Shown here in pieces: positions 1-64,000 of a stretch of 64,000 bases of DNA. The notes under the pieces were generated by a model that was not told where the DNA came from, searched no databases, and was given only the letters and a program-made list of their open reading frames with translations. This DNA comes from Paenibacillus hemerocallicola. Its GTDB lineage: Bacteria; Bacillota; Bacilli; Paenibacillales; NBRC-103111. The DNA lies in NCBI RefSeq assembly GCF_006265175.1, contig NZ_VDCQ01000044.1, positions 1-64,000 of the forward strand, in the 5' to 3' direction. Both the position numbers and the translations under genes were made by a program. Each line of letters begins with the position of its first letter. The first letter of the stretch is position 1.

Positions 1-133
1 TGCGTGCGCTCGGATTTCGTCTTCACGTCCTGCTTGATATAAGCTCTCCAATCAAACTCTGAGAGGTATTACTTATTATCTGTCTCTCAAACGAAACCAT
101 TCACTTGTGAACTATATAACCGGCAAACTAAAC

Positions 134-160
134 AGTCCGTAGGACTCTCCCCTACGGACT
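134..160 (-). terminator. hairpin downstream of the polyprenyl synthase gene
   Basis: A perfect 10-bp inverted repeat (AGTCCGTAGG ... CCTACGGACT, 7-nt loop) lies about 110 nt past the stop of the minus-strand synthase gene and is followed on that strand by the T-rich GTTTAGTTT. It is a plausible, somewhat weak intrinsic terminator. The first 270 bases otherwise hold nothing I can assign. Confidence 0.55.
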
Positions 161-270
161 ATAGGTCATTGCACTTGGTTTAGTCTAAATTATAGAGTAA
201 TTCTCTAATTCCTTCAATTATAATTTGTATATGTCCACTTTCCCAAAAGTCTCTGACTGAATTTTCAACT

Positions 271-2655
271 TCAACGATCCCGGCTAATGATATAAGTCAG
301 CAAATGTTTCAAAAACACGGGAGCGCGCGGCAGCTTCTTCCACTCCTCCATGGCGAGGCAGTAGTGCTCCCACATCTCTTTTTTGGCGCCATCCCGTCCC
401 AGAACGGTCACGAAAGTCGAGGTGTCGTTTTCAATGTCTTTGCCGGCGGGCTTCCCAAGCACATGCACATCCCCTTCTGCATCAAGCAGGTCATCCTTGA
501 TCTGAAAGGCAATGCCCGCATGATAAGCATAGCCGGATAAGCCGGCAATTTCCGCCTCGTCGGCTTTCGCGAGAATGGCCGGCATGACCAGCGAAGCCTC
601 GAAGGCGATGCCGGTTTTGTAAAAACAGATGCGGTTCAATTGCTCAAGCGTTTGCACTTTTCCTTTGGAGCGCAAATCCATCGCCTGACCCGCGCACATA
701 TCCCCCGCCCGCCGGGACGAATATTGGATCAAGGACAGTACGGTTTTGGCGTCGAACCCTTGCAAGGAAGCCTGCTCTTCTGTCGCCTTCTGGATCAGAA
801 ACAGGCCGGTCAGCTCCGCGGTGGCGCTATCGTGCGCTTCATGCAGCGTCGGACGCCCTCTGCGGACGGACGCGTTGTCCTGCGACGGCAAATCGTCGAA
901 GATCAGGGAGGCCGTATGCATATATTCCAACGATCTGAGCAGCGGAGCGATCGCTGCCGCCTGAAGCCCGTATTCGTCGACCCCCATGACCCAGGCCAGT
1001 ATGGGCCGCAGCCGTTTGCCGCCTCCTTCCAGACTGTAATTGGCCGCGTCGATGATCGCCTCCTTCACCGGCGGAATCCCGTCCTGCTTCTTAATGAGCA
1101 GCAGGCTGTCGATCTGTCGGCGGACCGTAGCGATTTTGTCCAGAAACTGCTGCTCTTCTATCCGGTCGTTTTTCAGGACGGTCACCATCCGGTCCCGCAG
1201 CAGCTTGTCGAAAAAGTTCACATCGTCCGTACTGCGAACCAGTTTTTGGACAAGAAGATTGAACTCCGGAATTCCGGAGGCGAACGTCGTTACGATCTCG
1301 TTATACGCGTCCTCGCCTGCGCGCCGCCTGTATCGTTTTAAACCGTTGACGGCGCGGGCGAGAATCACGTCCCGGGCTTTCGCATCGTTATCGTATACAT
1401 GATGGAGCAAATGCGAGATAACCGCCCAATACAGCTCGAAAGGATTGATCAAGTCCGAACGCCGGCCGCCGTAGGTCCAATAATACGTAAAGGGGGTCAC
1501 CGCTCCGGCTTTCTTATCCTCAAACATATCCGCAAAGTCGTCGGCCAGCTGGTTATAGATGCCGTAGTAAAAGGTGCGTTCGTCGAAGCCCTCATCGGCG
1601 GGGACGCGTATGACGGACCGGACGATGAGCCGGGAAAAGGCCGATTTCAAAATGATCGGCACATACAGCTCTTCGTTCGTGTAATCCGCATTCGAAAGCT
1701 CCTTTGTCCGGTCCGTATCCTGGGCATGAAAAAATATATAGGACTGCTCGAAAAAAAGGCGCTGCGTTTCCGGCCGCTGATGCTTCTTGATATAAGCATA
1801 GGCGTCCCGAAGCTCCGCGTACACGTACCGGATCAGCTTCTTGTTAGACCCGGCCAACTTCCCGGGCTCCGGCACGGTTCCGGTGAGCAGAGAGGTTCGA
1901 ATCATGCGGCTGTACAGTTCTTTTTCGCGAACGGTTAAAACCGGGGAATCGAGCAGATCGTCGATAAAAGGATAGGTCAGGCCGTACGAATAGCCAAGCC
2001 GGATCGCTTCGTCCAGCCTGCGCGCACGCTCCGCAGACGGCGTATGGTCGGCCAGCTCTTCGATAACGTGCAGGACAACCCCGACGATGATTTTGATGAG
2101 CTTGCGCAGCGAATGCTCGGCGTTCATTTCTTCCGGAATGTGCGCGGAAACGGCTTTTAGCTTGTCGATTACCCAGATGATGGCAGTTTCTATTCCTTCC
2201 TTCCGGGCCCAACGGTACAGCCCTTCCAAGCTTATCAACTCCGGCTCCGCCCCGCCATTTGCCGACTCGGAACGGTTCAAGTACATTTTGACATCGGCGA
2301 CGACTTGGCGAATCCGGCTTTGGGTGGCCGGAGCCTTCAGCGACTTTCCCAAATCCCGCATGTAAATATACGAGACGCTTCGATCCAGGAAGCTGTCCAG
2401 TCTGCCCGTTTGGTTCAGCCAGCGTATATAATTGTGATAATCCCGGGAATCCGGTTTACGAATCGCTTGTGAAAAGAAGGACAGCAACGATTTACGGCCG
2501 CTTCGGCTTTTTTTCCACAATTGAAAGTCTTTGGTCAAAGCGGGGACATAGCTTTTATCCTGGACCTGCTCATAAAGCGATGCGAAATATTGAGCCGCCT
2601 TTCGCTCGGCCAGCCGATACGACTGATCAGCCTGAAGCGTAAGTTCCTCGTTCAT
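271..2655 (-). CDS. chimeric polyprenyl diphosphate synthase with a large N-terminal helical domain
   Basis: 794 aa. The C-terminal part (about residues 505-794) is a trans-isoprenyl diphosphate synthase: GGGKRLRP near 544-551 (isopentenyl-PP binding), first Asp-rich motif DDLPSQD at 587-593 followed by RRGRPT, KTG at 680-682, and second Asp-rich motif FQIKDDLLD at 717-725. This enzyme family condenses isopentenyl-PP with an allylic diphosphate using Mg2+. A normal bacterial synthase is about 290-320 aa; here about 500 extra residues precede it. That N-terminal part is helical and carries two further Asp-rich stretches, DDLLD at 232-236 and NQLADDFADMFED at 368-380, the latter with the same Q-x-x-DD-x-x-D spacing as the real second motif. 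The start at 2655 is chosen because GAGGGAG lies at the right distance; the open frame continues 60 codons upstream without support. The product chain length is unknown. No other terpenoid gene is near. Confidence 0.85.
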   Translation of the reverse strand: MNEELTLQADQSYRLAERKAAQYFASLYEQVQDKSYVPALTKDFQLWKKSRSGRKSLLSFFSQAIRKPDSRDYHNYIRWLNQTGRLDSFLDRSVSYIYMRDLGKSLKAPATQSRIRQVVADVKMYLNRSESANGGAEPELISLEGLYRWARKEGIETAIIWVIDKLKAVSAHIPEEMNAEHSLRKLIKIIVGVVLHVIEELADHTPSAERARRLDEAIRLGYSYGLTYPFIDDLLDSPVLTVREKELYSRMIRTSLLTGTVPEPGKLAGSNKKLIRYVYAELRDAYAYIKKHQRPETQRLFFEQSYIFFHAQDTDRTKELSNADYTNEELYVPIILKSAFSRLIVRSVIRVPADEGFDERTFYYGIYNQLADDFADMFEDKKAGAVTPFTYYWTYGGRRSDLINPFELYWAVISHLLHHVYDNDAKARDVILARAVNGLKRYRRRAGEDAYNEIVTTFASGIPEFNLLVQKLVRSTDDVNFFDKLLRDRMVTVLKNDRIEEQQFLDKIATVRRQIDSLLLIKKQDGIPPVKEAIIDAANYSLEGGGKRLRPILAWVMGVDEYGLQAAAIAPLLRSLEYMHTASLIFDDLPSQDNASVRRGRPTLHEAHDSATAELTGLFLIQKATEEQASLQGFDAKTVLSLIQYSSRRAGDMCAGQAMDLRSKGKVQTLEQLNRICFYKTGIAFEASLVMPAILAKADEAEIAGLSGYAYHAGIAFQIKDDLLDAEGDVHVLGKPAGKDIENDTSTFVTVLGRDGAKKEMWEHYCLAMEEWKKLPRAPVFLKHLLTYIISRDR

Positions 2656-2795
2656 AGGCCAGCTCCCTCGACTTCCATGTATGATAAACGATAATCCGGA
2701 AAAGGGATTATGTTTACATATTGTATACGTGAAAGTCGGGGTCGGGTTACGAAACCGGCCGAGGTTGGGCGGATTCCCTGCGTTTTTAGTTCCGG

Positions 2796-3542
2796 TTACG
2801 CCTCCCGATCCGCCAAAATCAAGGCGTCTACGCATCGTTTAATGCTGGGGACCGGATCGTTCGGCTCCCCTTCGTATTCGATCGAGGCGTACCCGTTGAA
2901 ATGGGTTTGCTTCAAAGCGCGCACTACGCCGGTTACGTCCAAATTCCCTTCGCCCAATGCCGCTTCGAGACGTTCGCCCGACTCCGAGTAGTCGAAGTCT
3001 TTGAAGTGCACGCCGTAGATACGGCCTGCGAACCGATGGACAGCAGCCACCGGATCTTCATTCGCATCGATCAGCCAGCCGGTATCGAGACACAATCCGA
3101 TCGGTTCCGGCGCTCGGGCGAGCGCTTCTTCGAGTCGAGCAGCAGTGCCGTAAACAAGATCTTTTCGTCCGTGGTTATGGATGGCCAGTTTGATCGAATA
3201 CTCGTCGCACAGACGTCCGAGCATCTCGAAAGCATCGGGAGTCGGCTTGGCGCCCAATACTTTGATGCCTGCCGTGACTGCGAATTCGAAAAACGCCCTT
3301 GCTTTCGATTCATCGTTGTCGAATACGTTAATCCCGTACGAATTGAAGCTTATTCCGCTGCTCCGGTATAGATCAAGCACCCGATCCGGCTCTCCCGCAA
3401 CCTCGAGGTTCAAATGTTTCCTGCAAATTTCAAGCCTCGTTAGTCCGCATTCTTGAAGCGCATCCACAATCCGTTCATTGGAAAACTCGCGGAAACAGTA
3501 CGATTGCACGCCCAACCCGATTCCACCCAGTATACTTGTCAT
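2796..3542 (-). CDS. sugar phosphate isomerase/epimerase (xylose-isomerase-like TIM barrel)
   Basis: 248 aa, the usual size for the AP endonuclease 2/xylose-isomerase-like TIM-barrel family (IolE, IolI, hexulose-phosphate epimerase relatives). Visible family features are the metal-binding stretches LGLCLDTGW-type (GLCLDTGWLID near 147-157), GVHFKDFD near 177-184, the AIHNHG histidines near 120, and the terminal SIEYEGE glutamate. Cytoplasmic, probably acting on a ketose or its phosphate; the substrate cannot be read. It lies 36 nt downstream of the FAD oxidoreductase stop with its own GGGGGGA ribosome binding site, so the two are likely co-transcribed and may handle the same sugar or polyol. 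Confidence 0.85.
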   Translation of the reverse strand: MTSILGGIGLGVQSYCFREFSNERIVDALQECGLTRLEICRKHLNLEVAGEPDRVLDLYRSSGISFNSYGINVFDNDESKARAFFEFAVTAGIKVLGAKPTPDAFEMLGRLCDEYSIKLAIHNHGRKDLVYGTAARLEEALARAPEPIGLCLDTGWLIDANEDPVAAVHRFAGRIYGVHFKDFDYSESGERLEAALGEGNLDVTGVVRALKQTHFNGYASIEYEGEPNDPVPSIKRCVDALILADREA

Positions 3543-3578
3543 GTTTGACGTTCCCCCCGCCTCGATTGTATGGATAGA

Positions 3579-5117
3579 TTACAACGGATTCCCCGACGTC
3601 CCTGGCGGAGTCACATAATGGTCTCCCAGATCGACAATTTGGCCGTTTTGCTCCAGCAGCCGCCGCAGCTCTCCGTACGGCACATCCTGAACGGATAACT
3701 GATCGCGCACGGCAATTGCCGCAGCGGTCGCGGCCGATTGCCCCAAAACCATGAAGACGGGTTCCATCCGAATGGAGCCGTAGGCCGCATGGGTGGCGGA
3801 CAAACAAACGGGCACCAGCAAATTGTCGCATTCCGCCTTCTTCGGAACGATGGACCGGAAGCTGATCGGAAAAGGAGCTTTTACGGAAGCCATGAAGCCG
3901 CCTTCCACACAAAGATGGCCTTCTTCGTCAAGGCAATACTGGGTGTAGTGGGAATCCATCGCGTAGGAGCCCATTCCGACCGGATCGTCGTCCATTTCCT
4001 TCCGGTTCACGGTGTTCTCGGTAATGATCTTCTCGCCCAGCATGCGTCTCGATTCGCGAACATACAGTTGCGACGGCCAATGACCGCTCTCCGTGAATTC
4101 ATCCATAGGCAACCCCCATGGCGCGTATGTTTCGCGGATCGCTTCCGGTACCCGGGGATGTTTTTGCAGCGTCCAGATCAAGCCCTTTTGATACGTTTCA
4201 TGAGCAAGCTCGATTTGTTCGCGCCGAGCATAGGTCGCCTCCGGGTATTCATGGCTCATCCCGATATAATCGGTGGAAACCTGCCCCGTATTGTTGGAAT
4301 CGGTTTTGCTGTTCGGCATCATCGTCAGCTTGAACAGCAGTTGATCGTAGCCGTTCTCCAGCAGGCGGAACAAGATTTCATAGTCGTCCTCCTCGTACCC
4401 TTCCGGCTTCGCTACCTCGATACGGTTGGACGGATCGTTCGTGAGACACATCCGGTAATTGTAGGCTTGAGTTTTGAGATCGCCTCCCCCGACCGGTCCT
4501 CCGGGGTCGGGATTGATGCGGTTCAGCAAGCCGCTGGACGGATCGCCGGGTACCCGATACGGATCGACGGGCTTCTTCAGCCGGAGCGGCTTGCGGATCC
4601 CGTTGTTGCTCTCGCCGTACACCTCGTTTCCTTCCCTGCCGACTATGTAGGAAATGCCCGCTTTCGCCATCAGGTCCCCTTCGTAGGTTGCGTCGATAAA
4701 TATGTTCGCTTCGTAGACTTCGTTCGACTCCAGCGCGATCGAAACGATGCGGTTATCCCGCTTCTCGATCCCCCCTGCTTCCTTGAGCCGGTCCCGGAGC
4801 TTTACCGGAAGCCCGCATTCTTCGATACAGTCATAAAGAACCTCCAAAGCGGTTTTGGGCTCAAATCTCCAAACCAAACCCGAACGATTGTACTTTTTGG
4901 CGAGCCTCTCATAAAATTGTTTGGCAAAACCGCCGACAGTCGCCGGGTCTCCGGCATCCGTAGCTCCCAATCCTCCCGTCGTCAAACCGCCGATGCGGAT
5001 TCCGGGCTCGATGACGATGGTGCGGAGCCCCATTCGCACCGCTTGAACTCCCGCGGCGATCCCCGCCGCATTGCCGCCATACACGACGACATCGTACACA
5101 AATGTTTGTTTCGACAT
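3579..5117 (-). CDS. FAD-dependent oxidoreductase (FAD_oxidored family, PF12831-like)
   Basis: 512 aa. The N-terminus has a dinucleotide-binding fold, VVVYGGNAAGIAAGVQA at about 10-26 with GGNAAG replacing the usual GxGxxG, then an acidic residue ending the second strand (VIEPG). The family signature DATYEGDLMAKAGISYIVGR is present at about 142-161, and a late FAD-contact region (GQSAATAAAIAV) lies near the C-terminus. There is no signal peptide, so it is cytoplasmic. Members of this family sit in carbohydrate utilisation clusters; their substrates are mostly unknown. It is divergent from the AraC-type regulator at 5227 with 109 nt between the starts, and heads the operon with the isomerase, so that regulator is its likely controller (inference from position). 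Confidence 0.85.
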   Translation of the reverse strand: MSKQTFVYDVVVYGGNAAGIAAGVQAVRMGLRTIVIEPGIRIGGLTTGGLGATDAGDPATVGGFAKQFYERLAKKYNRSGLVWRFEPKTALEVLYDCIEECGLPVKLRDRLKEAGGIEKRDNRIVSIALESNEVYEANIFIDATYEGDLMAKAGISYIVGREGNEVYGESNNGIRKPLRLKKPVDPYRVPGDPSSGLLNRINPDPGGPVGGGDLKTQAYNYRMCLTNDPSNRIEVAKPEGYEEDDYEILFRLLENGYDQLLFKLTMMPNSKTDSNNTGQVSTDYIGMSHEYPEATYARREQIELAHETYQKGLIWTLQKHPRVPEAIRETYAPWGLPMDEFTESGHWPSQLYVRESRRMLGEKIITENTVNRKEMDDDPVGMGSYAMDSHYTQYCLDEEGHLCVEGGFMASVKAPFPISFRSIVPKKAECDNLLVPVCLSATHAAYGSIRMEPVFMVLGQSAATAAAIAVRDQLSVQDVPYGELRRLLEQNGQIVDLGDHYVTPPGTSGNPL

Positions 5118-5226
5118 GCGATTCCCTCCTGCTTGTGAATGGTCATAACGTTCCTCTTCTTGTCATCCTCTTCCGTGTCCCTATATAATCAGAGCAACAT
5201 CGCTTCTTTCCGGAGGATCCATACCT

Positions 5227-6063
5227 ATGACGGAGCTCGTTCCATACCGATCCAGCGTCATCTTTGCCGACTATTACAAGCATACGATGCCTCATTCCGT
5301 TACGTACAAAGACGGACTGACCTTCTATCTGTTCCGGCTTCAGGCGGAAGGAAGCTGCCGCGCGTTAGTGGCGGGGCGGTACGAAACCATCATTCCGGGC
5401 GACCTGTTGATTTATCCTCCCCATGAGCCGTACGAGCTGCACGTTCATCCCCGGAGCGCTCGGGAATCCGCTGCGGTTCAACCGGTCGGAGACTATTACC
5501 TGGCCGGCAAAGGGGACTGGATGGACGCATGGTGGGCCAATAAGCGGCTGCCGACCAAAACCAACATCGGCTTCGACGATTCGGTCGTTACTTTATGGAA
5601 GCATATTATCCGTGAAAAGCAAAAAGTGATGCAGAACCAAGAGGAGATCATGGACTATTTGCTGAGAACGCTCTGCTTGACGCTCGAGCAGGCGATCCAG
5701 CTGAAGCAGCACGGCCAAGAAGCGGATACCGCCTATCGACTCAAGCTATATATTGAAAATCATGCGAACGAGCCGCTCACTTTGAAAAAAATATCCGACT
5801 CCGTCGGCTTGAGCGTCTCCCGCTGCTCGCACCTGTTCAAAGCCGCATTCGGCAAATCGATGTTCGCCTATTGCATCGACGTGAAGCTGAAGCTGGCACA
5901 GCAGCAGGTGCTCTACAGCAATCTTGCGCTGCAGCAAGTTGCCGAAAAAACGGGCTTCCAGAGTTACCCTCATTTCTGCCGAGTGTTTCGCGAACGATTT
6001 GGACATCCTCCGGGAGAATACCGGCGTAAATTCGGATTCCAGTTCAATAATTCATTCAAGTAA
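5227..6063 (+). CDS. AraC family transcriptional regulator
   Basis: 278 aa. The N-terminal half is a cupin-like sensor (RYETIIPGDLLIYPPHEPYE at about 58-77), the C-terminal about 100 residues are the two helix-turn-helix AraC module (LTLKKISDSVGLSVSRCSHLFKAAFGKS..., then LQQVAEKTGFQSYPHFCRVFRERFGHPPGEYRRKF). The GGAGG at 5212-5216 fixes the start. It is transcribed away from the FAD oxidoreductase/isomerase operon and probably activates it on binding a sugar. Confidence 0.9.
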   Translation: MTELVPYRSSVIFADYYKHTMPHSVTYKDGLTFYLFRLQAEGSCRALVAGRYETIIPGDLLIYPPHEPYELHVHPRSARESAAVQPVGDYYLAGKGDWMDAWWANKRLPTKTNIGFDDSVVTLWKHIIREKQKVMQNQEEIMDYLLRTLCLTLEQAIQLKQHGQEADTAYRLKLYIENHANEPLTLKKISDSVGLSVSRCSHLFKAAFGKSMFAYCIDVKLKLAQQQVLYSNLALQQVAEKTGFQSYPHFCRVFRERFGHPPGEYRRKFGFQFNNSFK

Positions 6064-6327
6064 TGTTATGACTTCATTCCTCCCCAATTCATTAATGCGC
6101 TTGCTACCCCCATTATAAAACTGCGTAGCTATTGGCGAGAATGATGAATCTACCTTTTTTACTTGATGAATCTTACTGTTTTAAAGTTGGGCAAGATGGT
6201 CCGAAATGATTTGCTAGTTACTTGCTTAAGTTTGTCCCTTTGCCACCAGCAACCTTTCTTTCGAGTCTAGCTTTATTAACAGTTCTATCCGGGATTCCAA
6301 CAACGACCTTAGGTATCCATGGGGACT

Positions 6328-6363
6328 AAAAAAAGATGACCCCTGTTCAATACAGGAATCATC
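6328..6363 (-). terminator. intrinsic terminator of the esterase gene
   Basis: GATGATTCCTG ... CAGGGGTCATC forms a stem on the minus strand, followed directly by seven T (6334 down to 6328). It lies 40 nt past the esterase stop. The remainder of the 6064-6403 gap shows no gene. Confidence 0.85.
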
Positions 6364-6403
6364 TCGGGGCAGCAGGCGGTTGCATGCCGTCCAATCTTGA
6401 ACT

Positions 6404-8365
6404 TTATTCAGCTTGAGCGCGCCTCCAACGCTCCAAATCCGGCAAGTCGAAATAATGCAGCATGCCCGGCATGACCATGCCCTCGCTGTCCAACGGATCA
6501 TAATAGCGGGAACGGACCCACTCCGCGATGCTGCCGATGCCATTCACCGTATCGACCCGTTTCAGCCGATCGTCCAACACCTCCGCCAATCGTCCGTATA
6601 AGCTGAACTTCCCGGCCGCATATAGTCCAATGTCTTTTCCAGCTCCCCCGCCAAGCAGCTCCACGATATCGAGCGCCCGGATTACGTCAAATGTTCGCAC
6701 GGCGGCCAAGCTATCGTCCAGCCAGAACAGATCGATCGTAAATTTATGAATCGTCCCGTAAAAATCATGCATGTCCCCATGCGTCGTAATGCTATTGGGT
6801 ATTACCGCCCCGTCGCCGGATACGTCCAGCACGAAAACCGCTCTCCCGGTACCGCAAGTTTCACGAATCCATTCCAGATGCGGTTGCAAATCTTTGGTGC
6901 CGCGCGCCCAAAGCCCGATCGTGACGGGAGCGTCCACGCCAGCGCAGGCGCTGCTGCGGAACATGAACCCGTGGTTGAATAGCGACGTCTGACTCCACCA
7001 CAGGACGCTTTCTGCGGTCAGCTCCTCGTCCAGCTTGCCAAGCGACACCCGACGCGGACCTAGCGCACACGGCTTGCGTCCCCCATATACCCGGTCGCGC
7101 AGCCAAGCGATCGCCCGTTCTTTTCTGACGTTATCCGGTACAGCTGCAGCAGCTTTCTCCAGATCGGCCAGACGATCAAGATTCTCTTCATGAACGCCGC
7201 GCACATCGTCACGATCGCCGCGCACTTGTCCGCTAGCCGTGCACCACAGCCGTTTAGGATCGATCGGTTGTATGCCCTCCCACGTACAAGCAAGCTGTTT
7301 TCCCAATAGATGCTTGCTGAAAAAAGCGGCGGCTTCTTTCGCCATAGGCACCGAATAAGTGTGTACGGTCGGGTCTTCGAACAGCTCCAGCCGATTGTCC
7401 CCATCGTACATGTCCCAAAACCTCTTCGTTCTTTCTACCGTTCTGCGCGTCCCTTCTATCGGGAAGAAATCGTATTCCGCCGCCAATACGAGAGTGGGGC
7501 GCGGCGCCATCGCCATCAGGATGTCTTCGTGATCGAACCCGATCTTCGTCATCCCCGTCCATATTTGCTCCGCATCCTGCGCTTGACCGGCATACATGTA
7601 CGATTCCCTGTTCATGATGAAGGTGGCCGGCGCGGCGGCGGCAATGCGGGGATCGCATATCATGGCCGCGCTCGTCTGCGTCCCGCCGCCGGAGCAGCCG
7701 GTTACGCCGATTTTCGCGGGATCCACCTCCGGACGCGTGCATAAGTAATCGATCGCGCGTTTCGTATCGTGGATAAAATAACGGGCAAGATTGTCGCCGA
7801 GCGGCAAACATTGCTTTCCGACGTATTCGTGCTCCCGCGTCGAAGCCGCGACGACCGTCTTCTCCGTCTCGCGGTCGTAATAGCTTAACCGTTCCCCTTG
7901 ACCGATCGGGTCCATATTCAGGACGATCAACCCCGCGCGAACGAGATGCAGCGAAACGGTCTGATACAAATCGGAATGTTTCGCCAAAGGGCTATGTCCG
8001 CACAAATGCAATACCGCGCCGGTCGGCGATTCGATTCCGTCGGGTATGTACAGGTTCGCCGTCACCCATTGATTCGGACGCGACTCGAACATCGCCTTCT
8101 CGATCCTATAGCCGTCCCCCCGCAAAGTCCCCGTTATTTGCGGATTGAGGGGCGTATCGCTTGACGGGAGTCCACCGAGCGAACGAATGAATTCATCCCG
8201 CATGAAGTTCCGGCGCTGTTCCAACTGCTCGACGGTTGCGATCTCGTCTCTAGCCCGGTCCCCCGCTGCAAAAGCTTCCGCGGACCGGCCGTACACCATC
8301 TGCTTCAGCTGATCCTTTACATCGTATATGCCCAGCTTGTAGCTTTCCAAATCGGTTACTTTCAT
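6404..8365 (-). CDS. alpha/beta-hydrolase esterase (acetyl xylan esterase-like), two-lobed
   Basis: 653 aa without signal peptide. The first about 350 residues are an alpha/beta-hydrolase: substrate loop LHLCGHSPLAKH (119-130), nucleophile elbow GVTGCSGGGTQ with Ser225, acid Asp299 in LAAEYDFFPIEG, and His335 in DPTVHTYS. This layout fits the large acetyl-xylan-esterase/dienelactone-hydrolase-like group that deacylates plant polysaccharide fragments. The C-terminal 300 residues look like a second, catalytically silent hydrolase-like lobe (VFVLDVSGDGAVIPNS, LYAAGKFSLYGRLA). Downstream it ends in a good terminator; upstream lies only the stub of a solute-binding protein, which suggests it was once part of a sugar uptake operon. 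The ester substrate is not deducible. Confidence 0.8.
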   Translation of the reverse strand: MKVTDLESYKLGIYDVKDQLKQMVYGRSAEAFAAGDRARDEIATVEQLEQRRNFMRDEFIRSLGGLPSSDTPLNPQITGTLRGDGYRIEKAMFESRPNQWVTANLYIPDGIESPTGAVLHLCGHSPLAKHSDLYQTVSLHLVRAGLIVLNMDPIGQGERLSYYDRETEKTVVAASTREHEYVGKQCLPLGDNLARYFIHDTKRAIDYLCTRPEVDPAKIGVTGCSGGGTQTSAAMICDPRIAAAAPATFIMNRESYMYAGQAQDAEQIWTGMTKIGFDHEDILMAMAPRPTLVLAAEYDFFPIEGTRRTVERTKRFWDMYDGDNRLELFEDPTVHTYSVPMAKEAAAFFSKHLLGKQLACTWEGIQPIDPKRLWCTASGQVRGDRDDVRGVHEENLDRLADLEKAAAAVPDNVRKERAIAWLRDRVYGGRKPCALGPRRVSLGKLDEELTAESVLWWSQTSLFNHGFMFRSSACAGVDAPVTIGLWARGTKDLQPHLEWIRETCGTGRAVFVLDVSGDGAVIPNSITTHGDMHDFYGTIHKFTIDLFWLDDSLAAVRTFDVIRALDIVELLGGGAGKDIGLYAAGKFSLYGRLAEVLDDRLKRVDTVNGIGSIAEWVRSRYYDPLDSEGMVMPGMLHYFDLPDLERWRRAQAE

Positions 8366-8415
8366 ATCGTCGCCTCCTCATTCCTCTATAACGATAGGCA
8401 ATCATTCATCACGGG

Positions 8416-8613
8416 CTACTTTTTCGGATTTTCGGCGATATACTTATTCAGCTTCTCATCTGCGTCCCTAAGCGCCGTATTAATGTCCTTCTTGCCCGCA
8501 TACGCCAGGTTGAACTCGTCGTTAAGAGTCCGCCAAAATCCGACGACGCTGTAACCTTTCTCGAATGCCTTCAAGCTCTCACTCGAACAGTGTGCCGGCT
8601 GTCCATTGTTCAT
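8416..8613 (-). pseudogene. C-terminal stub of a family-1 extracellular solute-binding protein
   Basis: 65 codons. The end, AGKKDINTALRDADEKLNKY, is the typical C-terminus of family-1 sugar-binding proteins and matches the ends of the intact binding protein at 43642 (GKSDINTALRQADEEF) and the shortened one at 37359 (GKDINTALREAEE). A GGAGG sits 7 nt before the ATG, so the original start region may have been joined to the tail by deletion of nearly everything between. There is no lipoprotein signal. The remaining gap to 8751 is AT-rich and empty. Confidence 0.75.
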
Positions 8614-8751
8614 CCTCCATTAATGAATTTAAAAATTCTTAATTTCAAAAATATGTATCAAATATTTCTTTTATAACTCCGTTATAGCACACCCGCTTAG
8701 AAAAGGGAATATGTTTCCAAAACTATTTTACGTCGATGATCGGAAGCGGAC

Positions 8752-8785
8752 AAAAAAAGGCTAAGCCGTTCATTCGGGTTAGCCT
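8752..8785 (-). terminator. intrinsic terminator
   Basis: Stem AGGCTAA ... TTAGCCT with an interrupted CC/GG extension, followed on the minus strand by seven T. It lies just past the hydrolase fossil at 8812 and would end transcription of that remnant. Confidence 0.8.
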
Positions 8786-8811
8786 GATCGTAATATCAAT
8801 CTATTTTTGGC

Positions 8812-9000
8812 GGCGCCGTTCGAGACGGCTACGGCGGCCATAGTCAGCAGCGTCCAATCTTCCTGCTGCCCAGCTCATCGGGCTGCGATAATTCGAACGG
8901 CTTCCCGCTTCGGCGCCGCCGCCTGGCTTTCATGCTTCTATCCAAGGAATGGGGCGAGTGAAATTCGGTCAAGTACAGTATTCGATTACTATCGGTACAG
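8812..9000 (-). pseudogene. internal fragment of a GHL6-type glycoside hydrolase
   Basis: Reading the minus strand gives LTEFHSPHSLDRSMKAR followed by RRSGKPFELSQPDEL and, after a small deletion and frame change, LLTMAAVAVSNGAA. These match in order the intact relative at 11618 (TTEFHPPHYLDGSIKAR, RRNGKPFELSLPHEM, LLTMAAVAVSNGAA). The DNA similarity covers about 190 bp against 12655-12845. Start and end of the gene are absent, so this is debris of a second copy. Confidence 0.8.
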
Positions 9001-9025
9001 GAACGAGTGCTGCCCCATATTCCCT

Positions 9026-9390
9026 TTAATAATCGATCACAATCATTTGGTGGCAGTCGAGAACAGGCAGCGTATACCGGATCTCGCCTTTCTCTTGCAT
9101 ATAACGAATTTCTTCCATCTGGGGAGCCAGATACACTTTTTTTGAGTTCGGACCCCGATCTCATGCGCGGCAGCGATCATTTCTCCCAGCAAATCAAAGC
9201 GCAATCCGGGATGTTTATCGAACTGCTTCGTATCGTAGTAAGCCCATCCGTGAAAACATTTCGCGAAAACGGTTATCGAATTGACGTTTCCGAGCTTCAG
9301 CATGTCTTGGAACTGCTTGCGCGAAAATCGCCCGCCGATCGCGACCAACCCGTGATTATGAAAATCCAAATGAATTTGCCTGAACCGCAT
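9026..9390 (-). pseudogene. glycoside hydrolase gene reduced to its two ends
   Basis: The first 83 codons (MRFRQIHLDFHNHGLVAIGG..., NVNSITVFAKCFHGWAYYD) are the N-terminus of a GHL6/alpha-amylase-superfamily hydrolase and have a GGGAGAGAG ribosome binding site. They run directly into that family's C-terminus, KKVYLAPQMEEIRYMQEKGE to MIVIDY-stop (9026), which aligns with the end of the gene at 11618 (KIYTAPDMTDIVFEE ... MVVLEG). About 500-550 central residues are missing. The two parts are in different frames; the shift coincides with a run of seven T at 9137-9143 (plus strand). Confidence 0.75.
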
Positions 9391-9448
9391 AGAGCTCTCT
9401 CCCCCGATCCGCTTCTTCTCCGCCCCGCGGATCTTGTATTCCGTGCCG

Positions 9449-11395
9449 TTAGAACGAGCCGTTCAGACCCACATTTTTGACTTTAAAATAAGTTCCGGTA
9501 GACGGTCTCGTAATCGTTGTCTTCAAAATCATGATTTGCTGAGAATTGGGACTCAGCGTCAACCCGAACGCGAACGATACTTTACCGCTGCCTCCGCCCG
9601 TTTTCGTGCCGCTGCCGGTATGGAACAACGTATAGGAGCCATCCACTTTTTGCAAATACAGTTCGAAAGTAACACTGTAGTCGGTCGTGGCATCGGTGAG
9701 CACATTCAAGTCGATGTTGACAATATATCCCCACTCATTGATCGGGAGTCTCCAGTATCCGACCGGCGTCGTCTCCCCCGGCAGCAAATCGTCGGACAAG
9801 TCCGGTGTCGTAAACGGCAGCCCTTTCTGCTCGAACAGACCGTTCACCGACCGGAAATTGATCAGTCCTTCGACTTTGGCTCTGCCCAGACCCAAATACT
9901 TCGATTCGTTCAAGTACGAATGGATCAATACTTTACAACCCCCAAGCAATTTGCTGTTGGCTTGGATGACGTTGTAATTCGACAATCCGGCGTAGGAGTT
10001 GCTGCCCAGAACGAATCCGCTGATCCCATTGCCTGTACTATCAACCCCGATGATAGCGGAAACTTTATCGGATCCGGTGTACGTATTCACGAAATTGTTG
10101 CCTTCGATGATACAACCTTGCAAAGAATACGAGCCGCTCGGCGTAATTTTAATTTGTTCGTACTTGTTGATCTCGAAATCGATTCCTTTAACGTTAATGC
10201 CTGCCGCTGAAGAAATTCCGCCCGTCATATCGATGTGGATGCCTATTTCGTTGGCTTCTATGACTCCGCCCACCACATTGAGGTTAACCGAGCACCACTT
10301 GATGCCGGCTTTTTTATTTTTGAAAATCAAGCTGTTGAGCAGCGATATGGCGACTGCTTGAAGTTCAATGAGGGATAAACCGAGGAAGCCGTTTTGCTGG
10401 TTGCCGACAAACCGGCAGTTGACAAAATCGTACACCCAGCAGCCGCTGACGAGCTGGATGCCGTTTCCGCCGTGATAGCTGATATCTACGTTCGTAAACA
10501 TCATATGGATGGCCGAGGTCATGATCAAACCGTCGCCGCCCGTGGCGCCCGAACCGTATGTATACGGGTCTCCGTTGCCGATAATCCCGATGTTGACGAG
10601 CGATACGTAGGTGCAATTCGTAAATTTAATCGATTTGCCGACGGAATCGTTGAACAGGATCGAAGATTTTTGGCCTTCTCCTTTGATCGTGATATCGCTT
10701 TTTCCCAATAAGGTTATGTCTCCGGTATGACGATAGCGATTGCGGCCTAGAACCAGCGTGCCGCCATTGGGAAGCGCATTTACCGCAGCTTGTATGGCTG
10801 TTGTCCAGTCGTCTCCGACAACGAGCTCGCTATAGGAGTCCAAATAAATATGGTTTCCCGATACGACTTTAAGACTGATCGTCCGATAAAGCCCGGAAGT
10901 AAATTGAACGCGGTTTCCGACGAACGTGACGGCGGAGGTGCTCGTCAGCGTCCCGGCATCATGGTAGGTGCCCGGGGGAAAATAGATCTCCGCAATGCTC
11001 TCGCTTATGGCCGCAGCAATCGCACTTTGAATATTTGCGGTATCGTCCGTGATCCCGTCGCCTTTCGCTCCGAAATCTTGAACGCTAATCGCTTCGCGCA
11101 GTCGGTCGGCGACGGTACGTTCCGGCTGTCCGTCCGAATACTCGAAAGTTACGCAATCCGCCGAAACGGTTTCGCATTCTTCGGGATCAGCCCCGTATAC
11201 CGATGAAGAAACGGTACTTCCTCTTCCGAAGCCGGTCAGCAGCCCCGTTGATGCGGCGGCTACACCCGCTGCGCCCAAGGATGCGAGCAGCTTGCGGCGG
11301 CTGATTTTATCGTTCGCGGAACCGCCTGCTTCTTCTTGTTCTTGCCATACGTTTGCCAATCGGTTTTTCATTTCGTTCGGCCATTTCTCATTCAT
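9449..11395 (-). CDS. Tat-exported right-handed beta-helix protein (pectate-lyase superfamily)
   Basis: 648 aa. Residues about 30-60 carry a twin-arginine signal (SRRKLLASLGAAGVAAAST). After it comes the pectate-lyase-3 style N-terminal motif DFGAKGDGITDDTANIQSAI (about 107-126) and then IYFPPGTYH and many short beta-helix turns (LVNIGIIGNGDPY, VLIHSYLN). The C-terminal about 110 residues form a beta-rich domain seen in phage tail-spike-like and polysaccharide-binding proteins. The start at 11395 is chosen from GGGAGGG about 10 nt upstream; a methionine six codons earlier lies inside that site. Probably a secreted polysaccharide lyase or hydrolase; the catalytic residues cannot be identified by eye. 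Export through Tat implies folding, perhaps with a cofactor, before secretion. Confidence 0.8.
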   Translation of the reverse strand: MNEKWPNEMKNRLANVWQEQEEAGGSANDKISRRKLLASLGAAGVAAASTGLLTGFGRGSTVSSSVYGADPEECETVSADCVTFEYSDGQPERTVADRLREAISVQDFGAKGDGITDDTANIQSAIAAAISESIAEIYFPPGTYHDAGTLTSTSAVTFVGNRVQFTSGLYRTISLKVVSGNHIYLDSYSELVVGDDWTTAIQAAVNALPNGGTLVLGRNRYRHTGDITLLGKSDITIKGEGQKSSILFNDSVGKSIKFTNCTYVSLVNIGIIGNGDPYTYGSGATGGDGLIMTSAIHMMFTNVDISYHGGNGIQLVSGCWVYDFVNCRFVGNQQNGFLGLSLIELQAVAISLLNSLIFKNKKAGIKWCSVNLNVVGGVIEANEIGIHIDMTGGISSAAGINVKGIDFEINKYEQIKITPSGSYSLQGCIIEGNNFVNTYTGSDKVSAIIGVDSTGNGISGFVLGSNSYAGLSNYNVIQANSKLLGGCKVLIHSYLNESKYLGLGRAKVEGLINFRSVNGLFEQKGLPFTTPDLSDDLLPGETTPVGYWRLPINEWGYIVNIDLNVLTDATTDYSVTFELYLQKVDGSYTLFHTGSGTKTGGGSGKVSFAFGLTLSPNSQQIMILKTTITRPSTGTYFKVKNVGLNGSF

Positions 11396-11412
11396 TCGAA
11401 TGATCCCTCCCA

Positions 11413-11475
11413 TTAATGGTTTGCCAAATCGTTCAAACCTTCGTATGCATGGTCTGGGTTGTAACCGCGCGGCAC
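11413..11475 (-). other. possible 20-residue leader ORF upstream of the beta-helix gene
   Basis: A GTG-started frame (alternative GTG one codon earlier) encodes MPRGYNPDHAYEGLNDLANH and stops 17 nt before the beta-helix gene start. It is preceded by the exceptionally strong AAAGGAGG and a TATAAT hexamer at 11488-11493. The spacing of the ribosome binding site to the GTG is short. Function unknown; it could be a leader peptide or chance. Confidence 0.3.
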
Positions 11476-11617
11476 CACCTCCTTTATATTATATTTAATT
11501 TTTTATATATTATATAATTTAATAAAATTACGTACCATTGTTATTTTAGTTTTCTCGCAAAAAACTTTTTTCGCAGCCATTCCTTACCTTCTTACAAGAG
11601 CCCGGAAGAAGGGAGAA

Positions 11618-13420
11618 CTACGGTGTGACGGAGCATGCAGGCATGCCTTCCAGCACAACCATCGCATGAAATCCTACATTATGCACATCAAACCGGACAC
11701 CTTGAGCGGCCTCTTCAAAGACGATGTCGGTCATGTCCGGCGCCGTATATATCTTCGACGGTCGGGCACGCACCGTCACCCGAATCGTCGGAGTCGGGAT
11801 GATCTCTTCGATAAAGGCTGGCGTCCCATCCGTCCGTTCCGTGCGAATCGACGTAAAGTGAATGATCCATCGGTGCTGCTCTTGCTGCTTCATTAGTGTA
11901 ACCTCGACGGATAGCGGCGCTTCGATCCGGATGACCGGCTCCGGCAGCAACCGGTCGATGCAGTTCAGCACGATTTTGCGCAGCCAAGGCGAGCCTGTCG
12001 CGACAAACGACGTTTCCACCGAGCCGCTGAAATAGATAGCAGCCCCTGACCCGTGACGATGGTACGTAATGGCGGGGTAGTCCGTCACTCGCTCCGGATG
12101 CGCATGCTGATGGTAAACGTGACGATGAGCGCGGGTTTCGACGGCAGGTCTGACAAGCATAGCAAGCGCTTCCACTCCACCGCGTTTGCGGACGCGCAAC
12201 AGGGGACTCGACGTTTTCTTCAGCAGTATCGGCATGCGGGGTACGCCTTCCGCAATATTCCGCTGGAATGCCGACAAATAATGGACACTATAGGGTGAAA
12301 TATCCAGAAAATCGTTGCCAATTACGTCGGCCAGTCCGAAATTCGCAAGCCGCACGCCGTCGCGTCCATACAGCGAGGTGTGCCCGGTTGCGAGCAGCCG
12401 TCCGCCTTGAGCGACGTAGTCACGGATTCGCAGCTGCAGCCGCTCGGGAAGATAAGCCTGATCCGGCAGTACGACCAATGCGTATTCGGATATCCGGCGT
12501 TCCAGCACGGCTGCATGCGGAACGCTCCGAGCATCGTGCAGCCATGGCTCGCGCTCCTCAATCCAACGATTCATCGCACCGATGGACGCGATCATATCGG
12601 GATTGATCGTGCCGGCAAATTCGCCGCTCGGAATGACGATGTGGCCTGGTCGGAGAGCGGCGCCGTTGGACACGGCCACAGCCGCCATCGTCAGCAATGT
12701 CGGCTCCGGCAGCAGCGTCCAGTCTCCCCAGCTGCCCATCTCGTGCGGCAGCGATAATTCGAACGGCTTGCCGTTGCGGCGCTGCCATCTGGCCTTTATG
12801 CTCCCGTCCAAATAATGGGGCGGATGAAATTCGGTCGTCGTATAGTCGGCATGCTCATCGGCTTCCCGATTTGCCAAATGGTAGTTGCCGGAGCCATTCC
12901 AACTGATCGCATAGTTCGGATTCAACGCCTTGAGCACCATCACCGCGTCACGTAAAAAATGATGGCGTATTTCCCTCCGGAATTGCAGGAAATTGCGCAT
13001 ATCCGCTGTGCCCGGCTGCGGATCTACCGGCATTTCCGTGCCGAACCGTTCGCCATACCAGCGCTTGCAGTAATCGCAGTAGCAGGCGCCCGGCCAAACG
13101 TACGTAATATCGAAGAAAAAACCGTCGACATCGTAGGAGGAGGCAATCTCCTTCAACTGATCGTAGACGTAATCGCGATAAGGAGAGTTCATGCACAGCA
13201 GATCATAGAAGTCGAACGCGCCTTGCACCTTGGTACAGAATGTCGCAGCTCGCTTTAATAAGGCATCGCCTCTCAGTTGCATCACTTTATCGAATTCAAC
13301 ATTCCGGAACAATAAAAAATCGCCAGCTATGATGATCGGCTGACGTTTCTCTTCCCATATTGAGTCGGATTCAAACAAAAGCACGGCACTTCCGGCCACC
13401 CCGCGCTTCTCCCCTGGCAT
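11618..13420 (-). CDS. GHL6-type glycoside hydrolase with aberrant N-terminus
   Basis: 600 aa. It keeps the middle and end of a TIM-barrel hydrolase: MNSPYRDYVYDQLKEIA, DVDGFFFDITYVWPGACYC, CDYCKRWYGERFG, the substrate-side TTEFHPPHYLDGSIKAR, then a beta-galactosidase-trimerisation-like domain (LVVLPDQAYLPERLQLRIRD..., GGRLLATG) and a beta-sandwich end. The family N-terminus (RQIHLDFH...VNSITVFAKCHHG), which survives in the fossil at 9026, is missing and is replaced by about 75 residues of unrelated sequence. The frame is open up to a TTG at 13459 inside the end of the RpiR gene; the ATG at 13420 is preferred because GGAGG lies 10 nt before it. It may be an inactive truncated gene. It follows the RpiR regulator by 28 nt. 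Confidence 0.65.
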   Translation of the reverse strand: MPGEKRGVAGSAVLLFESDSIWEEKRQPIIIAGDFLLFRNVEFDKVMQLRGDALLKRAATFCTKVQGAFDFYDLLCMNSPYRDYVYDQLKEIASSYDVDGFFFDITYVWPGACYCDYCKRWYGERFGTEMPVDPQPGTADMRNFLQFRREIRHHFLRDAVMVLKALNPNYAISWNGSGNYHLANREADEHADYTTTEFHPPHYLDGSIKARWQRRNGKPFELSLPHEMGSWGDWTLLPEPTLLTMAAVAVSNGAALRPGHIVIPSGEFAGTINPDMIASIGAMNRWIEEREPWLHDARSVPHAAVLERRISEYALVVLPDQAYLPERLQLRIRDYVAQGGRLLATGHTSLYGRDGVRLANFGLADVIGNDFLDISPYSVHYLSAFQRNIAEGVPRMPILLKKTSSPLLRVRKRGGVEALAMLVRPAVETRAHRHVYHQHAHPERVTDYPAITYHRHGSGAAIYFSGSVETSFVATGSPWLRKIVLNCIDRLLPEPVIRIEAPLSVEVTLMKQQEQHRWIIHFTSIRTERTDGTPAFIEEIIPTPTIRVTVRARPSKIYTAPDMTDIVFEEAAQGVRFDVHNVGFHAMVVLEGMPACSVTP

Positions 13421-13448
13421 TAGGGGCCAGCCTCCGCACATCCGGTGT

Positions 13449-14318
13449 TTATTCGACAAATATATCGGAAGCCGTGTACATTTGCTCCAGCTGCTGCTGC
13501 CGGGCCCGGAACTGCTCCCGGTCCTTCGTCTTGATCCCGTATATAAGCAGATTCAGCAGGCTGATGACCGAAGACATCGACGCCATGCCCGTATCGACAT
13601 TCACATCCGTCGCCAGTGTAATATCCGATATGCGGCCCACCGGCGACAGAAGCCGGTCGGTTACGGACAACAGCTTCACGTTTTGCCGTTTGGCCTGGTG
13701 TGCCAAATTCAATAATTCCCGGGAGTAGCGGGGGAACGAAATCACGGCGACGACGGAACGTTCGGTGAGATTGACCAGCTTGGCGTAATCGTCTCCGCCG
13801 GAGGGGCATAGCTGCACATGGTCACGGGTCGTGCTCAGCATGAACGAAAACCAGTAAGCCGCCGCATAAGAAGCGCGGTAGCCGGCGATCAGCACTTGGT
13901 CAGCCCGAATAAAGGCATCCACCGCTTTCCAGATTTCCGCATAGTTCAACTGCTGCAACGACTGCTTCAATATCAAAATGTCGTTTTCGATTACCTGCGC
14001 CAGCGCATTCGACTCATCCAATGCGGACAATGCGGGAATTTCTTCTTGAGGCGGAATGTAAGCGGGAACTTTATTTTTCAATATCCGCTCCCGCATCCGC
14101 TGCTGCATTTCGGAAAAATTGCTGAATCCGAGCGCATACGACAACCGGATTACCGTCGTTTCGCTTACGCAGGCTTCGCGGCTGATCTGCTTGGCCGTAA
14201 GCAGGGCCCCTTCATCCGGATGCAGCAGCAAATATTCCGCAACCTTTTTCTGTGCGGAGGATAACCCGTCAAATTCTCCTTTGACAAGCTGTTCAATGGA
14301 TGTTTGTCCGGTTGTCAA
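13449..14318 (-). CDS. RpiR/MurR family transcriptional regulator
   Basis: 289 aa. Residues 1-77 form the HTH_6 winged helix (LSSAQKKVAEYLL..., TAKQISREACVSETTVIRLS), residues about 120-255 a SIS phosphosugar-binding domain (ADQVLIAGYRASYAAAYWFS, SVVAVISFPRYSRELLNLA). Regulators of this family sense phosphosugars. It is the first gene of a minus-strand unit with the glycoside hydrolase at 11618, so it probably controls that locus. Confidence 0.9.
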   Translation of the reverse strand: MTTGQTSIEQLVKGEFDGLSSAQKKVAEYLLLHPDEGALLTAKQISREACVSETTVIRLSYALGFSNFSEMQQRMRERILKNKVPAYIPPQEEIPALSALDESNALAQVIENDILILKQSLQQLNYAEIWKAVDAFIRADQVLIAGYRASYAAAYWFSFMLSTTRDHVQLCPSGGDDYAKLVNLTERSVVAVISFPRYSRELLNLAHQAKRQNVKLLSVTDRLLSPVGRISDITLATDVNVDTGMASMSSVISLLNLLIYGIKTKDREQFRARQQQLEQMYTASDIFVE

Positions 14319-14451
14319 ACCAATACCTCCCTAAATGTTAAAATTTATTATCCGTTTATATTGAATCATATAATTCTTCACCAACCCATATATACCACAA
14401 CCCTCTCGAAAAGGGAATAAAATGTGCTGACGCCGTTTTTCGATTTCTTAT

Positions 14452-14796
14452 GTGGAGCCGTTTTTTCGCCAGACGCTCGATTTCGATTCCCATATGAAGC
14501 TCTCTGTTCTGGAAGACGAAGAAATGAAGCAGCGTCTGGATCGTATCGTCGGGGAATTCAGCCGCAAAGCGCTTGGCTATCGAATCTCCGTTAAAGCACA
14601 GTTGATCGACATGCTGGTGTGGCTCAGTCGCCGCTACGAAAAGCGCATTATTGCCCCGTCCCCGCTCCGGAGTCAACCCGCCGCCATCAAAGCCGTATGC
14701 GAATTAATCGAGCAACACTACGCGCAAGACATCAGCTTGGAGCAAATTAGCCGCATGTGCACAATGAGCCAGTCCAGTTTGCCAAAAACAAAATGA
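14452..14796 (+). pseudogene. AraC-type regulator fragment
   Basis: The readable part starts inside the linker after the sensor domain (VEPFFRQTLDFDSHMKLSVL) and runs into the first helix-turn-helix (IEQHYAQDISLEQISRMCTM SQSSL), then stops at once. Both the cupin-like N-terminus and the second helix-turn-helix are absent. There is no ribosome binding site before the GTG. A clear remnant. Confidence 0.7.
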
Positions 14797-14904
14797 GTGT
14801 ACCCGTTATCCTCTTCATATAAAATCACCTCATGGACAGCTATAAATTGGCTTTCAATAATTCCACCTGATATATAAAGACGAACTTATGGAAAATAATG
14901 TTTC

Positions 14905-15040
14905 AACTATACTGCCCGTTCGTAACGAAGCGTGCCGAATGACAGTCAGCCTCGCCGCCCCACTTTCCCATCATATGCAGCAACCAGCGCCCGGTGTTTT
15001 TCGGCGCCGTGAGTCCGAGCACGCCGTGGTTGCTATTTCT
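14905..15040 (-). pseudogene. unidentified coding remnant (C-terminal end)
   Basis: The minus strand reads HGVLGLTAPKNTGRWLL, then HMMGKWGGEADCHSARF and a stop at 14905, protein-like and without start. I cannot assign a family. Its end overlaps a copy of the dispersed CCCGTT repeat (14913-14934). Confidence 0.3.
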
Positions 15041-15053
15041 GCCTTCGTCGGGA

Positions 15054-15132
15054 ATGTCACAATGTTCTTGACACAAAACAGGAATGTCACAAGGTCCTTG
15101 TCATCGCCCAATGTCAAGAACCTTGTGACATT
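15054..15132. repeat. nested palindromic repeat, copy 1 (three units)
   Basis: A 22-bp unit beginning AATGTCACAAGG occurs directly at 15054 (AATGTCACAATGTTCTTGAC) and 15083, and inverted at 15111-15132. The last two form a hairpin with 22-nt arms (20 of 22 paired) and the loop CGCCCA. Each unit is itself partly palindromic (AATGTCA ... TGACATT). A second copy lies at 16922. Confidence 0.85.
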
Positions 15133-15136
15133 AAAC

Positions 15137-15160
15137 AAAAAAGTCGCGATTTACGCGACT
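15137..15160 (-). terminator. intrinsic terminator
   Basis: AGTCGCG-TAAAT-CGCGACT followed on the minus strand by six T. It is 190 nt past the SDR stop at 15354 and the only good terminator for that transcript; the nearer gap shows no gene. Confidence 0.8.
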
Positions 15161-15353
15161 CGTAATGTAACAATGAATCCTCTGCATATAGCTTACTGTT
15201 CTGCTGTCAATCCACGGTTGATCCGTTCGAAAAAATAAATTTTTACGATTCACTCTTTATTATCCCTTCAAAAGTCGCAACAAACGATTGAAAGTTTTCT
15301 CCGGCATTGCCCCAGCCATAAGGATAAATCCCGATCATCTTGTTTGGAAATGT

Positions 15354-16094
15354 TCAAGACAACGCGGTCGGCCTAACCATAATTTCGCTGATTAGGGTAT
15401 CATCAGGTTCATTAATGGCAAACGCGATGGCTCTAGCAATACTGTAAGGAGAAATCCCTTTGCCGCTGAGCTGATTGGCTATCGTCTGCACTTCCGGGCT
15501 TGTAATGCTGTCAAAAAGTTCGGTCTTCGTCAGACCTGGAGCAATCACGGTAGATCTAATACCCGAAGTCGAAGACTCTTCCAAGCGCAGTCCTTCCGAA
15601 ATGGCTCTAACTGCAAACTTTGTGGCCGCGTATACGGCAGATGTCGGGGACACATGATAACCGGAAGTAGAGGATAGGTTGATGATATGACCGGACTGCT
15701 GCTCCCGCATGGTAGGCAATACCGCTGCGATACCGTATAAAACGCCTTTGATGTTCACATCTATCATTTGATCCCACTCTTCTACTCTTAATTCATTCAG
15801 CCTCGAACTCGGCATGACCCCTGCATTGTTCACCAATACATCAATTCGGCCATACACACTTAAGGCAAACTTGGCCAAATTCTTCATATCTTCGGCAGAG
15901 ACGACGTCTGCTTTTACAGAAACGGCCTCGCCGCCACCCTGTTTAATTTCATTAACAATCGCATGCAGACGTTCCTCTCTTCTGGCTGCCAATACCACCT
16001 TTGCGCCATTTTGTGCCAACAACTTCGCTGTAGCTTCTCCTATTCCGCTGGAAGCCCCCGTTATAATGACCACTTTATCTCGTATATTTTCCAT
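15354..16094 (-). CDS. SDR family NAD(P)-dependent oxidoreductase
   Basis: 246 aa, classical short-chain dehydrogenase. TGASSGIG at about 13-20 binds the cofactor, with AARREER after beta-2 (basic residues suggest NADP), NNAG at about 90-93, the catalytic serine in INLSSTSGY, and YAATK (Tyr-Lys pair) at about 155-159. Cytoplasmic; substrate unknown. It is divergent from the TetR gene at 16317 across a 222-nt gap holding the palindrome AACGGCCGTT, the usual arrangement for a TetR-repressed detoxification reductase. Confidence 0.9.
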   Translation of the reverse strand: MENIRDKVVIITGASSGIGEATAKLLAQNGAKVVLAARREERLHAIVNEIKQGGGEAVSVKADVVSAEDMKNLAKFALSVYGRIDVLVNNAGVMPSSRLNELRVEEWDQMIDVNIKGVLYGIAAVLPTMREQQSGHIINLSSTSGYHVSPTSAVYAATKFAVRAISEGLRLEESSTSGIRSTVIAPGLTKTELFDSITSPEVQTIANQLSGKGISPYSIARAIAFAINEPDDTLISEIMVRPTALS

Positions 16095-16192
16095 TTGTTA
16101 AATGCTCCTTTACCCAAAATTTTTCTTTGAGATTCTGAAATGGGTGGACTAAGTTAAGTTTCTATTCGATATTAAACGTGTGTTGTATATTT

Positions 16193-16202
16193 AACGGCCG
16201 TT
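16193..16202. promoter_or_regulatory. candidate TetR operator
   Basis: Perfect 10-bp palindrome AACGGCCGTT in an AT-rich context, midway between the divergent SDR and TetR starts. Assignment rests on position and symmetry only. Confidence 0.4.
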
Positions 16203-16316
16203 GATTAATATTATAGACAGAAGCCCTGATTACTCAATGGTTAATTGATGCGTATTTGTTTTATATACAACACCACCCCCAGAATTGTTGATTATCTGTA
16301 GGAGGTAACGAAAGGA

Positions 16317-16898
16317 ATGGAAAACGCGGTTAAAACCGATCGACGTATTCTCCGAACCAAGCAGTCCATAACTAAGTCGTTTCTGGAGCTTTTTTCGGAA
16401 AAAGATATTGAACAAATCACTATTAACGAGATAGCGGAGCGTGCCAATGTTAACCGCGGCACCGTTTATCTGCATTACAGTGACAAATACGACCTTTTGG
16501 ACAAATGTATTGAAGATCACATCAACGAATTGATCTCGTTGTGCAAGAAACGGGAGGCCAATCCGGTTAGCCAAGGAATGGTACATGAGCCCAAACCGGT
16601 TTTTGATTATTTTCGTGACAATTTCCCGTTTTTCTCTGCTATGTTTTCCAATCAAAGAGCTTTTCTATTCCGAGACCGATTGCTGAATTTTATCTCAGTC
16701 AATCTTATGGATAAAATGGAAAGGCCGGACAATAAGCCCGTTATCGACAATGAGTTAAAAGCCCAATTCATGGCCTCTGCTTTTATTGGCATTGTGGAGT
16801 GGTGGATACGTCATCAAATGCCGCATTCCACACAATTTATGGCCGATCAGGTTAGGAATTTATTTGAAAAGAATCAAGTTTACCCGAAGGTTCATTGA
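16317..16898 (+). CDS. TetR/AcrR family regulator
   Basis: 193 aa. N-terminal TetR helix-turn-helix with TINEIAERANVNRGTVYLHY (about 40-59) followed by SDKYDLLD. The C-terminal half matches the TetR_C_7/DhaS-like ligand-binding fold (FSAMFSNQRAFLFRDRL, VEWWIRHQMP). AGGAGG at 16300-16305 sets the start. It probably represses the divergent SDR gene and itself. Confidence 0.9.
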   Translation: MENAVKTDRRILRTKQSITKSFLELFSEKDIEQITINEIAERANVNRGTVYLHYSDKYDLLDKCIEDHINELISLCKKREANPVSQGMVHEPKPVFDYFRDNFPFFSAMFSNQRAFLFRDRLLNFISVNLMDKMERPDNKPVIDNELKAQFMASAFIGIVEWWIRHQMPHSTQFMADQVRNLFEKNQVYPKVH

Positions 16899-16921
16899 TG
16901 TCTTCAGAGCTATATCCTTTC

Positions 16922-16967
16922 TGTCACAAGGTTCTTGTCATCGTCATCGCCCAATGTCAAGAACCTT
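16922..16967. repeat. nested palindromic repeat, copy 2
   Basis: TGTCACAAGGTTCTTGTCAT (16922-16941) and its inverted partner ATGTCAAGAACCTT (16954-16967) with a 12-nt spacer. Same unit as at 15054-15132; copy 2 lacks the outer end of the right arm. The two copies bracket the SDR/TetR pair. Confidence 0.85.
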
Positions 16968-17081
16968 TGCAGTCAGATATGTTTCTCCATAAGCAAAACG
17001 AAAAAGTTCCGAAACCAACATCATAAATCCCAAGTTCCGTTTATCGGTTTCATACAGTTTCCAAAGTTCACTTATATTCAT
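16944..17081 (-). pseudogene. internally deleted tyrosine recombinase remnant
   Basis: 45 codons starting MNISELWKLYETDKRNLGF, like the start of the SAM-like N-terminal domain of XerC-type integrases, then jumping to VSELFRFAYGETYLTAK, like the helix that ends this domain, and closing in the palindromic repeat. The catalytic domain is gone. A GGGAGG precedes the ATG. Family assignment is from remembered similarity and should be tested by search. Confidence 0.5.
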
Positions 17082-17084
17082 GAT

Positions 17085-17140
17085 AAAACCTCCCATCAGA
17101 CCTAGTACATCTAGGTTTGCTACCGATGAGAGGTTTTTTT
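17085..17140 (+). terminator. hairpin: plus-strand terminator and minus-strand leader structure
   Basis: AAAACCTCCCATC pairs with GATGAGAGGTTTT (one mismatch) and is followed on the plus strand by a run of seven T, so it can terminate the TetR transcript from 16317. Inside lies a second stem, ACCTAG ... CTAGGT. Read on the minus strand the same stem hides the GGGAGG ribosome binding site of the recombinase remnant. Confidence 0.7.
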
Positions 17141-17169
17141 GAACTGTTGCATTAAACTAGCGTTCCCCG

Positions 17170-17748
17170 TTAGCATAACGATTTCTTGGAAGACAAATAC
17201 CCACCTAATACCAATAACGAGACCTTCGAGGCTACTTCCTCTTGATTGATAGTTACGTTCCCAGAAGCCCATTGATAAGCGCCCTCATGTATAATGTTTG
17301 CAAAAATAGGCACATAAAAATTTTTTTCGCTATCCGTATAACTGCTTTCTAGACTTTTCGACAAGTATAACTTTAACTCATTTACTACGTTCTCTTTCAA
17401 TTGTGGTCCGACTAAACCTACATAGCTGCTGCGACATTGTATATTCGGTTGATGATAAGAGTCGCATACCGCTAATACGAGTTGATTAATGCTGTTTTGA
17501 TCGAATTTCACGAGACCTGATGTGCGTTTTTCAATGGCAGTCGAGGCGGAATCCCCTATAATGTAGTCCAAGAAATCGTACTTGTCACTGAAGTGCGCAT
17601 AGAATGTTGCCCGATTAACATGTGCTCCTTTTGTTATATCCGCTACTGTTATTTTTTCAAAATCCTTTTCGGATACCAATTTAAAAAAGGCATTAATCAA
17701 TGACTTCTTAGTATGTGTCATTCGTACATTCATTACTTTTGACGCCAT
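17170..17748 (-). CDS. TetR/AcrR family regulator
   Basis: 192 aa. Helix-turn-helix KITVADITKGAHVNRATFYA followed by HFSDKYDFLDY, a close relative in layout of the regulator at 16317. The C-terminal part fits TetR_C_7 (FANIIHEGAYQWASGNV). The ATG at 17748 is preferred over a GTG at 17757 because the latter overlaps the GGGAG. The last codons lie in a copy of the dispersed CCCGTTAG repeat (17161-17180). It is divergent from the SDR-like gene at 17904. Confidence 0.88.
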   Translation of the reverse strand: MASKVMNVRMTHTKKSLINAFFKLVSEKDFEKITVADITKGAHVNRATFYAHFSDKYDFLDYIIGDSASTAIEKRTSGLVKFDQNSINQLVLAVCDSYHQPNIQCRSSYVGLVGPQLKENVVNELKLYLSKSLESSYTDSEKNFYVPIFANIIHEGAYQWASGNVTINQEEVASKVSLLVLGGYLSSKKSLC

Positions 17749-17783
17749 TTCTTTCACTCCCTGCCCGACAGTTTATCGATCTT

Positions 17784-17797
17784 GTTGCTCTAGCAAC
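17784..17797. promoter_or_regulatory. candidate TetR operator
   Basis: GTTGCTCTAGCAAC, a 6+6 inverted repeat, lies 36 nt before the TetR start; a second symmetric element, CCATTAAATCAATGG, follows at about 17821-17835. Both are between the divergent starts. Assignment by symmetry and position. Confidence 0.4.
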
Positions 17798-17903
17798 ATT
17801 CATACATCTATTGTTGGTTGCTCCATTAAATCAATGGCTGTATATTACTCATTAAAGCAACACATGTTAATTTAATATATCACTGATAAGGAGTTCGTGA
17901 AAG

Positions 17904-18584
17904 ATGAAAACTATTGCAATAATTGGTGCAGGACCTGGCTTAGGTCTGTCTCTCGCCAAAAAATTCGGAGAGAAAGGATTTAAGGTAGCCGCCATCTCGC
18001 GTAATCCTGAGAAATTATCAATTATCGTGAGTGAACTTAAAAAGCTGAATATTGAAGCGCAGTCCTATGTAGCAGATTTAACGGATCTGGCTGCTTTAAA
18101 ACAAGCCATACATGCTGTTAAAAAGGATTTTGGTAATATTGATGTGCTAGAATTTAGTCCTTATGCCGGGTGGGGCAAATTTACAAATGTATTAGAAACA
18201 ACACCCGAGAGCGTATTAGATCAAGTAAACAGCTATTTGCTGCCTGCGGTTCTTTCTGTCAATGAAGTATTACCAGACATGATAAATAACCGTTCAGGGG
18301 CACTTCTCTTTACTACCGGCTTATCTGCAATGTTCCCTTTACCATTTGTCGGAAATGGCGGAATCGTTATGTCGGGTATTCGTAACTATGCTACAAACCT
18401 TTACAATGAGTTGAAAGAAAAGAGTATATACGTCGGACATCTTTCAATCGGAACCTTGATACAAGCCGGCACGACAGGAGATCCGGATGTCATTGCAGAA
18501 ACATGGTATAACTTATACGAGAAAAAGGACCACTTTGAAGAAATATTCCCGCAAGGGTTTGACCCAACTAAATTGTCAAATTAA
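17904..18584 (+). CDS. SDR-like protein lacking the catalytic Tyr-Lys pair
   Basis: 226 aa. The Rossmann core is intact: IAIIGAGPGLGLSLAKKFGE (4-23) with GAGPGLG for cofactor, AAISRNPEKL after beta-2, and a Ser in LLFTTGLSAMF. Where classical SDRs have YxxxK the sequence is GIVMSGIRNYATNLYNEL, so neither Tyr nor Lys is in place, and NNAG is replaced by EFSPYAG. It may be a non-reductive SDR or bind NAD(P) as a sensor; relatives are often annotated simply as SDR. Clearly more AT-rich than the genes from 18.8 kb on. Probably repressed by the TetR protein at 17170. Confidence 0.8.
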   Translation: MKTIAIIGAGPGLGLSLAKKFGEKGFKVAAISRNPEKLSIIVSELKKLNIEAQSYVADLTDLAALKQAIHAVKKDFGNIDVLEFSPYAGWGKFTNVLETTPESVLDQVNSYLLPAVLSVNEVLPDMINNRSGALLFTTGLSAMFPLPFVGNGGIVMSGIRNYATNLYNELKEKSIYVGHLSIGTLIQAGTTGDPDVIAETWYNLYEKKDHFEEIFPQGFDPTKLSN

Positions 18585-18588
18585 TAAT

Positions 18589-18636
18589 AAAAGCGATAAG
18601 AAAACCATTCAAATTCTGGTTGTCTTATCGCTTTTA
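18589..18636 (+). terminator. intrinsic terminator of the SDR-like gene
   Basis: AAAAGCGATAAG ... CTTATCGCTTTT, a 12-bp stem with an inner AACC/GGTT pairing, ending in TTTT on the plus strand, 5 nt after the stop codon. Confidence 0.9.
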
Positions 18637-18689
18637 TATTGTCAACAGCAAAGGTGACAGAAGCAACATTTTGTTCCAGTATCTATCGC

Positions 18690-18741
18690 ATGATCCTGCC
18701 CGTTCGTTGAGAAAACGGCAGCCATTTGACGGGCTGCCGTT
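18690..18741. repeat. dispersed CCCGTT repeat copy with hairpin
   Basis: GATCCTGCCCGTTCGTTGAG is followed by a 10-bp perfect hairpin AACGGCAGCC ... GGCTGCCGTT (18714-18741). The left part belongs to the same family as the copies at 54993, 59093 and 60765. Confidence 0.55.
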
Positions 18742-18838
18742 CCTCGGGTTTCATTGAACCACTATTGCCTAAGACGAAATTTCCGGGCTCCATCGTTTTA
18801 TGATGAAGTAGCCACTTAGCTGATGTAACCCATCTGAC

Positions 18839-20953
18839 CTAGCGCTTGATCATCAGCATCCGGATGATGGCTGATGCGGCTTCCGCACGGGTGGTGAGTA
18901 CCTGAGGCGCGAATTGGTTGCCCGGAAGGCCGCCGACGATGATGATGCCGGTCTCCTCGGCCTTGGACACGAATGGTTTCGCCCAGGCCGGAATATCCGC
19001 ATCGTCGGCGAAGCCGGTCTGATGCGTACGGTCTGCGGGCTGCCCGGAGGAGCGGACGACCATCGCGATCATCTCCGCATGAGTAATGTTCGCATTCGGC
19101 CGGAATGTGCCATCCTCATATCCGCTAATAATTCCGAGCTGCACCGCCTGCGCTACCGGATGGACCGCCCAGGTACCGATCTGGTCCTTGTCCGCGAAGG
19201 AAAGCGGAGCGCCTTCCACCGCCGGCTTCATCCCTTTCATGAGCATGGTCGCAAACTCTGCGCGGGTAACGCCCGCATCTGGCCGAAATGTGCCGTCTTC
19301 ATAACCGTTAACGAATCCGTACGCCACCGCCTTGGCGATCTCTTCGTACGCAAGGTGTCCCGAAATATCGGTCAAGTTCGGTGCAATGACTTCTTTATTC
19401 AGCTTTAGACCGCTCTCGACCACCGGATCCGGAGACGGGGACTTCTCATCCGGAGTCCCTGTTACAGTCACATCGCAAATGGCAGTGAATTCCCCATCCT
19501 CCGTCTTCACTATAATTTTCGCCATGCCCGGCTTTTTACCCGTTACTCGGCCGTTGCTATCCACCTCGGCCACTGTACTTTCACTGCTGCTCCATATCAC
19601 CCGTTTGTTCAATGCCGCATCAGGGATGATTGCGGCCTTCAATACTTCGCTGGCACCCGCTTGCAGGTCGATCGCATTTTTATTCAAGCTGACGCTTGTG
19701 GCGTCGGTACCGAGCGCGTACAAAGTTTTCGGCGAGACCATGTATACCGTTCCGTCGGTTCCGACTGCGGGGCTGTATCCTCCAAAGCCCTTGGCGTAAT
19801 ATTGCCATTGTACTTTCCCTCGGGGATCAATCGCATAGAACCAATCGCTAACGGCTGTTGCGACATAGACCGTGCCATCGGCTCCGACCGCCGGAGTCGA
19901 AAATAGCGGTTGATTGCCGCCGCATACCGCTGCATTCGTCAAAAACGGTTTTCCGGCATCCATCCCCCATTTGACGGTTCCATCCGGATTGTAGGCGAGC
20001 AGCTTCATATCGGACCATATATAAAGGGTACCGTCTGCCCCGACGGCCGGCTTGGAATAGGTTTTAGTATCCGAGCTCCATTTTATCGAACCGTCCGGGT
20101 TAAGGGCATATAGAGAATCTCCGCCCGAGCTGAACGATTTCACATAGATCGTACCGTCGGCTCCGAGTACGGGAGGAATATAAACACCGCTTCCCTTTGC
20201 ACGAAATGTCCATTTCTTCTCTCCATTCGGTTTGATCGCGTAAAGATCGCCGATTTTCGTTCCGATATAGATCGTCCCGTCCGCTCCGACCGCGGGAGAA
20301 GCCGCTTCGTTTCCTTTAACATGCCACTCCGGAGTGGCAATCTGCTCTTTCGCCTCAATGGCATATAGCCACTTCTTCGTCCCGTCCGGATGAATGGCAT
20401 ACAGCCCGCTCACTCCTGCTGCAAAAACCGTGTCGTCGCCGCCAACCGCCGGTGATTTAAATCTATACCGGCTCCACGAGCTGCAGTAGTCTCGGGCCAC
20501 AAGAGGACCTTCCCTGGCGAATTCCCACTTCTGTCTCCCGGCCGGATCTATGGCATACACTTTACCATCGGCACTAGCCGCATAGATCATATCGTCGGAG
20601 CCAAGCACGGTGAAATAGACGATATCCGCCAATAAAATATCCCACTTTTTCGTTCCGTCCGGGTTGATGGCATACAGCCTTTTATTTTCCGCACCCAAAT
20701 AGATGGTACCGTCGGAACCGACCGTCGGAGAAGTGGAGATGGCGGCGTCAATGCCGTTGTATGCCCACCTGACTTTGCCGCTCGGACTGCCTTTATCTCC
20801 CGGGATTATTAAAGGAATAGGTATAATATCCTGATATTTGGCTTCAACCTTTAGATTGGGTGCTGCCTCCGCTGCGGCAAGAGAAGGAAGTAGGCCTAAG
20901 CTCGATACCAGACCCGCCAAGAGGAGTCCGCCTGATTTCCGTTTGATTTTCAT
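18839..20953 (-). CDS. SLH-anchored PQQ-like beta-propeller protein
   Basis: 704 aa. A lysine-rich signal peptide (MKIKRKSGGLLLAGLVSSLG, cleavage after AAAEA) is followed by about eight propeller repeats built on SPAVGADGTIYIGT and LYAINPDGTKKW (about 50-430). Next come a BIG2 Ig-like domain (residues about 435-505, VIWSSSESTVAEVDSNGRVTG) and three SLH repeats (GYEDGTFRPDAGVTRAEFA and relatives) that bind cell-wall pyruvylated polymer. It acts at the cell surface, perhaps binding a ligand. AGAGG 5 nt before the ATG at 20953 fixes the start; a GTG overlapping the upstream stop is less likely. It follows the gene at 20992 in the same operon. Confidence 0.88.
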   Translation of the reverse strand: MKIKRKSGGLLLAGLVSSLGLLPSLAAAEAAPNLKVEAKYQDIIPIPLIIPGDKGSPSGKVRWAYNGIDAAISTSPTVGSDGTIYLGAENKRLYAINPDGTKKWDILLADIVYFTVLGSDDMIYAASADGKVYAIDPAGRQKWEFAREGPLVARDYCSSWSRYRFKSPAVGGDDTVFAAGVSGLYAIHPDGTKKWLYAIEAKEQIATPEWHVKGNEAASPAVGADGTIYIGTKIGDLYAIKPNGEKKWTFRAKGSGVYIPPVLGADGTIYVKSFSSGGDSLYALNPDGSIKWSSDTKTYSKPAVGADGTLYIWSDMKLLAYNPDGTVKWGMDAGKPFLTNAAVCGGNQPLFSTPAVGADGTVYVATAVSDWFYAIDPRGKVQWQYYAKGFGGYSPAVGTDGTVYMVSPKTLYALGTDATSVSLNKNAIDLQAGASEVLKAAIIPDAALNKRVIWSSSESTVAEVDSNGRVTGKKPGMAKIIVKTEDGEFTAICDVTVTGTPDEKSPSPDPVVESGLKLNKEVIAPNLTDISGHLAYEEIAKAVAYGFVNGYEDGTFRPDAGVTRAEFATMLMKGMKPAVEGAPLSFADKDQIGTWAVHPVAQAVQLGIISGYEDGTFRPNANITHAEMIAMVVRSSGQPADRTHQTGFADDADIPAWAKPFVSKAEETGIIIVGGLPGNQFAPQVLTTRAEAASAIIRMLMIKR

Positions 20954-20991
20954 TACGAACCTCTGGACTAAGATCACGGATAAGCTTCCCC

Positions 20992-21768
20992 TCACTTCGT
21001 TGACGTTTCTTTCGAACCGGCGGACGGCGTTCCTTCCTTGGCGGCAGGATCCCCATTATCGAAATAAGAAGTATCCAAAATTCTTGCATAAATATAAGGG
21101 TTTGTATTCTCGCTTTGCACATGGATTTTGATTTTCTCCAGACCTTCGACATTGAAAACAAGCTGCTTTACGTCGTCATCCGGTTTAACGGCAAGCTTTT
21201 TCAGTATCGTTTGGGCCGTATTTGCAGCATTGTCGCTCGCGTTATACAGCGAAAATTCCACCTCGTGCTCCCCGGGGCTGACGACAGCGGCATCCAGGAC
21301 AAGCCGTTTGTATTTCCGGTCGATGGTAAAAACGACGTCTCCGTATTGGTCGATCTTTAAAACCTCTTGAAACTGCTTGTTTTTCACCAGTGTTTCTTTG
21401 GAGTCTTTGGACAAAATCGCATAGATGTTGTCGATCTCCATCGGCATGGCAAAAATCGGCGTTTTTTCGGCAGGGCGGCCTCCGATATAAATTTTTTGGC
21501 TAACCGCGTCGTAGTCGATCTGTATTTTTAACGCCTCGGCCAAGGCGCGGACCGGCAAATAATTGCTTCCTTCATAATGAATCGCCGTCAGCGGGTTTCC
21601 GGATTCGTCTTTGGGCTGCCATAGCTCTCCTTTCAGCACAAACGATACGCCCCGGTTAAAAAAAGCGTTGATCGGCTCCAAATTGGCCGCGGCATAAGCG
21701 GATCCGTAAGAGCTTGCTATCACGGCGGCGACAAATACTGCAATCATAACCATCTTCTTATTTTTCAC
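20992..21768 (-). CDS. secreted stalk-domain protein (copper amine oxidase N-terminal-like)
   Basis: 258 aa. A signal peptide (MKNKKMVMIAVFVAAVIASS, cleavage near AYA-A) precedes the stalk domain: GVSFVLKGELW, then YEGSNYLPVRALAEAL and IQIDYDAVSQKIYIGG, the usual motif of this wall-associated domain in Paenibacillaceae. The C-terminal half is a beta-sandwich (VEFSLYNASDNAANTAQTI, IYARILDTSYF) resembling NPCBM-like carbohydrate-binding modules. No catalytic motif. First gene of a unit with the SLH propeller protein. Confidence 0.75.
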   Translation of the reverse strand: MKNKKMVMIAVFVAAVIASSYGSAYAAANLEPINAFFNRGVSFVLKGELWQPKDESGNPLTAIHYEGSNYLPVRALAEALKIQIDYDAVSQKIYIGGRPAEKTPIFAMPMEIDNIYAILSKDSKETLVKNKQFQEVLKIDQYGDVVFTIDRKYKRLVLDAAVVSPGEHEVEFSLYNASDNAANTAQTILKKLAVKPDDDVKQLVFNVEGLEKIKIHVQSENTNPYIYARILDTSYFDNGDPAAKEGTPSAGSKETSTK

Positions 21769-21880
21769 TTTCTTTTCATCCTTTCGTTATTGTATTCGGA
21801 TTCATTGTAAAGAGCGGAGCGCTTCAAAAGCGCTTCAAGGTCCGCTTTGTCGCTTCAGCGCGTATCATCCTTGTGCATGT

Positions 21881-21916
21881 AAAAGAAGTCGATCCCTGCG
21901 GACCGACTTCTTTTAT
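21881..21916 (-). terminator. intrinsic terminator, usable on both strands
   Basis: AAAAGAAGTCG ... CGACTTCTTTT, an 11-bp perfect stem with a 12-nt loop, 50 nt past the stop of the large regulator gene. It separates that gene from the operon at 21768. Confidence 0.85.
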
Positions 21917-21965
21917 ATATATGGAGTTGTGTTCATACAAAGTTTCACTTTCGCCAGTCAGTTAT

Positions 21966-24900
21966 TCATTTCAAATAATGATCGATTTCATCCAAAATCT
22001 CGGGGGATACTTTTTCGGCTTGAGCGGCATCGGCTGCAAGAGGCGGCATTGGACGCGCCGCGGCTGCCGGGCAGATCACGTTTAGGTCGCGGCACCGTTC
22101 GAAATAAAGTTGTTTGCCCGACTTTCGGTAAAGCTCTTCATTCAACAAGTGCGCAGCGCTTCGTTGTTCCTGCGACCCGGGGTTCAGCTTCCACATCGCA
22201 TAGCGAATGGATGCCTGTTCTTGCGGATCGGGATATTGCCCCTTCATCCGTTCCATCCGGTTCATCGCTTCTCCGGGACTGATCCGTCCTAAACCGGTGT
22301 TCAAATGCACCAGCAACACAAGGAGGTTGATCCCCATATCTTTCCGTTTGAGCCGGTTTGCGATTTGCAAAGCTTCTTCCGCTATCTCCGCAGCGCTTTC
22401 ATACCGATTCTGGCGCTGCCTCAGTAAGCTCACGTAATACAGGGCTTCGCATTCGAAGTAGGGGGTTCGCAGCTTCTTGAACAGCCGAATCGAACGTCCG
22501 AGCAAGATATCGGCGTCTTCCAGCCGCTGTTGAGCCAGCAGGCAGCGTCCTTCATAACTGAGCATGATGGCCGCCACTCGCCAATCCTGGATCGCCACAG
22601 CTTCTTCGAGACAAAAAACGATGCAGGGCGTCGCCTGCGCGTAGTGTCCAAGATACCAATAGTACCGGCCCAACATCCCGTTGGCGTTGGCGAAGCCCAT
22701 GCGGTCCCCGATCGAGCTGCTGATTTCCATTTTGTCCGCGATGAAGGCGTAAGCCCGATCCATCTCGTCCATGTCCATATAGATCATTGCCAGCAAACCC
22801 ATCGCTTGCTCAATCGAATATTTGTCCTTATTTTCCGTTGCGACCGAGATTTGCTTCTTGATCCAGAAAATCGCTTGGTCGTATTCGCACTGGTCATAAA
22901 ACAGATGGCCAATAATACCGAACAATCGACAATCCTCGCGGCCTTGATTTTCAGCATCGGCCAGCTCCATCCTTCTGTCCAAATAATATAGCACGTTGTT
23001 GTAGTTTCCCATGTAGTAGTGCAAAATTCCGAGCGTTGTATAAACGAAAGTCAGTCCGGAAGGATCGTCCGTCAACTCAAAGCAGCGCAGTGCCCGTTCC
23101 AAATAAACATTCGCTTCCTCATAGTTCCCCTGCAATCGCAAACAATTGCCCAGTGCCACGTCGCAGAGGGATCGTTCCCGGAGCGTTGCGGAGTTTCCCG
23201 AACGCTCCAGCCATTGCCTGTAGCTCTTCTCCGCTTCGATCCAATTGCCGACGATAATCCATGCTTCGCCGAGCTTCATCAGGTAAGGCAAAATTTGTTC
23301 GGACGGAAGCAGGAGGCAAAGCTTCCGGTAATATTTGATCCTCGTTTCGTTGGCGTATATATTTTCGGCGACAGAGGCGGCCAGCTCATAATAAGGAACG
23401 GCCTCTACGCCCATTCCGGCAAGCTCGAAATGATAGGCGATTTCCGCTGCGGCAGGCTCAAGCTGCCTGTGATGGAAAGCGATCAGCCCATGTGCGATTT
23501 GCAGGTGATACTGCCTTCGTCTGCTCTCGTTCTTCCGATTGTACGCGACACTCCTTACGATATCATGTGTAAAACCGTACTGCCTGTCCCCAAATTCCTG
23601 CATAATCTTCAGTTGCACCAGCTGCTCCATTTGTTCGAGGACCATCTCCTCTTTCATTTCCATTACAAGCGCCATAAGCTCCGCCGATACGGGTCTTCCG
23701 GCCGCGGCCGCGACCGAAATAAGCTGCATGCTATCGGGCGAAACCCGGCTTAACCGAGCTTCGACGACGGATTTCACCAAAGGCGAAAGACGATAGCTGC
23801 TCTTGCTCCTGCCCGTTTGCCATTCCCTCATCGTTTCCACAATGAACAGAGGGTTGCCTCCGGTGTCCGCGTATAAACCGGACGAATTCAGGTCCGCTAA
23901 CGGAATGCCGACAATAGCGGCCATCAGCCGTTTCGTATCATCCTCGTTCAACGGAGCAAGCTCGATTTCCGTTATATTCCGTTCGATCCGAAGTCCGCTA
24001 AAAAAATGGCCGACGGCATCATCCTCGTACTCGTCGTTCCTCATCGTCGCGATCACCAACAGTTTCGCTTTGGAGCCGCTGCGAAGAAGATAGGAAATAA
24101 ACTGCAAGGTTTCCTTGTCGCTCCATTGGATGTCGTCTAGGCAGAGCAGCAGCGGTTGTTCGGCAAGCAGCATCCGTTCTATCGCTTCATACCATTTGTT
24201 CAGCTGCCAGCTTTCCCGAATCGGCGTCGGCATCGGCAAGTCCGGAAATCGTTCGAACAACTCCGGCAGCAAGCGGGCCAGTTCCGACATCCAAACCGGA
24301 TTCATCCGGGGCAACGGAAGGCTCCTGAGCCAGCCTGTCACGGGAGTATAGGCCAGCGAACGTACGGTCGGGTAGCACCCGGCAAATGCGGTTTGAATTC
24401 CTTGGCTCTCTACCCATGCCTTAAATTCGAGAGCCAATCGAGTTTTGCCGATCCCCGTCTCTCCCTTCAGCAGCAGCATGGAGGTCCCCCCCTCCTTGGC
24501 TTGCTGCCAAACGCTCAGTATGCTTCCCCATTCGTCGATTCTGCCAATAAGCGGCGTTTGGCTGCACCCGGCTGCCGCCTGATAATCGCCACCGTTCTGT
24601 AACAGCTTTCTATACAGCTGCAAGGTCTCTTCCGCGGGAGCAATCCCCAGCTCGGTTTTCAAAACGCGGCTCAACTGCTCATACACTTGCGCAAAACCTG
24701 CCATATCCTTGTTCAAGGCGTTCAGCCGCATCAGTGTACGGTACGTTTCCTCCCTGAATTTGTTTTGGATCAGCAGTTTATTCGCGAAAACCAGGGCCGA
24801 CGAGAACTCCCGCTGACTTTCCAAAATAGCAACAAGCTTGTCGAGTACGTTCAAATACGTTTGCGCCAGCAATTCCCGCTTCTCACTCAGCCATTCCTCG

Positions 24901-25301
24901 TAAAATCCGGGCAGAAGCTCGCCCCGGTACAGCTCTTCTGCTTTGAGCAGCTCGTAGAGTGTGTTTCCTTGCGCCGCCTGTTCAAATTCACGCACATCCG
25001 ATCGGCAGGGCAGCTCCTGCTTCCAATGCATGTACGCGGTTGTAACTGTAATATATTGGTCGATTTGAGGAAGGCATTCCCGGAGATCGTGAATGAGTTT
25101 CCGCAAGTTGGAAAGGGCTTGTTTCTCGGTGGAATCCGGCCAAAAATCAAACGCAATGCGCTTCCTGCTTTGCGGCATGTCATAAGTAAGGATCAAGTAC
25201 GCCAACAGCAGCACTGCCTTTTTGCCGGGAATTTCCATGACGGCCGCATCGTCGAGGGCGATTCTCAAACTGCCCAATAATTGAAAGCTGTAGCCTGCCA
25301 A
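21966..25301 (-). CDS. large BTAD/AAA-ATPase/TPR transcriptional regulator
   Basis: 1,111 aa. Residues 1-95 form a winged-helix DNA-binding domain of the OmpR/SARP type (FDFWPDSTEKQALSNLRKLI), about 100-240 the bacterial transcriptional activation domain (BTAD), then an NTPase with Walker A GETGIGKT (280-287) and Walker B LLLCLDDIQWSD (384-395), and a long TPR array to the end. This MalT/SARP-like STAND architecture senses an inducer and activates transcription by ATP-dependent assembly. The start is TTG with GGGGG upstream. It is transcribed toward the stalk/SLH operon and separated from it by a terminator, so those genes are candidate targets. Confidence 0.88.
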   Translation of the reverse strand: MAGYSFQLLGSLRIALDDAAVMEIPGKKAVLLLAYLILTYDMPQSRKRIAFDFWPDSTEKQALSNLRKLIHDLRECLPQIDQYITVTTAYMHWKQELPCRSDVREFEQAAQGNTLYELLKAEELYRGELLPGFYEEWLSEKRELLAQTYLNVLDKLVAILESQREFSSALVFANKLLIQNKFREETYRTLMRLNALNKDMAGFAQVYEQLSRVLKTELGIAPAEETLQLYRKLLQNGGDYQAAAGCSQTPLIGRIDEWGSILSVWQQAKEGGTSMLLLKGETGIGKTRLALEFKAWVESQGIQTAFAGCYPTVRSLAYTPVTGWLRSLPLPRMNPVWMSELARLLPELFERFPDLPMPTPIRESWQLNKWYEAIERMLLAEQPLLLCLDDIQWSDKETLQFISYLLRSGSKAKLLVIATMRNDEYEDDAVGHFFSGLRIERNITEIELAPLNEDDTKRLMAAIVGIPLADLNSSGLYADTGGNPLFIVETMREWQTGRSKSSYRLSPLVKSVVEARLSRVSPDSMQLISVAAAAGRPVSAELMALVMEMKEEMVLEQMEQLVQLKIMQEFGDRQYGFTHDIVRSVAYNRKNESRRRQYHLQIAHGLIAFHHRQLEPAAAEIAYHFELAGMGVEAVPYYELAASVAENIYANETRIKYYRKLCLLLPSEQILPYLMKLGEAWIIVGNWIEAEKSYRQWLERSGNSATLRERSLCDVALGNCLRLQGNYEEANVYLERALRCFELTDDPSGLTFVYTTLGILHYYMGNYNNVLYYLDRRMELADAENQGREDCRLFGIIGHLFYDQCEYDQAIFWIKKQISVATENKDKYSIEQAMGLLAMIYMDMDEMDRAYAFIADKMEISSSIGDRMGFANANGMLGRYYWYLGHYAQATPCIVFCLEEAVAIQDWRVAAIMLSYEGRCLLAQQRLEDADILLGRSIRLFKKLRTPYFECEALYYVSLLRQRQNRYESAAEIAEEALQIANRLKRKDMGINLLVLLVHLNTGLGRISPGEAMNRMERMKGQYPDPQEQASIRYAMWKLNPGSQEQRSAAHLLNEELYRKSGKQLYFERCRDLNVICPAAAARPMPPLAADAAQAEKVSPEILDEIDHYLK

Positions 25302-25372
25302 AATGATGCCCCCTTATCCATTTAGCATGGTTCGGCCTCTGCCTGCTCTTCATTCAAACTTATCTTAAACAG

Positions 25373-26060
25373 TCATCCTGTCAATAGACTGGAAGGACTA
25401 ACATTCGCCGATGGCAGACGCGGCGATCGAAATCTAGCACGGATCGCGTATGGCGTTATGACCGTCTGAACAGAACCGTGCGGCTTCTTCTGGAGGAAGC
25501 GCGTGAAGAGGAGGACATCGCTCGGATCGAGTTGCTGCTGAAAGTTTCGAATGCGCCTGGTATTGCCGCCAATCGGACGCCTCCTGCCGGACTCCGAAGC
25601 GGCGGCGACAAGCAGCCGCGCCAACAGCCCTCCCTTTCCGGCACGCTGTCCAACTTTGACGAATCCGCCCAAAATAAGCTGCTGTCGGCATTGGACGCGC
25701 CTGGTCCAAACAGCGTGGAGACGGCGCTTTCCTGGTGGCGCAGCAAAATATCGGAGCCGGGAACGTCCTCCGATGCGTGGCACCTTCACCTGCTGTAAGT
25801 CTGCTACCTGATCGTGCGCCGCGCAGAAAGGGGCGATAATCGGGGAGGAAAGCGCGAAACAGTAATAGCGGAAATACATACCGTTTCCAGTATTTCCGGA
25901 TGGATGAACGAATCTGCCCATTAAGTGAGCGAAAGGCTGCCGATCGTGTCGACAGCCTAATAATGGCGCTTTTTGAACAAACGTTGACGACTCATTCGGC
26001 ATGGCTAGGCAAGCAGAGACGATGTGTGCTGCCGAAGAGAGGGATCGGCCTAGCGCAAGT
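25373..26060. other. gene-free or decayed stretch
   Basis: About 690 bp without a convincing gene. Long overlapping frames exist on both strands in the GC-rich part (25440-25800) but none has a ribosome binding site or recognisable motif; the plus-strand reading LLLEEAREEEDIARIELLLK looks most protein-like. Possibly coding debris. Confidence 0.4.
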
Positions 26061-26078
26061 CGTAATAGTACTTTGTCG

Positions 26079-26627
26079 TTAAATCTCTCGTCCGACATTC
26101 ATGACCGTTCTATACATTTTTTCTGCTTCAACAGGACTTTCTTTTGCCGTCACATGCTGCGGGATTATCCGGCAAACTTGAACCGGCCCGCCGAATACAG
26201 CCGACCTATACTTTTCCACATGCTGCTTGGGCAAGGAGCGGTTATAATAGCCGGGTACATACTTATTGATCATTTCCTGAAGTACACGGGTGGCTTCTTC
26301 CAAATCTTTGATCGGCTCTGCTTGTCCAAATATCATTACGCTCATATAAGCCGTATCCGTTTTCGCAGGTACCGGATCCGTAATGGTTCCGTATTCCTCA
26401 CATACCGTAAAGCATACCTCTGGATTTGCACTCATGACCTGATTACGTCTTCCATCTCCAGCTCCGTGAAAATAGAGCTTCCCCTCAGTCCATACATAAT
26501 TAAGCGGTACAACATAGGGCAGGTTCCCATCAACCAACCCAAGATACCCAATTCTCGCTTGGTGAAGGAAATTTTCAATTTTCTCTTGATCCTGGCATTC
26601 CCTGATCTTGTAACGAACCGAATCCAT
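26079..26627 (-). CDS. pyridoxamine 5'-phosphate oxidase-related flavoprotein (NimA-like)
   Basis: 182 aa. PNPOx-like split-barrel: residues about 22-60 contain ARIGYLGLVDGNLPYVVPLN, YVWTEGKLYFHGAGDGRR, the FMN phosphate-binding strand, then VCFTVCEEYG. This size and motif order fit the NimA/YhhY-type FMN-binding proteins, probably a small-molecule reductase. It is divergent from the MocR regulator at 26853, a frequent pairing that suggests control by pyridoxal phosphate status. Confidence 0.85.
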   Translation of the reverse strand: MDSVRYKIRECQDQEKIENFLHQARIGYLGLVDGNLPYVVPLNYVWTEGKLYFHGAGDGRRNQVMSANPEVCFTVCEEYGTITDPVPAKTDTAYMSVMIFGQAEPIKDLEEATRVLQEMINKYVPGYYNRSLPKQHVEKYRSAVFGGPVQVCRIIPQHVTAKESPVEAEKMYRTVMNVGREI

Positions 26628-26760
26628 TTCAAAATCTCTCCTTCATTCATAAGATATGATATTCATTCCACTCCAATTGTCCTAACTCCGATACTCTTCT
26701 TGAGTGCAGCAACGACCAGATTGCAAATACCAGTGTTATTACGATAATATAGCAGTGAAT

Positions 26761-26779
26761 GGATTGTGTTTACACATCC
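26761..26779. promoter_or_regulatory. candidate MocR operator
   Basis: GGATTGTGTTTACACATCC, a near-perfect inverted repeat, with a further TGCAATCCAT half-like site 25 nt on, in the intergenic region between the flavoprotein and MocR genes. Position-based assignment. Confidence 0.4.
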
Positions 26780-26852
26780 AAACATCACGGTTATATGCAA
26801 TCCATAATTAATATTATAATGATTGGAGCTTCTCTATTTGGAGGTGTGCACG

Positions 26853-28283
26853 ATGATGAAAGTAATTCGTACTGATAAGAGACCGATCTGGCAGCAATTG
26901 CTTGATCAAGCGATTCATAATATTACAAGCGGAATCTGGGCCCCAGGAGAATTGTTGATTCCTTCCCGCGAACTCGCTCACTTGGTAGGTGTCTCTCGCT
27001 CAACTATACAGATCGTCTACGAGGAATTGCTAAGTCGAGGCTATACGGTTACATCTCGCCGAGGAGGAACGCGAGTTAGTAAATGGAATCAAGTCACTGA
27101 GTCTACGAAGGAAATAATAGAATACGGCCCCATCCCCCCCTCACTTCCCTTGTTGAACTCGGCGGTCGATCAATTACATGACTGGTTCAGAGGCAAAGAA
27201 CATGGAGAAGTGGATATTGATTTTAGTCCCCATGAACCTTATTTGGATGGACAATTTCAAAAGAACTGGCGACAATCGCTTCTCCACGCATCCGCTGCAA
27301 TGGATTTATCAAGCTGGGCTTACGGTAATCCCTATGGATTCACACCATTACGCGAGCAAATTCAGCGTTATTTATCACTTGAACGAGGAATCCATATCCA
27401 AACCAATCAGATTCTGTTGACCTCAGGAGCTCAGCATAGCATTGACTTAATCGCACAATCGCTTCTATCAGATGGGGACACTGTCTCTGTAGAAGATCCC
27501 GGTTTCCCAGCTGCCTGGATGGCGATGAAATATAGGCGTATGAATGTGTTGCCTGTTCCCGTTGATGAATATGGTCTTGTGGTTGAGCGTATTCACCCAC
27601 AATCCAATCTGATCTTCGTGACCCCTTCGCACCAGTGCGCGGTCGGGGTCGTTATGTCGGAGCCGCGTAGGCAACAATTGCTGCATAAGGCCGCTCAAGA
27701 ACAATTTTGGATCATTGAGGACGATTATGATAGTGAATTTCGATATCGTGGGGAGCCGCTTCCAACTCTGTTTAGCCAGGCATCTAAAAATACCTTGTAC
27801 CTCATGAGTTTTTCTAAAATGATTGCTCCAGGCATTCGTATTTCGGCTATCGTTGGCTCTGTAGAGGCAATTGCTCAACTAGCCAGGGTCCAGGAGCTGA
27901 CTTACCGTCATCTGCCGATTATGGATCAGCTGACACTAACCCACTTCATCAAGAATGGGCATTTTATGCGCCATATGAGAAGAGTCAGAAATGTGTACCG
28001 ACGAAGGCACGAAGCCATGACAAAGGCTATTATGGCTAGCGGCTTAGGGGAGCGTTTCACACTAAGTGGAGTAGAAACGGGATTGCATATGTTACTTGAA
28101 GCTGAAGAGTCATACGACGAAGAAACCGTGGCAAAGTTAGCTCTTCAAAAGGGAATGCGTGTATATCCTCTTGGACCCTATTGTTTGGAAAGCAAACGAA
28201 AGGGATGGGTGTTGGGGTTTGCAAAAGTAGATGAAGCATCGATTGAGCAGGGGATTCATCGTCTTGCGAAGTTGATCTTATAG
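26853..28283 (+). CDS. MocR/PdxR-type regulator (GntR domain fused to aminotransferase fold)
   Basis: 476 aa. Residues 1-75 are a GntR winged helix (IWAPGELLIPSRELAHLVGV, SRSTIQIVYEEL), joined to a class-I aminotransferase-like domain. Its PLP lysine is in MSFSKMIAPGIRISA and the phosphate/ring contacts are in LTSGAQHSIDLIAQ and VEDPGFPAA. Such regulators bind PLP as effector. GGAGG 8 nt before the ATG sets the start. Likely controls the divergent flavoprotein gene and itself. Confidence 0.92.
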   Translation: MMKVIRTDKRPIWQQLLDQAIHNITSGIWAPGELLIPSRELAHLVGVSRSTIQIVYEELLSRGYTVTSRRGGTRVSKWNQVTESTKEIIEYGPIPPSLPLLNSAVDQLHDWFRGKEHGEVDIDFSPHEPYLDGQFQKNWRQSLLHASAAMDLSSWAYGNPYGFTPLREQIQRYLSLERGIHIQTNQILLTSGAQHSIDLIAQSLLSDGDTVSVEDPGFPAAWMAMKYRRMNVLPVPVDEYGLVVERIHPQSNLIFVTPSHQCAVGVVMSEPRRQQLLHKAAQEQFWIIEDDYDSEFRYRGEPLPTLFSQASKNTLYLMSFSKMIAPGIRISAIVGSVEAIAQLARVQELTYRHLPIMDQLTLTHFIKNGHFMRHMRRVRNVYRRRHEAMTKAIMASGLGERFTLSGVETGLHMLLEAEESYDEETVAKLALQKGMRVYPLGPYCLESKRKGWVLGFAKVDEASIEQGIHRLAKLIL

Positions 28284-28607
28284 GGTCATTTCACAAACTA
28301 ATTCACTGGCCCTCTACGCTCTTTTCATCCAAAAATTTATGATAAGGTTCAGCCTGTCACAATTAAACTAAGAAGAGTAAAGGTGTCGTACTGTGCATGG
28401 CGATTGCACGTCGATTTGCATCAAAATAGTTTCTAATGATAATTCCGATTTCACAGCGTTATCCTTATTGAATTAATAAAGCGATATATCAACCTGGGTA
28501 TGCTTCACTCGGAAAAGCCCACTCTATTCTTTTCATTCTGCGTCGTTCAACAACCTCGTAGTCAATGGCGATTTCGTTCTTTGAAATAATTGGATTTTGA
28601 AGGTGAA
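28284..28607. other. intergenic region, no gene seen
   Basis: About 320 bp, AT-rich. The minus strand near 28500-28600 reads protein-like for about 30 codons (NEIAIDYEVVERRRMKRIEW, ending in a stop) without a start; probably debris. Confidence 0.4.
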
Positions 28608-28649
28608 ATAAAAAGCTCCCTTTGGACCGTAACCAAAGGGAGGCTTTGT
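28608..28649 (-). terminator. intrinsic terminator of the giant SLH gene
   Basis: AAAGCCTCCCTTTGG ... CCAAAGGGAGCTTT followed by T on the minus strand, directly after the stop codon at 28654. Confidence 0.9.
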
Positions 28650-28653
28650 TAGT

Positions 28654-31600
28654 TTACTTAATGAACGCTTTAATAAAGTTTGTGAAGATTGTGGCGACAC
28701 TTGCTCTATCGGCATTTGCCTTCGGTGCAAATATGTTTTCACCTACACCGCTTATAATACCGTAGCTTTGGATCCGTGTCACAGCATCTTTTGCCCAGTT
28801 GCTCACTGTACTTGCATCTGCAAAATCCGGCTGGCTCGTGCTGGCCAGTATAATGCCCTTATGCTTTATATAGTTGTTCAGCATTAGAGCCATTTGCTCA
28901 CGAGTGATTTGTGCATCAGGGTCAAATCTTCCATTGCCTACGCCTGAAACAATTTTCTTATCTGTTGCCCAAGCGGCTGCCTTGCCATACCAAGCATGAA
29001 TGTCAACATCGATAAATTCGGATGTCTTGTAGCTTGAAAGGTCTGCTCCCTCCATATTCGCAAGTACCAATACAAACATGGCTCTTGTCATTGTCATATC
29101 CGGAGCAAATATGCCATCGCTTACTCCGCTAAAGAGCTGGCGAGCTGTAACGAAGTCCACTGCCCCTGCATACCACTTTGTGCTTTCGACATCCGCAAAC
29201 TTTACTTTATTGTAGCCAATAACATACCTTGAGAAGTGGCTAAGCGTCATCTTGACTGTACCAGTTGCAGCATCAAATCTCGCCAGTACCTGTTGAAGAT
29301 TTCCGTTATCGTCCAAATAATAGACGACAATTGCGTTTGCATCTTCTCCTGCTTTTAAACTGTACGGAACTTCAACGGTTGCATGACCGCCATTGAAATT
29401 CGACAGCTGGTCATCGCCGCTAGTTACCGTAAAATCATATACCGGTCTGTCCGCAACTTTTTCCAGGATAGCTGCAGGCACGGAAAGTGCCCCCGGATCT
29501 ACAACACTTGCAGAAACTTTCACATCCGCCTTGGCTGCTCCCGCAATTGTTTGTAGAGCCTTGCTGTCGAAGGTGATTGCTGCAACAGGTGTTGAAATCG
29601 CAAGTGATTCTGTCTTGCCGTCGGCTACCGCTCCTATAGAAAGTTTTGGAATAGTCAATTCCACTGCCTTTGCATCGGCCGGAGCTACTACCTTGATTTC
29701 CACTTTGCCGCTTGCAGCTTCCGCGAATGCAAGTGCATCTGCCACTGCTTTTTCCGTTACGGTGGCATAAGCTGTGCTGCCTGTAGCGGTTTGTTTAACT
29801 TCCATTGTAACTGTGATGCTGTTATTTTCCGTTTCGGACGGTTCCGGCTTTGGAGTTACGGTTCCATTGTTATTGCCGCTGCCCCCGCTGTTATTGCTGC
29901 TACCGCCGCTACTATTGTTGTTACCCTCACTATTATTGCTTCCGTCGTCACTACCATTGTCGCTGTCGCCGCCGCTTGGCATGTTTTCATACCCGGCTTT
30001 CAATGTAACCTGGCTTGCCGGCATCGCAAATGCAAATGGATTTGCTGTGTAACTTTCATTTGCTAGACCTGTCGCTGTCCATTTTACAAAGCGTTGTCCG
30101 TTTGGAACAGAAGCCTTTACCGTAACCTGCGAGTCTTGCTTAACCTGTGCAGGACTGCTTACCGCAATTCCATCTACGGTAATAGTGCCTCCATCCACAG
30201 TCAGGGCAGAGACTTTCCTGTCTTCTACTGTCAAAGGTATGGTGTATACAGTGGAGTTCAAATCTGCAAAGGTTATAACAAGGTCATATGTCCCTGGAAC
30301 TAAATTACCATACTCGGGAAGCTTGTTTATGTCATCATATGCAATTTCAAGCCGTTCCGGAGGTGCGCCATAGCCTGTGCTTGGGAACCAATAGCCGCCG
30401 GCGGCATCAAGAACCAGTGCATTGTCCTTCATGATCTTCACGCTGTTTACAGCTTTCCGCCAGTTTTCCGGTTGGATTCCCAAAGCGCCGCTGCCAAAGT
30501 CTACCGTTACCCAAATATGCGCTTCAACAGCCCTGTTGTAATATGCACTGGTTGAGACAAGGCTTGGAGCAACGCCGGAAGTAGCGTCGGACAGCTTGAA
30601 GGTGACGTCAATCGAGTGTACGGCGGTAACATTGTCAAAAATAAATTCGCCTGCCGCTGCCGCCGCCTTGTTTTCCACTCCGTCAACTTTTACGGTGTCG
30701 ATTTCAAAATATTTGTTTGGAGTGAAGGTGAACTTCTGACTTTGTCCGCGCTCGACCAAAACATAACCGTTTGGAGAAATGGTCCCGCCCGTATTTGCCG
30801 TTGCTATTACGGTCACGAAGTTATCTTCCGTTCCCCCGCCAACATCAATAGCTCGGGGTACGGGTACGTTGTTTGTTGCATCCCAATCCCAAACCTTGGT
30901 AAAGTCCCATCCCAACGCCTCGAAAGCTGTTTTTTGCGCAAGTTCAGAAGCCGTCTTTCCTACAAAAGCTGCGGTGATTCCTGTAGGCAGCCCACTTGTG
31001 CTTAACTTGACACTGTCATAGTAGTTGACTTGATTCGGGTCGATGATTGGCCTGCTGCCGGACCAATAGCCTGCTATTTTACCAGGTGCAGCCTCGTATA
31101 CTGCATTGGACACCGAATTGCCAGTAAAGGTTTGGAGCAGACTGCCTGAAGAACCGCCCATATCACCTACAACAGCACCGAAATATTGACCTCCGACAAG
31201 CCCTGTGACCGTACCCTTCACATAGTTATTAAGAATAACTTTTCCGGTTGTCGTATCTCTTTGGGTAAGCGGCGAACCTGAACCGTTCCAATTTGTACCT
31301 CCGATCAAGCCGCCAACCGTATTTCCATAAACTTCTGCGGTTACGGAGGAATTTTGCACAGTGCCCGCATGGAGCAAACCTACAATACCGCCCGTATAGC
31401 CGGCACCGGTTACTTTTCCATCCACATAGCTGTTTTCAATCGTGCCGATAGAAGTTCCCGCAATGGAACCCGTGCTATTGACGCCGGTAATATCTACATT
31501 CACCAATTTTACATTGGCCACTCTGCCGCCTGCACCTATATAAGCAAATAAGCCAGTGTTATTGTTGCCGCTCAATATGTTTAGATTTCGTATCTTATAA

Positions 31601-34600
31601 CCTTTTCCGTTGAATGTGCCTAGAAATGGAGTTGGAGTGGCGCCGCCACCGATTGCGGAAAATGACACGTCTTTCATATCGATATCCGCCGATAACTCGT
31701 ATTTTCCGTCGATCGGATAGGCGGGTGTGCCAAAACCTAATGAAAATGCGACCAACTCGCTTGCTGTTCCTATTTTTACAGCTGTTGTCCCGCTGCCGGC
31801 AAGAGGTGTGACTTTAGCCGTGGCCAAGCTTGTTGCGACTCCGTTATAAAACCCTGTTCCCGTGGCGACGGAGCGCAAATACAAACCTACATCCGCCGTT
31901 TTGATCGAATAATTCGATGAAGCTTCTCCTGCGATGGCTGTCCACGTCGTGCCGTCTGTTGAGCGTTCCCATCTGAAAGTAGCGGTAGCGCTTGATGGAG
32001 TAACGGATGCATTCAGGGTTTGTCCTTCTTTAGCAATCCCTGTAACCGCAACATTCGTTATCGTCAACTCGTTGACGTCCTGCGGGACCTGAGGATAACT
32101 CCATGCCGACAAATCGGGAGTACGCGGTTTGTTTGTAACAAGTGCGTTGCTATCCCCGGTTACCAGAGTTCCATTGGAATCATATCCCTTGCTCGTCACT
32201 CTGATTTCGCTTGGTGAAATTGAAATATTCGAGAATCCTGGTCCTATTGCTCTTACATCCACATACGCAACGTTTGCAGGGTCTTTTGTGTAATAGGTTC
32301 CGCGTCTGTCGTTATTTCCGGAATAGCTTGTGATATAGGTTGTTCCGTTGCCGTAAGTCTGTGGCTCAATGATTGCGCCATTGGCATACAGCTTCGTGCG
32401 GACATAGAGGTGGTCGTGTCCCATAAGCACCACATCGACTCCCGCTTCATCAAAAGCGCTTGTCCAGGATGCGACAGGGTTTGCCATACGGTATCCGAAA
32501 AGAGATTTGTGTATGACCGCAACACGCCATTTGGTCGGGTTTTGTTTAACGACCGACTTCATCCAATCCTGCTGCGCTTTGATTTGCGCGGCGTTGTTCT
32601 GGTCCTGGTAATCCATCATTAAGAAAAGGGTATCGCCATAAACAAAGTAGTAGTTGCTAGACTCAAACTGCATCTTGTCCATACCCGCTACCATTCTTTG
32701 AGTACCGTCGCCTCCGCCGTAATATGACGCGCCGTTTTTAGGCGGATTGTAGCGTCCCAGCAGGTTTTGCAACGTGGGGTCCACCGGGTTCCAGCTGTTG
32801 TTCGGCGCCCAGCTATTGCCCGCACCGTCGTACTCATGATTTCCTGTCCCCATATACAGCGGAACACGCGCGAACGTATCGGCGTTTGACTCAAAAAAAC
32901 CGTCCCATTCCGAGGTGTCGAACCCATAAGTAACCTGGTCGCCCGAGCTCAGAATAAACGCAGCATTCGGGAAATCAGTAAATGCTTGGTTGAGAGCTTT
33001 GTTGTTGTGATTGACTTTATTGTTACTTGCTGCATGAACGTCAGTAACCCAGTTAAAATTAAATGTATCGAGATTGCTGGCAGGAGTTGTAAAGCCGACC
33101 GGCGATTCTACGCTTGTAACATTCGTCGAACCGTCACCGACGGAATATACATATTCCGTGCCAGGCTCCAGTGCGGCCGTTTCCGCCTTATGGCTTTGTA
33201 CCGGCGCAACAGAGTACGCAGTCCCTGCACTATTATAGTTAGCTTTTGAGATGGCGCTTGAAAGGTCTACCGCGTTATTGGTTCCTACAGCAACATTGGT
33301 AAACTTTCCGCCATTGCTTTCAAAGTCCGATTTTTTGGCATAATACAGTTGCGTTGTCTTAGTTGTTACTGGCGTTACCCAGTTAAATCGTGCGATATAC
33401 TTGCCTGACTCTTGTTTAAAGGAGTCGAACAAGTAGGTTACGGAGGTAGGCGCTTTGCCTCCGCCTGTCGGTTGGGTGATCTTATTCCCTGATTTGGTAA
33501 TGGTGAATTCATCGATGACACGGAAAGGATTTTCAGAGCCTGTAGCTTTATAGTACGCTTTATAGATTATCGCATTGCTAGTAACCTCCACCTTGCTGTA
33601 CACGCCTGGTGAGTAGATGGCCCCGCCGCCCGTGCCGGTTTTGTTTATGCGAAGGTCATAAAAATAGTCATTCCAGGAAGTGTCACGGCTGGTGTCCAGA
33701 CTGTAACCATAATTGTAAACCGATCCGCCTATGACATAGGTAGGTGCTTCGCCGAATTTTGCTTTTTCAAAGCTTCCTGTACCTGGCGCAGTAGAAGTTG
33801 TCTTTAAAGTGGTTCTAGCATAGGCATGCTCATGACCGTTGAATACCAAATCCACGCCTGCATCGGTAAGTTTTTTACCTGTTACATTGTCGATTTGATA
33901 GTGACTTGAACCCGGGTCATAGGGTGGAACATGAAGATATGCGATTTTCCATTTCTTAGTGGTTTTCGCAGCCTCATCCGCCAAAAATCCCCATTGAATG
34001 GCGTTGTCAGCGGAAGAAGCAAAAGAATTAAGAGAAATAAACAAGGCGTCTCCATATTCAAAGGAATATACTGTTCCATCTGCAGCTGAAGACAGTCCGC
34101 TTGGTTTCCGCAAAGATGTATGGTTAAATCTTGCTTTATACTGTACAAAATCTCTGTCATAGGATGCACCGTCATGGTTACCCGGGGTTGCCATGATTGG
34201 CAGCGTATCTAAAAGGTTTTGGGCTGCATCAAAGAAATACTGCCATTGGTCAGAAACATGCCCATCCTCTACCACATCGCCCATATGAAGAAGAAACGCA
34301 GCATCCGGTTCATTTGCCTTAATATAGTCGTATAACTTAGCTGTATTGTCAAACGCGCTTACGGATGTCCCCTGTGTATCAGGGGTGATAACAAAAGAAA
34401 ACGGTTTCTTGCCGTTAGAATCGACAGGAGACGTAAAGCTGGCGGTAGCACTATATCCGCTACTTGCGTTGCCAACTTTATAATAATACTTTGTTCCAGG
34501 AGTAAGATCCTGAACAATAACATTAAAGGAATGGATAGCTTTAAAGCCAGTCCGCCTATTCTCAGGAAAAATATCTGTGGCCACTGGAGAGCTCATTGTT

Positions 34601-34860
34601 GCGCTTTTTATTACACCACCAACCAGGTCGGATGATGTGCCATAAATAATTTCTGAATTATTCACCGTCGGATCCGTTACCCAATTAAAACTCATCGCCG
34701 ATTTGCCTGCTTCTGCCCCCCCGGCTATACTCATTGCAATTTGTGACGGAATGGCCGCAGGTGCTGCCGCACTTGCTGTCATAGGTGCTGCAAGTCCAGA
34801 AATAACTAAAAGCACTGCTAAAATTGCCGAAATTAGTTTTGACGCTGATGTTCTGTGCAC
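28654..34860 (-). CDS. giant SLH-anchored protein with two metallophosphoesterase domains
   Basis: 2,068 aa. After a signal peptide (LISAILAVLLVISGLAAP) there are two units of a purple-acid-phosphatase-like Fn3 domain plus a calcineurin-like phosphoesterase. Unit 1 (about 40-455) shows TPDTQG, HMGDVVEDG, ATPGNHDG, LHVPPY and FNGHEHAYAR. Unit 2 (about 470-905) shows WVTDVHA, SSGDQVTYG, GTGNHEYDG, VIHKSLFG and MGHDHLYVR. Both metal-ligand sets are complete. Further on lie an Ig-like domain (935-1020), GLUG-type repeats (1080-1250), two InlB-like repeat domains around a beta domain (1350-1630), a Ser/Asn/Gly linker, and three SLH repeats (1890-2068). It is wall-anchored, probably releasing phosphate from extracellular esters. 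GTG at 34860 is preferred because AGAGGAG precedes it; a TTG seven codons earlier overlaps that site. Confidence 0.9.
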   Translation of the reverse strand: MHRTSASKLISAILAVLLVISGLAAPMTASAAAPAAIPSQIAMSIAGGAEAGKSAMSFNWVTDPTVNNSEIIYGTSSDLVGGVIKSATMSSPVATDIFPENRRTGFKAIHSFNVIVQDLTPGTKYYYKVGNASSGYSATASFTSPVDSNGKKPFSFVITPDTQGTSVSAFDNTAKLYDYIKANEPDAAFLLHMGDVVEDGHVSDQWQYFFDAAQNLLDTLPIMATPGNHDGASYDRDFVQYKARFNHTSLRKPSGLSSAADGTVYSFEYGDALFISLNSFASSADNAIQWGFLADEAAKTTKKWKIAYLHVPPYDPGSSHYQIDNVTGKKLTDAGVDLVFNGHEHAYARTTLKTTSTAPGTGSFEKAKFGEAPTYVIGGSVYNYGYSLDTSRDTSWNDYFYDLRINKTGTGGGAIYSPGVYSKVEVTSNAIIYKAYYKATGSENPFRVIDEFTITKSGNKITQPTGGGKAPTSVTYLFDSFKQESGKYIARFNWVTPVTTKTTQLYYAKKSDFESNGGKFTNVAVGTNNAVDLSSAISKANYNSAGTAYSVAPVQSHKAETAALEPGTEYVYSVGDGSTNVTSVESPVGFTTPASNLDTFNFNWVTDVHAASNNKVNHNNKALNQAFTDFPNAAFILSSGDQVTYGFDTSEWDGFFESNADTFARVPLYMGTGNHEYDGAGNSWAPNNSWNPVDPTLQNLLGRYNPPKNGASYYGGGDGTQRMVAGMDKMQFESSNYYFVYGDTLFLMMDYQDQNNAAQIKAQQDWMKSVVKQNPTKWRVAVIHKSLFGYRMANPVASWTSAFDEAGVDVVLMGHDHLYVRTKLYANGAIIEPQTYGNGTTYITSYSGNNDRRGTYYTKDPANVAYVDVRAIGPGFSNISISPSEIRVTSKGYDSNGTLVTGDSNALVTNKPRTPDLSAWSYPQVPQDVNELTITNVAVTGIAKEGQTLNASVTPSSATATFRWERSTDGTTWTAIAGEASSNYSIKTADVGLYLRSVATGTGFYNGVATSLATAKVTPLAGSGTTAVKIGTASELVAFSLGFGTPAYPIDGKYELSADIDMKDVSFSAIGGGATPTPFLGTFNGKGYKIRNLNILSGNNNTGLFAYIGAGGRVANVKLVNVDITGVNSTGSIAGTSIGTIENSYVDGKVTGAGYTGGIVGLLHAGTVQNSSVTAEVYGNTVGGLIGGTNWNGSGSPLTQRDTTTGKVILNNYVKGTVTGLVGGQYFGAVVGDMGGSSGSLLQTFTGNSVSNAVYEAAPGKIAGYWSGSRPIIDPNQVNYYDSVKLSTSGLPTGITAAFVGKTASELAQKTAFEALGWDFTKVWDWDATNNVPVPRAIDVGGGTEDNFVTVIATANTGGTISPNGYVLVERGQSQKFTFTPNKYFEIDTVKVDGVENKAAAAAGEFIFDNVTAVHSIDVTFKLSDATSGVAPSLVSTSAYYNRAVEAHIWVTVDFGSGALGIQPENWRKAVNSVKIMKDNALVLDAAGGYWFPSTGYGAPPERLEIAYDDINKLPEYGNLVPGTYDLVITFADLNSTVYTIPLTVEDRKVSALTVDGGTITVDGIAVSSPAQVKQDSQVTVKASVPNGQRFVKWTATGLANESYTANPFAFAMPASQVTLKAGYENMPSGGDSDNGSDDGSNNSEGNNNSSGGSSNNSGGSGNNNGTVTPKPEPSETENNSITVTMEVKQTATGSTAYATVTEKAVADALAFAEAASGKVEIKVVAPADAKAVELTIPKLSIGAVADGKTESLAISTPVAAITFDSKALQTIAGAAKADVKVSASVVDPGALSVPAAILEKVADRPVYDFTVTSGDDQLSNFNGGHATVEVPYSLKAGEDANAIVVYYLDDNGNLQQVLARFDAATGTVKMTLSHFSRYVIGYNKVKFADVESTKWYAGAVDFVTARQLFSGVSDGIFAPDMTMTRAMFVLVLANMEGADLSSYKTSEFIDVDIHAWYGKAAAWATDKKIVSGVGNGRFDPDAQITREQMALMLNNYIKHKGIILASTSQPDFADASTVSNWAKDAVTRIQSYGIISGVGENIFAPKANADRASVATIFTNFIKAFIK

Positions 34861-34969
34861 TTCAAGCAGATCTCCTCTCAATTAGATATACGGCCATTAT
34901 GATCACTGTATATTAAATCTAATCGAGTATTATTTTAAGATTGTGTTAATTCTTATATGATTATTATTT

Positions 34970-35005
34970 AAAAATAACCGCCTTCCAAGAAGGGCGGTTA
35001 TTTTT
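34970..35005. terminator. bidirectional intrinsic terminator
   Basis: AAAAATAACCGCC ... GGCGGTTATTTTT, a 13-bp perfect stem with T runs on both strands. It ends the minus-strand metallophosphoesterase operon and insulates the giant gene. Confidence 0.9.
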
Positions 35006-35133
35006 GAATAATCCATACTTTTCGGGATAACTTGCATAAAATCGTTTCGGTATCCGTTGTGCTGCGCGACTGCCGCTAGAAAGCTAGAAAGGCATGTTAG
35101 CCGGCCTTTTCAGAGCCGGCATTCTTATCGGCC

Positions 35134-35961
35134 CTAATCGAATTCCTCACGGATGTCGATTTCCAGATCCGTTTGTTCGTCAATCTCCCCGCCCGGACGA
35201 TGGAAACCTTTCAGTCGATCGTGCAGCGCTTTGGCGCTTCGGAGCAGCGAATCGCCACCCGCATCGATTGTCCGAATACGAACCTGATGCCCGTCCAGCT
35301 CGATCAAGCGAAAGCACGGACGGCAAAAGGCCGCGGCCGTCTGGATAAACCGCCACTGTCCTTGATGGACAACCGAATGCGTATGGGTATGGCCATTAAA
35401 ATAAAACCCGGGACCGCCGCGCTCCCTCAGAAGCGGACGCATATCCTGATACGGCATGAATGGTCGCTCCCCGCCAGGCGAGCCGGAGGTCGTTTCGGGT
35501 ACCGGATGGTGACCGAAGACGAGGATCGGCTTGTCCATCGAACGGGGTATTTGTTCACGAAGCCAGTCCCACTGCTCGGCATCCAGCCCCCAACCGTGCA
35601 ATTCCGCTTCTTTGGTCGTATCCAAAAAAACGAGAAGCGCTTCGTCGGTTTCCATAGCCCCGTACCTCGGTTGGCCTGTTACGGTCAATAGCTCGCTTTT
35701 GGGCATCGAGAGGACATCGTGATTTCCGAGAACGCTGCGGAATGTTGCGCCCGCGTCGTCGAAGTACTGCTGGAGGCTCTCGAATTCTTCGGCAAGTCCC
35801 ATATGGGTTAAATCTCCGATCGATATGTAAAGGTCGGCCCCGTTGTCCAGTATCGTCCGCACATAATTATCGAAAAAAGAGTCCCTGTCATTAAGGAGCG
35901 GCGCGTTATCGTCCGTGGAGGCGAAATAATGCAAGTCCCCTATCAAAACAATCTTCAACAT
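35134..35961 (-). CDS. cytoplasmic calcineurin-like metallophosphoesterase
   Basis: 275 aa, one domain, no signal peptide. Metal ligands are LIGDLHYFAS (Asp9, His11), SIGDLTHMG, VLGNHD, FGHHPVPE and FNGHTHTH. The layout resembles the CpdA/YkuE-type phosphodiesterase group (Icc-like). Substrate unknown. Its start is 25 nt after the stop of the GntR/LacI-type regulator, so the two are one transcript. It shares only the fold with the giant SLH protein next door. Confidence 0.88.
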   Translation of the reverse strand: MLKIVLIGDLHYFASTDDNAPLLNDRDSFFDNYVRTILDNGADLYISIGDLTHMGLAEEFESLQQYFDDAGATFRSVLGNHDVLSMPKSELLTVTGQPRYGAMETDEALLVFLDTTKEAELHGWGLDAEQWDWLREQIPRSMDKPILVFGHHPVPETTSGSPGGERPFMPYQDMRPLLRERGGPGFYFNGHTHTHSVVHQGQWRFIQTAAAFCRPCFRLIELDGHQVRIRTIDAGGDSLLRSAKALHDRLKGFHRPGGEIDEQTDLEIDIREEFD

Positions 35962-35986
35962 GTCGGCATACCCCCATGTTCTATGC

Positions 35987-37159
35987 TTACTTTGATATTT
36001 GCCTACTGCGAGGCGCGGTAGATTGGCGTACGATAAGCTCGGTCGGCACTTCCATTTTTCGACGCTCCTGCATCGGATCCTCGATCACCGAAACGATCAG
36101 GCCCGCCGCTATTTTCCCAAGCTCGTATTCGTGTTGGACGACGCATGTTGGCGGAATTCTGGAGAAGCCGGACAACTCATAGTCGTCGAAAAACACGACG
36201 GACAGCTGCTCCGGTATACGCAGGCCCATCTCTTCCGCCACTTGTATGACATTCAAGCCGATACCCGTGTTGACGGCAAATATGGCGGTCATATCCGAGT
36301 TTTTCTTCAAAAATGTCTGAAGCCCTTTTTTCACTTCGTCGTCGCAGCGGCCGGTATGCATGATGCAGTTCACATCCCCCATAACCAGATGGCTGTCCCG
36401 AAGCCGATGCTCGACCGGAACGCCGTGATCGGCCAAAGCGGATTCATAACCGGCCAGCCGATCTTCGATGCTGCTGACTCCCCTATGCGGGGGAGAGAGA
36501 AAGCCGATGCAAGAATGACCCAATTGGATCAAATGCTCGACGGCGCTTCTCGCTCCCAGAAAATTGTCCGAAACGACACAGTTCAGGTCCAACCCTCGCA
36601 AATACCGATCGATCACAACCAAAGGGAAATGATCCAACGTAAGCCGAAGCACTTCTTCGCTGTAGGCGTCTCCCTCCACAGGGTAAATGATAACCCCCGC
36701 CACTTGAAGCTTTAGGACCTCCTCGATCACCTTCTTCTCCATATCGCGAGAGCCGTTCGTTTTGCAGAACAGCAGCCGGAAGCCCAGCCGCGCAAGCTCC
36801 TCCTCGATTCCATTGAGCAGATTCAGCATGCGGGTGGAGAAGGCCGTGGGCAACAGACAGGCGACCAGTTTCGGCCGTTCATGCCGCTCTTGGCCGGAGA
36901 CGTCGCGGAATACGAAAGACTCTCCGGCATAATGGGGGGAAATATACGACCCTTTGCCCTGGATCCGATAAATGAATCCTTGCTCGATAAAGTCATCCAG
37001 CGCATTTTTGACCGTCAGCCGGCTGACCCGAAATAATGCGGACAGCTCGCTTTCCGAAGGCAGTTTGTGATCGGCCTTCCAGTTCTGTTTTTTCATTTCG
37101 TCCAGCACGTATTGCTGGATCTGTTTGTACATCGGAACCTTCTTGACAGGCCTGCTCAT
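35987..37159 (-). CDS. GntR-LacI hybrid regulator (AraR-like architecture)
   Basis: 390 aa. A GntR winged helix at about 10-75 (KLPSESELSALFRVSRLTVK) is fused to a LacI-type sugar-binding domain (about 80-385; LVVIDRYLRGLDLNCVVSDN, SVVFFDDYELSGFSRIPPT). The family binds operator DNA in the absence of a sugar. AAGGA before the ATG at 37159 sets the start. It is divergent from the shortened solute-binding lipoprotein at 37359; two identical 13-mers in between are candidate operators. Confidence 0.9.
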   Translation of the reverse strand: MSRPVKKVPMYKQIQQYVLDEMKKQNWKADHKLPSESELSALFRVSRLTVKNALDDFIEQGFIYRIQGKGSYISPHYAGESFVFRDVSGQERHERPKLVACLLPTAFSTRMLNLLNGIEEELARLGFRLLFCKTNGSRDMEKKVIEEVLKLQVAGVIIYPVEGDAYSEEVLRLTLDHFPLVVIDRYLRGLDLNCVVSDNFLGARSAVEHLIQLGHSCIGFLSPPHRGVSSIEDRLAGYESALADHGVPVEHRLRDSHLVMGDVNCIMHTGRCDDEVKKGLQTFLKKNSDMTAIFAVNTGIGLNVIQVAEEMGLRIPEQLSVVFFDDYELSGFSRIPPTCVVQHEYELGKIAAGLIVSVIEDPMQERRKMEVPTELIVRQSTAPRSRQISK

Positions 37160-37192
37160 CTTCTCATCCTTTTCGACCAACTTATATATATA

Positions 37193-37335
37193 AAATATAC
37201 AAGTTTACAAAATCTTATAAGCAAGAAAAACAAATCTCGATTGATTTACATAAATACCAGATATATATTGATATCGAGGCTAATGAAAATGAAGTATTCA
37301 CGCCCCTAAGACGTATATTATCAAATATACAAGTT
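37193..37335. promoter_or_regulatory. two identical 13-mers, candidate regulator sites
   Basis: AAATATACAAGTT occurs at 37193-37205 and again at 37323-37335, once just before each of the divergent genes. The spacing and the TACAA core resemble sites of GntR/LacI hybrids such as AraR. The stretch between them is AT-rich and carries no gene. Confidence 0.45.
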
Positions 37336-37358
37336 AATATCAAGATGAGGTGATCAGG

Positions 37359-37913
37359 GTGAGACAAGGATTTCTGGCGTTAGGCTTGATTACGGTCACA
37401 GCCGTTTTGGTTGCAGGCTGCAGCGCTGCCGGCTTCCATTCAGACAATGCGCAGGATGCCAAGAAGCTGACGAAAGGCTTCCAAAGAGGCCCGACGTACC
37501 CGGAGCGTCCCGGGGTCGGCTTGCAGGTTGACGCCCACATCCTGTCCGTCACTTCAGCCAGCAAGCATAAGCAGGAAGCTTTCCAGGTGCTCGCGACGGT
37601 CGTTTCCGACGAGGTTCAACTGGATATTGCCAAGAAAGGCAAAATTAGCGCCTTGAACGATCCGAAGATTCAGAAGGCGTTCGGGGAAAACTTGACCTTC
37701 GTCAATGGAAAAAACCTGCAGGCTGCTTTTAAGACAAAGCCAGCCGAAACGTTTGTAGCCACTGAATATATTAACGATGCCAAAACGGAAATACGGGCCG
37801 CCTTTAAAGAGGTTACCGAAAAGGGAAAGGACATTAATACCGCGCTCCGCGAAGCCGAGGAAAAAACAAATTTGAAAATCCAGCAAAAGGAAGCGGCAAA
37901 AGTCGTGAAATAA
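37359..37913 (+). pseudogene. solute-binding lipoprotein with internal deletion, frame intact
   Basis: 184 aa. The lipoprotein signal (FLALGLITVTAVLVAGC) is normal, but the text then leaves the N-terminal lobe after about 25 residues and continues with the C-terminal third of a family-1 binding protein (PTYPERPGVGLQVDAHILSV, SASKHKQEAFQVLA, EKGKDINTALREAEEK). Usual length is 420-450 aa. There is no stop or frameshift and the GAGG before the GTG at 37359 is good, so a protein is probably still made, though it cannot form the two-lobed sugar site. It is divergent from the GntR/LacI regulator. Confidence 0.7.
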
Positions 37914-38025
37914 TGTTGCAAGGAAGCGGTTGGCTGTTGGGAATCTGCGAGCATTGAGATTGGATTAAACACCATGATCTTTTTTTAAATCTCCGCATGC
38001 ACTCCTATTGAGTTATACAAGGATT

Positions 38026-38074
38026 AAGCGCATATGTTTATGTCGAGGCCTTTCCGACACAAACATATGCGCTT
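38026..38074. repeat. long inverted repeat between convergent genes
   Basis: AAGCGCATATGTTT pairs perfectly with AAACATATGCGCTT, with an inner GTCG/CGAC stem. It lies between the shortened lipoprotein gene and the beta-helix gene, which converge. There is no T run, so it may be an atypical shared terminator. Confidence 0.6.
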
Positions 38075-38112
38075 GAAATAAAAATTCCCAATGCGTCAGG
38101 ACGAGACGCGAT

Positions 38113-40401
38113 TCACGGGGTGCGGATGCCGATCGTCAAGCCGGGCTCACTCCAATTGCCGACCTTATCCCCGGCCTTTACGGTAAATGCATAATCCGAA
38201 CCTAGCTCCAGCCCATTGACGGTATAGTTGTATACGCTGCCCACGACAGTGGATAGCATCCGGTTGGCTTCGTATACCCGATATTGCGTTACGCCCGTAT
38301 TGTCCGTAGCCGGAGTCCATGTCAGCAAGACCGACGCAGAGCTTCCATACGTGGCGGACAGCACGCTTCCATTCGGCCAAGTCGGAGCAACCGCATCTGC
38401 CGGAACGACACTGAAATCGTCAAAATAGCCGGAAATGCCTCCGTCCAACACGGCTAGACGCAGCGATGTGCGGCTTCCGCTGTTCACGACAAGGCTGAAT
38501 CGCTGCCAGTCGCCTCCGGTATGACCGATAATCGCCTGCCCGATTGTGGCCTCCTGCATGTCCAGCACTTTAAAGACGGCGATTTTGCTGGATATGCCGC
38601 TATTGTTCGTATTCGCATAAAGCGAGAAGACGTAATCCGTGTTAGGCAACACTCTAATGTCCTGACGTACTCCTCGATATCCGCCCTTGCCGGTCAGCAT
38701 CAAGGACCTGGCGCCGCCTGCGGTATGATTTTGTCCGGTCGTATAGGCAAAAGGAGATGCAGGATCGCCGTAACCATAGGACCACGGCCAATTACCGGCA
38801 ACCGGTGCTTCGAAGCCGGGGTTCAACAGCATGTTGACTGGCCCCGGATCTGGAGCAGGACCGTGCGCAGCCGCTTCCGGATATTCGAACGCGCCAATAT
38901 CCGGATAACCGACGTATAGCGGATTCCCCCAATAATCCCGGCTTCCATTGTCCGCGATCGGCTTGCCCGCGTTGATAGCCGGCGAGGCCGCCTGCAGACG
39001 GTAGCCATCCACCCCTGTCTTGAAGTCGCTTCCGTAGCCCGGGCTTATGAATAGCGGATCGGCCTTGACCGGATTCGGGTCGTCAGGTAGGACGCCGATT
39101 CCCGTATACAGATTGGAATCGTACATAAAGTCCGGCTGATACGCTCCGCCGGCAACCGCGAAAATATTGTTCCACAGCTTAGCGCCCTCCCCGTAGCCGG
39201 TAAACCCGTCGCTACCGATCCTTAGTATGCAGTCCGGACAATAAATGTCGTTATTGTACACGTATGTTTTCTCTGGCGCCCGTATTTTCATTTCGCCGCC
39301 GGCGTCGTTCTGGCTAATGTTGTACCGGATAATATTCGCCTGGAGAGGTGCGCTGTCGCGGTATGGTGTCAACTCCTCCGTCACCAGCAAAAATCCGCCC
39401 TGATTGTCCCGGCTGTAATTGTACTGGAAAATAATCGTGCCGCCGTTTCTGACATCCGCGTCCAGCCCTTGCCCGTCAGTGATTTCTTTGACCGTCCGGG
39501 CCACTTCGTTGTATTGGAATATGGCGTCTTCCACGCAAGTCGGGAACATGCCGGCAATCCAACGGAACCCCTGACCGTTTATACCCGCATCGAGCACCGT
39601 ATTGGATTCGACTAACACGTTCTTGGCCTGAGCGACGATGATGCCGTCCCGCCCGGTTTTGTTGACGACATTGTTGCGGAATACGAGGTCCCTGGAGGTT
39701 CCCGGGGAAAAGTGGAATATCCCTCCCCCCGTCACATCGTGCACATGGTTGCCGTCGATTTCCAGATTCTCGAAAACGCCGGAAGCTTGAATCGCCGCCG
39801 ACCGCCACACATCGCCGTCCAAATAATTATGGATCCCTTTGACATGATGAACATCCATATTGAGGATGCGGATGCCGCGCATCGGCGGAGCGGCCGGGTC
39901 CGAGCCGGTGCCGTGAATGTAGATGCCGCTGCGCAATGCAGCCTGTGCCGAATCATTGGTTACTTCCAAGTTCTGAATCGTCCAATACTCCTGCATCGTC
40001 AACTCGATCGCGGCTCGGGTGCCGTTACCCATAATTAGCGGCTTGCTTCCGACGCCATAGCTGTCGATCGTAATGGGTGCAGCCGCCGAGCCCGAGCCGG
40101 CCGGTTTCAGTGTGCCTGTCCAGGCGCCGCCGGCCTTGAACAAGATGCGGTCGCCGGACGAGAACGTCGTCGCGTTTACTTTGCCGAGCGACTTCCATGG
40201 CGCGTCCGAATTCGTTCCCGGGTTAGCGTCGTTGCCGTCAAACGAATCGACATAATAGACAGTTCCCGTCACGCTTTGCTGCTGCTCCCGGCTTTGCGCC
40301 GACGAAGGAGATGCCTCGCGTATCGTCGACAGGCTGGCTGTCAGCAGCGCAACCATCAACGGGAAGACGATAAGGCGGATAAGCTTGTCGTTCATGTTCA
40401 T
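38113..40401 (-). CDS. secreted right-handed beta-helix protein with CBM-like and Fn3 domains
   Basis: About 762 aa. After a signal peptide (LIVFPLMVALLTASLSTI) comes a start typical of PL/GH beta-helix proteins, YYVDSFDGNDANPGTNSDAP with WKSLGKVNA (about 50-77), then helix turns (GIYIHGTGS, NLEIDGNHVHDVTGGGI, NVLVESNTVLDAGING) to about 500. A CBM4/9-like jelly roll follows (NLLNPGFEAP style, about 525-665), then one Fn3 domain to the end. Probably a surface polysaccharide lyase or hydrolase. Several ATG codons lie close behind GGAG, so the exact start is 40401 or 40395. It is 10-13 nt downstream of the foldase gene in the same operon. Confidence 0.8.
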   Translation of the reverse strand: MNMNDKLIRLIVFPLMVALLTASLSTIREASPSSAQSREQQQSVTGTVYYVDSFDGNDANPGTNSDAPWKSLGKVNATTFSSGDRILFKAGGAWTGTLKPAGSGSAAAPITIDSYGVGSKPLIMGNGTRAAIELTMQEYWTIQNLEVTNDSAQAALRSGIYIHGTGSDPAAPPMRGIRILNMDVHHVKGIHNYLDGDVWRSAAIQASGVFENLEIDGNHVHDVTGGGIFHFSPGTSRDLVFRNNVVNKTGRDGIIVAQAKNVLVESNTVLDAGINGQGFRWIAGMFPTCVEDAIFQYNEVARTVKEITDGQGLDADVRNGGTIIFQYNYSRDNQGGFLLVTEELTPYRDSAPLQANIIRYNISQNDAGGEMKIRAPEKTYVYNNDIYCPDCILRIGSDGFTGYGEGAKLWNNIFAVAGGAYQPDFMYDSNLYTGIGVLPDDPNPVKADPLFISPGYGSDFKTGVDGYRLQAASPAINAGKPIADNGSRDYWGNPLYVGYPDIGAFEYPEAAAHGPAPDPGPVNMLLNPGFEAPVAGNWPWSYGYGDPASPFAYTTGQNHTAGGARSLMLTGKGGYRGVRQDIRVLPNTDYVFSLYANTNNSGISSKIAVFKVLDMQEATIGQAIIGHTGGDWQRFSLVVNSGSRTSLRLAVLDGGISGYFDDFSVVPADAVAPTWPNGSVLSATYGSSASVLLTWTPATDNTGVTQYRVYEANRMLSTVVGSVYNYTVNGLELGSDYAFTVKAGDKVGNWSEPGLTIGIRTP

Positions 40402-40414
40402 CATTCTCCTTTGC

Positions 40415-41500
40415 TCACATATCGATCCGGTTATAGACAGGCTCGTTGATTCGGATCTGTGCCTGGCGGACCCGTTTCATCACCTCCTCCTCGTAGCGCC
40501 GATCGAGTAGAAGCGCTTTCATGTTCGTCTTTGCTTCGTCGAAAGGAATGTACCCTTGCACGGTTTTCTCCACGCCTCCCAACAATGTGAACACTCCGCT
40601 TTCTTCGATTACCGCGCTGACCTCGCTACCGGAGAGCTTGCGGGCCGCTTCCGTTACGAGTGGGCTGTACTTCGTATCGTTAGCTAAAGTTGAATCGTCA
40701 ATGGTCCGTCTGCCGACAGTCCAATTTTTGGAAATTTCCGAACTTTCCGGTCCGTTAGCTTGCAGCGGCGGCTCTACCGCCCCCGATTCCAGCCATCGAA
40801 TCCTTAGCCCGTTCATGGCTGTACGGAGGTTTTCCGTACCGGCGGCGTCGCCGTATGGAAAAGGTACGGAAACCACCTGGACGTGAATGGCATCCTCCTT
40901 TTTGTACAATTCCTCCTTATGCCGTTCATAGTAGTCATGAAGCTCTCTGTCGGAAGGAGCGATGCTTGGGACAAGCTTCTTCTTCAACTCCGCCGCGAGG
41001 TTGCCGAATACGATATCGTAATAAGGAAGCTTCTCATATCGTGTAGGACCGTATACGATCAAATTCCGGCTTGCCGCTTTCGCCCTGCTTGCATTCTCCT
41101 CCTCCCACCGACGCAGGAAGGCCGGATATCCGATCTCCTGCACGACGCCCTCTTGCTTCGCCCATAGTTGCTGAACTTTTATGGTTGCGCTTTCATTAAT
41201 GGCCGCCATTTTCAGCTTCTGAAGGGGCACTTCCCCGCCGTAGCTGCTTGTCCAAAATTGCGAGCTGTCCCCAGCATTGTAGGATTGCTGAAAGTAGCGG
41301 TAAATTTCGGCCCGACGGGCCGTCATGATCAGCCTGAATTCCGCGACCGTGACTGGCTCTCCATCGATCATCGCCACGACCGCACGCTCTCCGTCCCCGA
41401 GGAACGACGATCTTGATTTTCCTATAATAACGATTGCCAATAGCAATGCCGCGGACACCAAAGCCGTTATCCAAACACCCCGACTGACGATTCGCTTCAT
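40415..41500 (-). CDS. membrane-anchored SurA/PrsA-like protein
   Basis: 361 aa. One N-terminal membrane segment (VWITALVSAALLLAIVIIG), then MIDGEPVTVAEFRLIMTAR, the standard opening of SurA_N chaperone domains, and a long helical region (LHDYYERHKEELYKKEDAI). The parvulin core is poorly conserved or absent, so it is likely a chaperone rather than an active prolyl isomerase. Next to a large beta-helix protein it may assist folding of that product after secretion (inference). The start at 41500 follows a weak GGGGA. Confidence 0.75.
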   Translation of the reverse strand: MKRIVSRGVWITALVSAALLLAIVIIGKSRSSFLGDGERAVVAMIDGEPVTVAEFRLIMTARRAEIYRYFQQSYNAGDSSQFWTSSYGGEVPLQKLKMAAINESATIKVQQLWAKQEGVVQEIGYPAFLRRWEEENASRAKAASRNLIVYGPTRYEKLPYYDIVFGNLAAELKKKLVPSIAPSDRELHDYYERHKEELYKKEDAIHVQVVSVPFPYGDAAGTENLRTAMNGLRIRWLESGAVEPPLQANGPESSEISKNWTVGRRTIDDSTLANDTKYSPLVTEAARKLSGSEVSAVIEESGVFTLLGGVEKTVQGYIPFDEAKTNMKALLLDRRYEEEVMKRVRQAQIRINEPVYNRIDM

Positions 41501-41719
41501 ATGCCGTCCCCTGTCTTTGCAGATTGTATTCGACTTTTCACGAAACGCCGACGATCTTTCACCGGCGCTGTCTGAGGCACATGCGTTCGGTTGCACGAAA
41601 TCGACTTTTTTGCAAACGAATTGAAGACCGGATTCATTTTCGTATGGTAAACTGAACTTGACTATTATGGGATCTTAAACGAAACGAATCGGAACATTTC
41701 GCAGATGAGGAGGATTTCC

Positions 41720-42562
41720 ATGCACTTGCGCAAAATCGATTTTTTGGATTTTTCGAAGGAGCAAGGCAAGGAAAGCGGAGGAGGCATTCATCCGTATCCG
41801 GAAATTTTGTTCATTCTGGAAGGGACAGCCCGGCTTCAGTGGATCGACCGCGACTATACGGCTACCTCCCCTTCCTTATTCCTGCTGCCGCCCAACACCC
41901 CGCACATGCTGTCCAACAAATCGGACTATTGTCGTTTTGGTTTCATAGAGTTGGATATGGAGGGATCGTCCAGTTTCCCTAATCTTGAGCAAGCCTATTT
42001 GTGGAATGGCATGCAGCCGGCGAACCCCGCGCAATGGCCGGCAACGGTTTTAATTTACGAAACGGCCCTGCAAATTCGAGACAATCTGAGCCCGAATAAT
42101 CCTTACCGCTCGATCGCAAAGGACCTGATTATGTTGGACATCCGCAAACTGCTGCTGCTCGTCTCCTGCTTCCTGCAGACGCGCAAAGCAGGCCTTGTTA
42201 CTCCATCTCCCGCAGCCGTCTTTCCCGATAAAACCAGAACGAGCGAACGCATCCATACGGTCATTCGGTATATGGAGTCCAACTACCAGCATCCGCTGAC
42301 CGTAAATGTGCTGGCCTCGGAAGCTTACCTGGACGTCTCCTATTTCATCCGCTCCTTTCATAAAATCGTCGGCAAAACGCCGCTTCAATATTTACACGAT
42401 CTGCGTCTGAACGCCGCCATCTGCTTTCTGTCCACGACTACCATGTCCATCCAGGACATTACGAATGAGGTCGGCTTTCAAAGCATTCACTACTTCAGCA
42501 GGCTGTTCAAGCAAAAATATGGAGTAAGCCCGTCCTTGTGGAGAACGCGGCAAATCTGCTGA
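41720..42562 (+). CDS. AraC family transcriptional regulator
   Basis: 280 aa. Cupin-type N-terminus (HPYPEILFILEGTARLQWID, LFLLPPNTPHMLSN) and the double helix-turn-helix at about 185-278 (LTVNVLASEAYLDVSYFIRS, DITNEVGFQSIHYFSRLFKQ). AGGAGG 7 nt before the ATG at 41720. It is divergent from the foldase/beta-helix operon, its likely target. Confidence 0.9.
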   Translation: MHLRKIDFLDFSKEQGKESGGGIHPYPEILFILEGTARLQWIDRDYTATSPSLFLLPPNTPHMLSNKSDYCRFGFIELDMEGSSSFPNLEQAYLWNGMQPANPAQWPATVLIYETALQIRDNLSPNNPYRSIAKDLIMLDIRKLLLLVSCFLQTRKAGLVTPSPAAVFPDKTRTSERIHTVIRYMESNYQHPLTVNVLASEAYLDVSYFIRSFHKIVGKTPLQYLHDLRLNAAICFLSTTTMSIQDITNEVGFQSIHYFSRLFKQKYGVSPSLWRTRQIC

Positions 42563-42570
42563 GAGGAACG

Positions 42571-42603
42571 AACGTCAGGGAACTGCAAATTCCCTGACGT
42601 TTC
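42571..42603. terminator. shared terminator between convergent genes
   Basis: AACGTCAGGGAA ... TTCCCTGACGTT, a 12-bp perfect stem with a 7-nt loop, between the ends of the AraC gene and the Gfo/Idh gene. T runs are short on both sides. Confidence 0.75.
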
Positions 42604-42616
42604 ACTATACCCGGGG

Positions 42617-43621
42617 TTATTCGAATGGAACAGGCAATTCTTGGCCGGCAGCTGCCGACGTCCCGGTCGTTTCGAGAACCGCTATTACCCGCCGCGTCTG
42701 CTCCGGTTTCACCTCGAGATCTGCGCCGTTCATCAAATGGTCGGCTATATTGCTGTAATACGCCATTGTTTGACTAGGCATATACGGGATTTTGCTCTCG
42801 ATCTGGACGCCATTCTCCTCGGTCTGCAGCGTCAGATGGCCTTCGCCATTATCCAATACCGCGCCTTTCGTTCCGAGGAAACGCCGGGCCGCCTTTCCTA
42901 GACGAGCGATCGAGGATTGCTGCACATGGGCGAATGCGCCATTCTCGAACGAGAGGATACAGTCTATATGGTCTTCGTTCGTGCTCTCGTGCCAGATGCG
43001 GTTCTGCACGTATCCGCGGACGGAACGGACCGGGCCCGGCACGGTGCGGAGCAGCCAGTCGATATAGTGAGCCCCCCAATCGTAGAACGCGCCTCCGGAC
43101 AGCCGTTTGTCGGAGCGCCACCAGTCGCGAGGACGCTGGTAGGAGCCGAAAAACATTTCAACGTGAAAAATGTCGCCAAGCACTCCTTTCCGGATCAGAT
43201 CCTGCAGCGTCAAAAACCAGCCGTCCCACCTGCGGTTATGGTACACGCTCAGCATCAATTGCTTCTGCTCCGCCAGACGGACGAGCGCATCGGCATCCTC
43301 GACGCGGATGCACATCGGCTTTTCCACGATGCAATGCTTGCCGCTCTCCAAAATCCGCTTGGCGAGATCCGCATGCGTGTTGTGCGGCGTAATGACCGTA
43401 ATCAGATCCAGATCATCCTGCGCCAGCAGCTCCGCTACATCGGTAAAGGTACGTATGCCGGGGAAATCCTGGCCAGCCTGCTCGGCTCTGGCAATATCGA
43501 GATCACAGACTGCGGCGAATTCGAAGCCGGCCTTCATCATCTGACTGGCGTGCTCCTTGCCCATGTTATACGCGCCGCCGTATCCGATTACGGCGCTCTT
43601 CCATACTCGCTTGCTTTCCAT
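42617..43621 (-). CDS. Gfo/Idh/MocA family oxidoreductase
   Basis: 334 aa. N-terminal Rossmann domain with VIGYGGAYNMGKEHASQM, the catalytic EKP in HCIVEKPMCIR (about 105-107), and the substrate-side histidine in YDWGAHYIDWLL (about 190-197). Cytoplasmic NAD(P)-dependent oxidation or reduction of a sugar or cyclitol. It is the last gene of the sialidase-like/solute-binding protein operon, 20 nt after the binding protein stop, so it likely acts on the sugar released by the hydrolase. Confidence 0.9.
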   Translation of the reverse strand: MESKRVWKSAVIGYGGAYNMGKEHASQMMKAGFEFAAVCDLDIARAEQAGQDFPGIRTFTDVAELLAQDDLDLITVITPHNTHADLAKRILESGKHCIVEKPMCIRVEDADALVRLAEQKQLMLSVYHNRRWDGWFLTLQDLIRKGVLGDIFHVEMFFGSYQRPRDWWRSDKRLSGGAFYDWGAHYIDWLLRTVPGPVRSVRGYVQNRIWHESTNEDHIDCILSFENGAFAHVQQSSIARLGKAARRFLGTKGAVLDNGEGHLTLQTEENGVQIESKIPYMPSQTMAYYSNIADHLMNGADLEVKPEQTRRVIAVLETTGTSAAAGQELPVPFE

Positions 43622-43641
43622 CGTCTTCCTCCGACTTCGTT

Positions 43642-44949
43642 TTATTTCGCTTTAAGCTCGGCGATCTTCTTGGTAAATTCCTCGTCAGCCTGCCTGAGTG
43701 CCGTATTGATGTCGCTTTTGCCTGTCACGTAGTTCAATAACTGGTTGCTTGCACTCGTCACTCCATCCCGGTCATACACCGTAACCGGAGGAATGACCGG
43801 ATAGGTTTGGGTAAACAGCGGCTTGAGATTTTTGCCCTTGGCGGCCGGATTGTTCTCGAACGCATGCTCCAGTAGGGTTGTATCCTTCAGTGCGGAGAGG
43901 CGCCCATTTTTACTCGCTTCCACCTGCACTTCGGGATCGGTGCTCAAAAATGCGATGATCTGGAAAGCCAGATCGCCATGCTTGCTGCCTTGGGGCAGCA
44001 GGAAGCCGTCGGAGAACAACCCGGCGTTGACGTTTGGCTTCGCCTTGAGCGTCGGGAACGTAACCACGTCCCACCGGAAGCCCTCCTTCTCCGCGGCGAC
44101 CATGTCTGTGTTTTGCAGAAGCAATATGTCTGGGAGCATGGCGGTCGTTCTCGCCTTCAGAAATTCGTCCCTCGTGCCGAATGGGCTTTTGAGCGGCTGA
44201 TTGGATACGTCGTTAATCCGCTTGAACAAATCGAACAGCGCTTTCCAGCCGTCGCTCATGAGCTGCGATTTCTCCGTTTTCGCATCGATAAACGCCAGCT
44301 CGCTTTGCATTTGCAGACGATTCAACGAATACGGCGGGCGCAGGCCGACATAGCTTGCATCATTTTCACTACGCGTCAGCGTCTTGCCGAGCTCGATTAC
44401 TTCGTCCCAGTTCATGTTGTCCTTCGGATAAGCGACCCCGAACTTGTCGAATATGTCTTTGTTGTAATGCAGGGCGAATGCGAGGACGTTGTAAGGCATG
44501 TAGTAGATTTGGCCCTGCTCCGAGTAAGATTTGATATTGTCGATCATTCTCGTATCGTATTTGTTGAAATCGAAGCCATGCTTCTTGGCAAGAGGCTGCA
44601 GGTCGATCGGCACCTTGAGCGGTGTCAGCATGTTGATGTTGGTCAAGCCGCCCCATATGATGTCCGGAATGTCGCCCGTCTGCAGCAGTTCCTCGATCGT
44701 GCTGCCTTTCTGGTTTTTGACGAGCTCCAGCGTAACATTCGGAAACTTCTTCTTGACGAACTGGTTGATATATTTCTCGAAATCGTCGAGCACCGTATGG
44801 GCGTAAAATTTCAGCGTGACGGGCTCCGCCGCCTTCGTCCCGGCCGTGCCGCCCGGCGTTGGCACGCTTTCTGGCTTCGTGTCTCCGCCGCAGGCCGTCG
44901 TTGCTGCCGTGATGGCGAGAAGTATGGATGCGAGCGCTATTTTTTTCAT
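43642..44949 (-). CDS. family-1 extracellular solute-binding lipoprotein
   Basis: 435 aa. Lipoprotein signal ALASILLAITAATTAC, linker with PTPGG, then the two-lobed sugar-binding fold (LKFYAHTVLDDFEKYINQFV, PDIIWGG, YYMPYNVLAFALHYNKDIFD) and the family end GKSDINTALRQADEEF. It would deliver oligosaccharide to an ABC importer, but no permease gene is in this window, so it must borrow a shared one. Its ATG overlaps the stop of the sialidase-like gene by 4 nt (ATGA), a sign of translational coupling. Confidence 0.92.
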   Translation of the reverse strand: MKKIALASILLAITAATTACGGDTKPESVPTPGGTAGTKAAEPVTLKFYAHTVLDDFEKYINQFVKKKFPNVTLELVKNQKGSTIEELLQTGDIPDIIWGGLTNINMLTPLKVPIDLQPLAKKHGFDFNKYDTRMIDNIKSYSEQGQIYYMPYNVLAFALHYNKDIFDKFGVAYPKDNMNWDEVIELGKTLTRSENDASYVGLRPPYSLNRLQMQSELAFIDAKTEKSQLMSDGWKALFDLFKRINDVSNQPLKSPFGTRDEFLKARTTAMLPDILLLQNTDMVAAEKEGFRWDVVTFPTLKAKPNVNAGLFSDGFLLPQGSKHGDLAFQIIAFLSTDPEVQVEASKNGRLSALKDTTLLEHAFENNPAAKGKNLKPLFTQTYPVIPPVTVYDRDGVTSASNQLLNYVTGKSDINTALRQADEEFTKKIAELKAK

Positions 44950-46433
44950 CGAATTTCTAACCCTCCAGTTGCCGCTTGGTCGCGGAATGATGGTACGCGG
45001 TGGAACGTAATGTAGTTGGCGTCGTGAAAATTGTGGGCCCCGTTCAACGCCGTGCGCGACACGAACAGCAGATCGTCCCCGTCGGCTATCCAGTCCGCGT
45101 ATTGGAAGCCGACCTGTTTGTCGTTCTCGGGCCAGCCGTTATCCTCGTAATTCAGAACGTCCCGGACGACCTCCCAGTGCTCCATGTCCGACGAGCGGAC
45201 AAGCGCCAGCACGTTCCGCTGCCCCGCGTTCGCTCCGGTGACCCGGCTGACCAGAGACCAATATTTTTGCGAGCGCTCATCGAATTGGACCGTAAATTTG
45301 GACATATTGCCGTGAAAATCGATCGTTTTGCCGAAGACGAGCGGCGCGTCGGGGTGTTCCGCATCGGCGTATAACACGATCGTTCTGCCATGGCTCGGCA
45401 AGCCCCCGATCGTCTGATAGCGGGGAATGACCGCGAGCCGCCCGTCGGGGGCGACGACGGCGTTGCCTTCCAGCAAGTTCGGAAGCGAGCCGCCGCTGAT
45501 CGCGCCAGGCCATTGCGGATCGTACGGGAGGAACGGAGTCACCGTCCAGCTTGCCGAATCGAGCAAATCCGCCTCTATCGGCGCAGACAGCATGCCGGTG
45601 CGATGTCCCCCGGACTTCCAAGCGCCATAGTCAATCGACGTCCAGATCCGGTTGCGGTGAACGATCACCGGCATCGGTGCCTTATGTGGTCCTCCGGTTT
45701 CCCGCGTACCGCCCTTCATCAATATTGTCGGAGCGCTCCACGTATTCCCGCCGTCCTCGGAACAACCGATCAGCAAATCCCCATATTCCGTACTTGTGCC
45801 GAGCATGTACAGCCGCTCGCAATGGACGAAGAGCTTTCCCCAGAAGCAGGGGGACAAGTAGTTGATGAAACGCCATGCCCGCCCGTTGTCGTCAGAACTG
45901 AAAATCATGCTCAAATTTTGCCCGGCTTCCATCCAGAACACGTCGTGCGACACGACAAGCCGCCCGTCGGGAAGCTTGACGATCGAAGGACTGGCCGTCG
46001 ACCGTCCGGAGAAATCGTACGTCCTATCCTCCGGATGAATGTAGTTGACGATCGTTCCCGGTACGTGCCCACACCGGAACAATCGGACCGGACCTACGAC
46101 GGGATCGTTGGAGCCATCCTGCGTAATCCAGGTCAGATGAAGCCGGTAATCGATCCCATTTTTCAAGTTCGAAATGGTAGCGTTTCCATATCCAGCGCCT
46201 GCATCGAATCTCTTTATGACCGACTCTCCGCCCTCAGGCTGCAAAGTCGCCTCGATCACAAGAGGTGCACGGTCTCCTTCACCCTTTGCATTCAAGCGCC
46301 AACTAATCTGAACTTCCCCGTCTCCCGGCGCTACCCGGTCGATATGCAGCGCGTTCGCGAGGCTTCCGAATTCCCCTGTCCAGCCATCCTGACCGCCGCT
46401 GTTCCATGCCCGCTTTGTCAAATTGCCGTTCAA
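44946..46433 (-). CDS. sialidase/BNR-repeat-like hydrolase
   Basis: About 495 aa. After an Fn3-like N-terminal domain (ALHIDRVAPGDGEVQISWRL) lies a six-bladed propeller of the sialidase superfamily with Asp-boxes SSDDNGRAWRF and CSEDGGNTWSAP and many conserved blade strands (SPSIVKLPDGRLVVSHDVF, GNAVVAPDGRLAVIPRY). There is no signal peptide, so it would act inside the cell on imported glycan, unusual for the family. TTG at 46433 is preferred because GGGGGGAGAG lies just before it; ATG codons at 46457 and 46448 lack a ribosome binding site. First gene of the three-gene operon. True sialidase specificity (Arg triad) is not evident. Confidence 0.75.
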   Translation of the reverse strand: MNGNLTKRAWNSGGQDGWTGEFGSLANALHIDRVAPGDGEVQISWRLNAKGEGDRAPLVIEATLQPEGGESVIKRFDAGAGYGNATISNLKNGIDYRLHLTWITQDGSNDPVVGPVRLFRCGHVPGTIVNYIHPEDRTYDFSGRSTASPSIVKLPDGRLVVSHDVFWMEAGQNLSMIFSSDDNGRAWRFINYLSPCFWGKLFVHCERLYMLGTSTEYGDLLIGCSEDGGNTWSAPTILMKGGTRETGGPHKAPMPVIVHRNRIWTSIDYGAWKSGGHRTGMLSAPIEADLLDSASWTVTPFLPYDPQWPGAISGGSLPNLLEGNAVVAPDGRLAVIPRYQTIGGLPSHGRTIVLYADAEHPDAPLVFGKTIDFHGNMSKFTVQFDERSQKYWSLVSRVTGANAGQRNVLALVRSSDMEHWEVVRDVLNYEDNGWPENDKQVGFQYADWIADGDDLLFVSRTALNGAHNFHDANYITFHRVPSFRDQAATGGLEIR

Positions 46434-46679
46434 CCGCTCTCCCCCCATCAATCGCATATGATCTGCTTCGTTGATCGCTTACAGGTTCTAATCATAGCAA
46501 AGCGGTTGCGGCGGGTCTTTAGAGAAAATCCCTTATTATGCCGTGCGGCCCACCTGTGAGAAACCGCTTTCTCGCGCTTCCTTTTCACAACCGTTTGCAC
46601 AATATCGTCATGTCAAAAATAGGTTTGCCCCAAATCGTATTTGGGTATTGCCGCTCCGCTCAACCGAATCCGCCTAGTT

Positions 46680-46717
46680 AAAAAGCCTCCATCCCATTTG
46701 TACAGGGGTTGGAGGCT
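46680..46717 (-). terminator. intrinsic terminator at the edge of the 8-bp satellite
   Basis: AGCCTCCA ... TGGAGGCT with an inner CCC/GGG pairing, followed on the minus strand by TTTTT. Its outer arm (plus-strand GGCT at 46714-46717) is the first part of the satellite array, so the array may have grown out of this stem. It would end the transcript of the DHFR-like gene at 47266. Confidence 0.75.
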
Positions 46718-47098
46718 CTTGGGCTCTTGGGCTCTTGGGCTCTTGGGCTCTTGGGCTCTTGGGCTCTTGGGCTCTTGGGCTCTTGGGCTCTTGGGCTCTT
46801 GGGCTCTTGGGCTCTTGGGCTCTTGGGCTCTTGGGCTCTTGGGCTCTTGGGCTCTTGGGCTCTTGGGCTCTTGGGCTCTTGGGCTCTTGGGCTCTTGGGC
46901 TCTTGGGCTCTTGGGCTCTTGGGCTCTTGGGCTCTTGGGCTCTTGGGCTCTTGGGCTCTTGGGCTCTTGGGCTCTTGGGCTCTTGGGCTCTTGGGCTCTT
47001 GGGCTCTTGGGCTCTTGGGCTCTTGGGCTCTTGGGCTCTTGGGCTCTTGGGCTCTTGGGCTCTTGGGCTCTTGGGCTCTTGGGCTCTTGGGCTCTTGG
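46714..47098. repeat. 8-bp tandem satellite (GGGCTCTT), 47 perfect copies
   Basis: From 46721 to 47096 the unit GGGCTCTT repeats 47 times without any change, with a 7-nt partial unit before and GG after. The plus strand is GGG-N5-GGG throughout, which satisfies the G-quadruplex rule in every window of four units. Several frames stay open through it on both strands (repeating ALGLLGSW or AQEPKSPR), which are artefacts of the repeat, not genes. Confidence 0.98.
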
Positions 47099-47265
47099 TA
47101 AGAATGCGTTCTCTCTCCTGACTCGTAAAGAAAAATGTAGGTGGACTTTGGTGAAGACTATTGGGATAGGCAGAAGCAACAATCTATTGTAAAATTTGCC
47201 GTTCGAAGACCGGAATGCTTAGTTTACTCAGTGACATGTTGCAGCACAAGAATGATTACAAATAT

Positions 47266-47871
47266 TTATTTGATGATACGATATCTAAGGTGGGTTGTCC
47301 CATGAGATTCTAATGCCCTAATAGGTTCAAGCTGGATACATTCGGATCCGAAATGATCAAACAAACGAATCCCCTCTGTAAGTAGTACGGGGGCTATATG
47401 CACCTGAATCTCGTCAAGGAGCGATGCTTCGAGGCATTGTTGCGCTACTGCCGCACCACCCAACACATATACGTCTTTATCGCCTGCCGACTCCTTGGCC
47501 TCCCGTATGGCAACTTCAATGCCTTCTGAGACAAAGGAAAATACAGTCCCGCCTTGAGGAACGTTTTCCGGGATGTCGTGGGAGAGCACATATACAGGAA
47601 CACCACGAATTGGATGATTTCCACCCCATCCGGATGTAATATCATAGACTCGTCTGCCGGCAACTATGGCTCCCGTCCTTTCGAACAGCTCATTCAAGAT
47701 TTCGCTTTTCTTAAAAATACCGGTTTTGAAATCCAGAATCCACTCATGCAAACGCTCTACGTCGTCAGCCTTTCCAGCAATAAATCCATCCAGTGACATC
47801 GAGATGTCTAAAAATACCTTCCCATCCGGTTCATCCCCTTCTAGGCTCTTTGATTTCAAGGAATCGCTCAC
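47266..47871 (-). CDS. dihydrofolate-reductase-like protein (RibD C-terminal family)
   Basis: 201 aa. RibD_C/DHFR-like fold: VFLDISMSLDGFIAG at about 19-33, GAIVAGRRVYDITSGWGG, VYVLSHDIPENVP, DVYVLGGAAVAQQCLEASL and EIQVHIAPVLLTEGIRLF. NADPH-dependent reductase of unknown substrate; these single-domain relatives (YwjB/YyaP type) are common in Bacillota. The GTG start lacks a strong ribosome binding site. Its 3' region carries the 8-bp satellite. Confidence 0.85.
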   Translation of the reverse strand: MSDSLKSKSLEGDEPDGKVFLDISMSLDGFIAGKADDVERLHEWILDFKTGIFKKSEILNELFERTGAIVAGRRVYDITSGWGGNHPIRGVPVYVLSHDIPENVPQGGTVFSFVSEGIEVAIREAKESAGDKDVYVLGGAAVAQQCLEASLLDEIQVHIAPVLLTEGIRLFDHFGSECIQLEPIRALESHGTTHLRYRIIK

Positions 47872-47940
47872 CCCATTCTACCATTTAGGAAGAAATCTTA
47901 TTTCTTCTAAATTGCTAAGCGGTCAAAATTAGACAGACCG

Positions 47941-47973
47941 AAAAGGCCCACTTTTATCAGTGGACCTTGTTTT
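47941..47973. terminator. hairpin with T runs on both strands
   Basis: AAAAGGCCCACT ... AGTGGACCTTGTTTT, a stem of about 10 bp, between the DHFR-like start and the hypothetical gene at 48155. Second barrier after the terminator at 48095. Confidence 0.7.
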
Positions 47974-48094
47974 GTGCGCTTAGAGGTATTTTTTCTTCCA
48001 TTAATCACTTGGGCCTTGGCCATTTCGTGACAAACATGGATTTCCATAGAACGATCTCAAATAGGATTGGAGCGTATACAGGTGCGCATATAAC

Positions 48095-48125
48095 AAAAAA
48101 CATGTCTAAGACAACCTGACATGTG
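48095..48125 (-). terminator. intrinsic terminator of the hypothetical gene
   Basis: ACATGTC-11 nt-GACATGT followed on the minus strand by TTTTTT, 30 nt after the stop at 48155. Confidence 0.8.
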
Positions 48126-48154
48126 GATACTTACAAATACACGTTAGAAATCTA

Positions 48155-48880
48155 TTAAAAAATATTGGGAAACTGCTTTACGATTCCATCTGTAAATGCA
48201 TCTGCCATCTCCAGAGCCTGCTTCTCAATCTGGTCGTAGGTATCGATATCGGATTTGTATGTTTTGGATAACCGGTACACTGCTTCATCTTTTGTCATGC
48301 GCAAATGCTCGTGCAGCATGTTACTCAAGACTGATTTTGGCCAATTGGGGTTGATACTATTTAGAAAACCAGCGATTTCATCCGCATTGGCATACCATTT
48401 TCTTTCCGTTTCCGCGGCCGCTTGGCTATTGCCGGCTTTAGCTTCTTTAACAAGTTGTGCGGCCAACACAAGATGATCTCTAAATAAGCTGCTAAATTTC
48501 GAAGCTACGGCGTCGCCATAGTAACGTCTAAACACTTCGGCCATATCCGGGGGATTCCGGAGGAGACGTTCCGTGACCAACTCCTCATCCGGCAGCCCTG
48601 CTGCAATACTTATGATCAGCATCCTGGTCCACGCCACATGTTGTTCCCAAAGCGTTCGAAAAACTTGGTTCAACTCTTCTTCCGCCTTACTGATCGTTAA
48701 AGATTTTTGTATAGATGCAGATTCATTTCTTAAAGATGTTAGGGACGGTTGTGCATACGGAATATAATGATGCCCATTTTGAAAATGGTATGGGTAAGTC
48801 CCTGGATAACCAACATTTATTGCTGTACGAAACGAAGGTTGAAACCGCGGATCTGGCGACCACGGAGTTGAATAGTACAT
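48155..48880 (-). CDS. conserved protein of unknown function
   Basis: 241 aa. The first 60 residues are Pro/Tyr/His-rich (TPWSPDPRFQPSF, FQNGHHYIPYAQP). The rest is a helical domain with FRTLWEQHVAWTRMLIISIA, LRNPPDMAEVFRRYYG, FRDHLVLAAQLVKEAKAGN and RKWYANADEIAGFLNSINP. Relatives occur in many Bacillus and Paenibacillus and are sometimes mislabelled acetylglutamate kinase; there is no kinase motif here. No signal peptide. Function unknown. Confidence 0.8.
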   Translation of the reverse strand: MYYSTPWSPDPRFQPSFRTAINVGYPGTYPYHFQNGHHYIPYAQPSLTSLRNESASIQKSLTISKAEEELNQVFRTLWEQHVAWTRMLIISIAAGLPDEELVTERLLRNPPDMAEVFRRYYGDAVASKFSSLFRDHLVLAAQLVKEAKAGNSQAAAETERKWYANADEIAGFLNSINPNWPKSVLSNMLHEHLRMTKDEAVYRLSKTYKSDIDTYDQIEKQALEMADAFTDGIVKQFPNIF

Positions 48881-49066
48881 TCTTTCCCCTCCAACATAGT
48901 CATTTACCTATTAAGCATATGTGATAAAGACGTGATTGGTCTGGGCTTTTAACTACATTTCCTTCAACATGAGTATTCCTGCACTTCCACATTGTATAAG
49001 AACCGCCTTCCGCTGTATGGTGAACAAGGGAGGGTTCGAATACGAAAGGGCCGGTTAACCCGGCCC

Positions 49067-49263
49067 CTACAATTCAAGCATCTTGGCTTTTTCCTCGATA
49101 TAGTCCGCCGTTCTTAGTGCAAGCGACATAACCGTATTCGTCGGATTACCGGCACCCGAAGTGACAAAAAGGCTTGCATCGCATATAAACAGGTTGGGAA
49201 TGTCATGGGTTTGTCCATCTTCTCGTCCATCACATCGAATGATGGATAGTGGCTTTGATTTAA
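49067..49263 (-). pseudogene. C-terminal end of a GMC oxidoreductase
   Basis: The minus strand reads GQTHDIPNLFICDASLFVTS then GAGNPTNTVMSLALRTADYI and a stop at 49067. This is the FAD-proximal C-terminus of glucose-methanol-choline oxidoreductases, including the His and Asn of the active site region. Everything before it is missing. A GGGCCGGTTAACCCGGCCC hairpin follows at 49048-49066. Confidence 0.8.
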
Positions 49264-49270
49264 CATAGGA

Positions 49271-49560
49271 TCACCGCGCCTTCCCATACACTGCCATCAA
49301 ACCGAGTACGCTTAAAGCGGAGAACATTAAAGGAAGGGCGATCGGCGGTCCAATAAGAAAGTTGCGCAACGCCCAACCCCCGACCCGAACCCCTACACCC
49401 CGGAAATGGAAGTAAAAGCCGATCAAGCCGGCTTTAACGCCGAAACATCAGCACCAGAAACAGCGTATGCAACCAAGGAGCGTTATACCAAGTCAAAATG
49501 ATACCCGATATAAAGAAAATAGGCGCGGAAATGACAGGGACCCACATCGATTTATGGTTA
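49271..49560 (-). pseudogene. fragment of a membrane protein, frameshifted
   Basis: The minus strand gives GLIGFYFHFRGVGVRVGGWA and LRNFLIGPPIALPLMFSALS then VLGLMAVYGKAR and a stop at 49271; upstream the match continues in other frames (ILTWYNAPWLHTLFLVLMF-like). It looks like a small multi-pass protein that was co-transcribed with the GMC oxidoreductase fossil 8 nt downstream. Confidence 0.55.
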
Positions 49561-49692
49561 AAATTTTGAAACTATTCCAACGTCTATCGACTTCGTCCTC
49601 CATGCTTGTACTAAGCGTATTCATGTCCTAGTAATAATTGATTATCGTACATGACATACTACCTGGAAAAGGAAGCGAGGGAGCGCAGCCGC

Positions 49693-51363
49693 ATGCCGAG
49701 CTCACTGACTGCGAAGGAATCGAATGCCAAACGAATAGTAATAAAGCCACAGTCTCGTATTCCGCAGCCTGTAGCGCAAGTGATTCTTGAACAACTTCAA
49801 CTATGGGGAGTACAGCGGATATACGGGGTCGTCGGGGATGCCGTATTCGGACTCATGGACGCGCTTGCCAAACAAAATACCATTTCATTTATTGCCGTCA
49901 AACACGAATCCGTGGCCGCTATGATGGCTTCGGCGGAGGCGAAATTAACCGGCAAACTTGGTGTTTGTATCGCGCAGATGGGTCCGGGACTTGCCAATCT
50001 CATCAACGGGTTGGGCGACGCTTTTTTGGACAACGCCCCGGTGCTTGCGATCACCGGGCAAGCGCCGCTCAACAAAATAGGCACTTCCTACAAGCAGTAC
50101 ATCAATCAACAACAGTTGGTGCATGCGGTTTCGCTTTACAGTCAATTGGTCATACATCCGGATGCAGTAGTCCAATCGCTTACTCAAGCGATGTACACAT
50201 CCGTATTACACCGAACCGTTTCCCACCTGTCCATTTCATCGGATGTATTTGGCATGACGACTTCTATGCAGCCGTCAGAACAACCTCATTTATCCGTCCC
50301 TGTTCCCGATCCGACGGACTTGCATGAAGCATTGCATCTTATGCAATCCGCCAAAAAACCTATGATATTGACGGGAAATGGTGCAAGATCCGCCCGCGAA
50401 TCCATCCAAGCTTTAGCGGATACTTGGGGATGCGGAATTGCGATGAGCTACGGAGCGATCGGAGTTATTCCGGATACGAATCCATTGATGTTGAACGGTC
50501 TCGGAGAGGGCGGCAACCCCTATCTTCCAGCATTGTTCCGAAAGGCGGATGTTGTGCTTGCTATTGAAACGTCGTGGTGGCCGGAAGGAATGGTTCCCGA
50601 TACGGCAAAAGTTGTCCGAATCGCCCAGCATCAAGCCGACCTCGGTACGGCTCCGGCGGATATCCGATTCGTCGGGGATGCGGCAAGTCTTGTTCAGCAA
50701 TTGGTCGAGGGACTGCGGCGACATAATCCCAAACCCGCTTGGATCCATGAGGTTCAGCAGTGCAAACGGGCATGGTCGGCACAAAACGAAAACGAGAGGT
50801 GCCAACCCGGATCTCCGCTTCCCCCCTCAAGCATTATCGGATTCATGGAACAATATATAGACGAAGATGCAGTGATTGCCCTGGATGAGGGCGATTGTAC
50901 GCTCTGGTTCATGAGAAATTATCGGGGAAAACGACAATGCGTCTTGCTCTCCGACCGGTGGCGAACAATGGGATTCGGACTTCCTGCCGCGATGGCGGCC
51001 AAATTATGCTCGCCGCAAAAACAAGTCGTCTGTGTGACAGGCGATGGCGGTTTGGGAATGGTATTAGCCGACTTATTAACCGCCGCCCGATACGGTTTGC
51101 CGCTCACCGTTATTGTCTTTAACAACGGTACGTTGCAAATGGAACGGGACAAAATGATCATGATGGGACTTGCACCCGAAGGAACGAAACTCGCTAATCC
51201 GGACTTCACCAAAGTAGCGGAAGCTTGCGGATGGAATGCTTATCGAATCGAAAACGATGAACAATTGAAAGATGCGTTAATCCAAGCCCAAACAAGCAAA
51301 AGAGCGGTTTTGCTCGATGTGCTTACTGCCCCAATTCCACATCCGGACTTCAAATCGCAATAA
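49693..51363 (+). CDS. thiamine-diphosphate-dependent oxidase (pyruvate oxidase/YdaP type)
   Basis: 556 aa, standard length for the acetolactate synthase/pyruvate oxidase family. The ThDP glutamate is in VKHESVAAMMASAEA (about 48), the central domain contains MILTGNGARSARESIQAL, and the ThDP-Mg motif CVTGDGGLGMVLADLL ends in VFNNGTLQMERDK. Similarity in layout is greatest to B. subtilis YdaP, a general stress pyruvate oxidase, which decarboxylates pyruvate to acetate. The start at 49693 is chosen for GAGGGAG 10 nt upstream. It leads a three-gene unit with an SDR and an L,D-transpeptidase. Confidence 0.85.
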   Translation: MPSSLTAKESNAKRIVIKPQSRIPQPVAQVILEQLQLWGVQRIYGVVGDAVFGLMDALAKQNTISFIAVKHESVAAMMASAEAKLTGKLGVCIAQMGPGLANLINGLGDAFLDNAPVLAITGQAPLNKIGTSYKQYINQQQLVHAVSLYSQLVIHPDAVVQSLTQAMYTSVLHRTVSHLSISSDVFGMTTSMQPSEQPHLSVPVPDPTDLHEALHLMQSAKKPMILTGNGARSARESIQALADTWGCGIAMSYGAIGVIPDTNPLMLNGLGEGGNPYLPALFRKADVVLAIETSWWPEGMVPDTAKVVRIAQHQADLGTAPADIRFVGDAASLVQQLVEGLRRHNPKPAWIHEVQQCKRAWSAQNENERCQPGSPLPPSSIIGFMEQYIDEDAVIALDEGDCTLWFMRNYRGKRQCVLLSDRWRTMGFGLPAAMAAKLCSPQKQVVCVTGDGGLGMVLADLLTAARYGLPLTVIVFNNGTLQMERDKMIMMGLAPEGTKLANPDFTKVAEACGWNAYRIENDEQLKDALIQAQTSKRAVLLDVLTAPIPHPDFKSQ

Positions 51364-51379
51364 AAAGGAGAATCAATCC

Positions 51380-52282
51380 ATGGCTACGACGACAACGCAA
51401 AATCCGAATCAAACCCAGCCTCAAACGCAGCCTATCCCCCCTTATCCGTCTCAACACCAAAATCGGCAGCCGGGTATTGAAGCGCTTATGAATCCGAGAC
51501 CCGTATTCGATAATCCAAGCTACACCGGCAGCGGGAAATTGAAGGATAAAGTGGCGGTCATTACCGGCGGCGATAGCGGTCAAGGACGGGCCATTGCCGT
51601 CGCCTTTGCCAAGGAAGGCGCAGATGTCGTCATCGTTTACTTGAATGAACATTCCGACGCGGCAGAAACAAAGCAATTCGTAGAACAAAAAGGTCGCAAG
51701 TGTATATCTATTGCCGGGGATATCGGAAACGAAGCGTTTTGCCGACAGGTGGTGGAACAAACGATTGCGCAATTCGGCAAGCTGGATATTTTAGTCAACA
51801 ATGCCGCGGAACAACATGTACAAAACAGCTTGGAGAACATCAGTTCCGCACAGATGGAAAAAACGTTCCGGACGAATTTCTTCTCCATCTTCTATTTGTC
51901 CAAAGCCGCATTGCCCCTTATGAAACCCGGTAGCACCATCATCAATGCAGCGTCGCTTACCGCATACGAAGGAAACGAACAATTGATCGATTATTCCGCG
52001 ACAAAAGGAGCGATTGTATCTTTCACACGTTCCTTGTCCAAGTCCCTGCAAGGCAAAGGCATTCGCGTCAACGGTGTCGTACCCGGAACGATATGGACTC
52101 CGCTCATTCCGGCTTCTTTCGCGGCAGATCAAGTGGCGAATTGGGGCGGAAGTACTCCGATGAAACGGGCGGGGCAGCCATACGAAATCGCCCCTGCCTA
52201 CGTCTATTTGGCATCAGATGATTCTTCCTATGTATCCGGTCAATTTATTCATGTCACCGGCGGAGTGATTATGAACGGATAG
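51380..52282 (+). CDS. general-stress SDR (glucose/ribitol dehydrogenase-like, YdaD/YhdF type)
   Basis: 300 aa. A Gln/Pro-rich N-terminal extension of about 45 residues, which marks the GSP39/YdaD subgroup, precedes the SDR core: VAVITGGDSGQGRAIAVAFA, NNAAEQ (in place of NNAG), catalytic Ser in NAASLTAYEG and YSATKGAI. AAGGAG before the ATG at 51380, 16 nt after the oxidase stop. In B. subtilis ydaD and ydaP are also members of one SigB-dependent neighbourhood, which supports a stress role here. Confidence 0.9.
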   Translation: MATTTTQNPNQTQPQTQPIPPYPSQHQNRQPGIEALMNPRPVFDNPSYTGSGKLKDKVAVITGGDSGQGRAIAVAFAKEGADVVIVYLNEHSDAAETKQFVEQKGRKCISIAGDIGNEAFCRQVVEQTIAQFGKLDILVNNAAEQHVQNSLENISSAQMEKTFRTNFFSIFYLSKAALPLMKPGSTIINAASLTAYEGNEQLIDYSATKGAIVSFTRSLSKSLQGKGIRVNGVVPGTIWTPLIPASFAADQVANWGGSTPMKRAGQPYEIAPAYVYLASDDSSYVSGQFIHVTGGVIMNG

Positions 52283-52296
52283 TGTGGGGATCACAA

Positions 52297-53004
52297 ATGA
52301 TGAAACAAGAAATACTTATCCGGTTTTGTCGAGTTGTTACAATCATTTTACTCATTTCGAGCATGTGCGGAAAAGTTGGTGTACGGCCTGCATATGCCGA
52401 TCCAGCGCTGCCGATCGTATCCGATCAAGGGGAATATGTGATTGAAGTTTTCCCCCAGCAACATAAACTAATTGTGTGGAAGCTAGGACAGAAATTGAAA
52501 ACTTATCCCGTTGCCGTTGGCAATCCAGCCACCCCTACCCCTATCGGGGAATACAAGGTCATCTATAAAGGGGAAAACTGGGGGGAAGCGTTTGGTCCGC
52601 GATGGCTTGGATTAAATGTCCCTTGGGGCACTTATGGTATACACGGCACGAACAAACCGCATTCCATCGGGCAGCATTTGAGCCACGGTTGTATCCGTAT
52701 GCGTAACAGGGATGTCGTCGAACTATTCGAGATGGTTCCAATCGGAACAAAAGTAGCAATCTACGGTCATGTACTAGGAGATCCGGGGCGCGGTCCGAGA
52801 GATTTGGCAGAAGGAGACGTCGGCGGAGATGTACAGCTGATTCAGTCCCGATTGAAGAGCGCTGGATACTATAACGGGGTTTGTGATGGCAAGTTTCGTT
52901 CGAATACAACAGCTGCTTTAAAAAAATTTCAACGTGATCGACGCTTGGCACAGAATGGCGTCGTCTCAAGTAAGGTATATGAAGAATTAGGATTGTTGGA
53001 GTGA
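52297..53004 (+). CDS. L,D-transpeptidase with C-terminal peptidoglycan-binding domain
   Basis: 235 aa. A signal peptide (VVTIILLISSMCGKVGV, cleavage near AYA-D), then a YkuD domain (about 46-160) with GTYGIHGTNK (His115) and SHGCIRMRNRDV (Cys132 nucleophile), then a PG_binding_1 repeat (VQLIQSRLKSAGYYNGVCDG). It cross-links peptidoglycan 3-3 outside the membrane. It follows the SDR by 14 nt in the same unit. ATG at 52297 is preferred over a GTG overlapping the SDR stop. Confidence 0.9.
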   Translation: MMKQEILIRFCRVVTIILLISSMCGKVGVRPAYADPALPIVSDQGEYVIEVFPQQHKLIVWKLGQKLKTYPVAVGNPATPTPIGEYKVIYKGENWGEAFGPRWLGLNVPWGTYGIHGTNKPHSIGQHLSHGCIRMRNRDVVELFEMVPIGTKVAIYGHVLGDPGRGPRDLAEGDVGGDVQLIQSRLKSAGYYNGVCDGKFRSNTTAALKKFQRDRRLAQNGVVSSKVYEELGLLE

Positions 53005-53013
53005 ATGCATCAT

Positions 53014-53247
53014 TCAGCTAAAAACGGTACGCCAGCTCCGCTCTCTGTGCGTTTCTTCCATAAGCGCCGCTCCCTTGCCCGCTTTCCCTGCATCCATTAC
53101 AGCCGGACCTGGCGAAACGCCCTGTAAGTGTGACGGAATTGCAGCACCGCGCAAGAGTAAGGTCGGGACCACAGCGACGGCTTCCACGATATCCGTAACT
53201 TTGCGGCCGGGCTCGATGATTCCAAGCTGCCATTCCGTTCTGGCAGC
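53014..53247 (-). pseudogene. unidentified coding remnant
   Basis: The minus strand reads LGIIEPGRKVTDIVEAVAVV, PTLLLRGAAIPSHLQGVSP and GPAVMDAGKAGKGAALMEET before a stop at 53014. It looks like the C-terminal part of a metabolic enzyme but has no start, and I do not recognise the family. Confidence 0.35.
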
Positions 53248-53286
53248 CTCGTCTTAATTGACCATCGAGCTCTGGTTCCCGTTTGT

Positions 53287-53691
53287 TTAGCTCTCGAATT
53301 TTTTCATAAAATTTTTTTGGTCCTTTGTAAAAGTATAACCGCGCCGTTCGTAGAACCTGTGGGCATGTATTCGGCTTGGGTGGGATAACAGTTTCATTCC
53401 GGAAAATCCATTGTCCTTTCCCCACCGCTCTAGACGCTCGATCAAAATGCCGCCTATCCCTTGTTTCCTATAACTTTCTCTAACAACAAATCCCATGACG
53501 TTTATTAAAGAGTCGGAAAACAGCAATTCATACGGGGTTCCATGAATGTATCCTATTACCTCGTTGTTTTGCTCGTAAACAAAGATGATGTCTTTGGTTT
53601 TCTTCATAATGGTATCAATCTTCGCCTTTACTTTCTCTTCGGAAAAATATGAGCCTAAGATACCTGTAGCCGGATCAAAGCCTACTGCCAT
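53287..53691 (-). CDS. GNAT family N-acetyltransferase, probably N-terminally shortened
   Basis: 134 aa. Acetyl-CoA-binding core VRESYRKQGIGGILIERLER (Q/R-x-x-G-x-G/A) and the end motif HAHRFYERRGYTF. The usual first 20-25 residues (beta-1/alpha-1, substrate side) are missing and there is no ribosome binding site before the ATG; the DNA just upstream reads IGIELTENDSVKHLEW in another frame, suggesting a frameshift. Substrate unknown. Confidence 0.65.
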   Translation of the reverse strand: MAVGFDPATGILGSYFSEEKVKAKIDTIMKKTKDIIFVYEQNNEVIGYIHGTPYELLFSDSLINVMGFVVRESYRKQGIGGILIERLERWGKDNGFSGMKLLSHPSRIHAHRFYERRGYTFTKDQKNFMKKFES

Positions 53692-53769
53692 TCCAGATGT
53701 TTCACGCTATCGTTCTCCGTTAGTTCAATGCCAATCCCATTCCGAGAAAATGGTGATTATTAGGCCCTG

Positions 53770-54225
53770 TTAGAGCCTCGCGAACGTGATGTAATCGACT
53801 TGGACAGGCTCTGCCGATTCGATCCGAAGTGCCCGGTTGATCTGTCCCCGGTGATATTGCCCATGTAAGAGGACCTGCGACAGGATGTCCCGGACGGACG
53901 TTCGGAACGGAACCCCGCTCTGGTTCGCATAGTCGATCATCTCGTCCAACTCGGATTCCTCGAGCCTTTCGATATAGACGCGATATTGCTCGGCGTTTTC
54001 TTCGAACATTGTCCGGATCGCCGTCAGGTCTTCCGCTTCCTCCCACAACGAATATTGCACGCTGCCCTTGCCCTGCAATCGGGACAGCCAGACTCGTTCC
54101 GCGACCGCTACGTGCCGAACCAGCTTCAGAAGGTCCTTGTTCTTCGTCTCACTCTCCTCGAGCGCGTCCAAGATGCGTCCGTCCGCCCAGTACAGGTGGT
54201 CCATCATGCACTTGATTGTCTTCAT
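53770..54225 (-). CDS. DinB family protein
   Basis: 151 aa, four-helix DinB/YfiT-like fold. Metal-binding histidines are in CMMDHLYWADGRI (His9), RHVAVAERVWLS and LLHGQYHRGQINRAL. Proteins of this family are metal-dependent, often thiol (bacillithiol) S-transferases; the substrate is unknown. Confidence 0.85.
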   Translation of the reverse strand: MKTIKCMMDHLYWADGRILDALEESETKNKDLLKLVRHVAVAERVWLSRLQGKGSVQYSLWEEAEDLTAIRTMFEENAEQYRVYIERLEESELDEMIDYANQSGVPFRTSVRDILSQVLLHGQYHRGQINRALRIESAEPVQVDYITFARL

Positions 54226-54316
54226 TTCGGTTTCCCCCTCTTCGTCTCATCGATTACTTGAACCTACTGTCTCCGTTAGCGAAATGAACAACGACTACAC
54301 TTTTCGTACACCACTT

Positions 54317-54838
54317 TTATTTTGAAAAGGTATACCACTTTCTGAGAAGATTAATATGTGCCTGATGATAGCGGCTATGGTCGGCTATATGCCATAATCC
54401 CCAGCGAATGGTTGCTTGCTTTTCATTTTCATGACCAAATGTGACAACTTTGCCTAGGTCAGCATCTGTTAATTGTATACATGTATCTTTCAACATTTTT
54501 AACACACCTTCATAATGAGACATCAGTGTATTCAAAGACATCCCTTCGACCATCGGAAGCCTGTTATTTGCATCTATCATGGGTCCATATTGTTCTTTTA
54601 GAGACTCTGGAAGCGGTTGTCCTTTCATTCGATAAACCCAATTGAGATCAACATACATGATATGTTTTATTAACTGTGCTGTACTGTTGAAGCTGATATC
54701 GGGACCCTTGTAATCTACTTCTTCTTGCGACATGCCTTCAGTGATGAATCGTAGTCGCTGGCTATTTTCTTTCACAGCGGAAAATAACATTCCCACAATT
54801 GGCGACATGTTATCTTCACCTTGTAAATCGTAAAACAT
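54317..54838 (-). CDS. DinB family protein
   Basis: 173 aa. DinB_2-like four-helix bundle with STAQLIKHIMYVDLNWVYRM and GLWHIADHSRYHQAHINLLR carrying the His ligands. GGGAGG lies 6 nt before the ATG at 54838. Different subgroup from the neighbour at 53770, so this is not a recent duplication. Confidence 0.85.
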   Translation of the reverse strand: MFYDLQGEDNMSPIVGMLFSAVKENSQRLRFITEGMSQEEVDYKGPDISFNSTAQLIKHIMYVDLNWVYRMKGQPLPESLKEQYGPMIDANNRLPMVEGMSLNTLMSHYEGVLKMLKDTCIQLTDADLGKVVTFGHENEKQATIRWGLWHIADHSRYHQAHINLLRKWYTFSK

Positions 54839-54992
54839 CTCTCTTCCTCCCATCTTACATCCGCCCTTTGGATCTTTTTACATTTAACCATATTATAGAA
54901 TTTCCTTATTGAATCGAAACCCTTTTTGAGTCACTTCATCACTCCTCGTTTTGTTACAACATATCCTCCTAATTTCTTCAAGTTAATTCCAT

Positions 54993-55011
54993 TATCCTGC
55001 CCGTTAGCGGA
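54993..55011. repeat. dispersed CCCGTTAG repeat copy
   Basis: TATCCTGCCCGTTAGCGGA, matching the core of the copies at 59093-59140 and 60765-60816. Confidence 0.5.
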
Positions 55012-55073
55012 GCGAGGCGTAATCCACACGGCAGCCTCGACTTCAGTACATGAATATTTCGCCCTATCGCCGT

Positions 55074-55279
55074 TTACGTTTCGTTCTCGTATTCCTACAC
55101 GCGCCGATAAAAAGTCGGTTTTGACATGCCGATTCGCCTCATAGCTTCCGCGGCCGTCACCCTTCCTTCTTTCCATTGCCGGTACACCTGGATAAATGCT
55201 CCATCGATTCGCGGAACTTAATGAGTTGCCGTTCCGGATTTTGATCTTTGGCCGAAACTCGCCCATACCCCAACCTCAT
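55074..55279 (-). pseudogene. serine recombinase reduced to its two ends
   Basis: The start MRLGYGRVSAKDQNPERQLI (GGGAG upstream of ATG 55279) is the catalytic N-terminus of Tn3-type resolvases, including the serine in GRVS. It is followed at once by the C-terminal helix-turn-helix, AFIQVYRQWKEGRVTAAEAM and RRIGMSKPTFYRRV, in another frame and with one in-frame TAG before EYENET. About 110 central residues are gone. Confidence 0.8.
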
Positions 55280-55370
55280 CTTATCCTACTCCCTCGTCTC
55301 AAAATCTCCTGTTCAAGCAACTAATTCGTAGGGTTTCTATGGTTTACATTGCTTTCCTTATTTTTTAATC

Positions 55371-55529
55371 ACCTTAACATTTGTCATTTGGCAGCCCAAG
55401 GGGCTGAACATCGGCTGGTCGGCTAGTGCCGGGGCTATTCTCGCCTTGATGTTCGGCGTAGTCAGCTTCACGGACGTCGGTACCGTTACCGGCATTGTCT
55501 GGAATGCCCCCTTGGCATTTGTGGCCATT
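55371..55529 (+). pseudogene. N-terminal fragment of an ArsB-type arsenite/anion transporter
   Basis: The frame reads [40 protein letters not shown] and [13 protein letters not shown], the first two membrane segments of the ArsB/ArsP anion pump family, then diverges. No start or later part is present. Confidence 0.7.
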
Positions 55530-55661
55530 TATTGTTCTAAACGGATGAGGTGGTCTACTAGTTCGGCTTTTGTAGACTGCATATAACGCTGTCCCCATTT
55601 GTCCTATCCTGGTCGTCATAATTCCGGCCGGGTTGTTTTCTTGTGGCAGGACAGTAGAAGA

Positions 55662-56369
55662 TTAACACCTTACATGCTTGCGTTTGAAGCCAAGTTTCCC
55701 TCTCTCTACAGTCTTTTGAATATTTTCGACAGCGTTTAGGAACTTCCTTTTTCCCATGTCACTTTTGACTTCTAACGGGCATACTGCCTTCGCGGTTGCG
55801 ACCGCCTTGTCATGGAGTGGTAAAAAGGAAGTCGCCACTGTGTATATAAAATTAATCATTGAGTATTTCGTTCGCACGGGAGCATTGTAAATCGCATTTC
55901 CCACTTGTTCAAGCATCTTGGTAAGTTTGCTTTCCGAAAATTCGCTATCCGGACGACTACCCAACAGCCAGCAATAACAACTCCAACCTGCTGACATTCT
56001 CAAATCTTCGCCACTTGCAATCCACTTATCGGCAACATCTTGCGCAATATCCGCTTCCGACAAAGTGACCGCCACTACAAAATCGGACAGCATATAAAAA
56101 TATGCCGAATCCAGCCAACGGTCATAATCCGCCTCAGTCATTGAGTTTGGCTCAGCTATGATTCCGGCAAAGTACATTGCGTCGTAATTCCCCGTGGCAT
56201 AGAGCTGCTCCGCCAAGGGTTGATTGTGCTTGGTCTTTTTGAAAATCGGCTTCATTTCTCCTGTCGCCACGCCAAAAAGCGGCTCCCGCGCGCCATTGGA
56301 TAGGTACATCTTCTTGAGTCGTTCCTTGCCGAGAGCCTCTAGTTCATGCATAACCATTTCTATATTCAT
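55662..56369 (-). CDS. DNA alkylation repair enzyme (AlkD-like)
   Basis: 235 aa of HEAT-like helices. Motifs of the DNA_alkylation family are present: GVATGEMKPIFKKTKHNQPL, LSDFVVAVTLSEADIAQDVA, KWIASGEDLRMSAGWSCYCW. AlkD glycosylases remove alkylated bases without base flipping; here the catalytic Trp/Asp positions seem replaced, so the function may be another alkylation response. AAGGAAGT before the ATG at 56369 fixes the start; the frame runs 48 codons further up without support. Confidence 0.8.
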   Translation of the reverse strand: MNIEMVMHELEALGKERLKKMYLSNGAREPLFGVATGEMKPIFKKTKHNQPLAEQLYATGNYDAMYFAGIIAEPNSMTEADYDRWLDSAYFYMLSDFVVAVTLSEADIAQDVADKWIASGEDLRMSAGWSCYCWLLGSRPDSEFSESKLTKMLEQVGNAIYNAPVRTKYSMINFIYTVATSFLPLHDKAVATAKAVCPLEVKSDMGKRKFLNAVENIQKTVERGKLGFKRKHVRC

Positions 56370-56537
56370 CGTTTTACACTTCCTTCGTCTGGAGGGTTTG
56401 CCGATATTCCTAAGCATAGGATACCTAACTCCATTCAAGGGTACCACTGCCCAACCCACTTTACCAAAGGCGCCAGGGAGAAACAGTAGGAGGAGATAAA
56501 GAAAAAGTCCCAAGAATTGAATTATTGGTTAGCTAAT

Positions 56538-56658
56538 ACGTCCCAGAATGTTCCTTCTGTGACGTGTTTGTGAGTTACCGGACGTACTCACAGGTAAGTC
56601 GTCGATATGTTCATTTGCCAAAACACTTTACAGAATGTCCTTCTGGAAAGTGTTTTTT
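56538..56658. terminator. two hairpins sharing one core, the second a terminator
   Basis: Hairpin 1 (56538-56565) is ACGTC-C-CAGAA-TGTTCC-TTCTG-T-GACGT. Hairpin 2 (56620-56658) is AAAACACTTT-A-CAGAA-TGTCC-TTCTG-G-AAAGTGTTTT plus TT. Hairpin 2 has T runs on both strands and ends the minus-strand AraC gene at 56700. The shared centre suggests duplication of one element. Confidence 0.7.
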
Positions 56659-56699
56659 GGATCGGCGAACATACCTAGCAAAACGGTATTTTCAGTGTT

Positions 56700-57605
56700 T
56701 TATGATGGTGTCTGTACATTTCGAATTTTTCGGTATTCCTTAGGTGTAATATCGCGCTGCTTTTTAAAGGACTGGATAAAGTGATTGACGTGATTGAAAC
56801 CCACTATTCGGGCTATCTCGGTTACTGTATACTCCGTCGTTTCTAACAACTCGCAGCTCTTTTTAATCCGATACTTAACCAAGTAATCGTAAGGAGTCAT
56901 ATGGATGCTTTTTTTGAAGCTGCGAGCGCACTCCGAAACGCTCAAATGGGCTACGTCAGCAATTTCCTTCAAAGTAATAAGGTTCGTATAGTTTTGGTGG
57001 ATAAAGCTAAGCATCAATTGCAATCTCTCTTGTTGGAGTCTGTTATGTTTAGAGGATTCCTCTGAAGATAACATAATATTGGAGATTAGAATTAGCCATA
57101 GCTGAACCGTATGGATGGAAATCTCATACTGCCATCCCCATGATTCTTTCCTTTCAAATTTCTTCTTCATCTCCCATAGAATTTGCAGGATTTGCTTTTG
57201 CCACTCCGCGTCTCCTTTGATTACCAATGATAATAAGTATGAATTGGTGTAAGGAAGGACATGGTTCCTTTCCATCGCGCTATCCGAATAAAAGGCGAGC
57301 AGCTTCTCCGGAAAATTAAAGCTCACATATTCACCGTCATGACTTAGGTACGTAACAATGTGCAGAACGCTCTTATTGAGAAAAATGGCTTGACCCGTTT
57401 CTAAACCGTAATCTATACCGTTGATTCGTATCGTAAGATTCCCTTTGGTGACTAAGGTCATTTGTAATTCTTCGTGCCAATGAAGATCGTTAACTCCCCT
57501 GCCTTTCGGAATGGAACTCCGATTCGTATGAATGTACATGATGTATGGGAAGGCCTCGTCAGGATACTGAATGGCTTCATGCAGTTGTTTTTTCAAGAGG
57601 TACAC
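56700..57605 (-). CDS. AraC family transcriptional regulator
   Basis: 301 aa. Cupin N-terminus (DLHWHEELQMTLVTKGNLTI, GQAIFLNKSVLHIV) and C-terminal AraC module (TLKEIADVAHLSVSECARSF, TEIARIVGFNHVNHFIQSFK). It is divergent from the EamA transporter gene, 139 nt between starts, its likely target. Confidence 0.9.
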   Translation of the reverse strand: MYLLKKQLHEAIQYPDEAFPYIMYIHTNRSSIPKGRGVNDLHWHEELQMTLVTKGNLTIRINGIDYGLETGQAIFLNKSVLHIVTYLSHDGEYVSFNFPEKLLAFYSDSAMERNHVLPYTNSYLLSLVIKGDAEWQKQILQILWEMKKKFERKESWGWQYEISIHTVQLWLILISNIMLSSEESSKHNRLQQERLQLMLSFIHQNYTNLITLKEIADVAHLSVSECARSFKKSIHMTPYDYLVKYRIKKSCELLETTEYTVTEIARIVGFNHVNHFIQSFKKQRDITPKEYRKIRNVQTPS

Positions 57606-57744
57606 TCCTTAATTGACGATATTTCAATATTAAATAGAGATATAGTTACACAATTTAAACGTCGGTGATGATATTATTATATCCAACTTCGACATCTCCT
57701 TACAAATCCGTGCACAGGTAACCGTCGAACAGCTGGGAGGAACC

Positions 57745-58659
57745 GTGGTTAAGTTAAATAAAGCTTCTTTGCTTTCTCATCCGTTTATAATGTTGTTTAT
57801 CAGTATCTTGTCTGTTTCTATCTCTTCGATCCTGATCAAGCTATCAGATACGCCCACTTCCGTGGCAGGGATGTACAGATTGTTTATTTCCGTTGCCATC
57901 ATGCTCGTATTTGTCCCTTGGAGTACGCTCCGCACCATAGAAATGAATAAAAAAGACTGGGGCATCGTTGTGATTGCCGGTCTTTTTCTAGGGCTGCACT
58001 TTTTATTCTGGATGGAATCCTTGGTCTATACTTCGGTGGCCAGCTCCATGGTCATCTTGTCGTTGCAGCCCTTGTTCGTGATGATCGGATCCTACTTTTT
58101 GTTTAGGGAACAGGCTAATTTTTTGACCGTTTCTTGCTTGATAACTGCTTTTCTTGGTTCTCTTCTGATTGCATGGGGAGACATAGGAATTTCGAAAGAA
58201 GCGCTAATTGGAGACGGCTTATCGTTAATAGGCACGCTCTTCGTTTCAGCCTATATGCTCGCAGGGCAGAGAGTCAGCCGCAAAATCGATGCAAATGTAT
58301 ACAGCATAATTGTTTTTTTTATCGGTGGCACCGTTATGCTCATCTATAATTTGTTGAATAGTTACTCTTTAACGGAATACGACTCCTCCGATTGGACTTA
58401 TTTTTTATTGCTTGCGATCATCCCGACTATCCTTGGACAATATATTTTTAATCTATTATTGAAATCGATCGGGGCGACTACCGTCTCGGTTGGCATTATC
58501 GGAGAACCTGTTCTCGCTATTATGCTTGCTTACTTATTATTAGGGGAAACCATTTCTTTGTTTCAGTTCATGGGAGGCCTGGGGACGTTATTCGGCATGG
58601 GAATGTATTTTTGGTCAAAATCTTTCATTGGGAGGAAGAAAGTTGGCAACCATGGATGA
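57745..58659 (+). CDS. EamA/DMT family transporter
   Basis: 304 aa, ten membrane segments in two EamA repeats (LFISILSVSISSILIKLSDT with P-TSVAGMYRLF; later GQYIFNLLLKSIGATTVSVG and IIGEPVLAIMLAYLLLGETI). Probably a metabolite or amino-acid exporter of the inner membrane. Its end overlaps a stub of csaA by 17 nt. Confidence 0.9.
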   Translation: MVKLNKASLLSHPFIMLFISILSVSISSILIKLSDTPTSVAGMYRLFISVAIMLVFVPWSTLRTIEMNKKDWGIVVIAGLFLGLHFLFWMESLVYTSVASSMVILSLQPLFVMIGSYFLFREQANFLTVSCLITAFLGSLLIAWGDIGISKEALIGDGLSLIGTLFVSAYMLAGQRVSRKIDANVYSIIVFFIGGTVMLIYNLLNSYSLTEYDSSDWTYFLLLAIIPTILGQYIFNLLLKSIGATTVSVGIIGEPVLAIMLAYLLLGETISLFQFMGGLGTLFGMGMYFWSKSFIGRKKVGNHG

Positions 58660-58744
58660 TTTTTTGAAACTCGATATTCGTGTCGGAACTATCTCTATTT
58701 TTGAATTGATGTTAGAATTCCATTTTCAAAGCCGCAAAGACTAG
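58643..58744 (+). pseudogene. csaA-like stub
   Basis: TTG start after GGGAGGAA, reading MATMDDFLKLDIRVGTIS, the exact type of opening of the CsaA tRNA-binding-domain chaperone, then a short unrelated tail and a stop at 58742-58744. A full CsaA has about 110 residues. The overlap with the EamA gene suggests original translational coupling. Confidence 0.7.
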
Positions 58745-58993
58745 CTACGTGCCAACTCGCCGTCCTCCATAACTGAATTTTTCAATATCGTAAAAGTAAT
58801 ATTTTTTGTGATCCTTATTGAAATGATCCGAGGAGAAATAAGCTCTAACACATTTAAGATCCCAATAGATCCAGATTCCACCTTTGTCATTGATTTTGAC
58901 TAAATACTTCATGAGCTCCTTTGGTTCTAATATTCTTTCGTGCCTAGCACCTTCATCAACTAAATAATCCAAATATACGTGTAAATTACTCAT
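58745..58993 (-). CDS. small hypothetical protein
   Basis: 82 aa, charged and Tyr-rich (YLDYLVDEGARHERILEPKE, GGIWIYWDLKCVRAYF). No signal or membrane segment, no family recognised. Its stop abuts the stop of the csaA stub with no base between, so a deletion may have joined them. AT-rich. Confidence 0.5.
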   Translation of the reverse strand: MSNLHVYLDYLVDEGARHERILEPKELMKYLVKINDKGGIWIYWDLKCVRAYFSSDHFNKDHKKYYFYDIEKFSYGGRRVGT

Positions 58994-59069
58994 CTTACTA
59001 TTATTCTACCGATTAATTTAGCGTATCTGGCCGATTTTCCCACTAAGCTATCCTACTCTTTAGTTCGAC

Positions 59070-59102
59070 AAAAAAGCAGCCAAACGTTGTACGCCGGCTG
59101 CT
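59070..59102 (-). terminator. intrinsic terminator of the methyltransferase gene
   Basis: GCAGCC ... GGCTGC with GC-rich flanks followed by six T on the minus strand, 50 nt past the stop at 59151. Confidence 0.8.
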
Positions 59103-59140
59103 GTCGTGTTGCTAAGCTATCGTGCCCGTTAGCACAACGG
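59093..59140. repeat. dispersed CCCGTTAG repeat, copy A
   Basis: GCCGGCTGCTGTCGTGTTGC, then AAGCTATCGTGCCCGTTAGC and ACAACGG. The end CCCGTT-AGCAC-AACGG is a small hairpin. Copy B at 60765 matches along its whole length. Confidence 0.7.
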
Positions 59141-59150
59141 CGGGTCTGCC

Positions 59151-59783
59151 TCATCGAACGTAAGCCGCTAGCTCCCAACAAATTTTCGGCTTCCCATAGC
59201 GATGCATGTCCGTTTCCGTTAACACCTCGATAGACCAATTTGCAAATAACCGTCGCAAATCTGATTCGTCAAAAAAACGTTTTTGCCGCCCCTCGTGCTC
59301 ATAATAATGATGCTCCACTTGGAGCCCCTGCCCAGCACCATAATTAACATCGCGCGTGGAATTAAACCGTGCCAGCAGTAATCCGCTGGTGCCGACAACT
59401 CTCGCAATCTCGTTAACTATAGAAACAGTATCGTCCCAGTGAAAATAATGCAGTGACAAGTCCGCGACAATCGCCCTCGCGCTGCTATCCGGAAATGGCA
59501 ATCCGCCCGTCATATCGAACAGCATTGTTTCTGCGCCCGGAATATATTTGTGTATAATCGCCAACGCCTTTGAGGAGAAGTCGCAGGCGATGACCCGATA
59601 ACCTCTTTCTGTTAAAAACAAAGAGTCGCAGCCAGAACCGCAGCCAAGATCAATGACCGGTCCATCTTGAGCCGATGCCAGCCTCGGATCATATTTTTCC
59701 AGCCAAAAATCCCCTTGTGGCTTGCCGAGCATGAGATCGGAAAATACCTCGTTCCAATTCTCAGCTTCCGAACGCTTCGTCAT
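59151..59783 (-). CDS. class I SAM-dependent methyltransferase
   Basis: 210 aa. SAM-binding motif I VIDLGCGSGCDSLFL at about 43-57, acidic loop ACDFSSKAL, motif II FPDSSARAIVADLSLHYFHW. The layout fits tellurite-resistance/TehB-like and SAM_MT methyltransferases. Substrate unknown; stand-alone gene with its own terminator. Confidence 0.88.
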   Translation of the reverse strand: MTKRSEAENWNEVFSDLMLGKPQGDFWLEKYDPRLASAQDGPVIDLGCGSGCDSLFLTERGYRVIACDFSSKALAIIHKYIPGAETMLFDMTGGLPFPDSSARAIVADLSLHYFHWDDTVSIVNEIARVVGTSGLLLARFNSTRDVNYGAGQGLQVEHHYYEHEGRQKRFFDESDLRRLFANWSIEVLTETDMHRYGKPKICWELAAYVR

Positions 59784-59840
59784 AGTCAGTTCCTCACTCT
59801 AGAGTGTAATAATTGGTTGCAAGCCAGCCGATCATCTGTC

Positions 59841-59865
59841 CGACTGCCCGTTTCCCGTTAGTGTC
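59841..59865. repeat. dispersed CCCGTTAG repeat copy
   Basis: CGACTGCCCGTTTCCCGTTA followed by GTGTC; shares the CCCGTTAG core with the copies at 54993, 59093 and 60765 and lies in the gap between the methyltransferase and HAD genes. Confidence 0.45.
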
Positions 59866-59878
59866 ACAATTACGCCAT

Positions 59879-60673
59879 TCACAGTACGAATTTCTCAAGT
59901 GCTACAGCAACACCATCATTATCATTGGATTCGGTAATGTACTTCGCACAATCTTTTAATTCCGTTATCCCATTACCCATTGCAATTGGAAATCCGCACA
60001 TATGGAAAAGTCCCAAATCGTTAAAATCATCTCCGAATACCATTACATGTTCCGAATTTATCCCGATATCATTTAATACTGACTTCACTGCATTTTCTTT
60101 TGATGCTGATTTATGCATGATTTGAACCAATACTCCTCTATCGGTTGCGATTACGTTAATCTGGTCACCGAATTTTTGAATAACATCTCTCCATGTGCTA
60201 TAACCGAGAGCTAGTATTTTTGTCGGGGAGATTGAACTGATAAAATCATAATCGACTATCTGCGGTTTAGGCTCATTCGAACGGGCACCGAACTGAGCAC
60301 TCTCTGTGTCAGGAACTGGTGTGCACGTATACCATAAGTCATTTACTTCATATGAGATTGTTGACTGAGGCTCACTCGACCTAATGAATTCGTTAATCTG
60401 TTGGCTAACCTCTATAGGGATACTAATGTGCTGCTGAGTCTGCTTGGATTTGCATTTTATCAGGGCACCATTGTAGAAAACCATGTAGTCTACAAAAGGG
60501 ATAGCCTTTACAAATTGTTCAGCTGCTCTAGGCGGTCGTGCCGTGGCAACAATAATATGAATTCCTGAATCAAAACACCTTTTAACGGCACTATAATTTC
60601 GAGGAGATATGGATTTATCACTATCAAGTAATGTTCCGTCCAAGTCTAATACAATTGCCTGTATTTCTGCCAC
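59879..60673 (-). CDS. Cof-type HAD family phosphatase
   Basis: 264 aa. HAD motif I VLDLDGTLLDSDK (Asp10, Asp12), motif II VATARPP, motif III lysine in HKSASKENAVKSVL, motif IV VMVFGDDFNDLGLF. The C2-type cap identifies the Cof subfamily, which dephosphorylates sugar phosphates or cofactors such as FMN and PLP. Cytoplasmic; lower GC than the window average. Confidence 0.9.
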   Translation of the reverse strand: MAEIQAIVLDLDGTLLDSDKSISPRNYSAVKRCFDSGIHIIVATARPPRAAEQFVKAIPFVDYMVFYNGALIKCKSKQTQQHISIPIEVSQQINEFIRSSEPQSTISYEVNDLWYTCTPVPDTESAQFGARSNEPKPQIVDYDFISSISPTKILALGYSTWRDVIQKFGDQINVIATDRGVLVQIMHKSASKENAVKSVLNDIGINSEHVMVFGDDFNDLGLFHMCGFPIAMGNGITELKDCAKYITESNDNDGVAVALEKFVL

Positions 60674-60764
60674 TTACATTCCCCCACAGTTTAATTTTTC
60701 CAATTATACATAAATAACTGTACAAATGGTAGTACATTATTAAATTAATCTGCCCGTCATTCTT

Positions 60765-60816
60765 GCCGGCTGCCGTCGTATTGTCTTTATTCAGCTATCG
60801 CCCGCTAGCTCAATGG
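60765..60816. repeat. dispersed CCCGTTAG repeat, copy B
   Basis: GCCGGCTGCCGTCGTATTGT, CTTTATTCAGCTATCG, CCCGCTAGCTCAATGG. Same order of blocks as copy A at 59093 with a few changes and a 3-nt insertion. Confidence 0.65.
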
Positions 60817-60819
60817 TTT

Positions 60820-60984
60820 TCAACGTTTAAAAGGAGATTGTACGTGATCACTAAGCAAATCGATACCGCCCCAAGCTCCCTTGCTTCTTTTACATACCGC
60901 AGTCCAATCTCGATATTTAGCTTTTGATCGGGAATGCTGCAATTGTATTGCACCGTCGCAATAGTAAAGGTTTTCAATCGTCAC
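60820..60984 (-). other. possible 54-residue ORF or coding remnant
   Basis: GTG-started frame reading MTIENLYYCDGAIQLQHSRS then KAKYRDWTAVCKRSKGAW and GGIDLLSDHV. No family recognised; the GAGGGT is too close to the GTG to be a good ribosome binding site. The rest of the gap to 61074 is empty. Confidence 0.3.
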
Positions 60985-61074
60985 ACCCTCATAAAAAATA
61001 ATAATGTTGAATGATTTAAAGAAGGCTTCCGCGAACGCCCCTTAATGCAATGTTGATGTATTCTAGAAGTCATG

Positions 61075-61104
61075 CAAAAAAGGAGCTGCCGCACAGGAGC
61101 TCCC
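61075..61104 (-). terminator. intrinsic terminator of the large beta-helix gene
   Basis: GGAGCT ... AGCTCC followed by six T on the minus strand, 4 nt past the stop codon. Confidence 0.85.
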
Positions 61105-61107
61105 CCA

Positions 61108-64000
61108 TTATCGTACTCCGTATCTTGATTCATTTATAGTCATTATAAGTTTTACCCGGTATGCCGGTCCGGTCTGAAGCCCTGTCGTGTTCCCATTACG
61201 ATCGGCGACAACCGCGCTAACAACAACGACGGAGCTTATTGGCGATTGCCATGGTACTTTTGGCTGAAAGTGCAGCGTGAACAAACCCGCCGTTCCGGTG
61301 ACAGCATTCACTCCCGTATAGTTAATAAGAATTCGGTTGTCCTCATACGTGGACCCGGTAACGGTGGAAGAGCTCAGCATGGGCGTCACACCGACATATT
61401 GAAGCTGTGCAGGGCTATACTCGATCGCGATCTGTCCGCCGTACACGCTGGAAGTGACGTTTCTCAAGGCGTACAGGACATCCAGTGTCTGACCCGTCGA
61501 TACGGTCGGCGTTCCCTGCAATCGGGTGCTGCTAGCTGCATGATAGCCTTGGTCGATCTCACGCGGATGAAGTCCCAGCTCATACTCGTACTCGTTGTTC
61601 AATCCATCGCCGTCGGGATCAGCCGAAGGTCCGCTTACGCTGGCATCACTCTGCTGCGCCGGGGTGAAGTAGATATGGCGCCAATCGTCATAAGTGCCCT
61701 GGAAGGGAGGCAGCTGAGAAGCGGGCAGCACGACCGGAGGAGTCCCCGTCTTCACAATCGGATAATCCGCCTTCACATATTCCGAATAAGCATAAGGCTT
61801 AACCTCTTGATTGTACTTATAGTTTTGCGCCTCCTGATAGCTTACCCAAGGACGCTGGGTCCACCTGCTCTCATAGGTGGTGACATCGGACGTATGGACG
61901 CTGCCCCCCAGACGGAGATTGGAGATCCCGTTATCCCATACCTGGACGTTCGTCAAGGAGGTCGTTCCCATCTGAGCCGCCAGTCCATAGCTCATATTGT
62001 TATAGCTCTTCACATTCGTAGCGGTAAAGGAAACCGTTGCGCGCGATTGATTATAGATCCCGTTATCATTGCCCCAGAAGCTTCCGCCGTTGATCGTACT
62101 GCTCGTGCTGTCATGGGAAGAGAAGCCTTCGTCGAAGTTATTGAACGCCTCGATATTCTCGAACAGCAGCCCCGTTCCGGTGCCATGAATATTAATGCCG
62201 TCATTTTGCGCACCGGTAATCCGCAGATTCCGATAAGTCTGATACGAGTCCGGCGTAACGATCTCCAAGCCGTTCTCAAGTGTCGAAATTTCCCATCCGG
62301 TCGTAGGAGAAGCTTTGCTTTCGTTCAAAATCAGCTTGCTGCCATCCGGCGAAAGAGCGGCATAATCGCTTGTGAATACGCCTGCATTCTGACCGTAAAC
62401 TTGATCCAGCAGCAGACGCTGGCCGTTGTAGGCGACCAGATGCCGGAACGTGTTCGAATTTCCGTTGGGTAAGGAGTTCGCAATCGGCGCAGGCAGCATA
62501 TAGGTCCACTGACCGCCAGACTCCTGTGTGAACTGAAACGGACTGAAGCCGCTGATCAGCTCTCCGTTGCCTTCGAAAAGGATGGGATTGCCCGCCACGC
62601 CGGAAGTATGCAGCTTTACGGTTTCGTGATACGGGCCGCTTCCGGGAACCAGCGAGATCGTATCTCCCGGCTTCAGCGCCGGGGTACTGGCGACGGCGGC
62701 GGCGATCGATAAGTAAGCTCCGCTGGTCAGTCCGCGCCGGTCTACAAGCAGCACGCGAGGCACCGGAGTGGATGTGCCGGTATTCAATGTGATTTCCACC
62801 TTATCGACCCGGGCCGCTTCGGAAGAGTTCGAGGTCCCTTCCAGCTTCACCAGATCTCCCGTCTTCAGAGGAATGGCGGCAGCCAGCCGGCTCGTTCGCG
62901 ACTTGTCGGACACCGATGCCGAGCCGAAGTCTTGATTCGCCGTCCATGCATCGACAACATTGCCATTGACAAATAAGCGGTAGCTCGCGAGGCCGTCGTT
63001 TTCATCGAAATAGTGAACCCGAATATCATACGTCCCGTCCTGCCCGTCGAAGATAGCCGATGCTGTTCCGGTTCCGGACACCTTGATGACCTTGCCTCCG
63101 GAAGCCGGCGTCTGCGCTTCGACGGTATAGCCAACCAAAGTCATGTCCTCCGCTTCTGCCACACCTGGGAACAGCTGAGTTGGCGGAACCTGCGTTCCGC
63201 TGTATACATTACCGGAGGGCAAGAAGACGACGTTGCTGTAAAAGGTATTTCTGAAATTCAAAGGAATATCGCTCGGCTGAGCAGCCTGACTGCCTTGGAT
63301 CACAATGTTATCGAATGTGACATTCGTAATCTGATGAGCGGCGTCGAAGCCTTCAAGGGTCGAGGCTTGAACCGCCGTGCCTTTGGCGTAGAAGTCCTTC
63401 ACCTTTACTTGATCGATCCAGCCGGGACTGGAACTTCCGTCCCTCAGTCGAATGCGGAAGTAAAAGAACCTCTCGTTGTAGTTACCGCCGATGTATTCCG
63501 CCCGGTTGTTCACGATATCGATATGATGGATCCGGAAGCCTTCGCCGGCCCACAAGGCGGCGAACCGGTCGGCACGAACGACCTCATTATTCTCGAACCG
63601 GATGTCGCCGATGTCGTCCAGTGTCTCATCGCCGATCTTGAAGGCGGCCTTGAGCGACCAAAGCACATTATTGGTGAGCAGCACGCCGGTGACCGGTCTC
63701 TTCAAGCCCAAGTAATTCGTTACTTTAGGCGAAATCGCATCGTCGCCGGTATAGATGAAGGATCCGTCGATCGTCACTTGCCGGGAAGCATCGATATCCA
63801 CACCGTCCGTATTCGTCACCGTAGGCAGCAGCAGGCTCGGATTCGCCGGATCTGGACCGCCCCGGAGGTCGTTAATGATCTTGATGTTCTTCAGCAGCAC
63901 CTGATCGGCGTACAGCAGATGCAGCGTCCATCTCGCCGAATCCAGGAAATACACATCTTGAATCTGCAGGTCCGTCACAGCGGCTGTCCGAAGCAGCTTG
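61108..64000 (-). CDS. very large secreted beta-helix glycosidase-like protein, N-terminus outside the window
   Basis: At least 963 codons; the frame is still open at the window edge, so the start and signal peptide lie beyond it. The first about 260 visible residues are a GH28-like (polygalacturonase-type) beta-helix: TVTNTDGVDIDASRQVTIDG and YTGDDAISPK supply the NTD and DDA acid motifs. Next come a CBM-like jelly roll (about 275-405; AEAEDMTLVGYTVEAQTPAS), a second right-handed beta-helix (about 410-750), a Ca-binding DPDGDGLNNEYEYELGLHP segment and a cohesin-like domain to the end (LQYVGVTPMLSSSTV). A wall- or complex-associated pectin or glycan hydrolase is likely. Confidence 0.82.
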   Translation of the reverse strand, partial: KLLRTAAVTDLQIQDVYFLDSARWTLHLLYADQVLLKNIKIINDLRGGPDPANPSLLLPTVTNTDGVDIDASRQVTIDGSFIYTGDDAISPKVTNYLGLKRPVTGVLLTNNVLWSLKAAFKIGDETLDDIGDIRFENNEVVRADRFAALWAGEGFRIHHIDIVNNRAEYIGGNYNERFFYFRIRLRDGSSSPGWIDQVKVKDFYAKGTAVQASTLEGFDAAHQITNVTFDNIVIQGSQAAQPSDIPLNFRNTFYSNVVFLPSGNVYSGTQVPPTQLFPGVAEAEDMTLVGYTVEAQTPASGGKVIKVSGTGTASAIFDGQDGTYDIRVHYFDENDGLASYRLFVNGNVVDAWTANQDFGSASVSDKSRTSRLAAAIPLKTGDLVKLEGTSNSSEAARVDKVEITLNTGTSTPVPRVLLVDRRGLTSGAYLSIAAAVASTPALKPGDTISLVPGSGPYHETVKLHTSGVAGNPILFEGNGELISGFSPFQFTQESGGQWTYMLPAPIANSLPNGNSNTFRHLVAYNGQRLLLDQVYGQNAGVFTSDYAALSPDGSKLILNESKASPTTGWEISTLENGLEIVTPDSYQTYRNLRITGAQNDGINIHGTGTGLLFENIEAFNNFDEGFSSHDSTSSTINGGSFWGNDNGIYNQSRATVSFTATNVKSYNNMSYGLAAQMGTTSLTNVQVWDNGISNLRLGGSVHTSDVTTYESRWTQRPWVSYQEAQNYKYNQEVKPYAYSEYVKADYPIVKTGTPPVVLPASQLPPFQGTYDDWRHIYFTPAQQSDASVSGPSADPDGDGLNNEYEYELGLHPREIDQGYHAASSTRLQGTPTVSTGQTLDVLYALRNVTSSVYGGQIAIEYSPAQLQYVGVTPMLSSSTVTGSTYEDNRILINYTGVNAVTGTAGLFTLHFQPKVPWQSPISSVVVVSAVVADRNGNTTGLQTGPAYRVKLIMTINESRYGVR

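Follow-up and report, generated by a model that had tools for sequence, protein, structure and literature searches.

The minus-strand gene at positions 271..2655 of the window (the whole 64,000-nt stretch analyzed) encodes a 794-residue fusion protein that is probably a bacterial two-in-one terpene synthase, in which a C-terminal trans-prenyl diphosphate synthase is joined to an N-terminal domain predicted to be a class I terpene synthase. We put the probability of this reading at about 0.6. The initial annotation had already raised the possibility of a bacterial bifunctional terpene synthase, and the model supports it through a predicted class I fold with Asp motifs at helix ends. More tentatively, and in our estimate slightly short of even odds, the N-terminal domain could belong to a separate class I cyclase family that is invisible to profiles, has an all-Asp triad, carries its own prenyltransferase and occurs in hundreds of Bacillota species as a separately fused counterpart of the PTTSs, making a C20-C30 terpene in an ECF-sigma envelope-stress response.

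Gene structure and the C-terminal prenyl diphosphate synthase

The reading frame proposed initially is real, lies on the minus strand and keeps its start codon. It stays open farther upstream to an ATG at 2835, which would give 854 amino acids. The start at 2655 is preferable because an ATG aligns with it in 77 of the 80 relatives that were fetched (the exceptions are L042, L051, and L063) and because a ribosome-binding site, GAGGGAG (2663..2669, minus strand), can be read directly 7 bases upstream. A hairpin, AGTCCGTAGG...CCTACGGACT, with a T-rich stretch behind it (134..160, minus strand, also read directly), is a likely terminator. An Rfam search of the window gave 0 matches. Elsewhere in the window, a 2075-codon open frame occupies positions 28654-34881 of the minus strand.

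The C-terminal domain (residues 505-794; 271..1143, minus strand) matched the Pfam polyprenyl_synt profile above its cut-off and carries both Asp-rich motifs together with the basic residues of the IPP site, identifying it as a trans-prenyl diphosphate synthase. The first motif, DDLPSQD (587-593; 877..897, minus strand), follows an invariant Ala582 five residues before it, and the second is FQIKDDLLD (717-725; 481..507, minus strand). These two, GGGKR and the N-terminal motifs DDLLD (232-236) and NQLADDFADMFED (368-380) were all found at the residues originally reported. The Lys of the D-x4-K-S-T stretch after the second C-terminal motif is absent, the position being N34/T18/S10/H1 of 64 proteins, with one row not shown; HepT of the same genome likewise has Asn there, and thus this Lys is not universal. 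In L006 and L049, the second motif of the C-terminal domain was not found in frame. The domain would convert DMAPP and IPP to an all-trans polyprenyl diphosphate, probably of C20 or longer. Additionally, contig 83 of the same genome carries a divergent polyprenyl synthetase (L121; PF00348, 35.5 bits), presumably ComQ-like, beside a response-regulator-like frame.

Fold, metal motifs and junction of the N-terminal domain

For the N-terminal domain (residues 1-495; 1171..2655, minus strand), an AlphaFold model searched with Foldseek and VIA-align indicates a class I terpenoid-synthase fold preceded by an additional helical segment. The fold search suggested in the initial annotation thus favored its proposal, with the predicted model aligning best with class I terpene synthases and the Asp motifs lying at helix ends. 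The 50 best VIA-align rows were all cyclase-type terpene synthases, although families beyond those rows may still match. The all-helical class I fold was seen on the predicted model with weak Foldseek E-values, and the PDB matches listed by Foldseek were mostly prenyl synthases. These matches would suit a rather unlikely alternative, namely that the N-terminal domain has a class I fold and a metal site but performs no cyclization, acting instead as another chain-length or head-to-head prenyltransferase or as a prenyl diphosphate phosphatase, in which case it would yield a linear isoprenoid, long or branched, or the corresponding alcohol. Several sequence features are consistent with it. The Gln of QxxDDxxD is kept (Q369, 64/64), bearing out the likeness of the second motif to Q-x-x-DD-x-x-D that had been pointed out earlier. 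R184, K185, and K188, 44 to 48 residues before D232, are each present in 64/64 proteins, and the C-terminal GGGKR stands at a comparable place, with K547 40 residues before D587. Weak PF00348 matches were obtained for 32 of the 76 members of the N-domain set (the best at E 7.9e-4), covering residues 285-382 in member 1, second motif included; however, AvrM-A, evidently a chance family, matched 10 of the 76 (best, 4.3e-4) and scored as well as PF00348. GGGKR is absent from the N-terminal domain, as is an RRG beyond its first motif, which leaves it without the normal IPP site. It is for this reason, and because the best VIA-align rows are cyclases, that we prefer a cyclase to a prenyltransferase.

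Profile searches added no family assignment. At E 10, the window protein matched PF00348 alone in Pfam and no terpene-synthase profile. The DUF2600 profile (PF10776), which the initial annotation had proposed as a check, did not match the protein even at this threshold, and it is absent from the 25 of 39 families listed for the 76 N-domain members. When the N-terminal domain was compared by hhalign with 12 class I terpene synthases, 15 of 30 squalene/phytoene-synthase loci, 30 DUF2600 proteins and 18 C-domains, nothing scored above the best reversed decoy and the C-domain tied with it (E 0.14); therefore, we claim no sequence family for this domain. The plasmid collection held no N-domain relative, with one chance-level match (E 0.2). 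In the Foldseek viral library, two uncharacterized giant-virus proteins, Cedratvirus kamchatka A0A6G8MX44 and Pithovirus LCPAC403 A0A481ZCB8, matched the model of residues 1-500 with E values of 7.7e-5 and 1e-4, better than any PDB chain.

In the predicted model, the first Asp motif (1948..1962, minus strand) closes helix 227-236 and the second (1516..1554, minus strand) spans the end of helix 357-375. Conservation was measured in an alignment of 64 proteins, the window protein and 63 of the 80 fetched loci, which are related sequences and not independent witnesses. D232, D233, D236, D372, D373, D376, and D380 were present in 64/64 and were likewise invariant in alignment A2 (76 rows). The lowest-entropy 9-mer of residues 1-500 begins at 368, and each of the eight with the lowest entropy falls inside 365-377 or 224-236; together with the invariant Asp residues, these windows make the motifs more than chance. 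Of the 117 loci scanned, with some genomes represented twice, 113 had a second motif of the form ADD[F/L][A/T/S]D...D, and the remaining four escaped the regular expression used and may still contain it. The canonical NSE/DTE triad is (N/D)Dxx(S/T)xxxE, and the N-terminal second motif is DDxxDxxxD. The earlier statement that there is no NSE/DTE triad needs correcting, in that D372, D376, and D380 reproduce its spacing, with Asp in place of S/T and of E. The class I motif is given as (N/H)DXX(S/T)XXXE in PMC8307374, which also puts the gap between the Asp motifs of fungal ZbSS at 135 (here it is 140 in the N-terminal versus 134 in the C-terminal domain). D380 is invariant, whereas its C-terminal equivalent, D729, is D56/E5/N2/H1. 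R316, R342, R346, R441, R445, and Y451 of the N-terminal domain are also invariant among the 64 proteins and may include counterparts of the diphosphate-sensing Arg and the RY pair. If the domain is a cyclase, D232/D233/D236 and D372/D376/D380 would hold the Mg2+ cluster and ionize the diphosphate, and the domain would then cyclize or quench the cation to give a terpene hydrocarbon or alcohol.

The same conservation bears on a second, still less probable alternative, that the N-terminal domain acts as a noncatalytic or regulatory partner, setting the chain length of the C-terminal domain in the way that HepS, the partner of HepT, shapes chain length. The N-terminal domain has no known activity, two-subunit long-chain synthases exist, and the Bacillus subtilis heptaprenyl diphosphate synthase heterodimer (9kp1) was among the Foldseek matches. 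However, a noncatalytic partner would hardly need seven Asp residues kept in 64/64 proteins in the most constrained windows of the domain.

The two domains are bridged by a predicted continuous helix at residues 482-518 (1102..1212, minus strand), which DSSP assigned in the model of the complete protein (64 sequences; pLDDT 85.6, pTM 0.83). With the domains joined in this way, the polyprenyl diphosphate may pass between neighboring active sites. The initial annotation had also considered a decayed prenyl synthase in tandem with an active one, a reading for which one could cite the PF00348 similarity and the best hhalign match between the N- and C-terminal domains, which pairs both second motifs, at decoy level only. 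We rejected it as highly improbable: mean column entropy is the same in both cores (0.84 for residues 141-480 versus 0.83 for 505-794, with the looser residues 1-140 at 1.34), the motifs are invariant, and the fusion is full length (786 to 797 residues) in 79 of the 80 best-matching relatives, which as the best 80 of 426 stretches may be biased toward well-kept copies. The exception is L049 (P. rigui), whose shorter frame ends within the C-terminal domain. A stand-alone N-terminal domain was not found, the frames listed in the genome surveys all having 659 to 871 residues.

Promoter, gene context and distribution

Upstream of the gene lies an ECF-sigma-like promoter sequence, GTAACC-N15-CGTAT (2725..2750, minus strand), with AAC and CGT cores at a spacing typical of ECF sigma factors. 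Both the strict and the relaxed pattern used to count it were written after inspection of the upstream sequences. GTAACC-N-CGTAT with a spacer of 12 to 19 was present in the 500 bases preceding the gene at 52 of 81 loci (the window and the 80 relatives; spacer 15 in 50 and 16 in 2), compared with a mean of 0.02 and a maximum of 1 in 100 Markov shuffles. With a spacer of 15 to 16 and at most 250 bases, it was found at 51/80 loci versus 0/1126 of the remaining open frames in these loci, and the relaxed pattern with spacer 15 was found at 65/80 loci, again versus 0/1126. Counting the two spacer-16 loci (L033 and L069), the relaxed pattern covers every one of the 67 loci from Paenibacillus, Brevibacillus and Fontibacillus and is absent from all 13 of Bacillaceae and Clostridium. 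The distance from promoter to ATG varies from 64 to 200, which argues that the motif is not mere local similarity, although the loci share ancestry. Judged from these patterns, the putative ECF-sigma-like promoter appears specific to the fusion gene. Elsewhere in the genome, the strict pattern gave 11 matches versus 5 for the reversed control, no clear excess, and so no regulon was found; summed over seven relatives, the counts were 54 versus 39. Sporulation-type promoter patterns upstream showed no excess over shuffles. A second exact match in the window (37791-37816, minus strand) is probably due to chance. At seven loci (L044, L052, L055, L080, L096, L097, and L099), a longer leader between promoter and gene contains a hairpin-like GGAG...CTCC sequence, possibly an attenuator, within the 110 bases preceding the start codon.

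A same-strand frame starts within 150 bases downstream at 15 of the 80 loci and ends within 100 bases upstream at only 1. The seven genes nearest the fusion gene in the window were searched against Pfam, and the most widespread other neighbor cluster occurs at 14/80 loci. Since few same-strand frames adjoin the gene and no neighbor is found at more than 14 loci, it is mostly a single-gene unit. According to PMC8144471, the ECF sigma factor SigM switches on ytpAB in B. subtilis, and PMC11708026 also ties it to SigE in sporulation; for control of the fusion gene, the parallel with SigM-driven ytpAB is suggestive only. In Paenibacillus-type bacteria, a gene that mostly forms its own unit and follows an ECF-sigma-like promoter would perhaps make a stress-linked, membrane-soluble terpene.

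The fusion is present in this genome and in 33 of 97 related genomes. In a phylum-wide sample, a relative was found in 8/398 genomes, among them this genome and six of its order, and the order of the remaining one had 3 clear matches in 73 genomes plus a marginal one (E 0.009). A species-level collection contained the 426 stretches encoding a relative from which the best 80 were fetched, and these came from Paenibacillus, Brevibacillus, Fontibacillus, Bacillaceae (Neobacillus, Bacillus, and Cytobacillus) and one Clostridium. The Clostridium and Bacillaceae copies are 60 to 63% identical to the window protein and thus as close to it as some Paenibacillus copies, which suggests that they arose through horizontal gene transfer. 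Canonical class I terpene synthases are rare in the same phylum, as Terpene_syn_C_2 was observed in only 1 of 299 genomes sampled from it (L182, genome G233).

Comparison with known terpene synthases

Among the titles and abstract beginnings of the open-access matches listed, we saw neither this fusion protein nor any bacterial PT-TS chimera reported, and PMC8307374 calls PTTSs a family occurring only in fungi. If our reading is correct, a widespread bacterial PTTS equivalent would give access to di-, sester- or triterpenes that escape profile-based mining. It would also provide a second, possibly more rigid, design for the transfer of substrate from prenyltransferase to cyclase, and terpene production in Paenibacillus would be tied to ECF-sigma control.

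The C-terminal domain shared 20 to 36% identity over 258 to 290 residues with FPP and GGPP synthases such as IspA and CrtE in the 50 best matches, 33 of which reached at least 30%; it differs from them in being fused, in having Ala as the fifth residue before the first motif and in the replacement of the Lys after the second. The predicted N-terminal fold resembles the class I terpene synthases BjKS, LrdC and PhmA, with no sequence match, and PhmA lacks the NST/DTE motif according to its PDB title, so departures at that motif exist. The YtpB/DUF2600 tetraprenyl-beta-curcumene synthase is also a Bacillota terpene enzyme that uses a long prenyl diphosphate; in contrast to the fusion, it has a gene of its own, which was present in 97 of the 98 genomes searched, this genome among them. 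The closest likeness in architecture is to fungal PTTSs such as the fusicoccadiene synthase PaFS, which have the same order of an N-terminal class I domain and a C-terminal prenyltransferase, likewise comprise about 700 to 800 residues and carry two Asp motifs per domain at similar spacing. Here, too, a terpene synthase and a prenyltransferase stand in this order in one chain, the former assigned from its predicted fold. Unlike the fungal enzymes, the protein has a bacterial host, an N-terminal domain with no detectable relation to terpene-synthase profiles, an all-Asp triad and, by the VIA-align ranges, roughly 90 to 140 extra residues ahead of the class I core. PMC8190136 describes an octameric prenyltransferase core in PaFS and a flexible linker of about 70 residues, whereas a continuous helix is predicted here. 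Without descent from the PTTSs being implied, the fusion is built like these enzymes and probably works like one.
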